This document shows, piece by piece, positions 1 to 64,000 of a stretch of DNA of 64,000 nucleotides. The stretch's first letter is position 1. Each line of letters opens with the position of its first letter. The notes under the pieces were generated by a model. It did not search any database. It was not told the DNA's origin and worked only from the letters and a program-made list of their open reading frames with translations. Where the stretch lies: NCBI RefSeq assembly GCF_025666195.1, contig NZ_CP102592.1, positions 4,030,001 to 4,094,000 of the forward strand. Reading direction: 5' to 3'. A program made the position numbers and the translations under genes. This DNA comes from Xanthomonas sp. CFBP 8443. Its GTDB lineage: Bacteria > Pseudomonadota > Gammaproteobacteria > Xanthomonadales > Xanthomonadaceae.

Positions 1-610
1 TCTGCAGCTCGGACTTCATCAGGCTCATGCCCAGGCGCTGGGCGATCGGCGCGTAGATCTCCAGCGTCTCGCGGGCGATGCGGCTGCGCGCCTCGGCGCT
101 CTGCGCGCCGAGCGTGCGCATGTTGTGCAGGCGGTCGGCGAGCTTGATCATGATCACGCGCAGGTCGCGCGACATCGCCAGCAGCATCTTGCGGAAGCTT
201 TCGGCCGCCGCTTCCTGGCGGTCGCGGAACTTCAGCTTGTCCAGCTTGGTGACGCCGTCGACCAGTTCGGCGACCGCCTCGCCGAACTCGGCCGCCAGTT
301 CGGCGCGGGTCAGCGGCGTGTCTTCGATGGTGTCGTGCAGGATCGCGGCGATCAGCGCTTCCACGTCCAGGCCGAGTTCGGCCAGCACGCCGGCCACCGC
401 CACCGGATGGGTGATGTACGGCTCGCCCGACTTGCGGGTCTGCCCGGCGTGCGCGGCCGCGCCCACTTCCCACGCGCGCCGCAGCAGCGGGATCTGCTCG
501 GCCGGCAGATAGCTGGCGCTGCGCTCGAGTTGCAGGACGTAGTCGGGGATCGCCTCGCTGGCCGACGACAGCGCGGCAGTGGCGACCTGGGCAGAAGGGC
601 CTGGGTTCAT
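1..610 (-). CDS. spoT: Bifunctional (p)ppGpp synthase/hydrolase SpoT, N-terminal part
   Basis: SpoT makes and degrades the alarmone (p)ppGpp of the stringent response. Only about the first 200 residues are present; the gene continues past the left edge. The reading frame begins MNPGPSAQVATAALSS and contains the metal-dependent HD hydrolase signature ILHDTIEDT, followed by FRKMLLAMSRDLRVIMIKLADRLHNMRT, typical of the RelA/SpoT hydrolase domain. The intact HD motif argues for SpoT rather than a hydrolase-dead RelA. It is the last gene of the gmk-rpoZ-spoT series, 102 bp after rpoZ. The synthetase, TGS and ACT domains lie outside the window. Confidence 0.95.
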   Translation of the reverse strand, partial: MNPGPSAQVATAALSSASEAIPDYVLQLERSASYLPAEQIPLLRRAWEVGAAAHAGQTRKSGEPYITHPVAVAGVLAELGLDVEALIAAILHDTIEDTPLTRAELAAEFGEAVAELVDGVTKLDKLKFRDRQEAAAESFRKMLLAMSRDLRVIMIKLADRLHNMRTLGAQSAEARSRIARETLEIYAPIAQRLGMSLMKSELQ

Positions 611-712
611 GCGCGAAGACTATGCCAGCGGCGCGAGGACGGCAAACCCGCAAAACGGAACAGCCCGCGGATGCGGGCTGTTTCGGCGGCGATCGGAACG
701 CGACGGGCGCGA

Positions 713-1012
713 TCAGTCGTCGTTCTTGGACATGTCCTCGTCGGCGACGACTTCGGCCGCGGCCCACTCCAGCGCTTCGCGCTCGGCGCGCTCGCGCTCG
801 GCCTTCTCGACTTCGTCGATCAGCGCGTTGTCGATCTTGCGCGCGGCGATCTCGCGCAGCGCCAGCACGGTCGGCTTGTCGGCCGATTCGGTGTTGTCGA
901 GCGTGGCCTGCACGCCGTTGGCCAGCTGGCGAGCGCGCTTGGACGCCATCATGACCAGCTCGAAACGGTTGTTAACGACTTCCAGGCAATCTTCTACGGT
1001 GATGCGGGCCAT
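713..1012 (-). CDS. rpoZ: RNA polymerase omega subunit
   Basis: Omega is the small RNA polymerase subunit that helps assemble beta-prime and takes part in ppGpp binding. The 99-residue frame begins [20 protein letters not shown], the canonical omega N-terminus, followed by [13 protein letters not shown] and [18 protein letters not shown] longer in-frame start exists at 1084 but adds 24 residues of unrelated sequence, so the start at 1012 is chosen. The length matches the family and the C-terminal tail is acidic. It lies between gmk and spoT in the usual order. Confidence 0.96.
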
Positions 1013-1124
1013 GCGGGCTCCCGGCGGGCCGGCGACGGCCGCGCGCTCGAATGAGGGAAAGGGCGGCGATTGTAGGCCGCGCACCGGCCGAAATCAACCG
1101 GCCGTTATTCAGTTTCCTTTGGAA

Positions 1125-1751
1125 TCAGCCAGTTGGCTGATCCTGCAGCAGCGCCGCGATCAGGTCGGCGTGGCGCTGCTGCTGCGGCAGCCGGCGCAGG
1201 CGGCTGGCGACGAAGATCGCGCACATCTCGTCCACCGCGGTGTCGAAATCCTCGTTGACGATCACGTAATCGAAGTCGGCGTAGTGCGACATCTCCTCGC
1301 GCGCCGCGGCCAGCCGCTGCGCGATCACCGCCTCGCTGTCCTGGCCGCGCTTGCGCATACGCTGCTCCAGCGCCGCCCGCGACGGCGGCAGGATGAACAC
1401 GCTGACCGCGTCGGGCACCTTGGCCCGCACCTGGCGCGCGCCCTGCCAGTCGATCTCCAGCAGCACATCGTGGCCGGCGGCCAATTGCGGCTCCACCGAT
1501 TGCCGCGCGGTGCCCTTCCAGTCGCCGTGGACGCGGGCGTACTCGAAGAAGTCGCCGGCATCGATCATGCCCTGGAACGCGTCGGCGGACACGAAGTGGT
1601 AGTGCTCGGCGTGGCGCTCGCCCGGCCGCGGCGCGCGCGAGGTGAACGAGATCGACAGCGCGATCTGCGGATCGCGCGCCAACGTGGCGTTGACGATGCT
1701 GCTCTTGCCGGCGCCGGAAGGCGCCGCGACGATGTAGAGAGTGCCACGCAT
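1125..1751 (-). CDS. gmk: Guanylate kinase
   Basis: Guanylate kinase phosphorylates GMP to GDP with ATP in the cytoplasm. The 208-residue protein begins MRGTLYIVAAPSGAGKSSIV with a complete P-loop (GxxGxGKS type, here PSGAGKSS). It then has the GMP-binding segment ISFTSRAPRPGERHAEHYHF and the lid region EYARVHGDWKGT. Length and motifs are normal. It heads gmk-rpoZ-spoT. Upstream, instead of yicC, lies the heme-uptake locus transcribed the other way. Confidence 0.97.
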   Translation of the reverse strand: MRGTLYIVAAPSGAGKSSIVNATLARDPQIALSISFTSRAPRPGERHAEHYHFVSADAFQGMIDAGDFFEYARVHGDWKGTARQSVEPQLAAGHDVLLEIDWQGARQVRAKVPDAVSVFILPPSRAALEQRMRKRGQDSEAVIAQRLAAAREEMSHYADFDYVIVNEDFDTAVDEMCAIFVASRLRRLPQQQRHADLIAALLQDQPTG

Positions 1752-1973
1752 CGCTCAGGTCTCGGTCGATGGAGTCGGGCGGCGCACGATACCAGCCCCA
1801 GCCGCCACCGCAAGCGACACGGCGAGGCCGGCGCGCCCGCGCATCGGCGCCTACCGCCTCCGAAGAACCGAAGCGACTGATCCCTATCGCTATTCGCCGA
1901 CGAACACGCGCGCCGCGTCCTCCAGGCCGCGGCGGACAGAAGCGCTGCACGAGATTGCGCGGCGCCGTCGCAA
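1752..1973. other. Divergent intergenic region, gmk/heme locus
   Basis: No gene is seen here. This 222 bp stretch separates the divergent gmk start and the promoter of the sigma-factor gene. It would have to hold the gmk promoter, which I could not pick out with confidence. Confidence 0.5.
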
Positions 1974-2002
1974 TTGAGAATAACTCTCATCTGAACCATA
2001 AT
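1974..2002 (+). promoter_or_regulatory. Sigma70-type promoter of the ECF sigma gene
   Basis: TTGAGA (1974-1979) and CATAAT (1997-2002) are separated by exactly 17 bp, one or two mismatches from the TTGACA/TATAAT consensus. Transcription would begin near 2009. This matters for the gene start: an in-frame ATG at 2001 lies inside the -10 hexamer and cannot be on the transcript, so translation must begin at the next ATG, 2034. Confidence 0.72.
1975..1989. promoter_or_regulatory. Fur box
   Basis: TGAGAAT-A-ACTCTCA is a 7-1-7 inverted repeat with a single mismatch in the right arm (ACTCTCA for ATTCTCA). It fits the short Fur-box model TGATAATNATTATCA in its GAGAAT form. It overlaps the -35 hexamer and spacer of the promoter, so Fur-Fe(II) binding would block RNA polymerase. 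It is the only convincing Fur site found in the locus. Confidence 0.75.
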
Positions 2003-2033
2003 GGCGCTCTTACCGCAGGTCTGGACGCACGCC

Positions 2034-2573
2034 ATGTCGGTTCCGTCGCCTCCGGCCGACGCCGCCCCGCTGGCGGCCGAGCTGGAAAACAGCTACGAGG
2101 AGCTGCGCCGATACGCCTCGCGCAAGTACGCCTCTGCCGCAGACGACCTGCTGCACGATGCGTGGCTCCGCCTGGCCTCGCGCGCCGACTCCGGCGCCGG
2201 GACCGCCGCGGTGCGCGACCCGGTCACCTACCTGCGCCGGATCGTCGACAACCTCGCGATCGACCGGCACCGGCTGGCGGCGTCCCGCAACCGCTTCCTC
2301 TCTTCTGCGGAAAAACACGAAGACATTGCCAGCCCTGCACCGTCGCCCTACCAGGTGGCGCTGAGCGAGCAGGAGTACGCGGTCCTGCAACAGGCGGTAC
2401 GCGACCTGCCGGCGCAGGCGCGGCGGGTGTTCATCCTGTTCCGCGGCCGCGGCCTGAGCATGGCGCAGATCGCCGCGCAATTGGGCATCTCGCCGCGCAC
2501 CGTGGAAAAGCACATCGCCGTCGCCGTCGCCCATTGCCGGCGGCGGCTGCGCGACGCGGGCCGGGACGTGTGA
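2034..2573 (+). CDS. ECF sigma factor, FecI family
   Basis: A 179-residue extracytoplasmic-function sigma factor. Region 2 is visible as YEELRRYASRKY...DDLLHDAWLRL...RDPVTYLRRIVDNLAIDRHR (about residues 20-85). Region 4, with its helix-turn-helix, is LPAQARRVFILFRGRGLSMAQIAAQLGISPRTVEKHI (about 125-170). FecI-type factors are switched on by a cognate FecR when an outer-membrane receptor binds its ligand. Here fecR follows after 116 bp and the receptor after that, the classic FecI-FecR-FecA order. A Fur box overlaps its promoter. The start at 2034 is chosen because the earlier ATG (2001) sits in the -10 element. Confidence 0.9.
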   Translation: MSVPSPPADAAPLAAELENSYEELRRYASRKYASAADDLLHDAWLRLASRADSGAGTAAVRDPVTYLRRIVDNLAIDRHRLAASRNRFLSSAEKHEDIASPAPSPYQVALSEQEYAVLQQAVRDLPAQARRVFILFRGRGLSMAQIAAQLGISPRTVEKHIAVAVAHCRRRLRDAGRDV

Positions 2574-2599
2574 GCGTGGGCGACTAAGGGATCGGTCGC

Positions 2600-2610
2600 G
2601 CTGGACCCGT
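2600..2610 (+). promoter_or_regulatory. 11-bp element shared with the receptor leader
   Basis: GCTGGACCCGT occurs here, 80 bp before fecR, and again at 3847-3857, 68 bp before the receptor gene. The position ahead of the two genes expected to be controlled by the ECF sigma factor suggests part of its promoter, but a matching -10 element at constant spacing was not seen. Confidence 0.35.
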
Positions 2611-2689
2611 CAGCATTTCTATAGCCCGTTCCATAGCCCCGTTCCGCTCGCCGCTGGCGGCCACCCATTCCTTAACGGATAGGCAGACG

Positions 2690-3778
<1,089 letters not shown>

Positions 3779-3846
3779 TGAACAAAACATAAACAAAACC
3801 GTCGGTACCGCACACAGACGGCAAACGGACTGGGTAGTAGGACCCG

Positions 3847-3857
3847 GCTGGACCCGT
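3847..3857 (+). promoter_or_regulatory. Second copy of the shared 11-bp element
   Basis: An exact copy of the GCTGGACCCGT found at 2600-2610, in the leader of the TonB-dependent receptor. It is preceded by a partial duplicate (GGACCCG at 3840-3846). Confidence 0.35.
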
Positions 3858-3924
3858 GTTACCAGGAAGAACGGAATGATTTTCGTTCGCATCACACACC
3901 CTCTTCTTCCCGATATCCGATTCC

Positions 3925-6900
3925 ATGCCCCTCGCCACCACCGCCGTCCGCAGGCGCCGCTTCTCTGCCTGCCGCACCCTGCTCTCCAGCACCATCGCGC
4001 TGGCGCTGCTCCCCCTCGCCACGTCGACCTACGCGCAGTCGCCGGCCGCCGCGACCGGCACGCCGCCGGCGCGCTACGCCATCGATCTGGAGGCGCAGCC
4101 GCTGCCCGATGCGCTGGTGAAGCTGTCCGCGCAAACCGGATTGCAGGTGCTGTACAGCCGACAGGAGCCCTACCGCCTGGTCACTCCCGCGGTGCAGGGC
4201 GACTACAGCGCCGAGCAGGCCCTGCAGCGCCTGCTGCAGGGCAGCGGCCTGGTGCCGCGGCGGACCGGCGCCAACGCGGTCACGCTGGACGTCCTTGCCA
4301 ATCCTCCCGCGCCGGGCGGACGCGACGCGGCGATCGTCACCGACACCTTGAACGTGGCCGGCGCCGCGCGCGGCGATGCCACCGGCAGCGCGCGCGACGT
4401 CCAGGGCTACGACGACATCTACGACCTGGACCTGTCGACTTCGTACATCGGCCGCACCGAGGTCGAACGCTACAAGGGCGCCACCCCGTCGGACCTGCTC
4501 AACGGCGTCGCCGGCGTGTTCAGCGGCGACGCCCGCAACAGTGGCGCGCTGGACCTCAACATCCGCGGCATCCAGGGTCCAGGGCGCGTGCCGGTGACCA
4601 TCGACGGCACCGAGCAGGCGTTGACGGTCTGGCGCGGCTACAACGGCGCCAGCAACCGCAACTACATCGACCCGTTCCTGATCGGCGGCATCCGGATCCT
4701 CAAGGGCCCCTCGCTGACCCGCAACGTCGCCACCGGCATCGGCGGCGCGATGGTCGTCGATACCCTGGACGTGGACGACGTCGTCGAGCAAGGCCAGCGC
4801 TTCGGCGGCGAATTCAAGCTCGAGGGCAGCAGCAACGCGACCTCGCCGCGGCTGCCGACCCTGCACACCGGCGAGGACTACCGCACGGTCGAGGGCTTCC
4901 CCCAGGCCACGCCCAACATCCCCTACACCGATCGCACCCTGCTGGTGACGCCGCGCAGCGGCGGCGGGGGCTACAACGTCCTCGACGGCGACGATTACGC
5001 GTACCGGCTCGCACTGGGCTGGCGGCCCGCGGAGAACCTCGACCTGCTGGCCGCCTATGCCTATCGCGAACGCGGCAACTACTACGCCGGCAAGCGCGGC
5101 GCCGGCTACTACAGCAAAGCGACAGGCTCCTCCGCCGACGACTACATCCTGTCGATGGCCAACTACTGGCTGCCCGGCAACGAGGTGACCAACACGTCGA
5201 GCCAGATGGAATCCTGGCTGTTCAAGGCCACCTGGCGCCCCAGCGACGAACAGGCGCTGCAGGTGGGCTACCGCGACAGCCTCTCGCACTACGGCGAGGT
5301 GATGCCCTCGCGGATCATCGCCTCGCAGGACCGCGCCGCCATCCAATGGCCGACCAGCCGGGTCGATGCGAAGGCGTGGAACCTGGAATATCAGTGGCAG
5401 CCGGCGGACAGCCGCTGGATCGACCTGTACGCCAACCTGTGGCGCACCGAGACGGTCAGCGACACCTACACCGCCGGCGGCTTTCCGAACTACGCGCAAG
5501 GCGTCGACGCCCCGCTGCTGAAGAACACCGCGCTGGCCAATGCGCGCAACGCGCGCAACGGCATCACCCTGAGCAACAGGATTCGCCTCGCCGATCGCCT
5601 CGACCTGACCCTGGGCGGCAACTTCCAGCATGAGACGCTGCGCTCGGACGATGCCTATTTCGGCGTCAGCGATGGCTGGCGCATGTATCCGCGCGCAGGC
5701 CGGCGCGAGGAATGGCAGGCCAATTTCAATTTCGAATGGCGGCCGCTCGACTTCCTGACCCTGAGCGCCGGTGCGCGCTACGCCTCGTATTGGGCCTTCG
5801 ACGATTTCCTGGACGCGCACGCCGGCCAGATCAGGCAGTCCGTGGTCACCGGCTACGAGATCGGCTACCGCACGACCGAGACCTACACACAGCAGCAGCG
5901 CGAGGCGCTGATCGCCGACCAGCTCGCCGGCAACCTGGAACTGCTGGAACTGGAGATCATCACCCAGCAGGAGTACGACGAGATCGCCGCCGCGCTGCTG
6001 CAGAACGTCCCCAGCAGCTACGAGGTGCAGCACCGGGTGCCGTGGCAGCCGGACGCCAACGGCGACTACACCAAGGCCGGCAACGCCTGCCTCAACGGGT
6101 CACTGGACGGCCTGGCCGGCACGGCCGGGCAGACCTGCCTCGCCAGTGCCGTGACCCAGACCCTCGACGCCACCGCGCGCAAGCGCAAGGACCATGGCTG
6201 GGTGCCGTTCTTCTCGGCCACGGTGAACTTCGGCGACTACAGCCGCGTCTATTTCCGCTACGGCGAAACCCTGCGCTTCCCCAGCATGTTCGAAAGCACG
6301 GTGGCGTTCTCCGCTTCGCTCAATCCCTGGGGCGTGCGGCCCGAGCACGCCTACAACTGGGAGCTGGCCTACGTCCACGATCTGAGCCCGCTGCTCGGCG
6401 CCGACACCACCGCCGACGTCAAGCTGGCCTATTACGTCAACAAGACGCGCGACGTGATCGAACGTGATCCCGGCTTCAAGTTCGACAACATCGAAAAGCA
6501 GACCCTCCGCGGCCTCGAGTTCCAGGGCCGCTACGACAACGGACGGCTGTTCACCGACCTGGGCGTCAACTACAGCCTGGAGAACGAGGTCTGCGACGAG
6601 ACCACCGCGGCGCTGCTGTCCAGCACCAACGGCTACGTCATCGGCAGCGGCCAGATCGTGCCGACCTGCGTCGACTACGGATTCGTCGGCGGCTACCTGC
6701 TGACCCAGAGCACGCCGGAGCTGTCGGCGACGTGGTCGCTGGGCGGGCGCCTGCTGCAGCGGCGCCTCGAGCTGGGCAGTCGCGTCACCTACTACAAGCA
6801 GTACCGGAATCCGGACCTGGACTGGTTCCGCGAGAACTCGATCCAGAACCAGGACGGGCGGCTGGTCTACACCTTCAACGTGCCGTTCTCCTGGGGCAGG

Positions 6901-7065
6901 ACGGTGCTGCTGGATGCCTACGCCAGCTACAAGCTGCGCGAGAACCTGGACGTGGAGCTGACCGCCACCAACCTCACCGACCGCTACTACGTCGACCCCG
7001 CCACGCGCTCGACCGTCGCGGCGCCGGGACGGACGCTGAAACTCAGTTTGACCGGGAGGTTCTGA
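3925..7065 (+). CDS. TonB-dependent heme/hemophore receptor with STN signalling domain
   Basis: A 1046-residue outer-membrane receptor. A signal peptide ends near residue 37 (...LATSTYAQ). An STN domain follows (about 50-125: RYAIDLEAQPLPDALVKLSA...), as in FecA, FpvA and HasR, which signal through FecR and an ECF sigma. A TonB-box-like DTLNV lies at 140-144. The plug follows (about 165-310: VERYKGATPSDLLNGVAGVFSG, LNIRGIQGPGRVPVTIDG, GGIRILKGPSLTRN) and then a 22-strand-type barrel ending in aromatic SLTGRF. Position next to a hemophilin-like gene, Slam and heme oxygenase makes heme or heme-hemophore the likely ligand, comparable to HphR of Acinetobacter. The substrate is inferred from context. 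Confidence 0.9.
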   Translation: MPLATTAVRRRRFSACRTLLSSTIALALLPLATSTYAQSPAAATGTPPARYAIDLEAQPLPDALVKLSAQTGLQVLYSRQEPYRLVTPAVQGDYSAEQALQRLLQGSGLVPRRTGANAVTLDVLANPPAPGGRDAAIVTDTLNVAGAARGDATGSARDVQGYDDIYDLDLSTSYIGRTEVERYKGATPSDLLNGVAGVFSGDARNSGALDLNIRGIQGPGRVPVTIDGTEQALTVWRGYNGASNRNYIDPFLIGGIRILKGPSLTRNVATGIGGAMVVDTLDVDDVVEQGQRFGGEFKLEGSSNATSPRLPTLHTGEDYRTVEGFPQATPNIPYTDRTLLVTPRSGGGGYNVLDGDDYAYRLALGWRPAENLDLLAAYAYRERGNYYAGKRGAGYYSKATGSSADDYILSMANYWLPGNEVTNTSSQMESWLFKATWRPSDEQALQVGYRDSLSHYGEVMPSRIIASQDRAAIQWPTSRVDAKAWNLEYQWQPADSRWIDLYANLWRTETVSDTYTAGGFPNYAQGVDAPLLKNTALANARNARNGITLSNRIRLADRLDLTLGGNFQHETLRSDDAYFGVSDGWRMYPRAGRREEWQANFNFEWRPLDFLTLSAGARYASYWAFDDFLDAHAGQIRQSVVTGYEIGYRTTETYTQQQREALIADQLAGNLELLELEIITQQEYDEIAAALLQNVPSSYEVQHRVPWQPDANGDYTKAGNACLNGSLDGLAGTAGQTCLASAVTQTLDATARKRKDHGWVPFFSATVNFGDYSRVYFRYGETLRFPSMFESTVAFSASLNPWGVRPEHAYNWELAYVHDLSPLLGADTTADVKLAYYVNKTRDVIERDPGFKFDNIEKQTLRGLEFQGRYDNGRLFTDLGVNYSLENEVCDETTAALLSSTNGYVIGSGQIVPTCVDYGFVGGYLLTQSTPELSATWSLGGRLLQRRLELGSRVTYYKQYRNPDLDWFRENSIQNQDGRLVYTFNVPFSWGRTVLLDAYASYKLRENLDVELTATNLTDRYYVDPATRSTVAAPGRTLKLSLTGRF

Positions 7066-7148
7066 ACCGCCTGGACGCATCAAGGAGTGTGGCTTGTTCT
7101 GGACACGGACGTTCTCATCGTTCCAACCCAACCATAGGGATACATCTC

Positions 7149-7913
7149 ATGAACACGAAAAACACACGCATCGCCGCCGTTGTCGGCCTGGTCATGGCCG
7201 GCATGCTGGGCAGCGCGCATGCCGCTCCGTTCGTCGGCAAGTCGAGCAACGAGGCCTACGTCAAGGTCGGCGAATCCACGGTCAACGGCGGGCCGCACCA
7301 GGCCGGATTCGCCGGCATCGCGGTGAACTCGACCGGACTGAACAATCCGGTGGATTTCAAGGGGCTGGCCACCTACGGCGGCGTCGGCTCGGTGAAGGTG
7401 CTGAACTTCCCGTACAGCGGCGCGCCGAGCAGCCACGACAGCCTGGGCGTGTTCGCGTTCGCCCAGGTCGGCAGCCAGGACGTGTGGTTCGGCGAGTGGT
7501 ACTCGCGCAAGGACACCACCGACGGGCTGGGCACGCACACCGTGTATTTCATCGGCGACAAGCCCGATAGCAGCGTCCCGACCTCGGGCACCGCCAGCTA
7601 CAGCGTGGTCGGCATCAACAACTACAGCGCCGGCAACCAGCTGACCGGCACCTTCAACGCCAACTTCGGCACCGCGCGGCTGACCGGTTCGATCCAGAAC
7701 GGCGCCGGCTTCGCGGTCAACATCGGCACGGCCACCATCAACAGCAACGCCAGCGTCTCCGGCAGCAACGCCACGGCGCGGCAGTCGGGCACCCTGGTGG
7801 CGTCCAACGGCGCGGTCTCCGGCCAGTTCTACGCCAACCAGACCGCTCTGGCCGGCATCGCCGATTTCGCCGGCGTCGCGTACGACACCGCGTTCGGCGG
7901 CGCCAAGCAGTAA
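7149..7913 (+). CDS. Hemophilin-like Slam-dependent secreted hemophore
   Basis: A 254-residue protein with a Sec signal peptide cut after residue 25 (LGSAHA/APF). The mature protein has no cysteine, so it is not a lipoprotein. An N-terminal ligand domain (about 26-140) contains VWFGEWYSRKD and GTHTVYFIGD. A C-terminal 8-strand barrel (about 145-254) follows, with LTGTFNANFG, ARLTGSIQNG, VSGQFYANQTALAGIADF and a glycine-rich end. This is the fold of TbpB-type and hemophilin Slam substrates (HphA of Acinetobacter, hemophilin of Haemophilus, HrpC of Xenorhabdus). His50, His96 and His130 are candidate heme ligands. The next gene encodes a Slam. The SD-like AGGGA ends 8 nt before ATG 7149. The family call rests on motifs and context. 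Confidence 0.82.
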   Translation: MNTKNTRIAAVVGLVMAGMLGSAHAAPFVGKSSNEAYVKVGESTVNGGPHQAGFAGIAVNSTGLNNPVDFKGLATYGGVGSVKVLNFPYSGAPSSHDSLGVFAFAQVGSQDVWFGEWYSRKDTTDGLGTHTVYFIGDKPDSSVPTSGTASYSVVGINNYSAGNQLTGTFNANFGTARLTGSIQNGAGFAVNIGTATINSNASVSGSNATARQSGTLVASNGAVSGQFYANQTALAGIADFAGVAYDTAFGGAKQ

Positions 7914-8005
7914 CCGCTTCGCCAGTTCGCAGTTTTCAGAATTGCTTCACGCAGGACAAGCCAAGGCCAAGCCAGTCCTGCTTCCCCCCTTTCCACGGCG
8001 CATCG

Positions 8006-9505
8006 ATGCACTTCTTTCTCTCTGCGCGACGATGTTCGCGCTCCATGGCATTGCTGCTGGGATGCGCAGTCATGGCCGTTTGCTTCCACGTCCCGGCGCA
8101 GTCGCAGGACGACACGCGGCGCATGCTGGACCAGCGCACCCAGGGCCAGGCGAGCGAGCGCGAGCGTGCGCTGCTCAAGGACGAACTGGACGCCGAGCGG
8201 CCGACCATCAGCGTCGATGGCAAGTCCTACACGGTCGCGCACACCGCCAACGACGTCGGCCGCGCGCTGTATCTCTCGCTGCAGAACCGGCAGTGGCAGG
8301 CGGTGCAGCATTTCCTGCAGGAATACCTGACCCTGGCCGATCGCGATCCGCTGCTGGTCCACTACGCGCAGGGCGCGGTGGCCCGCAACGGCGGCCATTA
8401 TCGCGAGGCCGAACGCGAGTACCGGGCACTGCTGGCGCTGCGGCCGGACTTCCTGCCGGGCCGGCTGGAACTGGCGCGGGTGCTGTTCGAGGACCAGCAG
8501 GATCGCGAGGCCGAGCAGGCGTTCGCGGCGATCGAGGCCTCCATCGATGCCGGCGATCCCAAGACCGAGGGCGTGCGCAGCAGCGTCGCCAGTTTCCGCC
8601 AGGCGCTGGCCGGGCGCCGCGACTGGAACGGCGCGTTCGCGCTGGGCCCGGCATGGAGCGACAATGTCAACCGCACCTCGGCCAGTTCGGTCTGCCTGCT
8701 GCTGATGGACGGACGCTGCTTCTTCAGCCGCAGCACGCCCGAGGCGATCAGCGCCGCCGGCTACGACTACGACGCCAGCGTCGATCGGCGCCTGCCGCTA
8801 CGCGGGCACCATGGGCTGTATCTGCGCTCGCTGCTGTTCGGCCAGGGTTATCGCGACAACGGCGCCTACAACGAGCTGACCTCGATCAGCCAGGCCGGCT
8901 ACAGCTACCGCAGCGGACGGCACACGCTGGCGCTGGCGCCCACGTTCGAGTACTACGCGCTGGGCAACGACGCGCTGTACGGCGCCTGGGGCGCGCACGC
9001 GGAGTGGAGCTGGACGCTTTCGCCGCGCTCGCTGCTCAAGCTGGAGGGCGACTGGAAGGACATGCGCTATCGCCGCGGCGACTACGCCGGCAGCTACGAC
9101 GGTGTAGTGCGCAGCGCATACGCCACGTATTTCCGCAGTCTCGGCACGCGCTGGACCGTCTTCGCCGGTGCCGACCTGACCGACAGCGCCCTCGCGCAGC
9201 CAGCGGAGTCCTTCCTGCAGAAGGGCGTCCGCCTGGGCGGTTCGCTGCAATGGCCGGACGGCTTCAGCGGCACGCTGTTCGCGTCCTACCGCCGCCGCGA
9301 CTACGGCGCCTACAGTGCGGTGCTCGGTGCGCGGCGCGACGACGCCGAGCAGGGCTACAGCTTTGTCCTGCGCGCGCCGCGCCTGGCCATCGCCGGCTTC
9401 GTGCCGCTGCTGACGCTGCGCCGCAGCCATGTCCGCAGCAACGTCGATTGGCTGTACAGCTACGACAGGAACACGGTCAGCCTGAAACTGGAGCGGACGC
9501 TGTGA
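8006..9505 (+). CDS. Slam family outer-membrane exporter (TPR + DUF560 barrel)
   Basis: A 499-residue surface lipoprotein assembly modulator (Slam)-type protein, expected to move the preceding hemophilin-like protein across the outer membrane. After a signal peptide (MALLLGCAVMAVCFHVPAQS from the second Met) comes a periplasmic TPR domain, about residues 85-200: SLQNRQWQAVQHFLQEYL, GHYREAEREYRALLALRP, LELARVLFEDQQDREAEQAF. A C-terminal beta-barrel of the DUF560 type follows (about 210-499) with alternating aromatic strands and SLKLERTL at the end. Length agrees with Slam1/Slam2 (about 490-520). The start could instead be ATG 8045. It is 92 bp after its likely substrate gene. Confidence 0.88.
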   Translation: MHFFLSARRCSRSMALLLGCAVMAVCFHVPAQSQDDTRRMLDQRTQGQASERERALLKDELDAERPTISVDGKSYTVAHTANDVGRALYLSLQNRQWQAVQHFLQEYLTLADRDPLLVHYAQGAVARNGGHYREAEREYRALLALRPDFLPGRLELARVLFEDQQDREAEQAFAAIEASIDAGDPKTEGVRSSVASFRQALAGRRDWNGAFALGPAWSDNVNRTSASSVCLLLMDGRCFFSRSTPEAISAAGYDYDASVDRRLPLRGHHGLYLRSLLFGQGYRDNGAYNELTSISQAGYSYRSGRHTLALAPTFEYYALGNDALYGAWGAHAEWSWTLSPRSLLKLEGDWKDMRYRRGDYAGSYDGVVRSAYATYFRSLGTRWTVFAGADLTDSALAQPAESFLQKGVRLGGSLQWPDGFSGTLFASYRRRDYGAYSAVLGARRDDAEQGYSFVLRAPRLAIAGFVPLLTLRRSHVRSNVDWLYSYDRNTVSLKLERTL

Positions 9506-9578
9506 CCGGTCTGCCGTTCCGAGCGACGCCCATGCCAGGCGCGCCACCTTTCTTCCCTTTCGCCATCGAGCCTGCGCC

Positions 9579-10184
9579 ATGAACCAGACCCTCCTCGCCG
9601 ACACCACCCGCAGCCAGCGCCTGAAGGCTGCCACCCATGCGGCGCACGCGCGCCTGGACCAGCGCATCATGGCCGCGCAGCCCTTCGCATCGCGCGCGAA
9701 CTACGCGCGCTTCGTGCAGGCGCAGTACTGCTTCCACTGCGACATGGAGAGCGTGTACCGCAATCCCGTGCTCGCCAGCGTGGTGCCCGAGTTGGCGCAG
9801 CGGCGGCGACTGCCGCAGCTGTTGGCCGACCTGGCCGATCTCGGCGCCGCGGTACCCGACGTGCCTGCGTTCGCGGCAGCGGACGGCCGCTACTACGAAA
9901 AACAGGTCAACGCGCTGGGCTGGCTCTACGTGGCCGAAGGTTCCAGCCTGGGCGCGGCGATCCTGGCCAAGCTGGCCGCCAGGCTGGGACTGCACGAGCA
10001 GTTCGGCGCGCGCCACCTGGCCGGCCATCCGGACGGGCGAGCGCGGCATTGGCGCCAATTCACCACCGCGCTCGACAGCGTGCCGCTGGACCCCACGCAG
10101 GAACAGGCGGTGGTCGCTGCGGCATGCGCCGCGTTCGATCGCGTGTATGCGCATGTCGATACCCATCTCGCGGCCGGCGCCTGA
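9579..10184 (+). CDS. Biliverdin-producing heme oxygenase
   Basis: A 201-residue cytoplasmic enzyme that opens heme to biliverdin, CO and Fe(II). The proximal-helix motif LKAATHAAHARLD contains the probable axial ligand His23 (T-x3-H pattern). The distal-helix motif GWLYVAEGSSLGAAIL (about 110-125) is the flexible Gly-rich helix over the heme. The size matches HmuO and PigA/HemO-type enzymes. It follows the Slam gene by 73 bp and would liberate iron from heme brought in by the receptor. I leave the symbol blank because HemO, PigA and BphO-type names cannot be separated here. Confidence 0.93.
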   Translation: MNQTLLADTTRSQRLKAATHAAHARLDQRIMAAQPFASRANYARFVQAQYCFHCDMESVYRNPVLASVVPELAQRRRLPQLLADLADLGAAVPDVPAFAAADGRYYEKQVNALGWLYVAEGSSLGAAILAKLAARLGLHEQFGARHLAGHPDGRARHWRQFTTALDSVPLDPTQEQAVVAAACAAFDRVYAHVDTHLAAGA

Positions 10185-10191
10185 TGTCCTC

Positions 10192-10614
10192 ATGTCGCGA
10201 GCAACCCTGGCGATGGCGATGACGCCGAGCCGCGGCGCCTGGCTGTGCCTGGGCCTGCTGATGCTGGCGCTGGGCCTGATCGGCGCGGTGCTGCCGGTGA
10301 TGCCGACCACGATCTTCCTGATCCTGGCGGCAGGCTGCTTCTCGCGCTGTTCACCGCGACTGGAGGCGTGGCTGCTGGGGCATCCTCGCTACGGCGCCGC
10401 CTTGCGGCTGTGGCGCGAACAGGGCGCGATCACGCGCCGCGGGAAATGTTTCGCTGGCGCCGGCATGGGCGTGGGCTACCTGCTGTTCTGGTGCGGCGTG
10501 CATCCGGGCTGGAAACTGGCGCTGGGCGTGGGCCTGTTCTTCGCCGGCAGCGCCGCGTACGTGCTGTCGCGTCCGGCACCGCGCGGCGTTGCAGATGCGC
10601 AAGGAGTTCAGTGA
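10192..10614 (+). CDS. DUF454 (YbaN-like) inner-membrane protein
   Basis: A 140-residue integral membrane protein of the DUF454/YbaN family, whose biochemical role is unknown. The signature GLIGAVLPVMPTTIFLILAAGCFSR is present. RLEAWLLGHPRYGAALRLWREQGAI and then KCFAGAGMGVGYLLFWCGVHP follow, with two pairs of membrane helices. DUF454 genes are often found beside heme oxygenase genes in iron-regulated loci, consistent with its place only 7 bp after the oxygenase. The start at 10192 gives MSRATLAMAM; ATG 10213 or 10219 are alternatives. Confidence 0.85.
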   Translation: MSRATLAMAMTPSRGAWLCLGLLMLALGLIGAVLPVMPTTIFLILAAGCFSRCSPRLEAWLLGHPRYGAALRLWREQGAITRRGKCFAGAGMGVGYLLFWCGVHPGWKLALGVGLFFAGSAAYVLSRPAPRGVADAQGVQ

Positions 10615-10916
10615 TGCCAGGGAAGATCGTCATGCGTTGCCGCCAGCGGCAAGCGCGCCGCACCGGTCCGGCTGCGGCGCTGCCGGCGTGGCGCCGGGCT
10701 GCACCTCACCTGCGCATGCCTGGCGGCGGTGCGGCCGACACCAGGCACGCACCGCCCGCCGACGCCCCGGCATCCGCATGTCGCCGCGCGCGATGCAGGC
10801 TCCGCCGTCCCGGCACCGGCGCGCAGCCGAACGCGTTGCAAACGACTCTCGCCGCTGCGGACGCATCCGCCTCCGTTCCTACTTTCGACACGCTGGATGA
10901 CGACCATGCACGCTGA
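10614..10916 (+). CDS. Small hypothetical protein between DUF454 and exbB
   Basis: I do not recognise this 100-residue Arg/Ala/Pro-rich frame (starts [16 protein letters not shown], ends DTLDDDHAR). Support for translation is its start. ATG 10614 overlaps the DUF454 stop (TGATG), and a perfect Shine-Dalgarno AAGGAG lies at 10601-10606 with 7 nt spacing, the best in the locus. It overlaps the exbB start by about 10 bp, so it may couple exbB translation rather than make a conserved protein. There is no signal peptide or membrane helix. It might be only a translated leader for exbB. Confidence 0.45.
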
Positions 10917-11634
10917 CATCGCCCCCTCCCTGCTGCCGCCCGACCTGGGGCCGTGGCAGATGTTCCTGCACGCCGACCTGGTGGTCCAGGCGGTGATGGT
11001 CGGCCTGGCCATCGCCTCGGTCGCCACCTGGACCATCCTGGCGGCCAAGAGCTGGGAGTTGGCGCGGATCGGGCGCACGCTGCGGGCGGCGCATGCGGCG
11101 CTGCTGCAATCGCAACATCTGGTCGACGCCGAGGCAAGACCGCAGTTGGCCGTGCACGCGGCGCGCGCGCTGCTGCACGAGGCCCGCGCCGAACTGCGGC
11201 AATCCAGCGGCCTGGAGGACAAGCTCGGGATCAAGGAGCGGCTGGCCTCGCGCCTGGAGCGGGTCGAACTGGGGTATGCGCGCCAGCTGCGCAGGGGCAC
11301 CGGTCCGCTCGCCACGATCGGCGCCACCGCGCCGTTCGTCGGCCTGTTCGGCACCGTGTGGGGCATCATGAACAGCTTCGTCGGCATCGCCCGCTCCAAC
11401 ACCACCAACCTAGCGGTGGTCGCGCCGGGCATCGCCGAGGCCTTGCTCGCGACCGCGCTGGGCCTGGTCGCCGCGATTCCGGCGGTGGTGATCTACAACC
11501 ATTTCGCGCGCACGCTGGGCGGCTTGCGCCAGCAACTGGGCGATCTGTCGGCGGGCGTACAGCAACTGGTCTCGCGCGACCTGGATTGCCAGCAGCCAAC
11601 TGCGCCCGGCTCGCCCGTGGCCGGCGCGCAGTGA
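10906..11634 (+). CDS. exbB: ExbB/TolQ family proton-channel protein
   Basis: ExbB forms the inner-membrane proton channel that energises TonB with ExbD. The 242-residue protein has a first helix [22 protein letters not shown] (about 22-45), a cytoplasmic domain, and the paired helices of the MotA/TolQ/ExbB domain: [24 protein letters not shown] and [23 protein letters not shown]. The Ser/Thr-lined pore residues and the GLFGTVWG signature are intact. The start is ATG 10906 or the in-frame ATG 10897. exbD follows after 10 bp. Confidence 0.96.
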
Positions 11635-11644
11635 GGCAGCCGGC

Positions 11645-12070
11645 ATGACCATCCGCACGGGCCGAGACGACGACGAGGCGCTGGAAGAGAACCACGCGAT
11701 CAACGTCACCCCGCTCATCGACGTGATGCTGGTGCTGCTGATCGTCTTCATGGTCGCCGCGCCGCTGGCCACGGTGGAGGTGCCGGTGGAGCTGCCCGCC
11801 AGCAGCGCGGCGCCGCAGCCCAGGGACCGCGATCCGGTCTACCTGACGCTGCACAAGGACCTGGGCCTGAGCCTCAACGACACCCGGATCGAGAACGCTG
11901 CACTGCAGCCGGCGCTGGACCGGCTGACCCGCGGCGACCGCGACCAGCGCATCTTCCTGCGCGCCGACCGGGCCGTGGCCTACGGCGAGCTGATGCAGAC
12001 GATGAACGCGCTGCGCGACGCAGGCTACCTGAAGGTGGCGCTGGTCGGGATGGAGCGCGCCGGGCAATGA
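11645..12070 (+). CDS. exbD: ExbD/TolR family protein
   Basis: The 141-residue partner of ExbB. The single N-terminal membrane helix carries the essential proton-accepting Asp in INVTPLIDVMLVLLIVFM. The periplasmic domain includes IFLRADRAVAYGELMQTMNALRDAGYLKVALV, the usual ExbD C-terminal fold. Its stop overlaps the tonB start (ATGA at 12067-12070), showing translational coupling. Confidence 0.96.
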   Translation: MTIRTGRDDDEALEENHAINVTPLIDVMLVLLIVFMVAAPLATVEVPVELPASSAAPQPRDRDPVYLTLHKDLGLSLNDTRIENAALQPALDRLTRGDRDQRIFLRADRAVAYGELMQTMNALRDAGYLKVALVGMERAGQ

Positions 12071-12819
12071 GCGCAGCGCCGCAGGAGCGAGCGCTGCGGC
12101 GCTGGCTGCTCAGCCTCGGCGGCGTGCTGGCGGCGCATGCGGCGATCCTGGCCATGCTGCTGTGCTGGCCGTCGCGCGATCGGCCGCTGCCGCTCGCCGC
12201 TCCCGCACAGGCGGTCATGCTGGAACTCGCGCCGACCCCGACCGCTCCGCCAGCGGCGCCGAGCGAGGTGCCGCCGGGGCCGCAGCAGCAAGAGCAGCAG
12301 CAACGCCAGGTTCCGCGCGCGCGCGCACCGCTGCCGGCGTCCCCGCCGCTGCAACGCCTGCCTGCAGGCCGCGAGCCACCACCGCCGTCGGCGCCGGCGC
12401 AAGACGAACCGCTAGACGAACCGCAAGCGGCCAGCGCCGCGCAGGCCAGCGCCCCGCCCAGCGTGTCGGCGCCGCCGGCAAGCCGCTATGCCGCGGCGCA
12501 ATCGCTCTCCGGCGTGGCGCAACAGCAGCGCGCCACCTGGCAGGCGCAAGTGCTGGGCCATCTGCAACGCTACAAGCGCTATCCGCGGCCGGCGCAGCGG
12601 CGCAGGCAGGAAGGAGTGGTGCAGGTCCAGTTCGCGGTGGATCGGCGCGGCCATGCCAGCGCGATCCGCATCGTCCAGGGCAGCGGCCACGACGCGCTGG
12701 ACAGCGAGACCTTGGCGACGGTGCAGCGGGCCAGCCCGCTGCCGCCACCGCCAGCGGAGATCGAGGGCGACCCGGTGCAGGTGGTGGTGCCGGTGGACTT
12801 CTTCCTGCGCGAGCGCTGA
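12067..12819 (+). CDS. tonB: Energy transducer TonB
   Basis: A 250-residue TonB: an N-terminal anchor helix (LLSLGGVLAAHAAILAMLLC, about 14-33), a long Pro/Ala/Gln-rich periplasm-spanning linker (about 50-150), and a C-terminal domain with YKRYPRPAQRRRQEGVVQVQF, VDRRGHASAIRIVQGSGHDALD and VPVDFFLRER. It ends the exbB-exbD-tonB block and is probably dedicated to the heme receptor upstream. It converges on yicC with only 37 bp between stop codons; no clear terminator hairpin was seen there. Confidence 0.95.
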   Translation: MSAAPQERALRRWLLSLGGVLAAHAAILAMLLCWPSRDRPLPLAAPAQAVMLELAPTPTAPPAAPSEVPPGPQQQEQQQRQVPRARAPLPASPPLQRLPAGREPPPPSAPAQDEPLDEPQAASAAQASAPPSVSAPPASRYAAAQSLSGVAQQQRATWQAQVLGHLQRYKRYPRPAQRRRQEGVVQVQFAVDRRGHASAIRIVQGSGHDALDSETLATVQRASPLPPPPAEIEGDPVQVVVPVDFFLRER

Positions 12820-12856
12820 CGCGGACGCCCGCACGGCGGCCAACGCCGGCGGCAAG

Positions 12857-13720
12857 CTACTCCAGGTTCTGCACCTGCTCGCGGATCTGGTCGATCAGCA
12901 CCTTCAGCTCCACCGCCGCGTTGGAGGTGCGGCTGTCCACCGACTTGGAGCCCAGGGTGTTGGCCTCGCGGTTGAATTCCTGCAACAGGAAATCCAGGCG
13001 CCGGCCGGCCGGCTCGGGCTGGCGCAGCACGCGGCGGATCTCCTTGATGTGGCTGCCGAGCCGGTCCAGTTCCTCGTCCACGTCGAGTTTCTGCAGCCAC
13101 AGCACCAGCTCCTGCTCGGCGCGGCCCGGATCGACCGGATGCGGCAGGTCGGCCAGGCGCGCGGCCAGCTTGGCGCGCTGGCCCTCGCGGATGGCCGGGA
13201 TCAGTTCCTTCACCTCGCCGGCGATGCGCTCGACCGCGTCGACCCGCTCGACGATGGCCGCCGCCAGCTTGCCGCCTTCGCGCTCGCGCGCGGCGACGAA
13301 CTCGGCCACCACCTCGTCCAGCAGTTCCAGCGCCTGCGCCTGCAGCGCGGCCGGGTCGACCGCCTGCCCCTGCAGTACGCCGGGCAGCTGCAGCAGGTCG
13401 GCGAACTGCACCTGCAGCTGCGGGAAGCGCGCGCCCAGCCGCTGCGCGAGCACGGCCAGCTGCTCGACCAGCGGTTCGTTCACCGCCAGCGCCTGCGCGT
13501 TGGCATCGGGCGCGCGCAGGCGCAGCATCAGGTCCAGCTTGCCGCGGCTGACCCGCGCGGCCAGGCGTTCGCGCAACTGCGGTTCCAGCGCGCGCAGCTC
13601 CTCCGGCAGGCGCACGCTCACTTCGAGAAAACGATGGTTGACCGAGCGCAACTCGCAGCCCAGCGTGCCCCAGGGAGTGATGCGCTCGGCGCCGGCGAAG
13701 GCGGTCATGCTGCGGATCAT
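12857..13720 (-). CDS. YicC/YloC family endoribonuclease
   Basis: A 287-residue YicC-family protein, a family with RNA-decay/endoribonuclease activity. The N-terminus is [20 protein letters not shown], then [25 protein letters not shown], the family signature. The C-terminal DUF1732 part ends [22 protein letters not shown]...[18 protein letters not shown]. The start at 13720 is chosen over the upstream ATG at 13741 because MIRSMT is the family N-terminus. It is normally next to gmk, but here 11 kb of heme-uptake genes separate them. It is divergent from rph. Confidence 0.93.
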
Positions 13721-13821
13721 GTGCTGTTCCGGTGCGTGCAAAGCGCGAATGGTACCCTAGCGCCCCGCCGGCCCGGCCCGTTGCCGCGCCCGGCCCTCAC
13801 GACACCTCCGGATCGAACCCC

Positions 13822-14547
13822 ATGTCCTTTTCCCGTCCCAGTGGCCGCACGGCCGATCAGCTGCGCCCGGTGCGCATCGAACGCGCCTTCACCCGCCACG
13901 CCGAAGGTTCGGTGCTGGTCAGCTTCGGCGACACCCGCGTGCTGTGCAACGCCAGCGTCGAGAACCGCGTGCCCGGCTTCCTGCGCGGCAAGGGCGAAGG
14001 CTGGATCACCGCCGAATACGGCATGCTGCCGCGCGCCACCCATTCGCGCTCGGACCGCGAGGCCGCGCGCGGCAAGCAGGGCGGGCGCACGCTGGAGATC
14101 CAGCGCCTGATCGGCCGCGCGCTGCGCGCCTGCGTAGACCGCAACGCGCTCGGCGAGCGCACCATCACCCTGGACTGCGACGTGCTGCAGGCCGACGGCG
14201 GCACCCGCACCGCGGCGATCACCGGCGCCTACGTGGCGCTGATGGACGCGGTGAACTGGCTGCAGAAGCGCGGCGACCTGAAGAAGCCGGTGGTGCTCGG
14301 CGCGGTCGCCGCGGTGTCGGTCGGCGTCTACCGCGGCACTCCGGTGCTGGACCTGGACTACGCCGAGGACAGCGACTGCGACACCGACATGAACGTGGTG
14401 ATGAACGACGGCGGCGGCTTCATCGAAATCCAGGGCACTGCCGAAGGCCACGCGTTCCGCCGCGACGAACTGGACGCGCTGCTGGCGCTGGCCGAAACCG
14501 GCATCGGCCAGCTGCTTGCCGCCCAGCGCGAGGCACTGGCGCGGTGA
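13822..14547 (+). CDS. rph: Ribonuclease PH
   Basis: A 241-residue phosphorolytic 3'-5' exoribonuclease that trims tRNA 3' ends. It begins [20 protein letters not shown] and has [53 protein letters not shown] with the phosphate-binding Arg pair, and [22 protein letters not shown]. Length and motifs are canonical. It is the first gene of a tightly linked rph-VOC-rdgB set with overlapping start and stop codons. Confidence 0.97.
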
Positions 14548-14936
14548 AGCGGCGGATCGCATTGACCACGCTGGTCGTGGCCGACTACGACGCGGCGATC
14601 GCCTGGTACACCGGCAAGCTCGGCTTCGCCCTGCTGCAGGACGTGGCGCTCGGCGACGGCAAGCGCTGGGTGGTGGTCGGCCCGGGCGGCAGCGACGATG
14701 CCGCGCTGCTGCTGGCCGAACCCGGCGACGCCGCGCAGCGCGCGCGGATCGGCGACCAGACCGGCGGGCGCGTGGACCACTTCCTGTACACCGACGACTT
14801 CGCCCGCGACCACGCCGCGATGCTGGCGCAGGGCGTGGAGTTCCTCGAATCCCCCCGCGCGGAACCCTATGGCACGGTCGCGGTGTTCCGCGACCTGTAC
14901 GGCACCAAGTGGGACCTGCTGGAACCCAAGCAATGA
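14544..14936 (+). CDS. VOC (glyoxalase/bleomycin-resistance) family protein
   Basis: A 130-residue single VOC-fold protein: [28 protein letters not shown] at the N-terminus and [32 protein letters not shown] at the C-terminus. These paired beta-alpha-beta-beta-beta halves usually bind a metal. The substrate is unknown. It uses a GTG start at 14544 overlapping the rph stop (GTGA), and its own stop overlaps the rdgB ATG, so the three genes are translationally coupled. Confidence 0.85.
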
Positions 14937-15526
14937 AGACACTGGTCCTGGCCAGCAGCAACGCCGGCAAGCTGGAAGAACTGCATGCGCTGCTCGACGG
15001 CACCGGCATCGAGCTGGTCGCGCAGTCCACGCTCGGGGTGCGCGATGCCGACGAGACCGGCCTGACCTTCGTCGAGAACGCGCTGCTCAAGGCGCGCCAC
15101 GCCGCGCAGGTCACCGGCCTGCCGGCGCTGGCCGACGACTCGGGCATCTGCGTGGACGCCCTGCGCGGCGCGCCCGGCCTGTATTCGGCGCGCTACGCCG
15201 GCGAACACGGCAACGCCAACGCCAACATCGACAAGCTGCTGCACGCCCTGCGCGAAGTGCCCGATGCGCAGCGTGGCGCGCATTTCTACTGCGTGCTGGT
15301 GCTGCTGCGGCATGCCGAAGACCCGCAGCCGCTGCTGGTGGAAGGCAGCTGGCGCGGACGCATCCTGCACGCGCGTGCCGGCGACGGCGGCCACGGCTAC
15401 GACCCGGTGTTCTTCGACCCCGAGCACGGCCAGAGCGCGGCGCAGATGCCGCTGGCGCTGAAGAACCGGATCAGCCACCGCGGCCAGGCGCTGGCGCTGT
15501 TGAAGCAGCGCCTGGCGTCCCTGTAG
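14933..15526 (+). CDS. rdgB: Non-canonical purine NTP pyrophosphatase (dITP/XTP)
   Basis: A 197-residue Ham1/RdgB enzyme that hydrolyses ITP, dITP and XTP to keep deaminated purines out of nucleic acids. The motifs are [18 protein letters not shown] (the SNxxK motif), [45 protein letters not shown] and [12 protein letters not shown]. The ATG overlaps the previous stop (ATGA). Confidence 0.97.
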
Positions 15527-15673
15527 CGGGCGCGCGAGCACCGCTACCGCTTCCGCCTGGCGGCCGCTCCCCGGGCGTAGCCGGCGCTGCGGCCACCGCC
15601 CCTCTTCCACCACCGAAACCCAAGCTGCGCGCCCGCACGCGCCGCTGCCGCTGCCGCCTCCTACACTGTCCCC

Positions 15674-16831
15674 ATGCCGCCGCTGATCCCGCCCCCGCTG
15701 TCGCTGTACGTGCACCTGCCCTGGTGCGTGCGCAAATGCCCGTACTGCGATTTCAACTCGCATGCGGCCAAGGGCGCGCTGCCGTTCGACGACTACGTGG
15801 ACGCGCTGATCCGCGACCTGGATCAGGACCTGCCGCTGGTCTGGGGCCGCACCGTGCAGACCGTGTTCTTCGGCGGCGGCACTCCCAGCCTGTTTCCGGC
15901 CGAAGCGATCGACCGCTTCCTGCAGGCGGCCAGCGCGCGCCTGCGCTTCGCGCCAAACCTGGAAATCACCCTGGAGACCAACCCGGGCACCGCCGAGCAC
16001 GGCCGCTTCGACCGCTACCTGGCGGCCGGGGTCAACCGGCTCAGCTTCGGCATCCAGAGCTTCGACGACGCGGCGCTGCAGCGCCTGGGCCGGATCCACG
16101 ACAGCGCCGACGCCGAGCGCGCGGTGAAGCTGGCGCAGGACGCCGGCTACGCCAACCTCAACCTGGACCTGATGTACGCGCTGCCGCAGCAGACCCTGGC
16201 CGGGGCGGAGGCCGACATCGCCCGCGCGCTGGCGCTGCAGCCGACCCACCTCAGCCACTACCAGCTGACCCTGGAGCCGAACACGGTGTTCGCCGCGCGC
16301 CCGCCGCAGGGCATCCCGGAGGACGACGACGCCTGGGACATGCAGGAGCGCTGCCAGGCGCTGCTGGCCGCGGCCGGCTACGCCCAGTACGAGGTCAGCG
16401 CCTATGCCCGCGACGGCTACCAGTGCGCGCACAACCTCAACTACTGGAAGTTCGGCGACTACCTGGGCATCGGCGCCGGCGCCCACGGCAAGATCAGCTC
16501 CGGCGCCGAGCAGAGCATCCTGCGCCGCTGGAAGACCAAGCATCCGCAGGCGTTCCTGGCCGCCGCCGGCACCCCGGCGGCGATCGGTGGCGACGAGTGG
16601 ATCGCGGCCGAACGGCGCCCGTTCGAATACATGCTCAACGCGCTGCGCCTGAACCACGGCTTCGCGCTGCGCGACTTCGCCGCACGCACCGGCCTGGCGC
16701 CGGAGGCGATCGCGCCGGCGCTGGCGCAGGCGCAGGCGCGGGACTGGCTGCGGGTGGACGCCGGGTACGCCGTCCCCACCGAACTGGGGCGGCGCTTCAC
16801 CAACGACGTGGTCGCCCTGTTCCTGGCCTGA
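15674..16831 (+). CDS. hemW: Radical SAM heme chaperone HemW
   Basis: A 385-residue HemW (formerly a coproporphyrinogen dehydrogenase-like protein), which carries heme and transfers it to membrane targets. The radical-SAM cysteines are in VRKCPYCDFNSHA (CxxxCxxC pattern with CVRKCPYC), followed by FFGGGTPSLF, LETNPGT, GVNRLSFGIQSFD and NLDLMYALP. The extra Cys found in true HemN N-termini is absent, which separates it from HemN. It follows rdgB in the common rdgB-hemW order. Confidence 0.95.
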   Translation: MPPLIPPPLSLYVHLPWCVRKCPYCDFNSHAAKGALPFDDYVDALIRDLDQDLPLVWGRTVQTVFFGGGTPSLFPAEAIDRFLQAASARLRFAPNLEITLETNPGTAEHGRFDRYLAAGVNRLSFGIQSFDDAALQRLGRIHDSADAERAVKLAQDAGYANLNLDLMYALPQQTLAGAEADIARALALQPTHLSHYQLTLEPNTVFAARPPQGIPEDDDAWDMQERCQALLAAAGYAQYEVSAYARDGYQCAHNLNYWKFGDYLGIGAGAHGKISSGAEQSILRRWKTKHPQAFLAAAGTPAAIGGDEWIAAERRPFEYMLNALRLNHGFALRDFAARTGLAPEAIAPALAQAQARDWLRVDAGYAVPTELGRRFTNDVVALFLA

Positions 16832-16918
16832 AAACGCCTGGCCGCGGCACCCCGGCGTGGTTGCGCCGGCGGAAACGTGCTACATACCGGACCCGGAAAA
16901 GTAAACGGCGATCACAGG

Positions 16919-19441
16919 ATGTCATTGTCTGCTACCCCGTCGGCCAGCCCGGCGACGCTCGCTGCGGCCGCCCTGCCCACGCGTGTGCGCGACATCCTGG
17001 ACACGCTCAAGACCTTGCTGTGGCAGGCGCTGGACGCCCCGCTGCAAGCGACCCTGGCCGAGCTGGAGCGCGAGCTGTTCGACCAGGCCGAGCGTGCGCG
17101 CAACAGCCAGCTGCAACAGGACATCTACCAGGAACTGCAGGGCCTGCGTGCGCGCCGCGAGCGCTTCGCGCCGTTCTACAAGGCGCAGCTGGAAGCGGCG
17201 CTGGCCACGATCCGGCTGCCGCCCGACCCCAGCGGCCCGCGCCGGCAGGAAAAGGCCAACGCAGCGATGCAGATGCTGACCCTGGTCGCCGACGTGGACA
17301 TCGACCGCGACATCGTGCTGCACGACATCGCCCGGCGCGAGGCCGCGCGCGCCAGCATCCCGCTGCAACTGCTCGGCCAGCGCTTTGGTGTGCTCGCCGC
17401 GCGGCCGGCGTTCGAGGCCGAGCACACCCCGCTCGGCCCGCACCTGCTGTGCCGGATCCTGCGCGAGGCCGGCGAGGAACTGCGGCTGGGGCTGGACGCG
17501 CAACTGACCCTGTACCGCGCCTTCGAGCGCCAGGTGCTGGCGCGCTACGGCGAGATCGTGGAGCGCGCCAACGTGTCGCTGACCCATGCCGGCGTGCTGC
17601 CCGGGCTGGTCTATTTGCCGTACGTGGCGCGTCCGCCGGCGGAACCGGCGGCCGGCGCACGCGGTGCGGCGCGGCCGTCCCCCGCCACGCGCCCGGCCAC
17701 CGGATGGTCGGGGCAGGCGGCGCCGAGCGCTTGGTCCAGTCCGAGTTCCGGTGCAGCGGCCAGCGAGGCCCGGCCCGGCATGCCGGCGATGCCAGCCACA
17801 CCAGGCCCGCCACCCGCAGCCGCAGCCGCAGCGCAGCAGCGCGCGTCCGGCGCCGCGGCGACGGCGGCCACCACCCCGGCGGCGGCGGCGACCGGCAGCG
17901 AACCGACCGACCTGGCCACGCTGCGCCAACTGCTGGCCGTCGCGCGCGACCGTGCGGCGGCAGCGGCGCCGGCCGACACTGCGCATGCCACATCGGCCGG
18001 CGGCCAGCCCGCCGCGACGACACCCGCCGCGGACGGCCCCGCGATGCCGGCCACGCCACGCACCACCGCGGCGACCGGCACGTCCGCGGCAGCCGCCAAC
18101 GCCACTGCCCCCGCCGTGCCGACCGCTTCGCTGCTGCAGGCGCTGGGCGAGTTGCAGGCGCAGCCGCCCGCGCACAGCGCGCAGGCCGGACTGCGCGGCC
18201 GCCGCCAGGTGCGCGACGTCCAGGCCGCCTTGCTGGCCACGCTGCGCGCCGAGCATGGCGCGCAGGCCGCGCTGGCGCCGCAGGATGCCGACACCTTCGA
18301 ACTGCTCGGCCTGCTCTACGCCGAGGTCGAGCGCGAAGTGCGCAGCGAAGCGCCCGCCGCCGCGCTGCTGGAACGCCTGCAGGTGCCGCTGGTGCGCGCC
18401 GCGCTGCAGGATCCCGCGTTCTTCGTGCGCCACCAGCATCCGGCGCGCGAACTGCTCAACGCGGTCGCCGAATCCGGCGCGACCTGGCTCGGCGAAGAAG
18501 ACACCGATCCGCAACTGCTGTTGAAGCTGAACCAGACCGTGGACCGGGTGGTCGAAGACTACGAAGGCGACGAGAGCGTCTTCGAACAGGCCCACCAGGA
18601 CATCCAAGCGCAGTACCGCGCGCTGGCGCACAAGGCCGAGATCGCCGAGCGCCGGCACATCGAGGCCGCACGCGGCAAGGAGCGGCTGGAGGTGGCCAAG
18701 CAGTTGGCCAATGCCACGCTGGACGACCTGTGCCGGACCTGGCAGCCGCCCAAGTTCGTGCAGGCGCTGCTGAAGCAGGCCTGGTCCGACGTACTGACCC
18801 TGACCCTGCTGCGCCAGGGCGAGGACTCGGAAGCGTGGCGCGAGCGCCAGCAGCTGACCCAGTGCATCGCCGAGGTCAGTTGTCGCGACAACGGTGGCGA
18901 TCCCGATACCGGCCTGGCCGACGAGGTGCGCAGCGCCTTGTTGCAGGTGGGCTACCACCAGGACGAAGCCGCCGCGATCGCGCGGCGCCTGTCCACCCCG
19001 GGCGGCGGCGACGAACTGGTCTCGCGCACCGAACTCAGCGCCAGGCTCAAGTCGCGCACCCGCCTCGGCGACCAGGGCGAGGACGAGCGTCCGCTGCTGG
19101 CGCCGCGCAACGAGACCGAGCAGGCCGCGTACGCGCGCTTGCGCAGCCTGCCGTTCGGCACCTGGTTCGAGTTCGTCACCAATCAGCAGGGCGACCTGAA
19201 ACGGCAGCGCCTGTCCTGGTACAGCCCGATCACCGATCGCGCGCTGTTCGTCAACCAGCGCGGGCACAAGACCGCCGAATACTCGCTGGACGCGCTGTCG
19301 CGGTTGCTGGCGCAGGGCCAGGCGCGGATCGTCACCGAAGACCGCGCGCGGCTGATCGACCGCGCCTGGCACGCCACCGTGCGCGCGCTGCGCACCCTGG
19401 CCGGCGCGCCTGCGCCCAACGCCCCCCTGGAGGACGCATGA
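16919..19441 (+). CDS. DUF1631 family protein
   Basis: A large cytoplasmic protein (840 residues from ATG 16919) of the DUF1631 family, sometimes wrongly called thymidine phosphorylase. The function is not established. The N-terminal helical part (DILDTLKTLLWQALDAPLQATLAELERELF...) and C-terminal part (LMYAEVEREV-like segments, LNQTVDRVVEDYEGDESVF, WYSPITDRALFVNQRGHKTAEYSLDALSRLLAQGQARIV) flank a low-complexity Ala/Pro/Thr linker (about 240-430). The tail resembles a PilZ-like fold. Its stop overlaps the next gene, a PilZ protein, suggesting a c-di-GMP-related job. The start at 16919 was chosen over 16877 because MSLSATP follows better spacing. Confidence 0.83.
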   Translation: MSLSATPSASPATLAAAALPTRVRDILDTLKTLLWQALDAPLQATLAELERELFDQAERARNSQLQQDIYQELQGLRARRERFAPFYKAQLEAALATIRLPPDPSGPRRQEKANAAMQMLTLVADVDIDRDIVLHDIARREAARASIPLQLLGQRFGVLAARPAFEAEHTPLGPHLLCRILREAGEELRLGLDAQLTLYRAFERQVLARYGEIVERANVSLTHAGVLPGLVYLPYVARPPAEPAAGARGAARPSPATRPATGWSGQAAPSAWSSPSSGAAASEARPGMPAMPATPGPPPAAAAAAQQRASGAAATAATTPAAAATGSEPTDLATLRQLLAVARDRAAAAAPADTAHATSAGGQPAATTPAADGPAMPATPRTTAATGTSAAAANATAPAVPTASLLQALGELQAQPPAHSAQAGLRGRRQVRDVQAALLATLRAEHGAQAALAPQDADTFELLGLLYAEVEREVRSEAPAAALLERLQVPLVRAALQDPAFFVRHQHPARELLNAVAESGATWLGEEDTDPQLLLKLNQTVDRVVEDYEGDESVFEQAHQDIQAQYRALAHKAEIAERRHIEAARGKERLEVAKQLANATLDDLCRTWQPPKFVQALLKQAWSDVLTLTLLRQGEDSEAWRERQQLTQCIAEVSCRDNGGDPDTGLADEVRSALLQVGYHQDEAAAIARRLSTPGGGDELVSRTELSARLKSRTRLGDQGEDERPLLAPRNETEQAAYARLRSLPFGTWFEFVTNQQGDLKRQRLSWYSPITDRALFVNQRGHKTAEYSLDALSRLLAQGQARIVTEDRARLIDRAWHATVRALRTLAGAPAPNAPLEDA

Positions 19442-19779
19442 TCGCCGAAGCCCGCCGCTCGCCGCGCCGACAGGTCCCGGACATGGTGCCGGTGCTGGAC
19501 ATGATGGAAGACGCCGTGGTCGGCCGGCTCGGCAACGTGTCCGAGAGCGGCATGCTGCTGCTGGCGTCGGCCCCGCTGCACGACGACGCGCTGTACCAGT
19601 TGCGCTTCGCGATCCCGCAACTCGGCCGCGACACCCAGATCGACGTCGGCGTGCACCTGCTGTGGAGCGAACGTTCGCATGCGCCGGGCCAGTCCTGGGC
19701 CGGCTTCCGCTTCCTGACCATCTCGCCCGCGCACCGCGAACTGCTGCGGCAGTGGATCAAGGCGGGGCCGGCCGGGTAG
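19438..19779 (+). CDS. PilZ domain protein
   Basis: A 113-residue PilZ-type protein. IAEARRSPRRQVPDMVPVLD gives the Arg-rich RxxxR c-di-GMP-binding stretch, followed after a strand by LGNVSESGMLLLAS, matching the (D/N)xSxxG second motif. The rest forms the small beta-barrel, ending SWAGFRFLTISPAHRELLRQWIK. It starts inside the end of the DUF1631 gene (ATGA overlap), so the two probably act together. It is a candidate c-di-GMP receptor. Confidence 0.85.
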   Translation: MIAEARRSPRRQVPDMVPVLDMMEDAVVGRLGNVSESGMLLLASAPLHDDALYQLRFAIPQLGRDTQIDVGVHLLWSERSHAPGQSWAGFRFLTISPAHRELLRQWIKAGPAG

Positions 19780-20125
19780 CGCATTGGGCACCTGTCCGCA
19801 TCGCCGGCGACATGGTGCGGAAGCAACACCGATGAGACAAGCAAAGCCGAGCGGTTGGCGGACGCTGGACTGAAGCCTACTCCACCACCAGTCCGTGGCC
19901 TGCTGCAGGCGCAGCTTGAACAGGTGCGCACTACGCACGAACGTGACGTCGTGGCACATGCCCGCCGCCGACCAACCTGGGGGAGCGACTCCCCACAAAT
20001 CCCGATCGCGGCGCCACGCCCTCCTCGCTCCTGGAGCGGCGCTGGCGCCGATCGCGTTGGCAAGCGCCGCGACGTTTGCGGCAAACTGGGCGCCTGTCTT
20101 TCGCATCGCCGACCGAGCCTTCGCC
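19780..20125. other. Intergenic region with no recognised gene
   Basis: 346 bp between the PilZ gene and pepQ. In-frame upstream extension of pepQ to 19895 is open but its sequence is not family-like. A small hairpin (GGGGAGCGACTCCCC, about 19981-19994) is the only structure seen. Confidence 0.5.
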
Positions 20126-21454
20126 ATGATCCAGCACGACCCCAGCGCCCTGTATGCCGACCACCTGCGCACGCTGGCGCAACGCGCCGACACCGCGCTG
20201 GCGCGCGGCGGCTTCGACCATCTGCTCGTGCCCAGCGGCACCCTGCACTACCAGCTGTTCGACGACCGCGACTATCCGTACGCGGTGAACCCGCAGTTCA
20301 AGGCCTGGCTGCCGTTGACCCGGGTGCCGAACAGCTGGCTGGTGTACACGCCCGGGCGCCGCCCACAGGTGATCTTCCACCAGCCGCGCGACTACTGGCA
20401 CGTGGTGCCGGCTGCGCCGAACGGCTGGTGGGTGGAGCATTGCGACATCCACGTCATCCGCAGCCCGGAAGAGGCGCTGGCGCTGCTGCCCGCGCCGGCG
20501 GCGCGCTGCGCGATCCTGGGCGAGGCGCAGAGCGCGCTGGGCGACTACGTGCCGAACAATCCCGACGCGGTGGTCCAGTACCTGGAGTACCACCGCGCCT
20601 ACAAGACCGCCTACGAACTGGCGCTGATGCGCCAGGCGCAGCACCTGGCGGTGCGCGGCCACCGCGCCGCCGAAGCCGCGTTCCGCGACGGCCGCAGCGA
20701 GTTCGAGATCCACATGGCCTATTGCGGCGCGGTCGGCCAGGACGCCAACGACCTGCCGTACGGGAACATCATTGCGCTCAACGAGCACGGCGCGGTACTG
20801 CACTACACCGAACTGGAGCGGCAGGCGCCGGCGCAGCGGCGCAGCTTCCTGATCGATGCCGGCGCCTCCGCGCACGGCTACGCCAGCGACATCACCCGCA
20901 GCTACGCCGCCGACACCGGCAGCGAGTTCCAGGCGCTGATCGACGCGGTCGACGCCGCGCAACTCCGCATGGGCCAGGGCGTGCGCGCCGGCGTGGACTA
21001 CAAGCAGCTGCACATCGACGCGCACCTGGCGCTGATGGGCGTGCTCAAGGACTTCGGGGTGATCACCGTGTCGCCGGAAGCCGCGCTGGCCACCGGCGTC
21101 AGTGCCGCGTTCTTCCCGCACGGGCTCGGCCACCCGATCGGCCTGCAGGTGCACGACGTGGCCGGCTTCGCCGCCAGCGACCGCGGCGGCCGCATCGAGC
21201 GCCCCGCCGGCCATCCCTACCTGCGCATGACCCGCGTGCTGGAACCGGGCATGGTGGTGACCATCGAACCGGGCGTGTACTTCATCGACATGCTGCTGGA
21301 CGAAGCCAAACAGGCCGGCCACGCCGCCAGCATCGACTGGGCGCGCGTGGCGCAGTTCAAGCCCTACGGCGGCATCCGCATCGAGGACGAGGTGGCCTGC
21401 ACCGACGGCGATCCGGAGAACCTGACCCGCCCGGCGTTCGCCGCGGCAGCCTGA
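20126..21454 (+). CDS. pepQ: Xaa-Pro dipeptidase (prolidase)
   Basis: A 442-residue M24 metallopeptidase that cleaves Xaa-Pro dipeptides, close to the 443 residues of E. coli PepQ. The metal ligands of the pita-bread fold are visible in FLIDAGASAHGYASDITRSY (Asp, Asp), FFPHGLGHPIGLQVHD (His), LEPGMVVTIEPGVYF (Glu) and GGIRIEDEV (Glu). The N-terminus MIQHDPSALYADHLRTL fits PepQ, so ATG 20126 is chosen over upstream starts. A 44 bp remnant resembling the 3' end of this gene lies at 23417. Confidence 0.94.
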   Translation: MIQHDPSALYADHLRTLAQRADTALARGGFDHLLVPSGTLHYQLFDDRDYPYAVNPQFKAWLPLTRVPNSWLVYTPGRRPQVIFHQPRDYWHVVPAAPNGWWVEHCDIHVIRSPEEALALLPAPAARCAILGEAQSALGDYVPNNPDAVVQYLEYHRAYKTAYELALMRQAQHLAVRGHRAAEAAFRDGRSEFEIHMAYCGAVGQDANDLPYGNIIALNEHGAVLHYTELERQAPAQRRSFLIDAGASAHGYASDITRSYAADTGSEFQALIDAVDAAQLRMGQGVRAGVDYKQLHIDAHLALMGVLKDFGVITVSPEAALATGVSAAFFPHGLGHPIGLQVHDVAGFAASDRGGRIERPAGHPYLRMTRVLEPGMVVTIEPGVYFIDMLLDEAKQAGHAASIDWARVAQFKPYGGIRIEDEVACTDGDPENLTRPAFAAAA

Positions 21455-21935
21455 CCGCCACGCATGTTGTTCGTCGGGCAGCGCAAGCACGGCGAGACTG
21501 CCGGCCTTCCCTCGGGTTTCTGGGCAGCTGGCGGCACGGAGGCTCGTTGCCGCCAGCGCGCAATGAGCGTACCGCGGCTGCCTGCTGCGTCTACCGGCAA
21601 GCCCGCAGTACCCGCGAATGACGCCGGCCTATGAGCGGGGATGGCGGTATCCATGACGCCCAACGCTGTTCTATTTGCCCGCGCGAAGCGCAACGTGCCG
21701 GTGCTGGACTGATGCCGCGCGTGGAAGCGAACGCTTCGGCTATCCGACGACGGCCAGCGCAAGCCGATGCATGCACCAAGGAAAGGGCCGCTCGTAGCCG
21801 CTGATCGCATGTCCTTGCGGAGGGCGAGAAGACATCGCGGCACCGCCTACGACACGCGGCGCCAGCCGCCGCGGATCGCCCACCAGCCAACGGACCGCTG
21901 CTTCCCGATCGCGCGCCGCCAAGCGCACAGCTAAA
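21455..21935. other. Intergenic region with no recognised gene
   Basis: About 480 bp after pepQ. Open frames exist on both strands but none has family features, a ribosome-binding site or a sensible neighbour. It ends at the TetR operator. Confidence 0.5.
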
Positions 21936-21980
21936 TTGACATACGCGACGTATGAAAATAACATACGCTGCGTATGTCAA
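21936..21980 (+). promoter_or_regulatory. Nested palindromic TetR operator over a promoter
   Basis: TTGACATACGC (21936-21946) is repeated in perfect inversion as GCGTATGTCAA (21970-21980). Each half holds its own smaller palindrome: CATACG-CGA-CGTATG (21940-21954) and ACATACGC-T-GCGTATGT (21961-21977). A good promoter is embedded: TTGACA (21936-21941), 17 bp, TAACAT (21959-21964). Such operators fit binding of two TetR dimers, so the adjacent tetR is probably self-repressed. Confidence 0.82.
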
Positions 21981-21991
21981 CTGGCCACCGC

Positions 21992-22585
21992 ATGCCACGC
22001 CGCCGCTCCCGCACCGAAATGATCGAGGACACCCGCGCCAAGCTGCTGGCGGCGGCGCGGCGCGCGTTCGCCGCGCAAGGCTTCGCGCACACCTCGATGG
22101 ACGACTTCACTGCCGAGGCAGGCCTGACCCGCGGCGCGCTCTACCACCACTTCAACGGCAAGGAAGGGCTGCTGACCGCGGTCATCGAACAGATCGAGGT
22201 CGAGGTCGGCGCACGCCTGCAGGCGGTGTCCGATGCGGCGCCCTCGCCGTGGGAGGGGTTTCGCCGCCGCTGCCGCACCTATCTGGAACTGGCGCTGGAG
22301 CCGGAGATCCGCCGCATCATCCTGCAGGACGCGCGCGCCGTGTTCGGCGACGTCCCGCCGGCCGCGCAGTCGGTAGGGATCGGCGCATTGCAGGCCTCGC
22401 TCGAGACCCTGATCGCCGCCGGCACGGTGGCGCCGCTGCATGCGGGAGTGATGGCGCGCATGCTCTACGGCGCCATCACCGAAGCCTCGTTCTGGATCGC
22501 CGAACCGGAGGGCGACCAGCAGGCGCGCCTGGCCGATGCGCTCGACGGCCTGGAACGGCTGCTCGGCAGCCTGCTCGCCCGCTGA
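21992..22585 (+). CDS. TetR/AcrR family transcriptional regulator
   Basis: A 197-residue TetR repressor. The N-terminal helix-turn-helix is TRAKLLAAARRAFAAQGFAHTSMDDFTAEAGLTRGALYHHFNGKEGLLTAVIEQ, and the C-terminal half is a variable ligand-binding helical domain. An earlier in-frame ATG at 21974 lies only about 3 nt after the predicted transcription start and within the operator palindrome. I therefore prefer 21992, although neither start has a Shine-Dalgarno and a leaderless mRNA from 21974 is possible. The next gene (cytochrome b561), 34 bp on, is the probable target. Confidence 0.9.
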   Translation: MPRRRSRTEMIEDTRAKLLAAARRAFAAQGFAHTSMDDFTAEAGLTRGALYHHFNGKEGLLTAVIEQIEVEVGARLQAVSDAAPSPWEGFRRRCRTYLELALEPEIRRIILQDARAVFGDVPPAAQSVGIGALQASLETLIAAGTVAPLHAGVMARMLYGAITEASFWIAEPEGDQQARLADALDGLERLLGSLLAR

Positions 22586-22619
22586 ACGATCGCATCCGCA
22601 CGCTGCCAGGATTCCCCTC

Positions 22620-23255
22620 ATGCAATGGCGCACCACCGCACACCGCTTCGGCTTCGTGGCCAAGCTGTTCCATTGGACCACCGCCGCCGCGTTCATCGGC
22701 GCCTACGTGGTCGTCTACTACGTCATCTGGTTCATGGACGACACCTCCGACGCGTCCTTGCCGGTGCTCAACCTCCACTGGGTGCTCGGCCTGCTGGTCG
22801 GCTTCCTGGTGCTGCCGCGGCTGCTGTGGCGGTGGCTGGACGTGCAGCCGGACGATCCGCCGGGATCGCCGCTGGAACACCGGCTCGCGCATGCGGCGCA
22901 CTGGGGCCTGTACGCCCTGCTGATCGTCATGCCGCTGACCGGTTACGTGGGCACCGGTGCCGACACCGACGTCGGCCTATTCCGCGTCACCGGGTTCAAC
23001 GACACCCGGCTGTTCGCGTGGATCAGCCAGCGCTTCGCGCTCAGCTGGGAAGCGTTCGAGGCGCCCATCGATGTCGTGCATCACTTCATCGGCAAATGGA
23101 TCGCGTGGCTGGTGGTCGCGCTGCACGTCGCCGCAGCGCTGTTCCACCACTGGGTGCGCCGCGACGACGTGCTCGCGCGCATGCTGCCGTGGCGGACGGC
23201 GCGCGCTGCGCCTGCGTCCGCAGCGGTCGGCGAGAGCGGCACTCCGGCGCCCTGA
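22620..23255 (+). CDS. Cytochrome b561 family membrane protein
   Basis: A 211-residue di-heme b561-type inner-membrane cytochrome with four helices. Candidate heme ligands are in AHRFGFVAKLFHWTTAAAF (first helix His), LPVLNLHWVLGLLVGFLVL, LAHAAHWGLYALLIVMPLTGYVGT and VVHHFIGKWIAWLVVALHVAAALFHHWV. Such proteins move electrons from quinol to acceptors such as superoxide. It lies just after a TetR gene and probably shares its transcript, so an inducer sensed by TetR would raise its level. Confidence 0.9.
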   Translation: MQWRTTAHRFGFVAKLFHWTTAAAFIGAYVVVYYVIWFMDDTSDASLPVLNLHWVLGLLVGFLVLPRLLWRWLDVQPDDPPGSPLEHRLAHAAHWGLYALLIVMPLTGYVGTGADTDVGLFRVTGFNDTRLFAWISQRFALSWEAFEAPIDVVHHFIGKWIAWLVVALHVAAALFHHWVRRDDVLARMLPWRTARAAPASAAVGESGTPAP

Positions 23256-23416
23256 GCAGCGACGTCCGGCTGCACGGATCACACGTCAGGCAGCAGGGCC
23301 GGTTTGCCCGCCGGCAGCGGCCAGCGCAGCAAGAAGGCGGTACTTCCCGTTGAGGCCGAGCACGCGCAGATCCTCGCGCGACGCGGCGCATTCAGCGCGC
23401 AGGCGTGAGCGCCGAA

Positions 23417-23460
23417 ATGGTCCGCACCGACAGCGATCCCGAGAACATGACCCACGCGCT
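23417..23460 (+). pseudogene. Remnant resembling the 3' end of a prolidase gene
   Basis: Translation gives MVRTDSDPENMTHAL, matching ACTDGDPENLTRPA near the C-terminus of PepQ at about 21397-21440; roughly 35 of 42 bases agree by eye. No prolidase sequence was seen upstream in any frame, so this looks like a short leftover of a second M24 gene or a partial duplication. Confidence 0.45.
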
Positions 23461-23489
23461 GTCGCTGCTGCGGCCTCACCGCCGAATCA

Positions 23490-24494
23490 TTACTTGCCGG
23501 TCAACGCATAAGGGCCGCGATTGAAGCTCATGGGCACCGTGTCGTAGCGCCGCTGCCCCGCCGCAGCAGGATACGGCGCGGTCTTGAAATCTCGCGCCAA
23601 CGCCTCGAGTCCGCGCGCCGCGCTCGGCGACGGCAATGCCTCGATCACCAGCGACGACTCGGGACGTCCGCCTTGCGGGTTGCCGCGGAGCAGGAACAGG
23701 GTCAACGCCGGGGTGACCGGCAGGTCCATCGGGCTATCGCGCACGGTCTTGCGCCGCTGGTTCTCGGCGCGTGGCGCAAGCCCGGCGCTCTCGCCCGTGT
23801 CCTGCGCGTGCAGCGCGTCGATCTGCGCGAACAGCATGCGGTCCAGCACCTTGCCCCGCTGCAGCCGAAGTTCGTTGAACCAGGCCAGGCCGATCGCGTT
23901 GCGGTCGCCCGACGGCATGGCGGCGTAGCACCGCTCCAGCAGATAGGCGTGATACGCGGTATCGCGATTGAGCTGGCTGGGCCGAAGCGTGCGGCCGCTG
24001 GCCTCGCGTTCGCGCGCCGTGAGCTCGCGATCCAGTGCGATCCAGGCCTGCGCCCACTGCATCGCCGGCTTGGCGTTGCCCGCGGACAGTTCCAGTTCCG
24101 CCAGCGAGGCGAGCGCCAGCAACGGACACCGTGTCATCCCGAGGCATGTTTCCAGCCAGTAGCGCGCGGTATCGTCGTCGCGCTGCACCAGATGCGCCGG
24201 ATGGGCATCGCCATGGCGGTAGAGCACGCCGAGGTAGAAGGCCGAAGCGCCGTCGCCGTTGCGGGCCAGCGCCACCAACTGCGCCAACAGCTGCTCGCGG
24301 GCCGCAGGCACGGAGCGCACCGACAACAGCGTTTCCAGATCGGCCAGCGCCATGCTGGGAACGCCGGCCGCCACGCTGGCCGGCGCTGGCGCGGGCGCGG
24401 GCGCCGCATCGTGCGCCTGCGGCACCGCGCCCGCGCTGGCTGCAAGCCACAGCGCTGCCGCGAGCACTCCCGACATCATGTTCTTCAAGATCAT
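23490..24494 (-). CDS. Exported protein of unknown function
   Basis: I do not recognise this 334-residue protein. It has a signal peptide (MILKNMMSGVLAAALWLAASAGA, cut near residue 23), an Ala-Pro stretch, then a helical, TPR/Sel1-like part (LETLLSVRSVPAAREQLLAQL, ASAFYLGVLYRHGDAHP, ALASLAELELSAGNAKPAMQWAQAWIALD). Two Cys occur in CLGMTRCPLL. The C-terminal part is less ordered (LTLFLLRGNPQGGRPESSLVIEALPS). The start at 24494 is preceded by GGGG; a longer frame from 24545 lacks a signal. It lies 57 bp after pepP in the same direction. Prediction: periplasmic. Confidence 0.72.
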   Translation of the reverse strand: MILKNMMSGVLAAALWLAASAGAVPQAHDAAPAPAPAPASVAAGVPSMALADLETLLSVRSVPAAREQLLAQLVALARNGDGASAFYLGVLYRHGDAHPAHLVQRDDDTARYWLETCLGMTRCPLLALASLAELELSAGNAKPAMQWAQAWIALDRELTAREREASGRTLRPSQLNRDTAYHAYLLERCYAAMPSGDRNAIGLAWFNELRLQRGKVLDRMLFAQIDALHAQDTGESAGLAPRAENQRRKTVRDSPMDLPVTPALTLFLLRGNPQGGRPESSLVIEALPSPSAARGLEALARDFKTAPYPAAAGQRRYDTVPMSFNRGPYALTGK

Positions 24495-24551
24495 CCCCCA
24501 CCCCTCGTACCTGCACACTGTGCGCAGCGGACGACAAGCGCGCAAGCGACG

Positions 24552-25877
24552 TCAGCGCGCGGCCATCTCCGCCTCGATCTCCTCGGCGCTGCGCGCCAGC
24601 GCGGCGGTCAGCACGCGGTGGCCGTCGTCGGTGATCAGCACGTCGTCCTCGGTCCGGATGCCGATGCCGCGCCACTTCGCATCGACCTCCTTGTCGTCGG
24701 GCGAGACGTACAGGCCGGGCTCGATGGTGAACACCATGCCCGGCTCCAGCAGGCGCGATTCGCCGGCCAGCTTGTAGTCGCCGACGTCGTGCACGTCCAG
24801 GCCCAGCCAGTGCCCGGTCTTGTGCCGGTAGAAGCGCCGGTAGTCGCCGCTGGCCAGGTTCTGCTCCACGCTGCCCTTGAGCAGCCCCAGGCGCAGCAGG
24901 CCCTCGGTGAGGGTCTGCACCGCGGCCAGGTGTCCGGCCTCGTAGGCCACGCCCGGCCGCGCCTGCACCAGCGCCGCCGCGTGCGCGGCGCCGACCAGGT
25001 CGTGCAGCGCGCGCTGTTCGGCGCTGAAGCGGCCGCTCACCGGGAAGGTGCGGGTGATGTCGGCGGCATAGCCGCGGTACTCGGCGCCGGCGTCGATCAG
25101 CACCAGCTCGCCGTCGCGCAGGCGCGCGGCGTTGGCGCGGTAATGCAGCACGCAGGCGTTGGCGCCGGTGCCGACGATGCTGCCGTAGGCCGGCCAGGCA
25201 TCGCCGGCACGAAATTCGCGCTCGATCTCCGCCTGCAACTGGTATTCGTGGACGCCCGCGCGCGCCAGCCGCATCGCCGCGCGATGCCCCTCCACGCTCA
25301 GGTCGGCGGCCACCTGCATCAGCGCGATCTCGTCGCGCGACTTGAACAGGCGCTGCTCGTGCAGCAGGTGGCCCAGCTCCAGGAACTCGTGCGGCGGCTG
25401 CGCGCCGTGCCGCACCTGTTCGCGCACGCGCTTGACCCAGCCGATCAGCTTGAGGTCGAAGTCGATGTCGCGGCCGAAGTGGTAGTACACCCGCGAACGG
25501 CCTTCCAGCAGCCCGGGCAGGATCTCGTCGAGGTCCTCGATCGGGTACGCATCGTCCATGCCGTAGCGCTCGACCGCGCCTTCCTGGCCGGCGCGCGGGC
25601 CGTCCCAGGCCTCGCGCTCGGGGTCGCGCTCGCGGCAGAACAGCAGCGCCTCGCCGTGCTTGCGGCCCGGCACCAGCACCAGCACCGCCTCCGGCTCGGG
25701 GAAGCCGCACAGGTACCAGAAATCCGAGTCCTGCCGGTACGGGTAGTGGGTGTCGTGGCTGCGCACCCGTTCCGGCGCGCTCGGCAGCACCAGGATGGCG
25801 TGCTCGCCGGCCATGTCCATCAGGTGTCTGCGCCGGCGCGCGTATTCGCCCGCGCCGATCCCGGTGAGTCGCTTCAT
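24552..25877 (-). CDS. pepP: Xaa-Pro aminopeptidase
   Basis: A 441-residue M24B aminopeptidase that removes an N-terminal residue before proline, the length of E. coli PepP. The N-terminal domain has ERVRSHDTHYPYRQDSDFWYLCGFPEPEAVLVL. The catalytic domain has VLIDAGAEYRGYAADITRTFP (two metal Asp), RRFYRHKTGHWLGLDVHDVG (His), LEPGMVFTIEPGLYV (Glu) and GIGIRTEDDVLIT (Glu). It follows the UPF0149 gene by 3 bp, the arrangement seen with ygfB-pepP in enterics. Confidence 0.96.
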   Translation of the reverse strand: MKRLTGIGAGEYARRRRHLMDMAGEHAILVLPSAPERVRSHDTHYPYRQDSDFWYLCGFPEPEAVLVLVPGRKHGEALLFCRERDPEREAWDGPRAGQEGAVERYGMDDAYPIEDLDEILPGLLEGRSRVYYHFGRDIDFDLKLIGWVKRVREQVRHGAQPPHEFLELGHLLHEQRLFKSRDEIALMQVAADLSVEGHRAAMRLARAGVHEYQLQAEIEREFRAGDAWPAYGSIVGTGANACVLHYRANAARLRDGELVLIDAGAEYRGYAADITRTFPVSGRFSAEQRALHDLVGAAHAAALVQARPGVAYEAGHLAAVQTLTEGLLRLGLLKGSVEQNLASGDYRRFYRHKTGHWLGLDVHDVGDYKLAGESRLLEPGMVFTIEPGLYVSPDDKEVDAKWRGIGIRTEDDVLITDDGHRVLTAALARSAEEIEAEMAAR

Positions 25878-25880
25878 CGC

Positions 25881-26426
25881 TCAGTTCAGGCGTTGCCGGT
25901 GGCGCGGGCCAAGCACGCAGTCGCTGTGCAGCAGCAAGGCCGCCACGCGCACGAATTCCTCGATCTCGGCCAGCGCGTCCTCGTCCTCGTCGGCGCTGTC
26001 GAAATCGTCGGTGCTGGCCTGCGCCAGCCGCGCCAGGTCCTGCAGCGCCTCCTCGCCTTCTTCGGACAACGGCGGCTTGGCGCCGGCGGCCAGCCCGAAG
26101 CCGCCGAGAAAGCCGCGGCACCAGTCGAACAGGCCGTCGGCGCGTTCGGACAACGGCGCGTCGGCGTCGGCCAGCACCAGGTCGAAGGCGAAATCACGGT
26201 CCTCTAGCTGCGCGACGGTGGCCTCGCGCAGCCGGTCCAGCGCATCGCCGGGGCGCGGCGTGGCGACGCCGGCATCGGCCAGCACCGCCGCCGGCCAGGC
26301 CGCCAGGTCGGCGCCGCCGCCGGCCAGCCAGCCGCACAACGCGCCGTGGAGTTCGGCCGCCGACGCGGCCAGGCCCAGCTGCTGGCTGGCTTGGTGGACG
26401 TCGTCGGCGGTGGGAAGTTCGGTCAT
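25881..26426 (-). CDS. UPF0149 (YgfB/YecA-like) family protein
   Basis: A 181-residue UPF0149 protein: ASQQLGLAASAAELHGALCGWLAGGG near the N-terminus, GLFDWCRGFLGGFGLA in the middle and EEFVRVAALLLHSDC at the end are family hallmarks. Acidic DEDEDALAE precedes the last helix. E. coli YgfB is a homologue and sits upstream of pepP as here. The start at 26426 (MTELPTADDVH) replaces a longer frame that runs into the neighbouring promoter region. Confidence 0.9.
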   Translation of the reverse strand: MTELPTADDVHQASQQLGLAASAAELHGALCGWLAGGGADLAAWPAAVLADAGVATPRPGDALDRLREATVAQLEDRDFAFDLVLADADAPLSERADGLFDWCRGFLGGFGLAAGAKPPLSEEGEEALQDLARLAQASTDDFDSADEDEDALAEIEEFVRVAALLLHSDCVLGPRHRQRLN

Positions 26427-26582
26427 GGACGCAAGGCCTGTTGGGCGCCGATCGCCGGAGCGGGGCGCAGCGGTGGATCGGGCCGCGCAGTGTAGCAATC
26501 CGCATGCGCCGCGCTGCTTGTGAAGGCTTCCGACCGGCGCCTACACTCCACCACCCTTTCCTGCTCGAAGCCCCTACCCGCC

Positions 26583-28802
26583 ATGTCGATCGAGCACGTC
26601 GCTGCGGGAATCACGGGTCATGCCGGCATCGACTGGCGTTGGGGCTGGGCCGCCGCGGCGGCGATCCTGGCCGTGGCCACGGGAGTGGCGGTGCTGCAGG
26701 CCTTGCACTGGCGGCGGCGCATGCAGCAGCAACTGCAGCGCCAGCAGCAGTTGCAGCAGCGCGACCACCACCTGAAACTGGCGCTGTGGGCCTCCGGCGA
26801 GCACTTCTGGGACTACGACCTGCAGCAGCGCAAGCTGCGCCGGATGCGCGCCGACGAAGCGGCGCCGCACGCGCAGGAGATCACCATGGTGATCCGCGAG
26901 GACGACCCGCTGCGCATCCATCCCGACGACGTGCCGCAGGCCGAACGCGCGCTGCGCGAGCACCTGCAGGGGCTGACCCCGGTCTACGTGGCCGAGTACC
27001 GGGTGGACCTGGCCGGCGATGGCGTATGGCTGTGGGCGCGGGTGCGTGGCCGCGTGGTCGACTACGGCGCCGACGGCAAGCCGCGCCGGCTCGCCGGCAC
27101 CGCGCGCGACATCACCTCGCACCGCCAGGCCGACCTGGAGCGGCGCATCGCCAGCGAAGTGCTGCGCAGCATGAGCGAAGCGGTCGCGGTGCTGGACGAG
27201 GAATCGCGCTTCATTTCGGTCAATCCGGCCTTCACCCGCATCACCGGCTACAGCGAGCGCGAAGTGCTGGGCCAGCCGATGGCGCTGCTCGACCACGCAC
27301 CGGACGTGCCGGTCCCGGCCGCGTTCGAGCATGGCCGGCAGTGGCGCGGCGAAGCCTGGAAGCGGCGCAAGGACGGCCAGGAGATCCTCTGCCACGTGCG
27401 CCGCAACACCGTCGTCGACGCCGATGGCCGACACAGCTTCTACGTGGTGGTGCTGGAAGACATCACCGACCAGAAGCGCGCCGAGCAGGAACTGCGCTAC
27501 CTGGCCAACTACGACACGCTGACCAGCCTGCCCAACCGCGCCTTGCTGTCCGAGCGGCTGGCGCGCGCGATCGTGCGGGCGCGGCGCCAGGGCAGTTCGG
27601 TGGCGGTGCTGTTCCTGGACCTGGACCGGTTCAAGGACATCAACGATTCGCTAGGCCATGCCATCGGCGACCGGGTGCTGCGTGCGGTCGCCGAACGCCT
27701 GCAGCAGGCGGTGGGCCCGCAGCACACGGTCGCGCGCCTGGCCGGCGACGAATTCACCGTGGTGGTGGAGGACGTCGCCGACCAGGCCCAGGCCGAGGCC
27801 GTCGCCGCGCGCGTGCTGACCGCGTTCGATCCGCCGCTGCAGTTGGACGACCGCCGCGAAGTGGCGATCTCCTCCTCGATCGGCATCTCGCTGTTCCCGC
27901 AGCACGCGCTGTTGCCCAGCGAACTGCTCAAGCACGCCGACACCGCGATGTACCAGGCCAAGGCCGCCGGCCGCCGCAACATCCAGGTGTACTCGGCGCG
28001 CATGGACGAGGCCACCCGCCACCGCGCCACGCTGGCCAGCACCCTGCGCAAGATCCCGCTCGACCAGGAACTGAAGCTGGTCTACCAGCCGCGCTATTCG
28101 CTGCGCGAGCAGCGCGTGGTCGGCGTGGAAGCGCTGCTGCGCTGGCACAGCGCCGATTTCGGCACGGTCTCGCCGAGCCAGTTCATTCCCCTGGCCGAGG
28201 AGACCGGGCTGATCCTGGAGATCGGAGAGTGGGTGCTGCGCCAGGCCTGCACTACCCTGCGCGGCTGGCGCGAGCTGGGCCTGACCGAGTTGTGCATGTC
28301 GGTCAACGTCTCGGCGATCCAGCTCGAGCGCGGCGACCTGCCGGCGCTGATGGCGCGAATCCTGGCCGAGACCGGGGTGCCGGCGAACAGGGTCGAACTG
28401 GAACTCACCGAAAGCGTGGTGATGTCGCAGGTCGGCAAGAACGCGGCCACCCTGCACGCCTGCCGCGCGCTGGGCCTGGCCCTGGCGATCGACGACTTCG
28501 GCACCGGCTATTCCTCGCTGGCCTACCTGAAGCGGCTGCCGATCAACACCCTGAAGATCGACCAGGAATTCATCGGCGACCTGACCCGCGACCCGGACGA
28601 CGAGGCGATCACCAGCACCATCATCGCCATGGGCCACTCGCTGGCGCTGAAAGTGGTGGCCGAAGGCGTCGAGCTGCCCGGCCAGCTGGCGTTCCTGCGC
28701 GAGCACGGCTGCGACGAGATCCAGGGCCACCTGGTGGCGCCGGCGCTGGAGCCGGAGGTCTGCCTGCAGTTGCTGAGGCAGCCGTTGCTGCTGCCCGCCT
28801 GA
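26583..28802 (+). CDS. Membrane PAS-GGDEF-EAL protein (c-di-GMP turnover)
   Basis: A 739-residue membrane sensor. One N-terminal helix (WGWAAAAAILAVATGVAVLQAL, about 18-40) is followed by a Gln-rich coiled coil and a PAS-like domain (about 60-175). A PAS domain with PAC follows (about 180-300: VLDEESRFISVNPAFTRITGYSEREVLG), then GGDEF (about 305-465) and EAL (about 480-735). The GGDEF signature is AGDEF (LARLAGDEFTVVVED), so cyclase activity is uncertain. EAL looks active: VGVEALLRW, SVNVSAIQLE, ELTESVVM, IDDFGTGYSSLAYLKRLPINTLKID. It is likely a phosphodiesterase or a bifunctional enzyme. The start MSIEHV is preferred over 26520. Confidence 0.92.
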   Translation: MSIEHVAAGITGHAGIDWRWGWAAAAAILAVATGVAVLQALHWRRRMQQQLQRQQQLQQRDHHLKLALWASGEHFWDYDLQQRKLRRMRADEAAPHAQEITMVIREDDPLRIHPDDVPQAERALREHLQGLTPVYVAEYRVDLAGDGVWLWARVRGRVVDYGADGKPRRLAGTARDITSHRQADLERRIASEVLRSMSEAVAVLDEESRFISVNPAFTRITGYSEREVLGQPMALLDHAPDVPVPAAFEHGRQWRGEAWKRRKDGQEILCHVRRNTVVDADGRHSFYVVVLEDITDQKRAEQELRYLANYDTLTSLPNRALLSERLARAIVRARRQGSSVAVLFLDLDRFKDINDSLGHAIGDRVLRAVAERLQQAVGPQHTVARLAGDEFTVVVEDVADQAQAEAVAARVLTAFDPPLQLDDRREVAISSSIGISLFPQHALLPSELLKHADTAMYQAKAAGRRNIQVYSARMDEATRHRATLASTLRKIPLDQELKLVYQPRYSLREQRVVGVEALLRWHSADFGTVSPSQFIPLAEETGLILEIGEWVLRQACTTLRGWRELGLTELCMSVNVSAIQLERGDLPALMARILAETGVPANRVELELTESVVMSQVGKNAATLHACRALGLALAIDDFGTGYSSLAYLKRLPINTLKIDQEFIGDLTRDPDDEAITSTIIAMGHSLALKVVAEGVELPGQLAFLREHGCDEIQGHLVAPALEPEVCLQLLRQPLLLPA

Positions 28803-28869
28803 GCGGCGGCCGTCGCGGCGCCGCGCGGCGTCTTGACCGCCGCTCGGGCGCATGCCTATCGTGGGCGCC

Positions 28870-29091
28870 ATGGACACCCCCGACACCCTCGCCCAGCTAC
28901 GCACCCTCGCCACACGCGTGGAAACGCTGGTCGAGCGCTGCCAGCGCCTGGCCGACGAGAACCGCAGCCTGCGCCAGCAGCAGGAGCAGCTGATCAGCGA
29001 GCGCTCGCAGCTGCTGACCAAGAACGAGCAGGCGCGCTCGCGGGTCGAGGCGATGATCACCCGGCTCAAGTCGTTGGAGCAGCACACGTGA
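28870..29091 (+). CDS. Small coiled-coil, ZapB-like protein (TIGR02449 type)
   Basis: A 73-residue protein that is almost entirely a coiled coil: LRTLATRVETLVERCQRLADENRSLRQQQEQL...RSRVEAMITRLKSLE. Such proteins are found immediately before zapA in many gammaproteobacteria and are thought to act with the divisome. Its stop overlaps the zapA GTG start (GTGA). Confidence 0.85.
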   Translation: MDTPDTLAQLRTLATRVETLVERCQRLADENRSLRQQQEQLISERSQLLTKNEQARSRVEAMITRLKSLEQHT

Positions 29092-29381
29092 GCGAACCGG
29101 TCAGCGTCCGCATCCTCGATCGCGAATACACCGTCGGCGTCGAGGCCGAGGAGCGCGACAGCCTGCTCGCCGCCGCGCGCCTGCTCGACGCGAAAATGCG
29201 CGAAGTGCGCGGCAGCAACCGCATGGCGGCGGTGGACCGGGTCGCGGTGCTGGCCGCGCTAAACCTGGCGCACGAACTGCAACAGCTGCGCGACGAGCAG
29301 ACGCGGCGCGATCATGAGATGACGCGCACGCTGGCCGATCTCAATCGCCGCCTGGACGGCGTGGTCGATACGGCGCGCTGA
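29088..29381 (+). CDS. zapA: Cell division protein ZapA
   Basis: A 97-residue FtsZ-binding protein that bundles Z-ring filaments. It begins SEPVSVRILDREYTVGVEAEERDSLLAAARLLDAKMREVRG, then VDRVAVLAALNLAHELQQL and a C-terminal coiled coil. It uses a GTG start at 29088 overlapping the preceding stop. It stands just upstream of the 6S RNA gene, the conserved zapA-ssrS-fau neighbourhood. Confidence 0.94.
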   Translation: MSEPVSVRILDREYTVGVEAEERDSLLAAARLLDAKMREVRGSNRMAAVDRVAVLAALNLAHELQQLRDEQTRRDHEMTRTLADLNRRLDGVVDTAR

Positions 29382-29480
29382 TCCGCGCATCGCATTTCGA
29401 TCATCAACGTGAATTGCGCCGTACCGCGCGACCGACGAACGGACTAGCCAAGCGCGGCGACGGCGCTATACTTCGTTTGC

Positions 29481-29662
29481 GTTCTCTGCTGTGAACGACA
29501 GCGTGTGCAAACATTCGCCTTGTCCCTTAATTACGACCACGGGATGGCGACGGAATCGGGTGTGCAGGTCCGCCTCGTAGCGGGAAGCCCGATGGTTCCC
29601 CAGCTATCCCACTTGAACCCCGGGTTCAAGGTCGTTTCGCACGCATCGTCATGGCGGAGAAT
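29481..29662 (+). ncRNA. ssrS: 6S RNA
   Basis: 6S RNA mimics an open promoter and sequesters sigma70 RNA polymerase in stationary phase. The ends pair perfectly: TTCTCTGC (29482-29489) with GCGGAGAA (29654-29661). The conserved 3'-side hairpin CTTGAACCCCGGGTTCAAGG is at about 29613-29632, nearly the same as in E. coli 6S. The approximately 182 nt length is right. A -10 TATACT at 29467-29472 places the start near 29480. The gene lies downstream of zapA as in other gammaproteobacteria and ends at a strong terminator. Confidence 0.92.
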
Positions 29663-29672
29663 GCAATATCCC

Positions 29673-29704
29673 GGAAACGGCGCCGCAAGGCGCCGTTTCC
29701 TTTT
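29673..29704 (+). terminator. Rho-independent terminator of 6S RNA
   Basis: GGAAACGGCGCC and GGCGCCGTTTCC form a perfect 12-bp stem with a GCAA loop followed by TTTT. It lies 11 nt after the 6S 3' end; the transcript may be trimmed back from here. Confidence 0.93.
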
Positions 29705-29833
29705 GTGTGTCCGCGTGTTGTGTCCGCGTGCCGTGCGCATGCGCGTGGGTTCCGTCCATGCCGCACGCCGCCACGCCCCGACCAGCCGCCGCGCAAGCCT
29801 GGGATACTGTCGCCCCCACCCAGGAGACGCCGC

Positions 29834-30613
29834 ATGCCCTCGCTCGCCCAGCTCGTCGACCGCTTCGACCCGCCCGCCGGGTTCGACGTCCCCGCCAGCT
29901 GGCGACAGGGACGTACCGCCTTCGGCGGCCTGTCCGCGGCGTTGGCGCTGCAGACCGCGTTGCGCACCGCGCCGTCCGCGCTGCCGCCGCTGAAGTCGGC
30001 GCACATCTGGTTCGTCGGCCCGACCGACGACGCCCTGCGCTTCGATGCGCGCCTGCTGCGCCAGGGCAAGTCCGCCACCTCGATCGCGGTCGACTGCCTA
30101 GCCGGCGAGCAGGTCGCGTTGCGCGCGGCGCTGCTGTTCGCGCAGCCGCGGCCCAGCGGCATCGCCCACGACTTCATGCCGGTGGCGCCGGCGGTGTGCG
30201 CACCCGACGCCGCCGCGCCGATCGCCGACAGCGCCGCCACCCCGGCGTTCGTCGCCAATTTCGAGATGCGCCTGGCCGGCGGCGCGCTGCCGGTGTCCGG
30301 CGCCGCCACTCCGGAACTGCTGGTGTGGGCGCGCCATCGCGACAGCGGCGGAGTGGACCCGGGCGTGGCCCTGGTCGCGCTCGGCGACTGCCTGCCGCCG
30401 GCGGCGATGGCCTGCTTCACCGAACCGGCACCGGTCAGTTCGATGGCCTGGACATTGGATTTCCCGCAGCCGGCAACCGCCGGCGACTGGTTCCTGCTGC
30501 GTTCGGCCAGCCGGCACGCCGCCGACGGCTACTCGCTGCAGGACATGCAGATCTGGGACCGGGCCGGGCGGCTGGTGCTGTCGGGCCGGCAGACGGTGGC
30601 GATCTACGCCTGA
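29834..30613 (+). CDS. Acyl-CoA thioesterase family protein (hot-dog fold)
   Basis: A 259-residue TesB-like/4HBT_3 thioesterase-family protein. It starts MPSLAQLVDRFDPPAGFDVPASW, then RQGRTAFGGLSAALALQTALRT (the hot-dog helix), LKSAHIWFVGPTD, and in the second half SMAWTLDFPQP and WFLLRSASRHAADGYSLQDMQIWDRAGRLVLSGRQTVAIY, typical of double hot-dog acyl-CoA thioesterases. AGGAGA at 29822-29827 is a good ribosome-binding site. The substrate is unknown. It sits between 6S RNA and fau. Confidence 0.85.
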   Translation: MPSLAQLVDRFDPPAGFDVPASWRQGRTAFGGLSAALALQTALRTAPSALPPLKSAHIWFVGPTDDALRFDARLLRQGKSATSIAVDCLAGEQVALRAALLFAQPRPSGIAHDFMPVAPAVCAPDAAAPIADSAATPAFVANFEMRLAGGALPVSGAATPELLVWARHRDSGGVDPGVALVALGDCLPPAAMACFTEPAPVSSMAWTLDFPQPATAGDWFLLRSASRHAADGYSLQDMQIWDRAGRLVLSGRQTVAIYA

Positions 30614-30691
30614 CGCGCTTGCAGACGATGCCCCAGTAGCCAGTGCGCACCTGGGCACCGACAATGGCGCCCTCTCCTGCCGCGCTGCCCG

Positions 30692-31281
30692 ATGACTTCC
30701 GACGACCGCGACCTCCTGCGCCAGCACTTGCGCGCGCGCCGCCGCGCGCTCCCCGCCGCCGCGCGCCTGGCCGCCGCCGACGCGCTGGCGCAGCGCCTGC
30801 TGGACTTGCCGTTCGCGCCGCAGCACGGCCACGTCGCCGGCTATTGGGCGCTGGACGGGGAGATCGCGCTGCACCGCTGGCAGCTGAGCCTGCCGCCTAC
30901 GGTGCAGTACTGCCTGCCGGTGCTCAGCGGCAAGACCCTGCGCTTCGCGCCGTGGCGCCCGGGGCAGCCGCTGACCGCCAACCGCTACGGCATCCCCGAA
31001 CCCGACGTCGCCGCCGAGGCGACCCTGGCGCCGGAGCAGATGGCGCTGGTGGTGGCGCCGCTGGTCGGCTTCGACGCCGGCGGCGGACGCCTGGGCATGG
31101 GAGGCGGCTGGTATGATCGCAGCTTCGCATTTCGCCAGCGGCACGCGCCTCCGCCCTGGCTGGTCGGCGCCGCCTTCGCCGTGCAGCAGGTCGCCGCGCT
31201 GCCCGTCGCCGCCTGGGACGTGGCGCTGGATGCGGTCTGCACCGACTCCCTCACCCTCCTGACCGCGACCGATTTCCCCGC

Positions 31282-31285
<4 letters not shown>
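30692..31285 (+). CDS. fau: 5-formyltetrahydrofolate cyclo-ligase
   Basis: A 197-residue enzyme (YgfA/Fau) that converts 5-formyl-THF to 5,10-methenyl-THF with ATP. It has DDRDLLRQHLRARRRALP at the N-terminus, YWALDGEIALHRW, YGIPEPD, and the signature VVAPLVGFDAGGGRLGMGGGWYDRSFAF. It follows zapA and 6S RNA as in many gammaproteobacteria. Its stop overlaps the next start (ATGA at 31282). Confidence 0.95.
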
Positions 31286-31752
<467 letters not shown>

Positions 31753-31754
31753 CC

Positions 31755-31838
31755 GGGATTGGGGATTGGGCATTGGGGATTCGTCTCCTGCCCTGCCCGC
31801 CGGCCGCTTTTTCACGAATCCCGAATCCCCAATCCCGA
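31755..31838. repeat. GGGGATT heptamer repeat, inverted pair
   Basis: A run of GGGATTG/GGGGATT units (31755-31783) faces an inverted run of AATCCC units (31815-31838) across a loop of about 30 nt, directly before rpiA. The RNA could form a long hairpin. It is one of several family members in the window. Confidence 0.8.
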
Positions 31839-31845
31839 GCCTCCA

Positions 31846-32493
31846 ATGTCCGAAAGCAAACGCCTTGCCGCCGAGAAAGCCGTCGAATACGTCGAGGACG
31901 GCATGATCGTCGGCGTCGGCACCGGCTCCACCGTGGCCTACTTCATCGACGCGCTCGGCCGCATCGGCCACCGCATCAAGGGCGCGGTCTCCAGCTCCGA
32001 GCAGAGCACCGCGCGCCTGCGCCAGCACGGCATCGAGGTGCTGGAGCTGAACCACACCGGCAACCTGTCGCTGTACGTGGACGGCGCCGACGAGTGCGAC
32101 CCGAACCGCTGTCTGATCAAGGGCGGCGGCGCCGCGCTGACCCGCGAGAAGATCATCGCCGAGGCCAGCGAGCGCTTCGTCTGCATCATCGACCCGAGCA
32201 AGCAGGTCCAGACGCTGGGCGCGTTCCCGCTGCCGATCGAAGTGATCCCGATGGCCCGCAGCCTGGTCGCCCGCGAGATCCTGGCGCGCACCGGCGGCCA
32301 GCCGGTGTGGCGCGACGGCGTGGTCACCGACAACGGCAACGTGGTGCTCGACGTGCACCACCTGCAGATCACCGACCCGGTGGCGCTGGAGCGCGAACTG
32401 AACCAGATCCCCGGCGTGGTCTGCGTCGGCCTGTTCGCGCGCCGCCCGGCCGACGTGGTGATCGTCGGCGGCGAACCGCCGCGCGTCCTGTAG
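31846..32493 (+). CDS. rpiA: Ribose-5-phosphate isomerase A
   Basis: A 215-residue isomerase of the non-oxidative pentose phosphate pathway. It shows [17 protein letters not shown] (the phosphate-binding GTGST), [45 protein letters not shown] with the catalytic Asp and Lys region, and [17 protein letters not shown] 31846 is chosen because residues before it come from the adjoining repeat. Confidence 0.97.
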
Positions 32494-32502
32494 GACGCGC
32501 GC

Positions 32503-32601
32503 GGGATTGGGGATTCGGGATTGGGGATTCGTAAAGGCCAGGATCTCTTCCCGACCTCCGGATCCGCTGTTGCGAATCCCCAATCCCGAATCCCCAATCC
32601 C
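32503..32601. repeat. GGGGATT heptamer repeat, perfect 29-bp inverted pair
   Basis: The arm 32503-32531 and the arm 32573-32601 are exact reverse complements built from alternating GGGATTG and GGGATTC units. About 41 nt separate them. It lies immediately after rpiA and could end transcription. Confidence 0.88.
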
Positions 32602-32666
32602 GGCTCTCTTGACTCGCCACGCACCATGCAACAAGGTGCGCGCTGATCCCACTTCCCGGCACCGCC

Positions 32667-33116
32667 ATGTCCCTGTTCCGCGCCCTGTCCGTCCTCGCCC
32701 TGCTGACCCTCAGCGGCTGCGCCAGCGCCGGCGGCACCTGGGTGGAACTGGCCGGGCATCGCTACCAGGTCGAGCTGGCCCAGGACGACGCGACCCGCGC
32801 GCGCGGGCTGATGTTCCGCGAGCAGATGGACGCCGACCACGGCATGCTGTTCATCCACGACCGCGAGGAGCCGCAGGCGTACTGGATGAAGAACACCAAG
32901 ATCGCGCTGGACATCCTGTACTTCGACAACCAGCGCAAGCTGGTGGCGCAGCAGCGCGACGTGCCGCCGTGCTCGGCCGGCAACGCCTGCCCGCCCTATC
33001 CGAGCAATGCGCCGGCGCGCTACGTGCTGGAACTCAACGCCGGCCAGGCCGCGCAGATCAAGCTGCAGAACGGCGCCGAACTGAGCTTCGGCCCCGGCAT
33101 CCCCAAGGCGCGCTGA
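32667..33116 (+). CDS. DUF192 family lipoprotein
   Basis: A 149-residue DUF192 protein, function unknown. A lipoprotein signal is present: MSLFRALSVLALLTLSGCAS, with lipobox LSGC at about 16-19. The domain follows: YQVELAQDDATRARGLMFREQMDADHGMLFIHDREEPQAYWMKNTKIALDILYFD, the usual RxxGLM...MLF...FWMKNT pattern, and ARYVLELNAGQA near the end. It should be anchored to a membrane facing the periplasm. Confidence 0.92.
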   Translation: MSLFRALSVLALLTLSGCASAGGTWVELAGHRYQVELAQDDATRARGLMFREQMDADHGMLFIHDREEPQAYWMKNTKIALDILYFDNQRKLVAQQRDVPPCSAGNACPPYPSNAPARYVLELNAGQAAQIKLQNGAELSFGPGIPKAR

Positions 33117-33223
33117 ACCGCGCCGGCGTGGGGAAAAGCGCCACCGTCGTGGCGCTGAACCCGACATCGCTGTCGGGAACTTCCGGACTTGATCGCGCCG
33201 CACTTTGCGGCCAGTCTTGGTCC

Positions 33224-34069
33224 ATGGTGGACCGACTGACATTGCCGAGCTGGAATACCCTGGCCGCGCTGGACGACGACGCGCTGCCACTGATGGCCAC
33301 CGCGCTGCTGATCGCCCGCGACGAGTATCCGGAGCTGGATGCCGAGCACTACGACACGCTGGCGCAGAACCACGCCGAGCACCTGCGCCACGAGGTGGCG
33401 ATGATCGAACCGTGGCCGCTGAAGATGGCCGCGATCAATCGCCACCTGTTCGAAGAACTCGGCTACAGCGGCAACCACGACGAGTACTACGACCCGCGCA
33501 ACAGCTACATGAACCAGGTGTTCGAGCGCCGCCTGGGCAATCCGATCTCGCTGGCGCTGGTGCAGATGGAAGTGGCGCGGCGGCTGGACATCCCGCTCGA
33601 CGGCGTGTCCTTCCCCGGGCACTTCCTGGTGCGCCTGCCGGTGGACGACGGACTGCTGGTGATGGATCCGTTCAACGGCGGCCGCCCGCTGGCGGTGGAG
33701 GAACTGCGCGAACGCGCCCGTCCGCACCTGGGCGGCGAGACCCCGGACGACCGCGCGCTGCTGCAGATCCTCGACCCGGCACCGCACCGCGCGATCCTGA
33801 CCCGGGTGCTGCGCAACCTGCACGGCGTCTACGCCGAACGCGACGAATGGGACCGCGCCGCGCGCAGCGCCGACCGCGTGCTCAAGCTGATGCCCGACCA
33901 GCCCGAAGCCCTGCGCGACCGCGGCCTGGCCTACCTGCAGATGGACTACGTCCCCGGCGCGCGCCGCGACCTGGGCCGCTACCTGCAACTGAACCCGGAA
34001 GCCAACGACGCGCTGCCGATCCGCGAACGCCTGGTGGAACTGAGCGCGCGGGCGCAGCGGATGCATTGA
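33224..34069 (+). CDS. SirB1 family protein (transglutaminase-like + TPR)
   Basis: A 281-residue SirB1-type protein. The N-terminal transglutaminase-like half contains HLFEELGYSGNHDEYYDPRNSYMNQVFERRLGNPISLALVQMEVARRLDIPLDGVSFPGHFLVRL. The C-terminal half is TPR-like: LRNLHGVYAERDEWDRAARSADRVLKLMPDQPEALRDRGLAYLQMDYVPGARRDLGRYLQLNP. The catalytic Cys of true transglutaminases is not evident. ATG 33224 (MVDRLTLPSWNTL) is chosen; longer frames run back through the DUF192 gene. Confidence 0.88.
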   Translation: MVDRLTLPSWNTLAALDDDALPLMATALLIARDEYPELDAEHYDTLAQNHAEHLRHEVAMIEPWPLKMAAINRHLFEELGYSGNHDEYYDPRNSYMNQVFERRLGNPISLALVQMEVARRLDIPLDGVSFPGHFLVRLPVDDGLLVMDPFNGGRPLAVEELRERARPHLGGETPDDRALLQILDPAPHRAILTRVLRNLHGVYAERDEWDRAARSADRVLKLMPDQPEALRDRGLAYLQMDYVPGARRDLGRYLQLNPEANDALPIRERLVELSARAQRMH

Positions 34070-34074
34070 GGGCT

Positions 34075-34277
34075 GGGATTGGGGAGTCGGGATTGGGGAT
34101 TCGCTAAAGCGGCCTCAGCGGTTACCCGGCGATTTGCTTCGCCTGTAGGAGTGGCTTTAGCTCCGGCGCATGCCAATGAATCAGGTCGGAGTTGAACCGC
34201 ATCCCACAGGATGCGGCGAATCTGCAGCCATCGCCGAACCGGCTTTTGCGAATCCCCAATCCCGACTCCCCAATCCC
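34075..34277. repeat. GGGGATT heptamer inverted pair enclosing a REP-like element
   Basis: The arms 34075-34103 and 34249-34277 are reverse complements over 29 bp. Both carry a matching variant (GGGGAGTC / GACTCCCC), so a base change in one arm is mirrored in the other. The 145-nt interior holds a degenerate REP (CTGTAGGAGTGGCTTTAGC, about 34143-34161). It lies between the convergent SirB1 and rubredoxin genes. Confidence 0.85.
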
Positions 34278-34282
34278 GGCCT

Positions 34283-34474
34283 TCACTCCATCTCCACCAT
34301 CTCGAAATCGTCCTTGGTCACGCCGCAATCCGGGCAGGTCCAGGTATCGGGCACGTCTTCCCAGCGGGTGCCGGGGGCGATGCCTTCTTCCGGCAAGCCG
34401 TCGATTTCCTTGTAGAGGAAGCCGCAGACGACGCACATCCAGGCGCGGTAGGTGGTGGCAGTGACGTCGCTCAT
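34283..34474 (-). CDS. Rubredoxin
   Basis: A 63-residue iron protein with two CxxC(G) knuckles, CVVCGFLY and [12 protein letters not shown], plus [25 protein letters not shown] between them, all standard for rubredoxin. It carries single electrons in the cytoplasm. The start [14 protein letters not shown] at 34474 gives normal length; a longer frame to 34561 overlaps thiE. It is divergent from thiE with 74 bp between them. Confidence 0.96.
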
Positions 34475-34548
34475 CGGATAATCGCGGATCTGCAGGCTGG
34501 GCGGAGCGGCATTGTCCCACCCTCGCCTGCGCACCGGAAGGCTCCTCC

Positions 34549-35181
34549 ATGAATGCATCACCGCCGCCCCGTGGCGTCTACCTGATCACGCCCGACGACG
34601 CCGACGGCGAACGCCTGCTGGCGCGCGTGGCGCCGCTGCTCGGTCACGGCCCGACCTGGCTGCAGTACCGCAACAAGCGCGCCGACGCGGCGCAGCGCCT
34701 GGCCCAGGCGACGGCGCTGCAGGCGTTGTGCGCGCAGGCCGGGGTGCCGCTGATCGTCAACGACGACGTCGACCTGGCGCTGGCGGTGGGCGCGGCCGGC
34801 GTGCATCTGGGCCAGGACGACGGCGATCTGGCCGCTGCGCGCGCGCGGCTGGGCCGCGATGCGCTGATCGGCGCGTCATGCTATGCGGACCTTGCGCTGG
34901 CCCGGGCCGCGGTCGCCGCCGGCGCCAGCTATGTCGCCTTCGGCGCGTTCTTCCCCAGCCTCAGCAAGGCCACCACCGCGCGGGCCACGCCGGCGCTGCT
35001 GACCGCCGCCGCGGACCTGGGCGTGCCGCGCGTGGCCATCGGCGGCTTGACCCCGGACAACTGCGGCCCGGCGATCGCCGCCGGCGCCGACCTGCTCGCG
35101 GTCATCAGCGGCGTCTGTTCGGCGCCCGACCCGCTCGCCGCGCTGCGGGCGTATCGCGCGTGCTTTGCGGACCTGCGCTAG
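34549..35181 (+). CDS. thiE: Thiamine-phosphate synthase
   Basis: A 210-residue enzyme joining HMP-PP and thiazole phosphate to make thiamine phosphate. The TIM-barrel motifs are [20 protein letters not shown] (pyrophosphate-binding), [63 protein letters not shown] and [28 protein letters not shown]. No TPP riboswitch was seen in the short upstream region. Confidence 0.96.
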
Positions 35182-35311
35182 CCGGTGTCCACGCAGGGCG
35201 GTGCCTGAAGGCGCGGCGACCTCATGCCATCGGTCCGGGCGCATCTGCCACGCACGGTGGGCGCACTTCTCGCGTCGGATCCGCGCCCGCTGCGCCGGCG
35301 GCCCTGCCGGT

Positions 35312-36550
35312 TCACTTCAGTTCGGCGATCGCGGCCGGGTCGGCCTGCGCCTGCACCCGCTCGAGCAGCCGCAGCAGGTTGCCGCCCCAGATGTTGGCGA
35401 TCTGCCGTTCGCTGTAGCCGGCCTGCAGCAGGCGCTCGGTGATGCGCGGCAGTTGCGAGACGTCCTCCAGCCCGGCCACGCCGCCACCGCCGTCCCAGTC
35501 CGCGCCCAGGCCGACATGGTCGGGGCCGGCGACCTCGAGGATGTGCAGGATGTGCTTCATGTAGTCGTCGAAGGTGGCGCGCGCGACGCCGTATTTGGCG
35601 TCCAGCGCCTTGCGCTTGGCCATCACCTCGCGGTACTGCGCGGGCTTGATCGCCTGGCGTCCGCCGTAGCCGGCGAACAGCGCGCGCAGCTCCTCGCCAT
35701 AGGCGGGATCGCGGTTGCCCGGGATCAGGTAGCCGGACAGCGAATTGACCTGGATCACGCCGCCCTTGGCCGCCAGCTTGCGGATGCGTGCGTCGTCGAT
35801 GTTGCGCGGATGCGCATTGAGCTCGCCTGACGCGGTGTGCGACAGGATGATGGGGGCGGTGGACAGTTCCAGCAGCTGGTCGAACACCGCGTCGGAGGCG
35901 TGCGACTGGTCGAGCACGATGCCCAGGCGGTTGGCCTGCGCCACCAGCGCCCTGCCCTTCGGGCTGAGCCCGTGCCACTGCGGCCCCTTGCTGTCGGTGG
36001 AGGAATCGGCAAAGTCGTTGTTGCTGGTATGCACCAGCCCGAGCATGCGCACGCCGAGCCGGTAGTAGGCGCTCAGCAGCGTCGGATCGGCGGCCAGCGG
36101 CGAGGCGTTCTCGATGCTGATGTAGACCGAGCGCCTGCCGGCGGCCTTGATCCTGGCCGCATCCCCGGGCGCGGTGGCCAGTTCGAATTTGTCCGGGTGG
36201 GCGGCGACCATCTCGCGGATCTGCGCCAGGCGCTGCAGGCCGAAGTCGCGCGCCTGGCGGTTGCCCGCGTCGCTGCGTTCGCCCTGCGCGGTGTAGATCA
36301 CCCAGAAGCCGCCGTCCAGGCCGCCTTCGAGCATGCGCGGATAGTCGACCTGGGTGCCGTCTTCGTCGTAGTGGTGGTGGTCGAGGATGTTCCAGCCGGG
36401 GCGCGCGAGATTGGCCGGCGTATCCAGGTGCGTGTCCAGCACCGGGAAGCGTGCGTGCAGCGCACGCGCGCGCGACAGCCCGTCGGCGGCCGGCAGGTCG
36501 CCGCAGCAGCAGGCCAGGCACAACAGCAGCAAAGGACGGAGTTTGGGCAT
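35312..36550 (-). CDS. Membrane dipeptidase (renal dipeptidase family M19), exported
   Basis: A 412-residue zinc dipeptidase. The signal sequence MPKLRPLLLLCLACCCGDLPA is lipoprotein-like, with several Cys around 15-18. Zinc-site motifs are FPVLDTHLDTPANL (HxD), VYISIENASPLA (Glu), LGLVHTSNNDFAD (His) and IILSHTASGELNAHPRN (His). AGPDHVGLGADWDGGGGV is the conserved C-terminal loop. It follows the Oar-like receptor by about 100 bp in the same direction, so it could trim peptides taken up by that receptor. Xanthomonads keep such receptor-dipeptidase pairs. ATG 36550 is chosen because it begins the signal peptide. Confidence 0.92.
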   Translation of the reverse strand: MPKLRPLLLLCLACCCGDLPAADGLSRARALHARFPVLDTHLDTPANLARPGWNILDHHHYDEDGTQVDYPRMLEGGLDGGFWVIYTAQGERSDAGNRQARDFGLQRLAQIREMVAAHPDKFELATAPGDAARIKAAGRRSVYISIENASPLAADPTLLSAYYRLGVRMLGLVHTSNNDFADSSTDSKGPQWHGLSPKGRALVAQANRLGIVLDQSHASDAVFDQLLELSTAPIILSHTASGELNAHPRNIDDARIRKLAAKGGVIQVNSLSGYLIPGNRDPAYGEELRALFAGYGGRQAIKPAQYREVMAKRKALDAKYGVARATFDDYMKHILHILEVAGPDHVGLGADWDGGGGVAGLEDVSQLPRITERLLQAGYSERQIANIWGGNLLRLLERVQAQADPAAIAELK

Positions 36551-36652
36551 CGGGTATCCGCTCGTACGCAGCGCGGGCATCGGCGGTCCGCGCCGGTGCC
36601 TTCGCCAGGGGGAAAAGGGTCCGGCCCGCTGCGCGGCGGGCCGGTGCGTGGA

Positions 36653-39600
36653 TCAGAAGTCGTAGCTGAGCGTGACCCGGCCCGAGCGCGGCGCTTGATA
36701 CGCCACCACCTGGTCCCACAGCGGGTTCGTGCTGTTGTCGGGAAGCTGCGAGAACGGATAGATGTTGGTCGCGGTCTGCTCGTTGGTCACGTTGAACACG
36801 TCCAATCGCAACGCCAGCTTGCCGCTGGCGAACGCAGGCTTGTAGGTCACGCCCAGGTCGAGCTGGGCGATCCAGCCCAGGCGCCCCTGCGAGCCCGGAG
36901 GCGACGGTTCGCCGGTGCCGGTTTCGGCGTTGTAGCAGAAGTGGTAAGGACCACCGGTGATCGCGCTGCCGCCATATCCGGCCGGATCCCTGCCGGGGTA
37001 GTTGTCGCCGTAGTAGTTGCCCAGGCAGTTGCGCGGCGCGCCCGAGATCAGGCTGAAATTGGCCGATGCGCCCCACTGCGGCGTGAACTGGTAGAAACCC
37101 AGCAGCTTCAGCTGATGGCGGTGATCGTTGGATTGATCGCCGTTGAAGTGCTCCATCAACGCCGCATGGTCCCAGCTCTGCGTGGTGGAGACCGAGGCCT
37201 GGCCCTGGTAGCTGCCCAGCGCGCCGCCGGTGCGCCACAGGTCCGAGCGCACCTGGCCTTCGGTGGTGCCGTAGCTGTGCGACCACACGTAGTTGGCCTT
37301 CGCATACCACTTGCCGTCGAACGGACGCTCCAGATTGAATTCCAGCGCCGAATAGTTGCGCTTGAACTCCGGGAAGCCCGCCGCCTGGCGGCTCACCGAC
37401 ACCTCATGGAACTGCCCGTCGGTGCCGATCACGCCCCAGGTGTTGGTCTGCCCGGGATTGATCAGCGCCGCGCCGGAGACTTTCGACCAGTCGATGGTGA
37501 CGCCCTGCGCGGCGGCGGCCTCGATCAGCGCGGTGTTGGAGACGTCGTAGTTCTGGTCGTCGATACCGGCGTTCAGGCGGCGATGGGTGCCGCGGAACCC
37601 GAACACCCAGCCGCTCTCCAACTGCTTGGTGAAGCCCAGGATGATCTCGTCCTGGTTCTCGCCCTCGATGTCCTTGGCCACCGCCGTGCGCACGTCGGCG
37701 ACGCGGCCGAAGCGCGAGTTGGCCGACACCGCAGAACCCAGCTGCTGGGCGAGGACCGGCGTGCCATCGGCATTGACGCCGCTGTAGGTGAAGTAGGTGT
37801 CGGTGTTGATCGCCGGCGTGAACAATCCGACCGGCGACAAAGGCAGGCCCAGATAGTAGCGGCCGACGCTGCCGAACACCTTCAGGCTGGAATCGCCGTT
37901 GACGTCCCAGCTGAAACCCAGCCGCGGCGCCCAGGCATCGTCGACATCGATGTAGGCGGCGCCGAACGGGGTGTAGTTGGTGAACTCGTCCTTGCGCAGC
38001 CCGAGGCTGAGCAGCAGGTTGTCCGTGACCTGCCATTTGTCTTCGATGTAGTACGCGCGCTGCTTGGCTTCGTAGGAATAGAGGCTGGTGTTGACGGTAC
38101 GGATAACGTAATAGCCCTGCGCCCCGTAGACCGGATCCACCAGGCCCGGACTCGGCGCGCCGACGCCGCCGGCCTCGTTCGCCGACTGGCTCACCAGACC
38201 GCCGGTCTGCAGGCCGAGCGGATCGCTGGTCTGGCCGTACGTCCACGAATAGCCGGGGCCTGACAGGATCGACCCCACGTCCGTGCCCTTGGACTTCTGG
38301 TTGTCGATGCCGAAGTTGAGCGTGTGCTTGCCCACGCGCCATTCCAGGTTCAGCCGCTGGTTGTCCTTCTCGTATTCGCGGTCCGGCGAACTCACCGAGG
38401 TGACCAGCTGCCGGCCGACGATCGGCGCGCCGCCGACGTAGGCAGGGTTCTGCAGCGCGGCGCTGATGATCACCGGCCCGTTGCCGGCGTCGTAGTTGTA
38501 GGGGGTCAGCTCGTCCGGGGTCTTCATCTTGCCGTACAGCGCGGTCAGGGTGATGTTGTCGCCGAAGTAGCCGGTGTATTTTCCGGAGAACAGCGTCGGC
38601 CCGGTCTTCCACGTGGACTCGTCGGTGAGATAGCTGCCGCGCTCGCGATTGACGTAGTCGTAGCGGTAGATGGAGCCTTGGGTTTCGGCTTCGTCGCTGG
38701 CGCCGGTCACCTCCAGCAGGTGGTTGTCGGTGATGTACCAGTCCAGCTTGGCGTACCAGCGCTTCTGTTCGTAGTCGTAGTCGGTCAGGCCGCCGGTGCG
38801 GCCGTTGTCCGAATCGCGATTGGAGACCGTGCGCACGCCGTCGGAATCCACCTTCTCCGCGGCCAGGAAGAAGAACAGCTTGTCCTGGACGATGGGGCCG
38901 CCGATGTAGGCGCTGTACGTGGTCTGGCTGGCTTCGGCCTCGCTCTGCGGCTGGTACAGGCCGTTGGCCGAGCGTGCGTACCGGTAGGCGGCGTTGTTCA
39001 CGCTGCTGCCTTGGCTGTCGGGACGCCAGTACAGATCGCGCTGGTTGGCCTTGAGGCCGTTCGGCTCCCAGATCACCGCCGCGCCGAACTTCCATTCGTT
39101 GCTGCCGCGCTTGCCGATCTGGTTGATCACCCCGCCGTTGGAGCGGCCGTACTGCGCGCCGTAGCCGCCGGTGAAGATTTCCTGCTGATCGATGGCGCCA
39201 TACGGCAGGGTCAGCCCGCCCAGGCTGTTGCTGGCGGTGGTGGTATTGAAGCCGTTGAGATAATAGGCGTTCTCGCTGGCCGCCGATCCGCCGAAGCTGG
39301 GCAGCGAGCCGCCGAGCGGGCCGTTGTCGAAGCCGCCGCTGTTGACGACCACGCCAGGCGCCAACAGCGCGATGGCTTCGGCGGTGCGTCCCAACGGCAG
39401 CTGCTGCAGTTGTTCGGCGGTGATCACGGTGCGCGTGTCCACGCTGCTCACGTCGATGGGCGACAACCCCGACGCGTTCACGGTCACGCCTTCCAGGGTC
39501 TGCACACCGGCCGCAGAGAACGACACGTCGGTGCTCGCGCCGACGGTGATGCTGACGTTCTCGCGGGTCTGCACCACCGCACCGTCGCGTTTGACCGTCA

Positions 39601-39820
39601 CCTTGTAGGTGCCCAGCGGCAGGTTGCCGGCCTGATAGCGGCCACGCGCGTCCACCGGCACCTCGCGACTGAACCCGCTGTTGTTCTCCACCAGCACGGT
39701 CTGGTTGGCGCCTTCGGCGACGCTGCCGGCAATGCTGCCGGTGGTGGACTGTGCAAAGGCGCCGCCGACGGCGGCGGTCAGCGCGAGCGCCAGGGCGCTC
39801 TTGCGGATCAATCGATTCAT
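36653..39820 (-). CDS. TonB-dependent receptor, Oar-like
   Basis: A 1055-residue outer-membrane receptor. A signal peptide (MNRLIRKSALALALTAAVGGAFA, cut near 23) precedes a carboxypeptidase-regulatory-like domain (about 24-110: GSIAGSVAEGANQTVLVENNSG...GRYQAGNLPLGTYKVTVKRDG). The plug is about 125-250 (DTRTVITAEQLQQLPLGRTAEAIALLAPGVV, NAYYLNGFNTT, EIFTGGYGAQYGRSNGGVINQI), then a long barrel ending in RVTLSYDF. Oar-like receptors take up peptides or other large ligands in xanthomonads. Its promoter carries the GGGTAGG direct repeat shared with two other genes here. The dipeptidase follows. Confidence 0.94.
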   Translation of the reverse strand: MNRLIRKSALALALTAAVGGAFAQSTTGSIAGSVAEGANQTVLVENNSGFSREVPVDARGRYQAGNLPLGTYKVTVKRDGAVVQTRENVSITVGASTDVSFSAAGVQTLEGVTVNASGLSPIDVSSVDTRTVITAEQLQQLPLGRTAEAIALLAPGVVVNSGGFDNGPLGGSLPSFGGSAASENAYYLNGFNTTTASNSLGGLTLPYGAIDQQEIFTGGYGAQYGRSNGGVINQIGKRGSNEWKFGAAVIWEPNGLKANQRDLYWRPDSQGSSVNNAAYRYARSANGLYQPQSEAEASQTTYSAYIGGPIVQDKLFFFLAAEKVDSDGVRTVSNRDSDNGRTGGLTDYDYEQKRWYAKLDWYITDNHLLEVTGASDEAETQGSIYRYDYVNRERGSYLTDESTWKTGPTLFSGKYTGYFGDNITLTALYGKMKTPDELTPYNYDAGNGPVIISAALQNPAYVGGAPIVGRQLVTSVSSPDREYEKDNQRLNLEWRVGKHTLNFGIDNQKSKGTDVGSILSGPGYSWTYGQTSDPLGLQTGGLVSQSANEAGGVGAPSPGLVDPVYGAQGYYVIRTVNTSLYSYEAKQRAYYIEDKWQVTDNLLLSLGLRKDEFTNYTPFGAAYIDVDDAWAPRLGFSWDVNGDSSLKVFGSVGRYYLGLPLSPVGLFTPAINTDTYFTYSGVNADGTPVLAQQLGSAVSANSRFGRVADVRTAVAKDIEGENQDEIILGFTKQLESGWVFGFRGTHRRLNAGIDDQNYDVSNTALIEAAAAQGVTIDWSKVSGAALINPGQTNTWGVIGTDGQFHEVSVSRQAAGFPEFKRNYSALEFNLERPFDGKWYAKANYVWSHSYGTTEGQVRSDLWRTGGALGSYQGQASVSTTQSWDHAALMEHFNGDQSNDHRHQLKLLGFYQFTPQWGASANFSLISGAPRNCLGNYYGDNYPGRDPAGYGGSAITGGPYHFCYNAETGTGEPSPPGSQGRLGWIAQLDLGVTYKPAFASGKLALRLDVFNVTNEQTATNIYPFSQLPDNSTNPLWDQVVAYQAPRSGRVTLSYDF

Positions 39821-39971
39821 GCTCTCTCCCCGAAGATGTGAAAGTCGTTGACGGCCCAACGAGACCCAGCGCGACGCCGGGCGGCGATCCGTCCGGGCAC
39901 TCTGAAAAAACCTGCCCGATGCATGGCCGATGCCGATTGGCGATCGGGTCGTGCGTCCCCTGGCCGCTTCG

Positions 39972-40036
39972 ATACTAGGCAGCCCATCACGTCGCGGACC
40001 CACCCGCGACGGGTAGGTGCGCAGCCGGCGGGTAGG
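39972..40036 (-). promoter_or_regulatory. Activator-type promoter with GGGTAGG direct repeat (receptor 1)
   Basis: On the plus strand GGGTAGG lies at 40011-40017 and 40030-40036, 12 bp apart. The -10 hexamer of the minus-strand gene reads TAGTAT (complement of 39972-39977). The near edge of the repeat is 39 bp from the hexamer coordinate, the same as in the other two promoters. No -35 hexamer is evident, as expected for an activated promoter. The region is shared with the divergent hemL. Confidence 0.65.
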
Positions 40037-40133
40037 CGACATGGCACGTGCAGGCGGGAGCCGCGACAATAGGCGGCATCGCTCCGCGCCCGGCCCACTC
40101 GGCCCGGCCAGCATCGCCAAGGATCTTTCGCCC

Positions 40134-41426
40134 ATGAACCATTCCCGCTCGCACGCCCTCTTCAGCCAGGCGCAGTCGCTGATCCCCGGCGGCGTCAATT
40201 CGCCGGTCCGCGCCTTCAAGTCGGTGGGCGGCGAACCGTTCTTCGTGCAGCGCGCCGACGGCCCCTACCTGTACGACGTGGACGGCAACCGCTACATCGA
40301 CTACGTCGGCTCGTGGGGCCCGATGATCGCCGGGCACAACCACCCGGCGGTGCGCGAGGCGGTGCAGCGCGCGATCGGCGACGGCCTGTCGTTCGGCGCG
40401 CCCTGCGCGGCCGAGGTGACGATGGCCGAAACCATCACCCGGCTGGTGCCCTCGTGCGAAATGGTGCGCATGGTCAACTCCGGCACCGAGGCCACGCTGT
40501 CGGCCGTGCGCTTGGCGCGCGGCGCCACCGGGCGCAGCCGCATCGTCAAGTTCGAGGGCTGCTACCACGGCCACGGCGACTCGTTCCTGGTCAAGGCCGG
40601 CAGCGGCATGCTGACCCTGGGCGTGCCGACCTCGCCGGGCGTACCGGCGGGCCTGAGCGAACTCACCGCCACGCTGAGCTACAACGACGTCGAGGGCGCC
40701 ACCGCGCTGTTCGACGAGATCGGCGGCGAGATCGCCGCAGTGATCATCGAGCCGGTGGTCGGCAACGCCAACTGCATCCCGCCGCGCGCAGGCTACCTGC
40801 AGCACCTGCGCGACCTGTGCACGCGCCACGGTGCGCTGCTGATCTTCGACGAGGTGATGACCGGTTTCCGGGTGGCGCTGGGCGGCGCGCAGGCGCACTA
40901 CGGCGTGGTCCCGGACCTGACCACCTTCGGCAAGATCATCGGCGGCGGCATGCCGGTCGGCGCCTACGGCGGCCGCGCCGACCTGATGCGGCAGATCGCC
41001 CCTTCCGGGCCGATCTACCAGGCCGGCACGCTCAGCGGCAACCCGGTGGCGATGGCCGCCGGCCTGGCGATGCTGGAACTGGTGCAGGCGCCGGGCTTCC
41101 ACCAGCGCCTGGACGCGGCCACCGCCGCGCTGTGCGCCGGGCTGGAGCAGGCCGCCGCGGCCGCCGGCGTGGCGGTCACCACCAACCAGGTCGGGGCGAT
41201 GTTCGGCCTGTTCTTCACGACCGAGAAGGTGGAGACCTACGCCCAGGCCACCGCCTGCGACACCGCCGCATTCAACCGCTTCTTCCACGCCATGCTCGCG
41301 CGCGGCGTGTTCCTGGCGCCGTCGGCGTACGAGGCCGGCTTCCTGTCCAGCGCCCACGACGAGGCCGTGATCGAAGCGACGTTGGCCGCGGCGCGCGAGG
41401 CATTCGCCGTGGCCGCCTCCGGCTGA
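40134..41426 (+). CDS. hemL: Glutamate-1-semialdehyde 2,1-aminomutase
   Basis: A 430-residue PLP enzyme that makes 5-aminolevulinate from glutamate-1-semialdehyde in the C5 heme pathway. The start [33 protein letters not shown] is textbook. [55 protein letters not shown] and [17 protein letters not shown] (the PLP lysine is in FGKIIGGG) are intact. It is divergent from receptor 1. Confidence 0.97.
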
Positions 41427-41647
41427 GCGAAAACCGAGCACCCGGTCGCGACTTTGCTTTTGTCGCGGCCGTGTCATAAGTTCGACATTCAAGGCCAACG
41501 GACGGCGTCAGGGCGGGGGCCCGTGGAATCACGCGGCACGCGAGCTTTCCGCGCTCTGCGCGGCAGGCCGGCACGTGTCCGGTTCCGTACCGTCACCCGA
41601 ACCGCCAGAGGGCGCAAGGGCGACAGCTGCAGACACTTCCTGGCGAC

Positions 41648-44422
41648 ATGCTCAAGCCTGTCACGCTGTTGAATCCGCGTTCCTCGCCAGCCGGGCACGA
41701 CAGCCCTGCCGTGCCCGACTGGGTACTGGCCGACAAACTGGCGCCGCCGCGCTCGCGCGTGGCGGCGGTGGCGCGCGAAGCGTTGCTGCAGCGCCTGGAC
41801 CGCGCCGCCGAACTGCCGCTGACCCTGCTGCTGGCGCCGCCCGGCTTCGGCAAGACCACCGTGCTCGGGCAATGGCACCAGCGCCTGCGCGAACGCGGCG
41901 ACGCCGCAGTGGCGTGGCTGTCGCTGGACGAGGACGATGCCGATCCCGGACGCTTCCTCGCCTACCTGGCGCTGGCCGCGCGCGGCGCCGGCGTCGAACT
42001 GGGCGCGCCGCTGCAGGCCGCGCTGCAGCAGCAGGGCCAGGACCTGGACGTGGCCGCCACCCTGCCCGGCCTGATCCGCGCGATCCGCGCCGCGCCGCGC
42101 CGCCTGCTGGTCATCCTCGACGACTACGACCGCGGCCATGCCGCCGCGCTCGACGACGCGGTGACACGGCTGGTCGAACATGCCGGCGGCCAGCTGCACC
42201 TGCTGCTGGCGACGCGGCGCGCGCCGGCGCTGCCGCTGGCGCGCTGGGCACTGCAGGGCCAATTGGAACGCATCGGTGCGCGCGAACTGGCGCTGGACGA
42301 AGCCGAGACATTGGCGCTGCTGGGACCGCACGTGCCGGCCGCGACCGCCCGCCAGCTGCGCCGGCAGACCGAAGGCTGGGCGGTTGCGCTGCAACTGGCC
42401 GGGCTATGGCTGGGCGGCGACGAACAACGCCGCGACGACCTCGGCCGCTTCTCCGGGCGCACCGCCGAGCTGGCGGCCTACCTGGCCGAACAGGTGCTCA
42501 ACGACCTGGACCCGGCGTTGCGCGCGTTGCTGCTGCAACTCTCGCCGCTGGAGCGGTTCAACGCCGCGCTCGCCGACGCGGTGCGCGAGCGCGACGACAG
42601 CGGCCGCCTGCTGGAGCGGCTGGCGCACTTCCAGGGCCTGCTGGTGGCGCTGGACGGCGAGCACGAATGGTTCCGCTTCCATCCGCTGTTCGCCGATTAC
42701 CTGTATCAGCAGCTGGAGCGCGACACGCCGGGACTGGCGCCGCAGCTGCACCGGCGCGCCGCACGCTGGTTCGATGCGCACGGACAGTTGCCCGAAGCGG
42801 TACGGCATGCGGTGCGCGGCGGTGCGATCGACAGCGCCGCCGACTGCATCGCCCGCGCCGGCACCTGGCAGCTGCTGCTGCGCCACGGCACCGCGTCGGT
42901 GCGCGCGCTGCTGCGCCGGTTCCCGCGCAGCAGCATCGGCGAACGGCCGGCGCTGAACCTGACCCAGGCCTACCTGCACATGAAGCTGGGCGAATTCGCG
43001 CATGCGCAGACCCTGCTGGAACGCTTCCGCGATTTTCCCGAGCCGGTGCGCGCACCGTTCGAGCGCGACTACACGGTGGTGGTGGCGCTGCTGCGCGATC
43101 TGCTCGACCAGGTCTGCGCCAACCCGCGCGGGCAGGCGCAGATCGCCGCGCAGGCGGCGGCGCTGGACGAGGACGACCATCTGGGCCGTGGCACCCTGTG
43201 GTGCATCTGCGCCACCACCGCGCTGGGCCGCGCCGATTTCGCCGCCGCCGAACGCTATGCGCAGCTGGCCGGCACCGCGATGCAGGCCAGCGGCAGCGAG
43301 GTCGGCGCCAGCTATGCGCTGATCCATCTGGCGCAGAGCCACTACTATCGCGGCCAGCTGGAGCGGGCCGAGGCCATCTGCCGCCAGGCGCTGGCCATCG
43401 CCCAGCGCCAGCAACAGCTCGACCCCACCCTGCAGGCGGTCGGCCAATGCCTGCTGGCGCAACTGCAATGCGAGCACGGCCGTTACGACGACGCCGCCGA
43501 CTGCCTGCAACCGGCGCTGGGCTTCCTCGAGCAGCACGACGGCTGGCTGGACGTGTACGCCGCCGGCTACGAGACCGCGCTGGTGCTGGCGCGGCAGCAC
43601 GACCGCAGCGGCCGCGCCGCGCTGGACCTGCTCGACCACATCGACCGCATCGCGCATGCGCGGCACCTGGGCCGGCTCGCCGACCTGGCGCTGGCCTGGC
43701 GGCTGCACGTGCTGCTCGACCAGCCGCCCTCGGCGGCGATCGACGTGCTGGTCGCGCGCGCCGGCGGCGAGGCGCGTTTCGCGCACGCGCTGAGCCAGCC
43801 GCAGGATTGGCGTTTCCTGGCCGCGCTCGGCTTCGCCCTGGCCCGCTGGCATCGTCTGGGCGGCCGCACCCGCGCCGCGCTGGCGGTGCTGCAGGGCGTG
43901 GAGGCGGCATGCGTGGCCGCCGACAACCGCGTGCATCTGGCGCGCGCGCGTGCGCGCATCGCGCTGGTACTGCACGACCGCGGCGAGTCCGCCGCGGCCC
44001 TGCCCTACCTGCGCCACACGCTGCAGCACGTCGCCAGCACCCAGGCCTGGCAATGCCTGCTGGAACTGGGCGTGCCGGGCAAGGCGCTGCTGCGCATGGC
44101 ACGCCAGCAGGATCCGCAAGCGGCGCCGAACACGACCCTGGCCATGACCATCCAGACTCTGCTCGACAAGCTGCGCCACGGCCAGGACAGCGCTGCCGAG
44201 CTGTTCAGCGAACGCGAACTGGAAGTGCTGGCGCTGCTGGCGCAGGGCGCCGCGAACAAGCAGATCGCGCGACGCCTGGCGTTGTCGGAGAACACGGTCA
44301 AGTTCCACCTGAAGAACCTGTACCGCAAGCTGGAAGCCGGCACCCGCGAAGCCGCGCTGGCCAGCGCGCTGCAACGCGGCCTGCTGCAGCGCATGGCACC
44401 GCCGGATGCCGCGCTGGACTGA
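41648..44422 (+). CDS. LuxR family regulator, MalT-like (large ATP-binding type)
   Basis: A 924-residue STAND-type activator with the MalT plan. A P-loop ATPase domain (Walker A in LLLAPPGFGKTTVLGQW, about 61-77; Walker B-like LLVILDDYDRG) is followed by a winged-helix/arm region, a long TPR-like sensor (about 420-830: RGQLERAEAICRQALAIAQ and similar) and a C-terminal LuxR HTH (about 853-910: FSERELEVLALLAQGAANKQIARR, LSENTVKFHLKNLYRKL). MalT binds direct repeats called MalT boxes (GGGGAKGAGG). Three nearby promoters share GGGTAGG direct repeats, making this protein the leading candidate activator. Its inducer is unknown. The amine oxidase operon follows azurin. Confidence 0.92.
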   Translation: MLKPVTLLNPRSSPAGHDSPAVPDWVLADKLAPPRSRVAAVAREALLQRLDRAAELPLTLLLAPPGFGKTTVLGQWHQRLRERGDAAVAWLSLDEDDADPGRFLAYLALAARGAGVELGAPLQAALQQQGQDLDVAATLPGLIRAIRAAPRRLLVILDDYDRGHAAALDDAVTRLVEHAGGQLHLLLATRRAPALPLARWALQGQLERIGARELALDEAETLALLGPHVPAATARQLRRQTEGWAVALQLAGLWLGGDEQRRDDLGRFSGRTAELAAYLAEQVLNDLDPALRALLLQLSPLERFNAALADAVRERDDSGRLLERLAHFQGLLVALDGEHEWFRFHPLFADYLYQQLERDTPGLAPQLHRRAARWFDAHGQLPEAVRHAVRGGAIDSAADCIARAGTWQLLLRHGTASVRALLRRFPRSSIGERPALNLTQAYLHMKLGEFAHAQTLLERFRDFPEPVRAPFERDYTVVVALLRDLLDQVCANPRGQAQIAAQAAALDEDDHLGRGTLWCICATTALGRADFAAAERYAQLAGTAMQASGSEVGASYALIHLAQSHYYRGQLERAEAICRQALAIAQRQQQLDPTLQAVGQCLLAQLQCEHGRYDDAADCLQPALGFLEQHDGWLDVYAAGYETALVLARQHDRSGRAALDLLDHIDRIAHARHLGRLADLALAWRLHVLLDQPPSAAIDVLVARAGGEARFAHALSQPQDWRFLAALGFALARWHRLGGRTRAALAVLQGVEAACVAADNRVHLARARARIALVLHDRGESAAALPYLRHTLQHVASTQAWQCLLELGVPGKALLRMARQQDPQAAPNTTLAMTIQTLLDKLRHGQDSAAELFSERELEVLALLAQGAANKQIARRLALSENTVKFHLKNLYRKLEAGTREAALASALQRGLLQRMAPPDAALD

Positions 44423-44457
44423 GTGCGATCTCGCAATCGCGAGAGTGGTCGCTATTT

Positions 44458-44525
44458 TGTGGGAGCGACTTCAGTCGCGACAGGCGTTACCGGGAAAGCC
44501 CGTCGCGACTGAAGTCGCTCCCACA
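44458..44525. repeat. REP pair forming a perfect 24-bp hairpin
   Basis: TGTGGGAGCGACTTCAGTCG (start of 44458-44481) and its exact reverse complement (44502-44525) enclose a 20-nt loop. It is a head-to-head pair of the xanthomonad/pseudomonad-type REP. Placed between the convergent LuxR and azurin genes, it may stop transcripts from both sides. Confidence 0.9.
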
Positions 44526-44624
44526 GGTTGAGTCGGCGCTGACGCAGGCCGAAGCCTGCGGCGCCATCATGTGCGAAAGGCTCTGCAGATCGCTGATCGC
44601 AACCTGCAGCGCAACTGCGGCCGC

Positions 44625-45080
44625 TCAGCCGAACACGAACTTGCCCTTCATCATCGCCCAGTGCCCGGGGAACGAGCAGAAGAACGTGTAGTCGCCGCCC
44701 TTGCTCAGCTTGGCGGTGGAGAACTTGACCGTGTCCGACTGCCCGGCGCCGATCACCTTGGTATGCGCGATGATCCGCGCATCGCCCTTGGGCAGGTAGT
44801 TGTCGGCCAGGCTGGAGCTGGTGCCGGCATTGGCCACCGCCTGGAAGTCCGCGGTCTTGGTCAGCACCCAGTTGTGGCCCATCACCGCGGCGGCGAGCTT
44901 GCCGCTGTGCTTGAGCGTCAACGCCACTTCGGTGCAGTCGGCGGCGACCTTGATCTGGGTCTGGTCGAAGGACATCTGGTCAGTGCCGGTGATGGTCACC
45001 GCGCAGGTCTTGGCCCAGGCGGCCGGCGCGAACGCGAGCGCGGCAAGGACCAACAGGGGAGACAGGAACTTCGCTTTCAA
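44625..45080 (-). CDS. Azurin (periplasmic blue copper protein)
   Basis: A 151-residue azurin. A signal peptide (LSPLLVLAALAFAPAAWA) is cut before KTCAVTITGTDQMSFDQTQIKV. The type-1 copper ligands are visible: His in AAVMGHNWVLTK, then Cys, His and Met in FFCSFPGHWAMMKGKFVFG. No ATG fits. A TTG at 45080 has an ideal AAGGAG 6 nt upstream and gives a proper signal peptide, so a TTG start is assigned; the upstream ATG at 45209 adds unrelated sequence. It lies downstream of the amine-oxidase operon in the same direction but 268 bp away. It could carry electrons from periplasmic dehydrogenases. Confidence 0.93.
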   Translation of the reverse strand: MKAKFLSPLLVLAALAFAPAAWAKTCAVTITGTDQMSFDQTQIKVAADCTEVALTLKHSGKLAAAVMGHNWVLTKTADFQAVANAGTSSSLADNYLPKGDARIIAHTKVIGAGQSDTVKFSTAKLSKGGDYTFFCSFPGHWAMMKGKFVFG

Positions 45081-45348
45081 GACGGACTCCTTGGACAGTG
45101 GGAACGGCAAGCGCGAGCAACCTCGCCACCGATGCGACGCGCGTGCAGCGATGTCGCCAAGACTGTCTGCCTTTGCACAAATGTTTGTCAACGACGATCG
45201 CTCGTGCACTGCAGCATCGGCGCAGCGGCAGTGTCGTCCTTTCCTAGGCGGATCCCGCCGCGCTCGCGCATACGGAGCACGCGCGCAGCGCGCAATCCCG
45301 CGCGGGAGCGGTCACGTGGATGGGGTCCGCCCGAATGCAGGACACGTT

Positions 45349-46539
45349 TTAAGCGCTGCGGAAGAATGCGTGCAATGGATCGTACAGCGCCATCCTCGGC
45401 GCCGGCACCGGCAACGGCCCGCGCTTGCCGGCCGCCACCTGCGCGAACGCGTGCTTGAACCGCGCCATCTCCGGCGCGGTGCCGATGGTGATGCGCGAGC
45501 GGTTCGGCCACAACGCCCAGCTGCGGCCGACGAACACGCCATGGGTCGCCATCGCATCCATGAACTCCTTTGCCGGGCGTTTCACGTCGACCATGAAGCA
45601 GTTGCTTTCCGAGGCGGTACACGCATGGCCCTGCGCGCCGAGCCAGCGCACCACGTCGTTGCGGATGGCGCTGTTGAGCGCGCGCCGCTGCGGCACCAGC
45701 GCCGGATCGCGCAGGCTGGCCAGGCCGGCGGCGACCGCGGTCACCGGCAGGCTGTTGACGCTGTAGAACTTCAGCTTGGCCAGCAAGTCCGGCCGCGCCA
45801 CCGCATAGCCCAGGCGGATCCCGGCCATGCCGTAGAGCTTGGAGAAGGTGCGCAGCACGATCACATCGTCGCCGGCGGCGACGCGATCGACCATGCTGCT
45901 GGCGCTGTCGGAGAAATGCAGGTACGCCTCGTCCACCACCAGCACGCTGCCCTTGGGCTTGTGCGCCAGCGCGTAGTCCAGGTCCTTGCGCGCCGTCACC
46001 GAACCGGTGGGATTGTTCGGGTTGCAGATGTAGATCACCCCGGCGATGGCGTCGGCGGCGCACATCGCCTGCACGTCGTGCGCGTCGTCCTTGCGCAGCG
46101 GCACCTTGATCACCTTGGCGCCGTTGCGCGCAGCGGCGCGCCAGCCGGATTCGAAGGTAGGGTCGGCGGTGACCAGCGACGCGCTGGGCGAGGTGAACGC
46201 CAGCATGGCGTAGTCCAGCGGCTCGGTGGAGCCGGCATAGGCCATCAGGTGATCGATGCCGACGCCGAGCTGGTCGGCGAGGGTCTGCAGCAATTCCAGT
46301 TGCAGCTCGCCCAGGTAGCGTCCGCCGCTGGGCACGATCGCGGCGATCGCGCGCTGCGCGGCCGGCGACGGCCCGCCGGGATATTCGTTGGCGTTGATCA
46401 GCACCGGCGCCAGCTCGGCGCCGGCCGCCTGCGCCGCGCCGGGCGCGGCCTGCGCCAGCCACGGCGCGCCGAAGCCGGCCGCGGCGACGAGCGCCGATTC
46501 CTTGAGAAACGTGCGGCGCGAACACGACGGTCGTTGCAT
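45349..46539 (-). CDS. Tat-exported PLP aminotransferase (histidinol-phosphate aminotransferase-like)
   Basis: A 396-residue fold-type I aminotransferase of the HisC/class I-II group. The N-terminus has a twin-arginine signal, SRRTFLKESALVAAAGFGAPWLAQA, so it should be exported folded with PLP. Catalytic features are present: MAYAGSTEPLDYAM, YICNPNNPTGSVT, VVDEAYLHFSD, and the PLP lysine in RTFSKLYGMAGIRLGYAVA. The C-terminal Arg is in WPNRSRITIGT. The substrate is unknown. It is the last gene of the amine oxidase-cytochrome c-RidA operon (129 bp gap). A periplasmic aminotransferase is unusual. Confidence 0.9.
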   Translation of the reverse strand: MQRPSCSRRTFLKESALVAAAGFGAPWLAQAAPGAAQAAGAELAPVLINANEYPGGPSPAAQRAIAAIVPSGGRYLGELQLELLQTLADQLGVGIDHLMAYAGSTEPLDYAMLAFTSPSASLVTADPTFESGWRAAARNGAKVIKVPLRKDDAHDVQAMCAADAIAGVIYICNPNNPTGSVTARKDLDYALAHKPKGSVLVVDEAYLHFSDSASSMVDRVAAGDDVIVLRTFSKLYGMAGIRLGYAVARPDLLAKLKFYSVNSLPVTAVAAGLASLRDPALVPQRRALNSAIRNDVVRWLGAQGHACTASESNCFMVDVKRPAKEFMDAMATHGVFVGRSWALWPNRSRITIGTAPEMARFKHAFAQVAAGKRGPLPVPAPRMALYDPLHAFFRSA

Positions 46540-46668
46540 GGCGGATTCCTCGAAAACATGGCGGAAAAGGGGTGCCAACGCGATTTGGACAGCCGGCCTG
46601 GCGTGGCCACGCACGACCGCCCCAGCACCGGACACGGCCACGCGGCCGGCCGCATTGCCCGACAGGCG

Positions 46669-47178
46669 CTACGGACGCACCGCGACGACTTCGATCTCGA
46701 TGCGGTACAGCGGATTGCCCAGCGCGGCGATCTGGAACGCCGAGCGCGACGGCAGGTTGGGCTGCTCGGGTGTGCCGAAGAACTGCCGGTAGCCCTCCAT
46801 GAAACCGGCGAAATCCATCTTCCCGTCCAGCGCCGGATCGCCGACCAGGAACGCCTGCATCTTGACCACATCGCGCATGCCCAGGCCCATGCCTTCCAAC
46901 TGCGTCTTGATCTGCGACAGCACGCTGATGGTCTGCGCCTTGGTGTCGCCGTAGGCGGCGGGCGAATCCTTCGGCGCGGCGGGGTCGATCGGCCGCGGCA
47001 CCGCGCCGCTCAGATAGACCGTGGTCTTGCCGGCCGGAATCTCCACCGCCGCGGAAATCGGGAAGTCGCTGTTGGGGATCTTGTGGCGCACGATCTCGGC
47101 GGCGCCGGCCAGGGCGGGCAGCCACAGCGCGGCGCACAGGCCGGCACGGAGCGAGCGGGAAACGGACGAACGGCGCAT
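46669..47178 (-). CDS. Exported RidA/YjgF-family protein
   Basis: A 169-residue RidA-like protein with a Sec signal (RAGLCAALWLPALAGA, cut near 27). RidA proteins hydrolyse reactive imines and enamines to ketones. The conserved Arg of active family members appears in NLPSRSAFQIAALGNPLYRIEIEVVAV, with the Glu near the end also kept. TVYLSGAVPRP and KAQTISVLSQIKTQLEGMGLGMRDVVKMQAFLVGD are typical. It follows cytochrome c by 44 bp and precedes the aminotransferase. An imine released by the amine oxidase is a logical substrate. A GAGGAATT sequence lies just upstream of ATG 47178. Confidence 0.9.
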   Translation of the reverse strand: MRRSSVSRSLRAGLCAALWLPALAGAAEIVRHKIPNSDFPISAAVEIPAGKTTVYLSGAVPRPIDPAAPKDSPAAYGDTKAQTISVLSQIKTQLEGMGLGMRDVVKMQAFLVGDPALDGKMDFAGFMEGYRQFFGTPEQPNLPSRSAFQIAALGNPLYRIEIEVVAVRP

Positions 47179-47222
47179 GCGGAATTCCTCGCGATCGAAA
47201 AAGGGAATGGAGCGGTGACGGC

Positions 47223-47651
47223 TCAGTGCCGCAAGGTGCGCACCTCGTCGGCGCTGAGCTTGCCCGGATAATCGTTGCCGAACTCGCTGCGCACGTAGTG
47301 CACGACCTCGGCGACCTGCCGGTCGTTGAGCATGCCACCGAAACCGGGCATGCCGCCGCGGCCGTCGAGCACCATCATCGCCACATATGGCGCCGCGGCC
47401 ACCTTGGGGTTGCCGGCCAGCGCCGGATATTCGCCGCCGCCGCGCGCGCCCTGTCCGCCCGGCATGTGGCAGCCCTGGCAGATCGCCGCGTACACGGTGG
47501 CGCCGGAGGCGGTGGCGAAGGTGGCCTGCGGATACAGCGGGGTGGCGTCGGAACTCTGCGCCGCGACCGGGCCGATCGCCGGCGGCAGCATCAGCGCCAG
47601 CACCCCGGCGGCGACCGCCGCAGCGAGCATCCAGTGACGGTCGAGCTTCAT
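47223..47651 (-). CDS. Periplasmic c-type cytochrome
   Basis: A 142-residue monoheme cytochrome c. The signal/anchor is WMLAAAVAAGVLALMLPPAIGPVAA, the heme motif CQGCH is in VYAAICQGCHMPGGQGARGGGEYPALAGNP, and a candidate axial Met is in RGGMPGFGGMLNDRQVAEVVHYVRSEFGNDY. Its ATG overlaps the stop of the amine oxidase gene, which strongly suggests it is the oxidase's electron acceptor, as the cytochrome CycN is for nicotine oxidoreductase NicA2. Confidence 0.94.
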   Translation of the reverse strand: MKLDRHWMLAAAVAAGVLALMLPPAIGPVAAQSSDATPLYPQATFATASGATVYAAICQGCHMPGGQGARGGGEYPALAGNPKVAAAPYVAMMVLDGRGGMPGFGGMLNDRQVAEVVHYVRSEFGNDYPGKLSADEVRTLRH

Positions 47652-49255
47652 GCGTGGTCTCCGTTGACGGCACGGCGATGCAGGCGCTCGATCGCATCCA
47701 GCGCCGAGGTGATGGCCCCTTCCTGCCAGGCCGGAATGTAGGAGGCGTGTTCGCCGGCGAGGGCGATCCGGCCATCGATCTGGCACAGGTTCTCGTAGTG
47801 CTCGGCGCGCGCCGCGTCGCTCCACATGCCGAAGCAGCCGTGGGTGAACGGCACCCGGTGCCAGCCCACGGCGATGCCGTTGTCGAATTCGCGCGGATAC
47901 TGCGGATGCAGTTGCGTGCCGTACTCCACCGCCTTGGCCACGCGTTGCTGCGGGGTCATCGAGGTGAACTCGAACGCCTCCAGTCCCCACACGTAGGCGC
48001 CGAGCAGCACGCCCTTGCCGGCGCTCTGGAAGCCGGTGCTCGGATAGCTGATCAGGGTGATCGGCAGGTCGGTGTAGCTGATGCCGCCGTAGATCGCCTC
48101 GTCCTCTTCCCAGAAGCGGCGCTTGAACTGCAGCCCCACCTTCACCGACGCCGCGTACGGCACCTGGCCGATCGCCGCGGCCATCTTCTCGCCCACCGCC
48201 AGCGGAATGCGGCTGAGGATCGACAGCGGGATCGTGCACACGCACCAATCGGCTTTCGCCAGCTGCTCGGCGCCGTTGCCGTCCTGGTAGGCGACGCTGA
48301 CCCCGTGCGCGTCCTGGTCGATGCGGGTGACCCGCGCGTTGTAGCGGATTGCGTCGCCGAGCTCGCGCGCGAACGCCTTGCCGATCTGATCCATGCCGCC
48401 GACCGGCTGGAACATCGCGGTCTGCATCTCGTAGTTGTTGCCCGCCGCCAGCGTGGTCCACAGCCGCGAGCGCAGGATGTCCTGGGCGGTGAACGGTTCG
48501 GAAAATTCCGGTTTGCCGGACAGCCCGCCGCCGGGATATCGGGCGAAGCCGCGGCGCTCGCTGCTCTCGCGGCCTCTGACGTAGCCGAAGTCCTTGTCCA
48601 GCGCGCCCCAGTTGCGCAGCGACTCGAGCAGGATCTCCCGGTCCTCGCGCTGCACCTGCGCATCCAGCGCGCCCTGCCGGGTGCTCTTGGCCAGCAGTTC
48701 GGCCACGTGCCCCTTGTAGTCGGCGTCGATGTCGCGGAAGCGCTGCGGCTTGCCGCCGAATCCGGCGCGGCTGTGCAGCAACGCGTTGAAGTTGACCTGC
48801 ACGAACGGTTCCAGCGCCACCCCGAACTGCTTGCAGTAGGACAACACCGCCTTGTGATGGTGCGGGATGCGCCACGGGCCGGGATTGAGGTACATGCCCT
48901 CGTCGAACCCGCACTGCTGCTCGAAGCCGCCCAACTCGGTGTAGCGATCGCCGCCGCGCAGCGTCCAGTTGCGACCGCCGGGACGCGCGTTGTACTCGAG
49001 CACCTGCACGCGATAGCCGGCCTTGCGCAGTTCGTAGGCCGCGGTCAGCCCAGCCAGGCCGGCGCCGAGCACCAGCACCGACGCGCCCTTGGCATCGCCG
49101 TCCAGCCGCGGCACGCCGCCGAAGCGCGATTCGGCGGCCAGGCCCAGGCTGTGCATCGCCTGGTACATCATCGCGCCGCCGCCGGCCAGGCCGATCCTGG
49201 CGAGCAATTGGCGGCGGGTCATGGCGCCCCTGGTGGTTGCTTGCATCGTCGACAT
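47648..49255 (-). CDS. Tat-exported flavin monoamine oxidase/dehydrogenase
   Basis: A 535-residue FAD-dependent amine oxidase. The N-terminus has a twin-arginine signal (TRRQLLARIGLAGGGAMM). The dinucleotide fold is SVLVLGAGLAGLTAAYELRKAGYRVQVLEYNARPGGR. YTELGGFEQQ, GGMDQIGKAFARELGDAIRYNARVTRID and a C-terminal FAD contact in RIALAGEHASYIPAWQEGAITSALDAIERL follow. The partner cytochrome c overlaps its end, suggesting a dehydrogenase passing electrons to the cytochrome rather than to O2. The exact start is uncertain: ATG 49255, 49246 or 49222 are all in frame. The promoter has the GGGTAGG repeat. The substrate amine is unknown. Confidence 0.9.
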   Translation of the reverse strand: MSTMQATTRGAMTRRQLLARIGLAGGGAMMYQAMHSLGLAAESRFGGVPRLDGDAKGASVLVLGAGLAGLTAAYELRKAGYRVQVLEYNARPGGRNWTLRGGDRYTELGGFEQQCGFDEGMYLNPGPWRIPHHHKAVLSYCKQFGVALEPFVQVNFNALLHSRAGFGGKPQRFRDIDADYKGHVAELLAKSTRQGALDAQVQREDREILLESLRNWGALDKDFGYVRGRESSERRGFARYPGGGLSGKPEFSEPFTAQDILRSRLWTTLAAGNNYEMQTAMFQPVGGMDQIGKAFARELGDAIRYNARVTRIDQDAHGVSVAYQDGNGAEQLAKADWCVCTIPLSILSRIPLAVGEKMAAAIGQVPYAASVKVGLQFKRRFWEEDEAIYGGISYTDLPITLISYPSTGFQSAGKGVLLGAYVWGLEAFEFTSMTPQQRVAKAVEYGTQLHPQYPREFDNGIAVGWHRVPFTHGCFGMWSDAARAEHYENLCQIDGRIALAGEHASYIPAWQEGAITSALDAIERLHRRAVNGDHA

Positions 49256-49276
49256 CGCCTCACGGAGTGCGGATCG

Positions 49277-49341
49277 ACCATAGCCGCCGCGACGGCGGCG
49301 CAGGCCGCGTGCGGCGGGTAGGTCGCGATGGAGCGGGTAGG
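49277..49341 (-). promoter_or_regulatory. Activator-type promoter with GGGTAGG direct repeat (amine oxidase operon)
   Basis: GGGTAGG at 49316-49322 and 49335-49341 (plus strand) is spaced by 12 bp. The minus-strand -10 TATGGT corresponds to 49277-49282, 39 bp from the repeat. The ten bases GGCTATGGTC around the -10 are identical in the promoter of receptor 2. Confidence 0.68.
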
Positions 49342-49434
49342 AACGCGGACGGCGCGGCAGTACGCGGGCGAGCACTCCGCTGGCGGACGTACCCTCACCC
49401 CAACCCCTCTCCGGGGGAGAGGGGCTCGAACCGC

Positions 49435-52122
49435 TCAGAAGCGGTAGGTCAGCTTGGCGTAGTAGCGCGCGCCGAAGTAGCCGATCGGGCTGCCGGTCAG
49501 GTACGGCGAGTTGTAGTAGCTGAGGTAGTTCTTCTCGAGGTAGCCGTATGCCGCTGCCGGGACCTTGTCGGGGTATTTGTTGAACACGTTGTCGCCGCCG
49601 ACGCTGACGGTCAGCTGCTCGTTGGGCCGCAACGTCAATTCGACGTTGGTCAGCGCCATCGTGCCGATCTTGTGCTTGTAGTACGGCGCGCCGTTGACGT
49701 CGACCACGTCGAGCTGACTCAGCACGCTGTCGGGGAAGATGTCGCCGTTCCACTCGTCGTACGGCGCGATCAGCTGGTACTGCGGGCCATAGATCGCCTC
49801 GGTCACGCGCAGGCTGAACTTGCCCACATTGAACGTGGCGCCCAGGTTGACCCGGTACTTCGGCGCGTTGTTCTCCAGGTTGGTCAGGGTCGCGGCGCTG
49901 TACATCGTGGCGCCGCCGAGCACCTCGGGCGCTGGCTTGGCGCTGAGCACTTCGGTCTTGTTGTAGTTGGCGGCCAGCACCCAGTCGATCGAGCCCCAGT
50001 CGAACTCGGTGATGTAGTTGGTCACCCAATCCACGCCGGTGCTGCGGGTCTTGAGCGCATTGTTGAAGATCGCCACCGAGATGTTCTGGCGTGCGGTGGC
50101 GTCGAGCGAGCCGCCCGGCGCCGCCGGGTCGATACCGCCGAGGTAGCCGAAGTCGACCAGCGCCTGGCCCAGCGCGGCGTTGTAGGCGTCGTCGGGGGTG
50201 CCGTCGCCGTTGGTGTCGCCCGGCTGGCCGGCCTTGGAATACTCGAAGGTGCCGACGCCGATGCGGTCGGAGATGGTGATGCGGTAGAAGTCGAGCGTGC
50301 TGTCGAAGTTGGGCATCGGCCGGAACACGAGACCGAGGCTGTAGTTGGTGCTGGTCTCCGGCTTCAGGCTGCCGAAGCCCAACGCCGCCGCGGCCGCACT
50401 GTTGGGCTGCAGCGTCGGGGTGGCGCTGGTCGGGCCGACCTGCACCGCCGAGTAGTAGCCTTCCTGCAGGGTCGGCGCGCGGAAGCCGGTGCTGGCGGTG
50501 GCGCGCACCGCGAAGGTGTCGCTGAGGTCGAAACGCGTGGTCAGCTTGCCCACCGCCTTGCTGCCGAAGTCGCTGTAGTCCTCGTAGCGCCCGGCCACGT
50601 CGACCAGCCAGCTCTCGGTCGGGTTGAACACCACGTCGGCGTACGCGGCGTAGCTGTGGCGGCTGTAGGAACCGGTGTTGAACAAGGGGTTGTAGCCGGG
50701 GAACGAGGACGCGCCGGCACCGTAGTACGAGGTCGGATCGCCCGGATCGATGCCGTACTGGTCGCGCCGGTACTCGACGCCGGCATTGAATGTGAGCGGC
50801 TGCGACAGCCCCACGTCGAAGTCGTGCGTGGCATTGAGGTTGGTGGTCCACTGGCTGGCCCAGAACGTGCCGTCGTAGAAGTCCTCGGGCGAGGCGCCGA
50901 ACTCCTGCCACAGGCTGAAGTTCATCGAATTCAGCGTGTACACGTCCATCTTGTTCTTGCCGTAGCTGCTGGAGAAATCCCACGACCAGCCGGCCAGCAC
51001 GCCCTTCAACCCGGCGCTCAGGTCGTAGTCGACTTCGTCGGAGGCTTCGGACGGATTGAAGCCCAGCGGATACTTGTGCGAGACCTCGCCGCTCGCTGGA
51101 TCGACGTAGCCGCCGTCCTGGCTCGGACGGCGGTAGTTCTCCTCCGACTGCGCGGTCTTCTTGCCGAAGCTGCCGAAGGCATAGAACTCGAGGGTGTCGC
51201 TCAGCACCGCGCCGGAGTTGAAGAACAGCGTCTTGCGGTGCACTTCCGGCGGATTGAGCCAGGCGTTGACGTTGGGGAAGCGTCCGTTGAGGGTCATGCC
51301 CTGGACGTCGTCGGCCAGGAAATCGGCCATGTCCGGATTCACCGCCGAGCAGTCGGCGTAGTTGGCCACGCAGTCGGCGTAGCTGTACGAACCCAGCCGG
51401 TACACGGTCTTGCGGTTCTCGACCTCGGCGCTGAGACTGAAATACGCATCGTCGTTGCCGAAACCGATGTTGGCGCCCCACGTATCAGTGCCGCCGCCGC
51501 CATCCTTGTAGCCGGCGTAGCCGGCATCCACCTCGCCACCCTCGTGGTTCTTCTTGAGGATGATGTTGATCACCCCGGCGATCGCATCCGAGCCGTACAG
51601 CGCGGCGGCGCCGTCGGTCAGCACCTCGACATGGTCGATCGCCGCGGCCGGGATGAACGACAGATCGGCCGAGGCCGCGCCGGTGGTGACGTTGACGTTG
51701 GACGTGATGTGGCGGCGCTTGCCGTTGACCAGCACCAGCGTGTGGTTGGGCGACAGGTTGCGCAGGCTGGCGGTGAGCGTCTGGCTGGCCATGTCGCTGC
51801 CGGTCTGGTTGGCGTTGTAGGACGGCACCTGGTTGGCGATGGCGTTGATCAGGTCCGGCGCGGCCGACTGCTTGAGCATCTCCGCACTCACCAGCTGGAT
51901 CGGCGCCGGGCTGTCGGTCACCGCCATGTTGGTCTTGCGCGTGCCGGTCGAGATCACCGTGATCGCGTCCAGCGTCTTGGCCTCGCCGCCCGGCTCCTCC
52001 GCCAGCGCCGGCGCGCCGGCCAGCAGCAGCGTCAGTGTGGCCAGCCCGCGGCCGTGACGCGCATTGCACAGTCCCCTGCCCACCGATTCCGCCAGACGAT
52101 CGGATTGCAAACGCTTGCTCAT
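49435..52122 (-). CDS. TonB-dependent receptor (second)
   Basis: An 895-residue outer-membrane receptor. The N-terminus carries a signal (LATLTLLLAGAPALAEEPGG), a TonB-box-like DAITVIS, the plug (SAEMLKQSAAPDLINAIANQVPSYN, LRNLSPNHTLVLVNGKRRH, AIDHVEVLTDGAAALYGSDAIAGVINIILKK) and a large barrel with many Tyr/Trp strands ending in RYYAKLTYRF. There is no STN domain, so no sigma signalling is expected. It lies 180 bp upstream of the amine oxidase gene, same direction, and its own promoter has the same GGGTAGG repeat. Together they suggest uptake of the compound the operon oxidises. Start MSKRLQSDRL at 52122. Confidence 0.94.
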   Translation of the reverse strand: MSKRLQSDRLAESVGRGLCNARHGRGLATLTLLLAGAPALAEEPGGEAKTLDAITVISTGTRKTNMAVTDSPAPIQLVSAEMLKQSAAPDLINAIANQVPSYNANQTGSDMASQTLTASLRNLSPNHTLVLVNGKRRHITSNVNVTTGAASADLSFIPAAAIDHVEVLTDGAAALYGSDAIAGVINIILKKNHEGGEVDAGYAGYKDGGGGTDTWGANIGFGNDDAYFSLSAEVENRKTVYRLGSYSYADCVANYADCSAVNPDMADFLADDVQGMTLNGRFPNVNAWLNPPEVHRKTLFFNSGAVLSDTLEFYAFGSFGKKTAQSEENYRRPSQDGGYVDPASGEVSHKYPLGFNPSEASDEVDYDLSAGLKGVLAGWSWDFSSSYGKNKMDVYTLNSMNFSLWQEFGASPEDFYDGTFWASQWTTNLNATHDFDVGLSQPLTFNAGVEYRRDQYGIDPGDPTSYYGAGASSFPGYNPLFNTGSYSRHSYAAYADVVFNPTESWLVDVAGRYEDYSDFGSKAVGKLTTRFDLSDTFAVRATASTGFRAPTLQEGYYSAVQVGPTSATPTLQPNSAAAAALGFGSLKPETSTNYSLGLVFRPMPNFDSTLDFYRITISDRIGVGTFEYSKAGQPGDTNGDGTPDDAYNAALGQALVDFGYLGGIDPAAPGGSLDATARQNISVAIFNNALKTRSTGVDWVTNYITEFDWGSIDWVLAANYNKTEVLSAKPAPEVLGGATMYSAATLTNLENNAPKYRVNLGATFNVGKFSLRVTEAIYGPQYQLIAPYDEWNGDIFPDSVLSQLDVVDVNGAPYYKHKIGTMALTNVELTLRPNEQLTVSVGGDNVFNKYPDKVPAAAYGYLEKNYLSYYNSPYLTGSPIGYFGARYYAKLTYRF

Positions 52123-52208
52123 GTCCAAGACCCCCGAGATGACGTGGATGTGGCGTGGATGCGCACCGGCCCCCGGACCGGCGACGGCCGCGATCGCGGC
52201 GTGCAGGG

Positions 52209-52273
52209 ACCATAGCCAGCGCGCAGCGCCGGGCGGCCGCATCCGACGGGTAGGTGCGCAGCGCCCGGGTGGG
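52209..52273 (-). promoter_or_regulatory. Activator-type promoter with GGGTAGG direct repeat (receptor 2)
   Basis: GGGTAGG at 52248-52254 and GGGTGGG at 52267-52273 (plus strand) are 12 bp apart. The minus-strand -10 TATGGT (52209-52214) is again 39 bp from the repeat. A weaker pair, GGGTAGC (52299) and GGGTACT (52321), lies further upstream without the same spacing. Confidence 0.65.
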
Positions 52274-52402
52274 CAGGCGCCGGCCAGGGCCACGACGCGG
52301 GTAGCGGCATCCGTCGCCGCGGGTACTGCGTTAATCTCGGCCGCTGCCGCTACGGACCCCGCACATGCTTCAGCTCCGCCGCTCGTTCTCGCGCCACGCG
52401 CC

Positions 52403-53029
52403 ATGGCCGTGCTGATCCAGCCGCGCCCGCAGCTGCTGCTGCTCGATTTCGATGGCGTACTGGCGGGCTACACGCGCGCGGCGCGCATCGCGCATCTGGC
52501 CGACCACAGCGGCTGCGATCCGGCGCGGGTGCGGCAGGTGCTGTTCGCCTCCGGGTTGGAGACCGCCTACGACGGCGGCGACATCGCCACGCCCGATTAT
52601 CTGCAACGGCTCGGCGCGGGCCTGGGCGCGCACGTGAGCGAGGCCGACTGGATCGCCGCGCGCGTGGCCGGCAGCCGCGGCGACCCTGGCGTGATCGAAC
52701 GCGTGCTGGCGCTGGCCGACCGGATCGACATCGGCGTGCTGACCAACAACGGCGCGCTGATGGCGCAGGCGATCCCACGGATCGTGCCGGCGCTGTTCCC
52801 ATTGCTGCAGGGGCGCGTGCTGTGCAGCGGCGCACTCGGCGCACGCAAGCCGCAGGCCGAGGTCTACCGCCGCGCGCTAGACCACTTCGGCGTCGCAGCG
52901 CGGCACGCACTGTTCATCGACGACCTGTTCGTCAACGTACGCGGCGCACGCGCGACCGGCATGGCCGCAGAAACCGCCAGCGGCGCCCGCGCCCTGCGCC
53001 GCGCACTGGCGCGGCACGGCTTGCCCTGA
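52403..53029 (+). CDS. HAD family hydrolase
   Basis: A 208-residue HAD-superfamily phosphatase-like protein. The nucleophile motif is LLLLDFDGVLAGYTRAARI (DxD: DFD), motif II is IGVLTNNGALM, the Lys motif is in SGALGARKPQAEVYRRAL, and motif III is ALFIDDLFVNVRGARATGMAAETASG. It has a small helical cap between about residues 20 and 95. The substrate is unknown. It is divergent from receptor 2 and shares its upstream region. Confidence 0.88.
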   Translation: MAVLIQPRPQLLLLDFDGVLAGYTRAARIAHLADHSGCDPARVRQVLFASGLETAYDGGDIATPDYLQRLGAGLGAHVSEADWIAARVAGSRGDPGVIERVLALADRIDIGVLTNNGALMAQAIPRIVPALFPLLQGRVLCSGALGARKPQAEVYRRALDHFGVAARHALFIDDLFVNVRGARATGMAAETASGARALRRALARHGLP

Positions 53030-53475
53030 CATACCGCGAGCAACCGGCAAATTCGCCGTCGCTGTCGCTTTGCTATCGCGTCTATTGCAGCGAACTGCGG
53101 CTGCGGCTGCTGTTGCTGTTGCTGTTGCTGTTGCTCAGGATTTTGATCTTGCCGTTCGGGGCCCCCTAGAGCGCGGCGAGGTGGACAGGTACAACCCCCG
53201 CAGGGGGCGCCACGCAGGATGCGTGGCGTTTTCCGCTGGCACATGGATGTGCCATCGGAAAATTCCTGTCCACCTCGCGCACCCGGAGCGCAGCGGAGGG
53301 CGCGCGTCGGGGTGTGCTTGACCAGCCTTCGGCTGTTGTAAAGCGCTTCTTTTGGTTACTTTGATCAGCCTTCGGCTGCTGTGAAGCGCTTCTTTGCACA
53401 AGCAAAGAAAAGTGACTCGCGCAAAGCGCGAAAGCTTTGCCTTTGCCGTTACCCCATCGGAACCAACCGACCAAC
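53030..53475. other. Repeat-rich intergenic region
   Basis: No gene is supported. It holds four GCTGTT units at 53109-53132 and an imperfect direct repeat: CAGCCTTCGGCTGTTGTAAA... (about 53321) and CAGCCTTCGGCTGCTGTGAA... (about 53366), each followed by GCGCTTCTTT. Each unit contains the small palindrome AGCCTTCGGCT. It lies after the convergent HAD and argD genes. Confidence 0.7.
53319..53398. repeat. Tandem imperfect 35-bp repeat with AGCCTTCGGCT palindrome
   Basis: Two units of about 35 bp, 45 bp apart from start to start, differ at few positions. Each has a hairpin-forming AGCC-TTC-GGCT followed by GCGCTTCTTT. On the minus strand they lie downstream of argD. Confidence 0.75.
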
Positions 53476-54708
53476 TCAACGCTTACCGACATACTCCTGC
53501 AGCGCCAAACGCAACCGCATCAACCCCTCGGCCATCTCCTGATCGGTGATGTTCAACGAAGGCACGAAGCGCAACACATCCGGCCCCGCCTGCAACGTCA
53601 ACAACCCATGCGCCGCAGCGTGATCGAGAATCGCCCCGGCCTGCCCCGCATGCGCCTGATTCAACACCGCGCCCAGCATCAAGCCACGCCCGCGCACCTG
53701 CGAAAACAGCTTGAACTCCTCGTTGAGCGCAGCCAACCCCTGCCGCAGCGCCGCCGCCTGCCGCGACACATTCGCCGCGATCGGCGCCGACGCCAGCTTG
53801 CGCAGCGCCACCCGCGCCACCGCCGCCGCCAGCGGATTGCCGCCGAAGGTGCTGCCATGCGCACCGAACTGCATGGTCTCGGCGACCTTCGGCCCGGCCA
53901 GCAACGCACCGATCGGGAAACCGCCGCCCAGCGCCTTGGCCAGCGTCACGATGTCCGGCGTCACGTCGTCCTGCCAGTGCGCGAACAAGGTGCCGGTGCG
54001 GCCCATGCCGCACTGGATCTCGTCCAGCAGCAGCAGCGCACCGTGGTGGTCGCACAGCGCGCGCACCTGCGCCAGGAAACCCGGCGCGGCCGGCATCACC
54101 CCACCCTCGCCCTGCACCGGCTCGATCATCACCGCGGCCACGTCGCCGGCGGCCATCGCCGTTTCCAGCTGCACGATGTCGTTGAAATCCACGTAGCGGA
54201 AACCGCCCGGCAGCGGCTCGTAGCCTTCCTGGTACTTCGGCTGCGCGGTGGCGGTGACCGCGGCCAGGGTGCGGCCGTGGAAGCTGCCGCGGAACGTGAC
54301 GATGACCCGCCGGTCCGGCGCGCGGCCCTGGCTGGCCGCCCACTTGCGCACCAGCTTGATCGCCGCCTCGTTGGCCTCGCTGCCGGAGTTGCACAGGAAC
54401 ACCTTGCGCGCGAAGCGCGAGGCGGCGACCAGTTCCTCGGCCAGGCGCAGCGGCGGCTCGCTGTAGAACACGTTGCTGGTATGCCACAGCTTGCCGGCCT
54501 GCTCGAGCAGCGCTGCGGTCAGGTCCGGATCGTTGTGGCCGAGTCCGCACACCGCGATGCCGGCGGACAGGTCGATGTAGTCGCGGCCTTCGCTGTCCCA
54601 CACCTTGGCGCCCTGGCCGCGCTCCAGCACCAACTGGCGCGGGCGGTAGATCGGCAGGTAGTAGTGCTGGCCAAGGGCGATCAGGTCCGCGGCGGAGGAA
54701 GCGGTCAT
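53476..54708 (-). CDS. argD: Acetylornithine aminotransferase
   Basis: A 410-residue class III PLP aminotransferase of arginine synthesis, possibly also acting on succinyldiaminopimelate. The motifs are LVLERGQGAKVWDSEGRDYIDLSAGIAVCGLGHNDPDL, VFLCNSGSEANEAAIKLVRKW, FRGSFHGRTLAAVTATAQPKYQEGYEPLPGGF, LLLDEIQCGMGRTG and TLAKALGGGFPIGALL with the PLP lysine. Length and order are normal. Ornithine aminotransferases are close relatives; the LSAGIAVCGLGH start supports ArgD. Confidence 0.93.
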   Translation of the reverse strand: MTASSAADLIALGQHYYLPIYRPRQLVLERGQGAKVWDSEGRDYIDLSAGIAVCGLGHNDPDLTAALLEQAGKLWHTSNVFYSEPPLRLAEELVAASRFARKVFLCNSGSEANEAAIKLVRKWAASQGRAPDRRVIVTFRGSFHGRTLAAVTATAQPKYQEGYEPLPGGFRYVDFNDIVQLETAMAAGDVAAVMIEPVQGEGGVMPAAPGFLAQVRALCDHHGALLLLDEIQCGMGRTGTLFAHWQDDVTPDIVTLAKALGGGFPIGALLAGPKVAETMQFGAHGSTFGGNPLAAAVARVALRKLASAPIAANVSRQAAALRQGLAALNEEFKLFSQVRGRGLMLGAVLNQAHAGQAGAILDHAAAHGLLTLQAGPDVLRFVPSLNITDQEMAEGLMRLRLALQEYVGKR

Positions 54709-54931
54709 CGAAGGAACATCCTGCGGGAAAGCGTTCGATTATAAGACCGCCGGCGGCGCCTGCCGGGATCGCCGGCGGCGGCCCGCCCGACACGGCTGGG
54801 CCACGGCCCGGCATCCACCGCGGCGGAGCGCGAGCCGGTTCGCACGCCCACCAAGATTTCACCGGCGCGCCGCCTCCGGCCTCGTCCGCCCGGCGCCGCG
54901 ATCGCGATGCGGGGTCGGTTAGCATGAGGGC

Positions 54932-55801
54932 ATGCGACTGTTCACCGATCCCCAGCTCGCCCCGGCGAGCGAGCACGGCTGGCGGCGACGCTGGTTCGAC
55001 ATCATCTATCGGCACGACACCCGGCCCTCGCGCAACTTCGACCTGCTGCTGGTCGCGGCGATCGTGGCCAGCGTCGCGGTGATCATGGCCGACAGCGTCC
55101 CGGCGCTGCACGCGCGCTACGCCCGCCCCATGTACGTGCTGGAATGGGGCTTCACCGCACTGTTCACCGCCGAATACGTGCTGCGCCTGGCCACGGTGAA
55201 GCGGCCGCTGCGTTATGCGCTGAGCTTTTGGGGCGTGATCGATCTGCTGTCGACCCTGCCCACCTACGTCTCGTTCCTGCTGCCTGGCGCGCAGACCCTG
55301 CTGGTGGTGCGCGTGCTGCGGGTGCTGCGGCTGTTCCGCATCCTCAAGCTGACCCGCTACGTCGAGGAAAGCAGCCTGCTGGTCGACGCGCTATGGCGCA
55401 GCCGGCGCAAGGTGTTCGTGTTCCTGTTCGCCGTGATCACCCTGGTGGTGATCTTCGGTGCACTGATGTACGTGGTCGAAGGGCCGGCCAACGGCTTCAC
55501 CAGCATCCCCACCGCGATGTACTGGGCGGTGGTGACGATGGCCACGGTCGGCTTCGGCGACATCGCCCCGCTCACGCCGCTGGGCCGCGCGATCACCTCG
55601 GTGCTGATCCTGATCGGCTACAGCATCATCGCCGTGCCCACCGGCATCTACACCGCCGAGCTCGCCAACAGCCTGCGCGACGCCGACCGCGATCGCGCGC
55701 CGGACCAGCGCAGCTGCGCGCGTTGTGGCCTGCAAGGCCACGACCGCAGCGCCGGCTATTGCCGCAACTGCGGCCAACCGCTGCCCGACGCCGCGGCCTG
55801 A
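54932..55801 (+). CDS. Voltage-gated potassium channel with C-terminal zinc ribbon
   Basis: A 289-residue six-helix channel subunit. The S4-like voltage sensor is VVRVLRVLRLFRILKLTRY with regularly spaced Arg (about 128-146). The pore has the selectivity filter TMATVGFGDIAPLTP (TVGFGD). Helices S1-S3 (FDLLLVAAIVASVAVIMAD, VLEWGFTALFTAEYVLRL, FWGVIDLLSTLPTYVSFLLPG) precede. The cytoplasmic tail holds CARC...CRNC (about 261-281), a zinc-ribbon-like knuckle, probably for assembly or regulation. It stands alone, divergent from argD. Confidence 0.93.
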   Translation: MRLFTDPQLAPASEHGWRRRWFDIIYRHDTRPSRNFDLLLVAAIVASVAVIMADSVPALHARYARPMYVLEWGFTALFTAEYVLRLATVKRPLRYALSFWGVIDLLSTLPTYVSFLLPGAQTLLVVRVLRVLRLFRILKLTRYVEESSLLVDALWRSRRKVFVFLFAVITLVVIFGALMYVVEGPANGFTSIPTAMYWAVVTMATVGFGDIAPLTPLGRAITSVLILIGYSIIAVPTGIYTAELANSLRDADRDRAPDQRSCARCGLQGHDRSAGYCRNCGQPLPDAAA

Positions 55802-55805
55802 AGAC

Positions 55806-56228
55806 TCACCACACGCCGGTGTTCGGCATCGACGCCCACGGTTCGGCCGGGGCCAGCGCCGCGCCCTTCTGCAGCAGTTCGATCGAGATCAGGTCCGGGC
55901 TGCGCACGAAGGCCATGCGCCCGTCGCGCGGCGGGCGGTTGATGACGATGCCCTGCGCCTGCAGGTGCGCGCACGTGGCGTAGATGTCGTCGACCTCGAA
56001 CGCCAGGTGGCCGAAGTTGCGCGCGCTGCCGTAGTCCTCGTCCGAGCCCCAGTTGTAGGTCAGTTCGACTTCGGCTTCCGGGTTCTCCGGCGCGCCGAAG
56101 TACACCAGGGTGAACTTGCCGGCTTCATTGTCGATGCGGCGGGTCTCGTGCAGGCCCAGGCCTTCGGTGAAGAACTTGCTGGTCTTCTCCAGGTCGTGGA
56201 CGCGGATCATGGCGTGCAGGTATTTCAT
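55806..56228 (-). CDS. gloA: Lactoylglutathione lyase (glyoxalase I)
   Basis: A 140-residue VOC enzyme that isomerises the methylglyoxal-glutathione adduct. Metal ligands match E. coli GloA: His5 in [10 protein letters not shown], Glu in [16 protein letters not shown], His in [13 protein letters not shown] and Glu in [10 protein letters not shown]. The region [19 protein letters not shown] is typical. Start 56228 gives family length. It is convergent with the potassium-channel gene, only 4 bp between stop codons. Confidence 0.93.
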
Positions 56229-56754
56229 GGCGACAACTCCAGTGAGTGGGGGGAAACGGCAGGATCGGCAGACGCTACGGCAGGGATCCCGCACAAGCGC
56301 ATAGGGTAGCGCCCGCGGCGTGCAGGCGCGGGCAAGCGCGGCGAGCGGCAGGTGCGGCTGGTATGCATGGCAGCGCTCGACGTCAGCCTCTCCAGGGCTT
56401 TTCCTCAACCATCAGCGCACCCAGCTCCTGCCGGAGAACACGGTGGCCTCAGGTGATCCACCGCCGCGAGCAATGCGGAGCTTCCAGGCTGCGGATAGGA
56501 TCGGATCGGGGCTGAAGCCCCTCCTACAGGGCACCGGTCAGTTCATCCAGATCCCTGTGGAAGTGGCTCCGGGCGACCACCGCCATCCGTCGCAATGAAC
56601 GGTTGCCACGCGCGCATCGGTGAACCCACCGGCTGCGGACCCCGTCGAGGTTGAATCCCCTCCTGCAGACAGATGCGCCAGCACGCCGCGCATCGCCACC
56701 GCACGGTTCCTGCCTGGTCACGCCGTCTTGCCGCTCCGGCGCATGCCGGCGCAA
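56229..56754. other. Intergenic region with REP elements, no gene
   Basis: Between gloA and the SDR gene. It holds a REP-type unit GGGGCTGAAGCCCCTCCTAC (56508-56527) and two decayed ones (about 56555 and 56655). Open frames here lack family features. Confidence 0.6.
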
Positions 56755-57570
56755 TCAATCCAGGAACAGGTCCGGCAGCAATGGCTGCGACGGATCCAAC
56801 GCGTAAGCTGAAAGGTCGGTCACACCGGCCGCGGCCAGCACCTCGTCGTCGATCAGGAACTGGCCATGGAACCCGGCCGCCGGCCGGGTCAGCAGCGCAT
56901 GCGCCGCGTCGGCCATGATCTCCGGACGACGCCCGTTGCCTGCGCTGACGCCCGGGATCATGTTCAGCGCCTCGGTGGCGATCAGCGTGCGCGGCCACAG
57001 CGCGTTGACCGCCACGCCCTGCGGGCCGAATTCGCCGGCCAGGCCCAGGGTCACGAAGCTCATGCCCATCTTGGCCAGCGTGTAGCCGGTGTGCGGCGCC
57101 CACCATTTCGGATCCAGCGACGGCGGCGGCGCCAGGGTCAGGATGTGCGGATTGGCGCTGCGCAACAGATGCGGCAGGCAGGCCTGCGCGCACAGGAAAC
57201 TGCCGCGCGCATTGACCTGCTGCATCAGGTCGAAGCGCTTCATCGGCGTGTCCAGCGCACCGCGCAGCCAAATCGCGCTGGCGTTGTTGACCAGGATGTC
57301 GATGCCGCCGAATGCCTCGACCGTGGCCGCCACCGCCGCGCGCACCTGCTCCTCCTCGCGGATGTCGCACTTCAGCGCCAGGCCGCGCCCACCGGCCGCC
57401 TCGACCGCCGCCGCCGCGCTGTGAATGGTGCCGGGCAACTTCGGATTGGGCACCGCCGACTTGGCCGCGATCGCCACGTTGGCGCCATCGCGTGCCGCAC
57501 GCAGCGCGATCGCCAGGCCGATGCCGCGCGAGGCGCCGGTGATGAACAGGGTTTTGCCTTGCAACGTCAT
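56755..57570 (-). CDS. SDR family oxidoreductase
   Basis: A 271-residue short-chain dehydrogenase. The cofactor motif is LFITGASRGIGLAIALRAARDGANVAIAAKSA (TGxxxGxG), ILVNNASAIW is the NNAG-like motif, and the catalytic Tyr-x3-Lys is in HTGYTLAKMGMSFVTLGLAGEFGPQGVAVNALWPRT. The family of HSDL2-like SDRs shares PNPKLPGTIHSAAAAVEAAGG and the C-terminal FLIDDEVLAAAGVTDLSAY. The substrate is probably a fatty or hydroxy-acyl compound, but not certain. Confidence 0.9.
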   Translation of the reverse strand: MTLQGKTLFITGASRGIGLAIALRAARDGANVAIAAKSAVPNPKLPGTIHSAAAAVEAAGGRGLALKCDIREEEQVRAAVAATVEAFGGIDILVNNASAIWLRGALDTPMKRFDLMQQVNARGSFLCAQACLPHLLRSANPHILTLAPPPSLDPKWWAPHTGYTLAKMGMSFVTLGLAGEFGPQGVAVNALWPRTLIATEALNMIPGVSAGNGRRPEIMADAAHALLTRPAAGFHGQFLIDDEVLAAAGVTDLSAYALDPSQPLLPDLFLD

Positions 57571-57790
57571 GGGATTGGGGATTCGGGATTGGAGATTCGT
57601 CGCAGCTTAGCGCCTTGTCGCCTTGGACAACCCAGACACAGCCATGCGCCCACCAATCCCGAATCCTCAAGCCCAAGCCCTCAGGAGGTTCGGAGACTCC
57701 CCAACTCAAGGCCCTGCTGCCCTGCCAGAAAAATCCTCAGCCACAGCCATGCGCCGTTACCAATCCCGAATCCCAAATCCCCAATCCCGG
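57571..57790. repeat. GGGGATT heptamer repeat cluster
   Basis: Runs of the heptamer at 57571-57599 (GGGATT orientation) and inverted runs near 57653-57668 and 57760-57789. The middle segment between the two inverted copies is partly duplicated (ACAGCCATGCGCC occurs at about 57638 and 57744). Confidence 0.8.
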
Positions 57791-57794
57791 CCTC

Positions 57795-58460
57795 TCAGGG
57801 CTTCGGCCCCTGCCCCTCGTTGTCTTCCCACTTGAGCAGGCGCCGGGTCACGAACCGGTAGACCGGCTTGCCGGTGGCGAACCACAGTTCGCGCACCCAG
57901 GAGTGGCGCTTGAGCAGGCGCAGTTCGACCGGGGTCAGCGCGTGCCGGCAATACATGCGCTTGTGCTTGAGCAGGTGGCGCAGGTCCTCGCGCGCCAGCA
58001 GCCGCATCCAGCGCGCGCGCGGCGCACCGCGCACCGCCAACTGGAAGTCGATCAGCGCCGGGCTGCCGTCCTCCAGCACCAGCCAGTTGGCTTCCTTGGC
58101 CAGATCGTTGTGTGCCACGCCGCGCCGGTGCACCTGCTGCAGCAGGCGCCGCGCGGCGCGGAAATAGGCCAGGTCGCCGCGCGGCGGACGCTGGTACATC
58201 GCGTCGCCGGCCAGGTAGCTGCGGTCCAGGAAGGTGCCGTCCCAGCCGCGCAGCTGCGGCGTCGCCGCCATGCCGGACAGCTGCTGCAAGGCCCGCGCCT
58301 CGCGCCGCGCCAGCCACCAGGCCGGCAGCCGCAGCCACCACGGCGCGGCGGTCAGGTCGCGGCGCACGAACACGCCCGCGCCACCGTCGCGCACCAGCAG
58401 GATGCGCCCGAAGCTGTCGGACTTGAGGATCTGGGTGGAGGCGGCCGGCGCGCGTGTCAT
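57795..58460 (-). CDS. Small RIO-like protein kinase
   Basis: A 221-residue protein of the protein-kinase-like fold, nearest to RIO/Kdo kinase-type small kinases. A degenerate nucleotide-binding start (ILKSDSFGRILLVRDGGAGVFVRRDL) is followed by the catalytic-loop motif VAHNDLAKEANWLVLEDGSPALIDFQLAV, with Asp-x4-Asn and a DFQ metal motif. The tail is very basic (LLKHKRMYCRHALTPVELRLLKRHSW). Its substrate is unknown. ATG 58460 is preferred to GTG 58463. It is divergent from the DedA-PAP2 gene. Confidence 0.78.
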   Translation of the reverse strand: MTRAPAASTQILKSDSFGRILLVRDGGAGVFVRRDLTAAPWWLRLPAWWLARREARALQQLSGMAATPQLRGWDGTFLDRSYLAGDAMYQRPPRGDLAYFRAARRLLQQVHRRGVAHNDLAKEANWLVLEDGSPALIDFQLAVRGAPRARWMRLLAREDLRHLLKHKRMYCRHALTPVELRLLKRHSWVRELWFATGKPVYRFVTRRLLKWEDNEGQGPKP

Positions 58461-58508
58461 CACCCCAGTTTAAGCGGATCGCCATGCTCGCCCACTTATA
58501 ATCCCCCC

Positions 58509-60524
58509 ATGAATGCATCATGGATCGACGCCACGCTGGAGTGGGTCGCAGCGCATCCCCTCCTGGCCGGCGCGGTCATCTTCGCGATCGCGTTCTGCGA
58601 CGCGGTGATCGTGCTGGGCACGATCGTGCCGGCGCTGCCGCTGCTGTTCGCGATCGGCGTGCTGATCGGCCTGGGCCAGATTTCCGGTCCGTACGCGGTG
58701 GTCAGCGCCGCCCTCGGCGCGCTGGCCGGCGACGCGCTCAGCTACTGGGTCGGCCATCGCTGGGGCCACCAGCTGCGCAACTACTGGCCGTTCCGGCGCT
58801 ATCCGCAGCTGCTGGACCGCGGCGAGACGATGTTCCGCCGCAATGCCTTCAAGAGCATCCTGATCGCGCGCTACGTCGGCGCGATCCGTCCGTTCGTGCC
58901 GGCCGTGGCCGGCATGATGAAGATGCCGTTGCGCCGCTATTTCCTCGCCAGCAGCGTCGCCGCGGTGACCTGGGCGCTGCTGTTCCTGGGCCCGGGCTGG
59001 CTGCTCGGCCAGGCCTACGACGCGGTCGCCGCGGTCGCCGGGCGCCTGTTCCTGGTGCTGGGCCTGCTGGTGCTTGCGCTGGGGCTGGTGTGGGCGATCG
59101 TGCTGTACGGCTATCGCTGGTCGGCCGGGCACATGGACGCGCTGCTGGCGCGCGGCCTGGACTGGTCGCGACGGCACCCGCTGCTGGGCCGCTATCCGAT
59201 CGCGGTGTTCGATCCGCAACGGCGCGAATCGGTGCCGCTGGCGATGCTGGCGGTGATGCTGCTGGCGCTGGGCTGGGGCTGGTTCGCGCTGCTGATGGTG
59301 GTAGTGGGCCACGGCGAGCCGCTGTCGCTGGACCTGGCCGTGCACGACCTGATGCTGGCGCTGCGCAACCCGCTGGCCGACTACCCGATGACCGCGCTGG
59401 CCTCGCTCGGCGACTGGCAGGTGCTGGTGCCGGCCACCACGCTCGGCCTGGTCTACCTGATCTGGCGCCAGCGCTGGATGGCCGCGGCGCACTGGCTGGC
59501 GGCGCTGGCCTTCGGCCTGGCCCTGACCAAGCTGCTCGGCACCACCGTGCACGTGGTGCGCCCGCCGGCGGCCAGCAGCGGCTTCGGCTTCCCGTCGGTG
59601 GCGGTGACCATGGCCACGATCAGCTTCGGCTTCTTCGCCGTGCTGATCGCCCGCGAACTGCCCGGGCGCTCGCGGGTGTGGCCGTACCTGCTGTCGGGCG
59701 TGCTGGTGACGCTGATCGGTTTCGCCCGCCTGTACCTGGGCGCGCATTGGCTCAGCGACGTGGTCGGCGGCATGCTGTTCGGCATCTTCTGGCTGCTGGT
59801 GCTGGGCATCGCCTACCGCCGCCGCTTCAACCGCTCGTTCTGGATGAAGCCGCTGGCGTGGCTGTTCTACGGCGGCTTCGTCGCCGCCGCGCTGTGGTAT
59901 GCGCCGCGCGACCTGGAGCGCAAGCTGGCCAAGTTCGAACCGCCGCCGCCGGTGCGCATGGATCTGGCGGCGAGCGCGTGGTGGCGGGACGAATGGCGCC
60001 TGCTGCCATCGCGGCGCAACGAGTTCGACGACAGCCAGCGCTGGCCGCTGGACCTGCAGGTGGCCGGGCCGCTGGCGCCGCTGCAGCGCCAGCTCCAGGC
60101 CGCCGGCTGGCGCGTGCAGACGCAGGCCGGCTGGCAGCAGGCGCTGCAGTTGCTCGACTACAAGGCCCAGGCCGAACAGGTCCCGGTGCTGCCGGCGACG
60201 CTGGACACCCAGGTGGAATCGCTGTTGATGCTGCGCAGCGGCCCGCGCCCCGGCGAACTCTACGCGCTGCGCCTGTGGCCGGCACCGGCGCGGCTGCAAC
60301 CCGGCAACGTGCCGCTGTGGCTGGGCAGCGCGCAGAGCCTGCGCTACGAACGCCACTTCAACCTGATCGGCCTGTGGCGCCCGCTGCGCGGCGCCGACCC
60401 GGCGCTCAACGCGGTCACCGAGGCGCTGAGCGCGCTGCCCACGCGCAAGGACATGCACCGCCCGTCGGATGTGCCGGTGCTGCTGGTGCGCAGCGAGGGC
60501 GAGGCGCCGGTGGAGGCCGAGTAA
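58509..60524 (+). CDS. DedA-PAP2-LssY fusion membrane protein
   Basis: A 671-residue multi-domain membrane protein. An N-terminal DedA/SNARE-associated domain (about 1-190: GTIVPALPLLFAIGVLIGLG, GDALSYWVGHRWG, ARYVGAIRPFVPAVAGMMKM) is followed by a PAP2 phosphatase domain (about 245-430) and a soluble LssY-like C-terminal domain (about 470-660). PAP2 motifs are KLLGTTVHVVRPPA and ARLYLGAHWLSDVVGG, but the middle PSGH motif reads FPSVAVTMAT and lacks its His. Such fusions are thought to act in lipid-carrier dephosphorylation or flipping. Confidence 0.88.
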   Translation: MNASWIDATLEWVAAHPLLAGAVIFAIAFCDAVIVLGTIVPALPLLFAIGVLIGLGQISGPYAVVSAALGALAGDALSYWVGHRWGHQLRNYWPFRRYPQLLDRGETMFRRNAFKSILIARYVGAIRPFVPAVAGMMKMPLRRYFLASSVAAVTWALLFLGPGWLLGQAYDAVAAVAGRLFLVLGLLVLALGLVWAIVLYGYRWSAGHMDALLARGLDWSRRHPLLGRYPIAVFDPQRRESVPLAMLAVMLLALGWGWFALLMVVVGHGEPLSLDLAVHDLMLALRNPLADYPMTALASLGDWQVLVPATTLGLVYLIWRQRWMAAAHWLAALAFGLALTKLLGTTVHVVRPPAASSGFGFPSVAVTMATISFGFFAVLIARELPGRSRVWPYLLSGVLVTLIGFARLYLGAHWLSDVVGGMLFGIFWLLVLGIAYRRRFNRSFWMKPLAWLFYGGFVAAALWYAPRDLERKLAKFEPPPPVRMDLAASAWWRDEWRLLPSRRNEFDDSQRWPLDLQVAGPLAPLQRQLQAAGWRVQTQAGWQQALQLLDYKAQAEQVPVLPATLDTQVESLLMLRSGPRPGELYALRLWPAPARLQPGNVPLWLGSAQSLRYERHFNLIGLWRPLRGADPALNAVTEALSALPTRKDMHRPSDVPVLLVRSEGEAPVEAE

Positions 60525-60832
60525 CGCGTCCCCTTCTTCAGCCCTTTACCGCCAGGGTCGTGTAGCGAAGCCATGTAGGAGCGACTTCAGTCGCGACAGG
60601 CACTACGACAACCTGTCGCGCCCGATGATCAAGGCCGCCTTGCGTTGCACCTACACGTTCGGTGCCATGGTGTGGAACGACCCGGTCGCGATGGCGCATG
60701 TCGCGGCTGAAGCCGCTCCTACAAAACGCCGGGCGCCTGGCATTTCGGCAGAAAGCGCCCGGCAGGCAAATGGCAACTCGCCACGCACGCGCCACCGATA
60801 CCCCGCCAATCCCCAATCCCGAATCCCAGCCC
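60525..60832. other. Intergenic region with REP and heptamer repeats
   Basis: No gene is supported. It contains two REP units in opposite orientation, GTAGGAGCGACTTCAGTCGC (60575-60594) and TCGCGGCTGAAGCCGCTCCT (60701-60720), and an AATCCCC heptamer run at 60806-60829 just after the next gene's stop. Confidence 0.75.
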
Positions 60833-61414
60833 TCAGGGTATCCACCCCAGCAACTGCTCCAGCCGTTCGTGCGGATCGTCTTCCTGCAGCAGCGCCAGGC
60901 GCTGGCGCTCGTCCAGCGGCAGCAGTTCGGCCAGGCGCCAGCCGACCCAGGCCGCCTGGTCGAGCAGGCGCGGGCCGGCCACCGGGTACACGTCGGCGGC
61001 CTGGTCGAGGATGCTGTCCAGCACGGTCGACAACAGCGCGTGCTGCGGCTGCAACTCGTCGTCCTCGTCCGGCTCGCGCCAGTGCACGTCGCCGACCACC
61101 AGGCCGTTGTCGCGCACGCGGCTGCGCAGCACGTGGAAGCGGCGCCCGCCGCGCAGGCTCAGCACCAGCACGCCATCGGCGCCGACGTCGAAATCGACGA
61201 TGCGCGCCTCGGTGCCGTACGCCGCCGGCACTGCCGGCGTGCCGGTCTCGGTGCCCTCCAGGATCAGGCACACGCCGAAGCCGCTGTCGTTGCGGCCGCA
61301 CTCGCGCACCATGTCCAGGTAGCGGCGTTCGAACACGCGCAGCTTGATCGCCGCACCCGGCAGCAGCACCGCGTGCAGCGGGAACAGCGGCAGCGTGCTG
61401 CGTTCCTCGCTCAT
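60833..61414 (-). CDS. Lon-substrate-binding (LON N) domain protein
   Basis: A 193-residue stand-alone LON_substr_bdg domain protein (PUA-like). It begins MSEERSTLPLFPLHAVLLPGAAIKLRVFERRYLDMVREC, then FGVCLILEGTETG, EARIVDFDVGADGVLVLSLRGGRRFHVL and a helical C-terminus ERQRLALLQEDDPHERLEQLLGW. There is no ATPase or protease domain. The role is unknown, perhaps handling misfolded protein. It lies 28 bp after mpl in the same direction. The start at 61414 is the family N-terminus. Confidence 0.92.
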   Translation of the reverse strand: MSEERSTLPLFPLHAVLLPGAAIKLRVFERRYLDMVRECGRNDSGFGVCLILEGTETGTPAVPAAYGTEARIVDFDVGADGVLVLSLRGGRRFHVLRSRVRDNGLVVGDVHWREPDEDDELQPQHALLSTVLDSILDQAADVYPVAGPRLLDQAAWVGWRLAELLPLDERQRLALLQEDDPHERLEQLLGWIP

Positions 61415-61442
61415 GCGCACGCTCCAGCGTGCAGCACTACGC

Positions 61443-62885
61443 TCACTGCAGCGCCGCCAGGAAGCGCCGCGGCGCGCCGTCGAAACCGCCATTGGACATG
61501 AACACCACATGGTCGCCGGCCCGCGCCTGCGCCTGCAGCGCCGCCAGCAACGCCTCCACGTCCGCGGCGGCACAGGCCTGCCCGCGCACCGTGGCGATCA
61601 CCTTGGCGGCGTCCCAGGCCAGTTCCGGCCGCTGCAGGAACACCACCGCATCGGCCGCGTCCAGCGCCGGCGCCAGCGCCTGCGCGTGCGCGCCCAGGCG
61701 CATCGAATTACTGCGCGGCTCCATCGCCACCACGATGCGCGCCGCGCCGACCTTGGCGCGCAGGCCTTCCAGCGTGGTGCGGATCGCGGTGGGGTGATGC
61801 GCGAAATCGTCGTAGACGGTGATGCCCTGCGCCTGCCCGATCACTTCCATGCGCCGCTTGACGCTGCGGAACCGCGCCAGCGCCGGCATCACCTGCGCCG
61901 GCGCCACGCCGACCGCGTGCGCGGCGGCCAGCGCCGCCAGCGCGTTCATCACGTTGTGCCGGCCGAGCAGCGGCCAGCGCACTTCGCCCAGTTCCTGGCC
62001 GTGGTGCAGGACAGCGAAATGGCTGCCGTCGGCGGCCAGCGCGCGCGCGCTCCACTCGAACGCCGGATCGAAACCGAAGCGCTCCACCGGCGTCCAGCAG
62101 CCCATCGCCAGCACCTCGCGCAGATGCGCGTCCTCGCCGTTGACGATCAGTCGCCCGCGTCGCGGCACGGTGCGTACCAGGTGATGGAACTGGCGCTGGA
62201 TCGCGGCCACATCGGGAAAGATGTCGGCGTGGTCGTATTCGAGGTTGTTGAGGATCGCCACCAGCGGCCGGTAGTGCACGAACTTGCTGCGCTTGTCGAA
62301 GAACGCGGTGTCGTACTCATCGGCCTCGACCACGAACAGCGGCCGCTGCGCCGCGGGCGCGCCTTCGCCGCCGTTCGCGCCGCTGGCGACCACTGCGGAC
62401 GCGTTCGCGGCGGCGGCCGGGGACGCGGTGCGGCCCAGCCGCGCGGACACGCCGAAATCTTCGGCCACGCCACCGATCAGGAAGCCCGGCTCGCGGCCGG
62501 CGGCCTGCAGCAGCCAGGTGAGGATGCTGGTGGTGGTGGTCTTGCCGTGGGTGCCGGCCACCGCCAGCGTGTCGCGCCCGGGCAGCACCTGCTCGCTCAG
62601 CCACTGCGCGCCGGAGGTATAGGCGCGGCCGGCATCCAGCACCGCCTCGACCGCGGCGTTGCCGCGCGACAGCGCATTGCCGACGATCACCTGCTCGCAA
62701 TCGGCGCCGATGTGCTCGGGCAGATAGCCCTGCTTCAGCGCGATGCCGAGCTGCTCCAGTTGCGTGGACATCGGCGGATAGATCGCCTGGTCGCTGCCCT
62801 CGACCGCATGGCCGAGTTCGCGCGCCAGCGCGGCGACACCGCCCATGAACGTACCGGCGATGCCGAGAATATGGATCTTGCTCAT
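61443..62885 (-). CDS. mpl: UDP-N-acetylmuramate:L-alanyl-gamma-D-glutamyl-meso-DAP ligase
   Basis: A 480-residue Mur-ligase family enzyme that recycles cell-wall tripeptide by joining it to UDP-MurNAc. It starts MSKIHILGIAGTFMGGVAALARELGHAVEGSDQAIYPPMS, an Mpl hallmark. The ATP loop is LAVAGTHGKTTTTSILTWLL, then FVVEADEYDTAFFDKRSKFVHYRP, ILNNLEYDHADIFPD and VYDDFAHHPTAIRTTL. Compared with E. coli Mpl it has an Ala-rich insert (about 160-190: SPAAAANASAVVASGANGGEG). Start 62885 is chosen. Confidence 0.96.
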   Translation of the reverse strand: MSKIHILGIAGTFMGGVAALARELGHAVEGSDQAIYPPMSTQLEQLGIALKQGYLPEHIGADCEQVIVGNALSRGNAAVEAVLDAGRAYTSGAQWLSEQVLPGRDTLAVAGTHGKTTTTSILTWLLQAAGREPGFLIGGVAEDFGVSARLGRTASPAAAANASAVVASGANGGEGAPAAQRPLFVVEADEYDTAFFDKRSKFVHYRPLVAILNNLEYDHADIFPDVAAIQRQFHHLVRTVPRRGRLIVNGEDAHLREVLAMGCWTPVERFGFDPAFEWSARALAADGSHFAVLHHGQELGEVRWPLLGRHNVMNALAALAAAHAVGVAPAQVMPALARFRSVKRRMEVIGQAQGITVYDDFAHHPTAIRTTLEGLRAKVGAARIVVAMEPRSNSMRLGAHAQALAPALDAADAVVFLQRPELAWDAAKVIATVRGQACAAADVEALLAALQAQARAGDHVVFMSNGGFDGAPRRFLAALQ

Positions 62886-63844
62886 GCGCCGATTGTCGCC
62901 GATCCCCCGGCGCGCGCAAACCGGCGCGACGGCGGCAGGACCCGCCGCCGCCCAGCATCGGCAAGGCCACGCGCGCCACCGAGTGCATGCGAATGGCAAC
63001 CGCGTCAAGTAGGGAATTCCCCACACCCCCTGCAGAAAACTCCCGATAGGCAAGTCGGGAGCCGACATCGAAAATGAACAGGCCAGCCGCAGCACCCTGC
63101 GGTCCTACTCCCCAAGAGGCCATCCCCAAGGGAGCTCATGTTGCGGGGCCCTGAGCAAGCCCGTTCGCTGGCACCTGACGGTTCCGGCCTCCCGCCCGCG
63201 TCCACGCGTGGCGGGAGGCATGGATTTGGTCTTGGCCCACTGCTGGCGCCGGATGACGTTGAATCTTGGGCAGAATGCGGTTCGCCGACGACATGGCGCG
63301 GACGCGCGGCAGCCGAAGTCAGGACGGCGCCTGGCGGGCTTGAGCGCTGCGCGCACCCCGCACACGCCTGCCTTACGTCCTTATCCCTTGCAGGAGCGGC
63401 TTCAATCGCGACGAGCGAAGTGTGAGAGGTGCAGACTTCGGACACAGCCTGTCGGGGCTGAAGCCGGCGGCGCAATGCGTTGGGACTGAAGTCACCCCTA
63501 TAGTGCTCCAGCGGCTGGCCGCCAGCTTCCCCTGTGGGAGCGACTTCAGCCGCGACGAGCGCAGCAGCAGACCGCGCAGTATCCGAACAGGACCGCGTCG
63601 GGGCTGAAGCCCCTCCCACACTGTCCCAGCCAGCGAAGCGCGCGGCTATTGCAAGAGCGGTTCCAAGGCGACGATCGCAGCGGCGGACAGCGGCGGATGT
63701 GCCGGTGGCGGATACGGTCCGGGCCGAAGCCCCTCCTACGGTGCACTAGGCCAGATGCCGCAGCCTGCGCAGTACCTCCGGGATCGGCCCGGAAGCATTC
63801 GTGCCGAGCGCCGCCTCGAGGCGGCCGCTCGGCACGGGACCGCC
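62886..63844. other. Long intergenic region without a supported gene
   Basis: 960 bp between mpl and adk. Several open frames exist on both strands (the longest 63005-63619 minus) but have no family features and run through repeats. The left half shows nothing recognisable; the right half is a REP array. Confidence 0.6.
63385..63745. repeat. REP cluster, about seven units
   Basis: Units in both orientations with varying decay: about 63390 (CAGGAGCGGCTTCAATCGCG), 63451 (GTCGGGGCTGAAGCCGG), 63482 (GGGACTGAAGTCACCCC), 63533 (TGTGGGAGCGACTTCAGCCG), 63597 (GTCGGGGCTGAAGCCCCTCC), 63650 (CAAGAGCGGTTCCAAGGCGA) and 63714 (GTCCGGGCCGAAGCCCCTCC). Orientation alternates, as in BIME arrays. Confidence 0.85.
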
Positions 63845-64000
63845 TCAGCGGCCGATCGACGCCAGAATGCGCGCCAGCACTTCGTCCAGCGAGCCGACGC
63901 CGTCCACGCGCGCCAGCGTGCCGCGCTTGTCGTAGAAGCCGATCACCGGCGCGGTCGAATCGTTGTACACCTGCAGGCGCTTGCGCACCGACTCGGGATT
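63845..64000 (-). CDS. adk: Adenylate kinase, C-terminal part
   Basis: Only the last 51 codons are present, reading NPESVRKRLQVYNDSTAPVI then GFYDKRGTLARVDGVGSLDEVLARILASIGR and stop. The RKRL-x-VY-x4-T-x-PVI-x-FY pattern is the adenylate kinase core-helix end, and the protein balances AMP, ADP and ATP. The gene begins beyond the right edge. The match is to adk rather than other P-loop kinases because of the DDNPETVRKRL-type phrase that precedes helix 9. Confidence 0.88.
   Translation of the reverse strand, partial: NPESVRKRLQVYNDSTAPVIGFYDKRGTLARVDGVGSLDEVLARILASIGR

Follow-up and report, generated by a model that had tools for sequence, protein, structure and literature searches.

The window (the whole 64,000-nucleotide stretch analysed, from Xanthomonas sp. 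CFBP 8443) very probably carries a heme-scavenging operon of the hemophilin type, controlled by cell-surface signalling and made of two separately evolving parts that are exchanged by homologous recombination in the receptor plug. The trees of the signalling module (sigma factor, FecR and receptor STN domain) and of the specificity module (plug/barrel, hemophilin and usually Slam) conflict, and this conflict is what is new here. The operon type is already known, as is a solved xanthomonad hemophilin (Stenotrophomonas maltophilia). The features were located as follows; W denotes the window and L-numbers the compared hemophilin loci.

1125..1751, minus strand: guanylate kinase gene, presumably gmk, left flank of the insertion site
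1974..2002, plus strand: candidate sigma-70-type promoter TTGAGA-17-CATAAT, a promoter-like match near chance by count
1975-1989, plus strand: Fur-box-like palindrome TGAGAATAACTCTCA, overlapping the candidate promoter
2034..2573, plus strand: ECF sigma factor, FecI-like (Sigma70_r4_2, 4e-13; start kept in alignment)
2690..3778, plus strand: FecR-type anti-sigma/signal transducer (PF04773, 1.3e-23)
3925..7065, plus strand: TonB-dependent heme/hemophore receptor with STN, HphR/HasR-like (STN, Plug and TonB barrel)
4621..4694, plus strand: left junction of the putative exchanged block, in the receptor plug (nucleotide change point)
7149..7913, plus strand: hemophilin (HphA), predicted secreted hemophore (HphA_N, HphA_C, fold, ligand residues)
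7951..7981, plus strand: hairpin GCAGGAC-17-GTCCTGC between hphA and slam (alignment, stem pairing)
8006..9505, plus strand: Slam, an outer-membrane exporter of type 11 secretion (Pfam: SlipAM/DUF560 and a TPR domain)
9579..10184, plus strand: heme oxygenase, P. aeruginosa pa-HO type (Heme_oxygenase PF01126, 5.5e-26; proximal-His alignment)
9594..9629, plus strand: right junction of the putative exchanged block, at the heme oxygenase gene start (nucleotide change point)
10192..10614, plus strand: DUF454 small membrane protein (PF04304, 4.5e-32)
10613..10896, plus strand: remnant, with broken frame, of a small gene whose protein would consist of a Fur DNA-binding domain only; lies between DUF454 and exbB
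10897..11634, plus strand: ExbB (Pfam ExbB, 3.6e-30; TIGR02797, 1.4e-88)
11645..12070, plus strand: ExbD (Pfam ExbD, 2.4e-26; TIGR02803, 1.2e-53)
12067..12819, plus strand: TonB (TonB_C, 1.2e-18)
12857..13741, minus strand: presumably yicC, right flank of the insertion site

Clade tests gave conflict in both directions and rejected a common tree. Receptor identity stepped from 22-44% over residues 61-140 (STN side) to 88-100% over residues 181-240 (plug) when W was compared with L009, L012 and L011, and L037 with L038. Left change points fell at receptor residues 102-219, the STN-to-plug stretch, in 5/5 three-way comparisons, with gains of 125-266 against at most 10.1 in permutations (10 per triple); triples and clade groups were selected after the identities were known. 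In L012 the left switch lies within the last part of the STN domain, not beyond it. Right-hand switch points vary, from within Slam to DUF454. The nucleotide junctions were obtained by comparing W with L077, L074 and L075. One close relative carries window-like DNA from the plug (4621-4694) to the heme oxygenase start (9594-9629), and informative sites were window-like at 814 of 914 positions between the junctions and at 51/311 and 54/327 outside them. The sensing half and the heme-catching half appear to have been swapped separately among relatives, giving natural receptor chimeras. Slam tracks the specificity part only loosely (55 loci; r 0.82 for both the barrel and HphA, and 0.84-0.89 for the signalling part). 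The specificity data reject W, L077 and L009 as an exclusive group (p 0.009); L009 is therefore not simply the sister of the window's type. No published description of an exchange of receptor-hemophilin modules was found in a literature search, chiefly of titles and abstract openings.

It is very unlikely that nothing was exchanged and that diversifying selection has simply sped up the evolution of the barrel, hemophilin and Slam, with the remainder conserved. HphA and Slam are secreted or exposed at the surface, and pairs such as L077-L074 do differ most in these two, but the contrast is reversed in W-L009 and L037-L038, where plug/barrel and hemophilin are 85/84% and 86/86% identical and sigma, FecR and STN 24-35%. 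The hemophilin of W also shares 82-85% identity with the hemophilins of L010, L009, L076 and L078 and only 63% with that of the closely related L074, though the flanking DNA of L074 is 91% identical to the window's. Rejection of a common tree counts against this explanation as well. Differential loss of old duplicates, by which more than one complete locus was formerly present and sorting of paralogues left the patchwork, was considered highly improbable. Tandem hemophilin copies are present in L042, L043, L044 and L061, and Marinobacter L021 has two receptor-hemophilin-Slam sets, but the window's own genome holds a single hemophilin and a single Slam, and whole-gene loss cannot explain the patchwork because the switch falls inside one reading frame (STN-to-plug).

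Exchange by recombination is the preferred reading, and xanthomonad operons probably constitute a two-part exchange system, in which a lineage keeps its own sigma-FecR-STN and swaps barrel, hemophore and usually exporter as a matched set via the conserved plug, yielding natural signalling chimeras. The resident signalling part would comprise sigma, FecR and the receptor STN, and the specificity part plug/barrel and hemophilin, usually with Slam; the nearly invariant plug segment would serve as the site of homologous recombination. The driver of the swaps is perhaps the possession of private hemophores, or phage/bacteriocin pressure on the receptor. The natural chimeras resemble the laboratory-made PupA/PupB chimeras of Pseudomonas putida (Koster 1994, as described in PMC9249621). 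The latter likewise separate the signalling domain from barrel specificity, close to the natural switches here, but they are siderophore receptors and, as described there, no hemophore or exporter was moved along. Of the findings, these natural chimeras are of the greater use. L037 and L038, with near-same barrel and hemophilin and unrelated control units, offer a test pair for the independence of signalling and specificity in TonB receptors, and the chimeras also allow asking whether hemophilin, receptor and Slam must match.

The domain search placed ten named protein genes on the plus strand in the order first read, each above at least one curated Pfam cut-off. Pfam domains bore out the families assigned to the sigma factor, FecR, STN-TonB receptor, heme oxygenase, DUF454, ExbB, ExbD and TonB. 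The ECF sigma, FecR and STN-bearing receptor genes are adjacent and form a FecI/FecR/STN cell-surface signalling set. The receptor matched the curated heme/hemoglobin receptor model TIGR01785 at 3e-61 (207.5 bits, below the cut-off of 316.85), and its best PDB match was HasR. His23 of the heme oxygenase aligns with pa-HO His26, which we take to be the heme ligand (proximal His). The initial annotation had called the locus complete; all named protein families are present, but the word is overstated because none of the ten genes encodes an inner-membrane heme importer.

The hemophilin call for 7149-7913 was confirmed by profile search (HphA_N PF22828, 1.4e-34; HphA_C PF22829, 6.1e-40; both over cut-off), by fold and by both heme-ligand histidines. 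The AlphaFold model (pLDDT 89.6) predicts an N-terminal clamp and a C-terminal 8-stranded barrel, matching the HphA fold. The eight best Foldseek rows were all hemophilins, from five species, and the closest solved structure was S. maltophilia holo-HphA (PDB 8gmm; TM 0.76/0.83, 48% identity). His50 and His96 (residue numbering counted by hand) align with H43 and H106, given as the axial heme ligands of HphA in PMC8560813. Both are invariant in 25/25 rows (24 chosen from 120 listed of 158 matches, plus the window) and are the predicted heme ligands. The signal peptide ends in SAHA, before AP, and no Cys, hence no lipobox cysteine, occurs in the protein; by inspection, it is probably soluble and of the signal peptidase I type. 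No HasA match for the hemophore was obtained in the domain search, the structure-database search or the 50 Foldseek rows listed. The DUF560 search of 8006-9505 returned SlipAM above cut-off (PF04575, 1.7e-47) and TPR_Slam (PF24575, 9.2e-27). This Slam starts 92 bp after hphA and is the sole SlipAM match in its genome. That the secreted protein instead binds another tetrapyrrole or a metal complex receives very little credence: its heme specificity is deduced, and a cobalt receptor protein and proteins that bind transferrin or factor H are among the other cargo of type 11 systems (PMC12282271), but both HphA heme ligands are retained, a heme oxygenase lies in the operon and the nearest structure is a holo form.

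Families, structure and ligand residues all support the functional reading first proposed: a hemophilin dependent on its Slam, with a receptor, a heme oxygenase, control of the FecI/FecR type and a TonB-ExbBD set of its own. Under low iron, Fur would leave the promoter of sigma and fecR. Hemophilin carrying heme would then signal at the receptor through its STN domain and on through FecR, whereupon the sigma factor would activate the genes for receptor, hemophore, exporter and heme oxygenase. Hemophilin would be exported by Sec and then by the dedicated Slam, would grip heme with His50 and His96 and would pass it to the receptor. Import would be powered by the locus's own TonB-ExbBD, and iron would be released by the heme oxygenase.

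The sigma/FecR fusion had been presented as new but is the normal layout. The Acinetobacter baumannii hemO locus (heme cluster 2) comprises ECF sigma, anti-sigma, hphR, hphA, hsmA, a TonB-related gene, heme oxygenase and a hypothetical gene (PMC10483418 Table 1; PMC8560813), and shares the sigma-to-Slam order, a downstream heme oxygenase and an unlipidated two-His hemophilin. In hemO, however, Slam is followed by the TonB-related gene and only then by heme oxygenase, and Table 1 of PMC10483418 lists no ExbB/ExbD; the window operon closes with DUF454, ExbB, ExbD and TonB, TonB being last, and so departs from the hemO layout. The combination of sensing, secretion, uptake and own TonB motor in one cassette is not new either, since the Serratia marcescens has operon (hasI hasS hasR hasA hasD hasE hasB) unites sigma/anti-sigma, STN receptor, hemophore, dedicated exporter and TonB (PMC9249621). 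HasA differs in having an unrelated fold and export by inner-membrane HasD/HasE, with no Slam in that description; the window exporter is a Slam, so this is not a HasA-type system. In Xenorhabdus hrp and Haemophilus hemophilin (Hpl), too, a soluble cargo of the TbpB-barrel type goes with a dedicated type 11 exporter, and hrp carries TonB and a TonB receptor; the PMC8406197 passages on them name no sigma/FecR, and Hpl, unlike the window hemophilin, uses a single His (PMC8560813). S. maltophilia HphA (released 2024) is from the same bacterial family and was the top sequence and fold match. Named S. maltophilia loci also carry sigma-FecR-receptor-HphA-Slam, with heme oxygenase downstream of Slam in 1/12 (L060) and ExbB, ExbD or TonB in 0/12.

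The hemophilin family was present in 8/20 genomes of the genus, own included, and the gmk-yicC site was without the cassette in 10/20. Sigma, FecR, receptor, HphA and Slam lay on one strand in 58 of the 70 loci examined, some of them cut by contig ends, and in this order in 54; the full set of ten genes shared a strand in 7/65 named loci. Matches in Marinomonas, Marinobacterium, Sphingomonas, Stenotrophomonas and Pseudoxanthomonas contradict a restriction of hemophilins to animal-associated bacteria. Rarity of the locus was rejected on the genus count and the many named matches elsewhere. Work on this hemophore system has centred on animal-associated bacteria; the locus extends the system to xanthomonads that are environmental or plant-associated.

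Of the Fur-box promoter initially proposed, the palindrome TGAGAATAACTCTCA was conserved with small changes in 8/9 aligned rows (window included; absent from L009), but the promoter match is not significant by count because one was found against 0.6 +/- 1.1 expected. Position 2034 is a more likely start for the sigma gene than the listed 2001, since the ATG at 2034 is kept in the same 8 rows and 2001 overlaps the -10. Upstream of the receptor, the alignment contained conserved blocks but no nameable sigma-factor motif.

The small ORF had been counted as a gene; its frame is broken in the window and open in five relatives, and it was rejected as a working gene and read as a Fur-type relic. Pfam FUR matches were below cut-off in 5/5 proteins (E 0.002-0.02). 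A profile of the protein scored TAL-effector repeat proteins at E down to 3e-11 and Fur at 1e-5. The TAL-effector identity was set aside; those scores are sums over many repeats, and eight of nine TAL-effector rows lacked any stretch that passed alone, the ninth (4osl) having one at E 1. Fur was taken over TAL because its matches are one stretch each, on the DNA-binding domain, together with the sub-cut-off Pfam matches.

Folding energy alone failed to single out most xanthomonad hairpins between hphA and slam (z 0.17 for L009, -0.57 for L077 and 0.08 for L024); the hairpins are supported by paired changes in the stem.

All ten genes named in the initial annotation were found on one strand, in the order it gave: sigma factor, FecR, STN-containing TonB receptor, hemophilin (HphA), Slam, heme oxygenase (HO), DUF454, ExbB, ExbD and TonB. 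The host genome comprised a single contig of 5,238,480 bases. Profile searches of this genome returned one match for HphA_C, one for SlipAM and six for FecR. Heme oxygenase was matched by the cassette copy and by a weaker second copy elsewhere (47 bits, pieces summed, above the cut-off). The 254-aa protein encoded at 7149-7913, previously proposed to be a hemophilin, matched HphA_N and HphA_C, which supported that call, and also NCBIfam slam_lipo. Its closest solved structures by sequence were 8gmm (3e-48), 8gm3, 9us7, 7re4 (A. baumannii HphA) and 6om5. An AlphaFold model (pLDDT 89.6) agreed, with Stenotrophomonas maltophilia holo-HphA as the top Foldseek match and hemophilins of five species in the best eight rows. 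Heme iron in A. baumannii HphA is bound by H43 and H106, as described in PMC8560813. These residues aligned to His50 and His96 of the window protein (chain offset 10 for both), which were invariant in all 25 aligned hemophilin rows. The heme oxygenase was most closely related to that of P. aeruginosa (pa-HO, 4.6e-43), with its His23 aligned to pa-HO His26.

The union of sensing, secretion and uptake in one cassette had been put forward as new. The same functions are already combined in the A. baumannii hemO cluster, listed in Table 1 of PMC10483418 as ECF sigma, anti-sigma, hphR, hphA, hsmA, a TonB-related protein, heme oxygenase and a hypothetical protein. They are likewise united in Serratia hasI, hasS, hasR, hasA, hasD, hasE and hasB, according to PMC9249621. 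HphA_C was detected in 8 of 20 genomes of the genus, the host among them. At family level 24 of 297 sampled genomes had it, a sample that takes in the host and the genus. Scanning named genomes identified 65 hemophilin loci (denoted, like the other loci below, by L numbers), many of them from marine bacteria, Sphingomonas and Stenotrophomonas. The full ten-gene set lay on one strand in seven (L009, L010, L023, L032, L037, L038 and L064), a lower bound because some of the 65 loci stop at contig ends; L039 also carried ten genes, with the sigma gene reversed. Judged by gene content, the layout of the cassette is ordinary, not new.

Gene-by-gene identities were discordant across the cassette. Loci L077 and L074, from the same-genus genomes G017 and G003, shared 94% identity in sigma, 85% in FecR, 91% in HO, 94% in ExbB, 96% in ExbD and 91% in TonB, with low values for the receptor (79%), HphA (63%) and Slam (68%). 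Between L077 and the window, identities were 69% for sigma, 70% for FecR, 90% for HO and 83% for ExbB, and 91%, 97% and 92% for the receptor, HphA and Slam. In a four-row nucleotide alignment the signal switched at 4621-4694 and 9594-9629. Window-like informative sites numbered 814/914 within the switched block versus 51/311 and 54/327 outside it. The two-switch model gained 448 in likelihood versus at most 10.9 in 20 permutations, which were searched on a coarser grid. In flanking DNA the window was closest to G017 (93.0%), followed by G005 (91.3%) and G003 (91.1%). The specificity block (receptor plug/barrel, HphA and Slam) agreed with this kinship and the sigma-FecR end disagreed; at least two events are therefore needed, some directions being left unsettled. 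The window hemophilin shared 82-85% identity with its counterparts in L010, L009, L076 and L078, and 63% with those in L074, L075 and L079. The latter three and L012 ([Pseudomonas] boreopolis) formed one group in the specificity-part tree (support 99). On the simplest reading of these sequences, a foreign block would have been taken in by the L074 group.

Single-gene trees were made by quick IQ-TREE runs on 15 rows, fewer for HO. The near relatives (window, L077, L074, L075 and L079) grouped as a single clade in the tree of the receptor N-terminus (support 98); in the HO tree the four for which there were data did so too (93, not starred). The same grouping was rejected by the HphA data (p 1e-6), the Slam data (8e-5) and the barrel data (2e-13). 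Clade-test p values here and below overstate the conflict because the groups were picked after the identities were seen. Combined trees (sigma, FecR and STN versus plug/barrel, HphA and Slam; 15 rows, L032 omitted) conflicted in both directions. Signalling data rejected window+L077+L009 (1e-82) and L037+L038 (4e-6); specificity data rejected a clade of the five near relatives (1e-61) and also window+L077+L009 as an exclusive group (0.009).

Receptor identity was 22-44% at residues 61-140 versus 88-100% at 181-240 (window versus L009, L012 and L011; L037 versus L038). Pfam placed STN at 74-121 and the plug at 166-275 of the window receptor. Protein-level change-point tests on five hand-picked triples, numbered by the protein tested, placed the left change point at 152-164 (L038), 102-103 (L012), 196-219 (L009), 135-137 (L037) and 159-173 (L077). 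Three lay in the interval separating STN from the plug or on the plug's edge, one within the plug and one near the end of STN. On the right, the change point varied from inside Slam to DUF454. L009 and L038 were 85% identical in sigma, 72% in FecR, 63% in STN and 47% in HphA; for L037 and L038 the values were 27%, 24%, 35% and 86%. Correlations were calculated over 55 loci (the window and 54 of 70 in canonical order; L074 dropped out, probably through an over-long frame). Identities of sigma, FecR and STN correlated mutually at 0.92-0.96; for barrel and HphA the correlation was 0.90, and Slam was attached more loosely (0.82 with either). Signalling identity below 40% with specificity identity of at least 70% was seen in 20 of 1485 pairs, involving few independent lineages, many of the 55 loci being closely related Stenotrophomonas. 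These comparisons suggest that the cassette consists of two exchangeable parts, signalling and specificity. In PupA/PupB chimeras the receptor barrel sets specificity and the N-terminal domain chooses the sigma circuit (Koster 1994, as cited in PMC9249621), and the natural switches are located near the same domain boundary. The nearly invariant plug stretch beside it would be a ready substrate for homologous recombination. Swaps perhaps persist through private hemophores, or through phage or bacteriocin escape.

A hairpin was found in the gap between hphA and slam:

7951-7981, hairpin between hphA and slam, stem GCAGGAC/GTCCTGC in the window

Among xanthomonads the stem occurred as GCAGGAC/GTCCTGC, GCAAGGAC/GTCCTTGC and GCAGGGAC/GTCCCTGC, the changes being paired. 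The stem pattern was matched in 36 of 69 hphA-slam gaps, 35 of xanthomonad type plus one unlike match (L073). Xanthomonad loci contributed 37 of the 69 gaps (L013 and L079 are from one genome), and the hairpin was missing in L032 and L064. In 21 of 39 dereplicated loci the gap had a more stable fold than its shuffled versions (z <= -2), as it had in 19 of 39 when the test was repeated with fewer shuffles; two other operon gaps gave 8/31 and 7/28. Several other lineages carried unlike hairpins in this gap, some terminator-like. The hairpin may set hemophore mRNA above exporter mRNA.

The genes gmk and yicC flank the cassette. In 10 of 20 same-genus genomes this site was empty, with 116-161 bp between the ends of the two gene matches; in five (own, G003, G005, G012 and G017) the two genes enclosed 10.7-11.3 kb including the cassette. 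In G011 they were 16.6 kb apart with the sigma-to-DUF454 part present; ExbB, ExbD and TonB were not found in this interval, where other DNA adjoins yicC. The G002 cassette was flanked by gmk and, on the other side, a contig end. Other DNA occupied the site in G008 (10.0 kb) and G013 (6.2 kb), and 207 kb separated the two genes in G019. G016, one of the ten with an empty site, carried its hemophilin elsewhere (L038). The Pseudoxanthomonas winnipegensis cassette (L010) occupied the same gmk-yicC site. In G008, G013 and G011 (loci L080, L081 and L078) the interval accepts other DNA: a Tle1-like T6SS effector relative is part of it in G008, and an aminotransferase-domain protein lies next to the cassette in G011. 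Salinivibrio proteolyticus (L063) resembles Xanthomonas in having its hemophilin cassette next to a divergent gmk, through a common site preference or coincidence.

Between DUF454 and exbB, five relatives encoded a 105-116 aa protein whose likeness was limited to the DNA-binding domain of Fur, with TAL-repeat matches competing:

L074, 2961-3302, Fur-domain small gene
L075, 2925-3266, Fur-domain small gene
L038, 13451-13798, Fur-domain small gene
L064, 13466-13780, Fur-domain small gene
L023, 13050-13379, Fur-domain small gene
Window, 10613-10896, Fur-domain small gene, frame-broken

A small ORF had been annotated here in the window; a Fur-domain match does lie there, but it is partial and its frame differs from that of the start. 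No frame for this gene was found between DUF454 and exbB of L077, where residual likeness was visible by eye. The Fur-domain-only protein, which lacks Fur's metal-sensing half, may act as a local regulator.

Tandem hemophilin copies were present in L042, L043, L044 and L061 (Stenotrophomonas-type), and two adjacent receptor-hemophilin-Slam sets in Marinobacter oulmenensis (L021). Slam was split into two neighbouring open frames in S. maltophilia D457 (L047) and an Osedax symbiont MAG (L020), the receptor of the latter being likewise broken up. A Stenotrophomonas-type hemophilin locus (L035) on a contig assigned to a Rickettsia endosymbiont MAG is probably assembly contamination.
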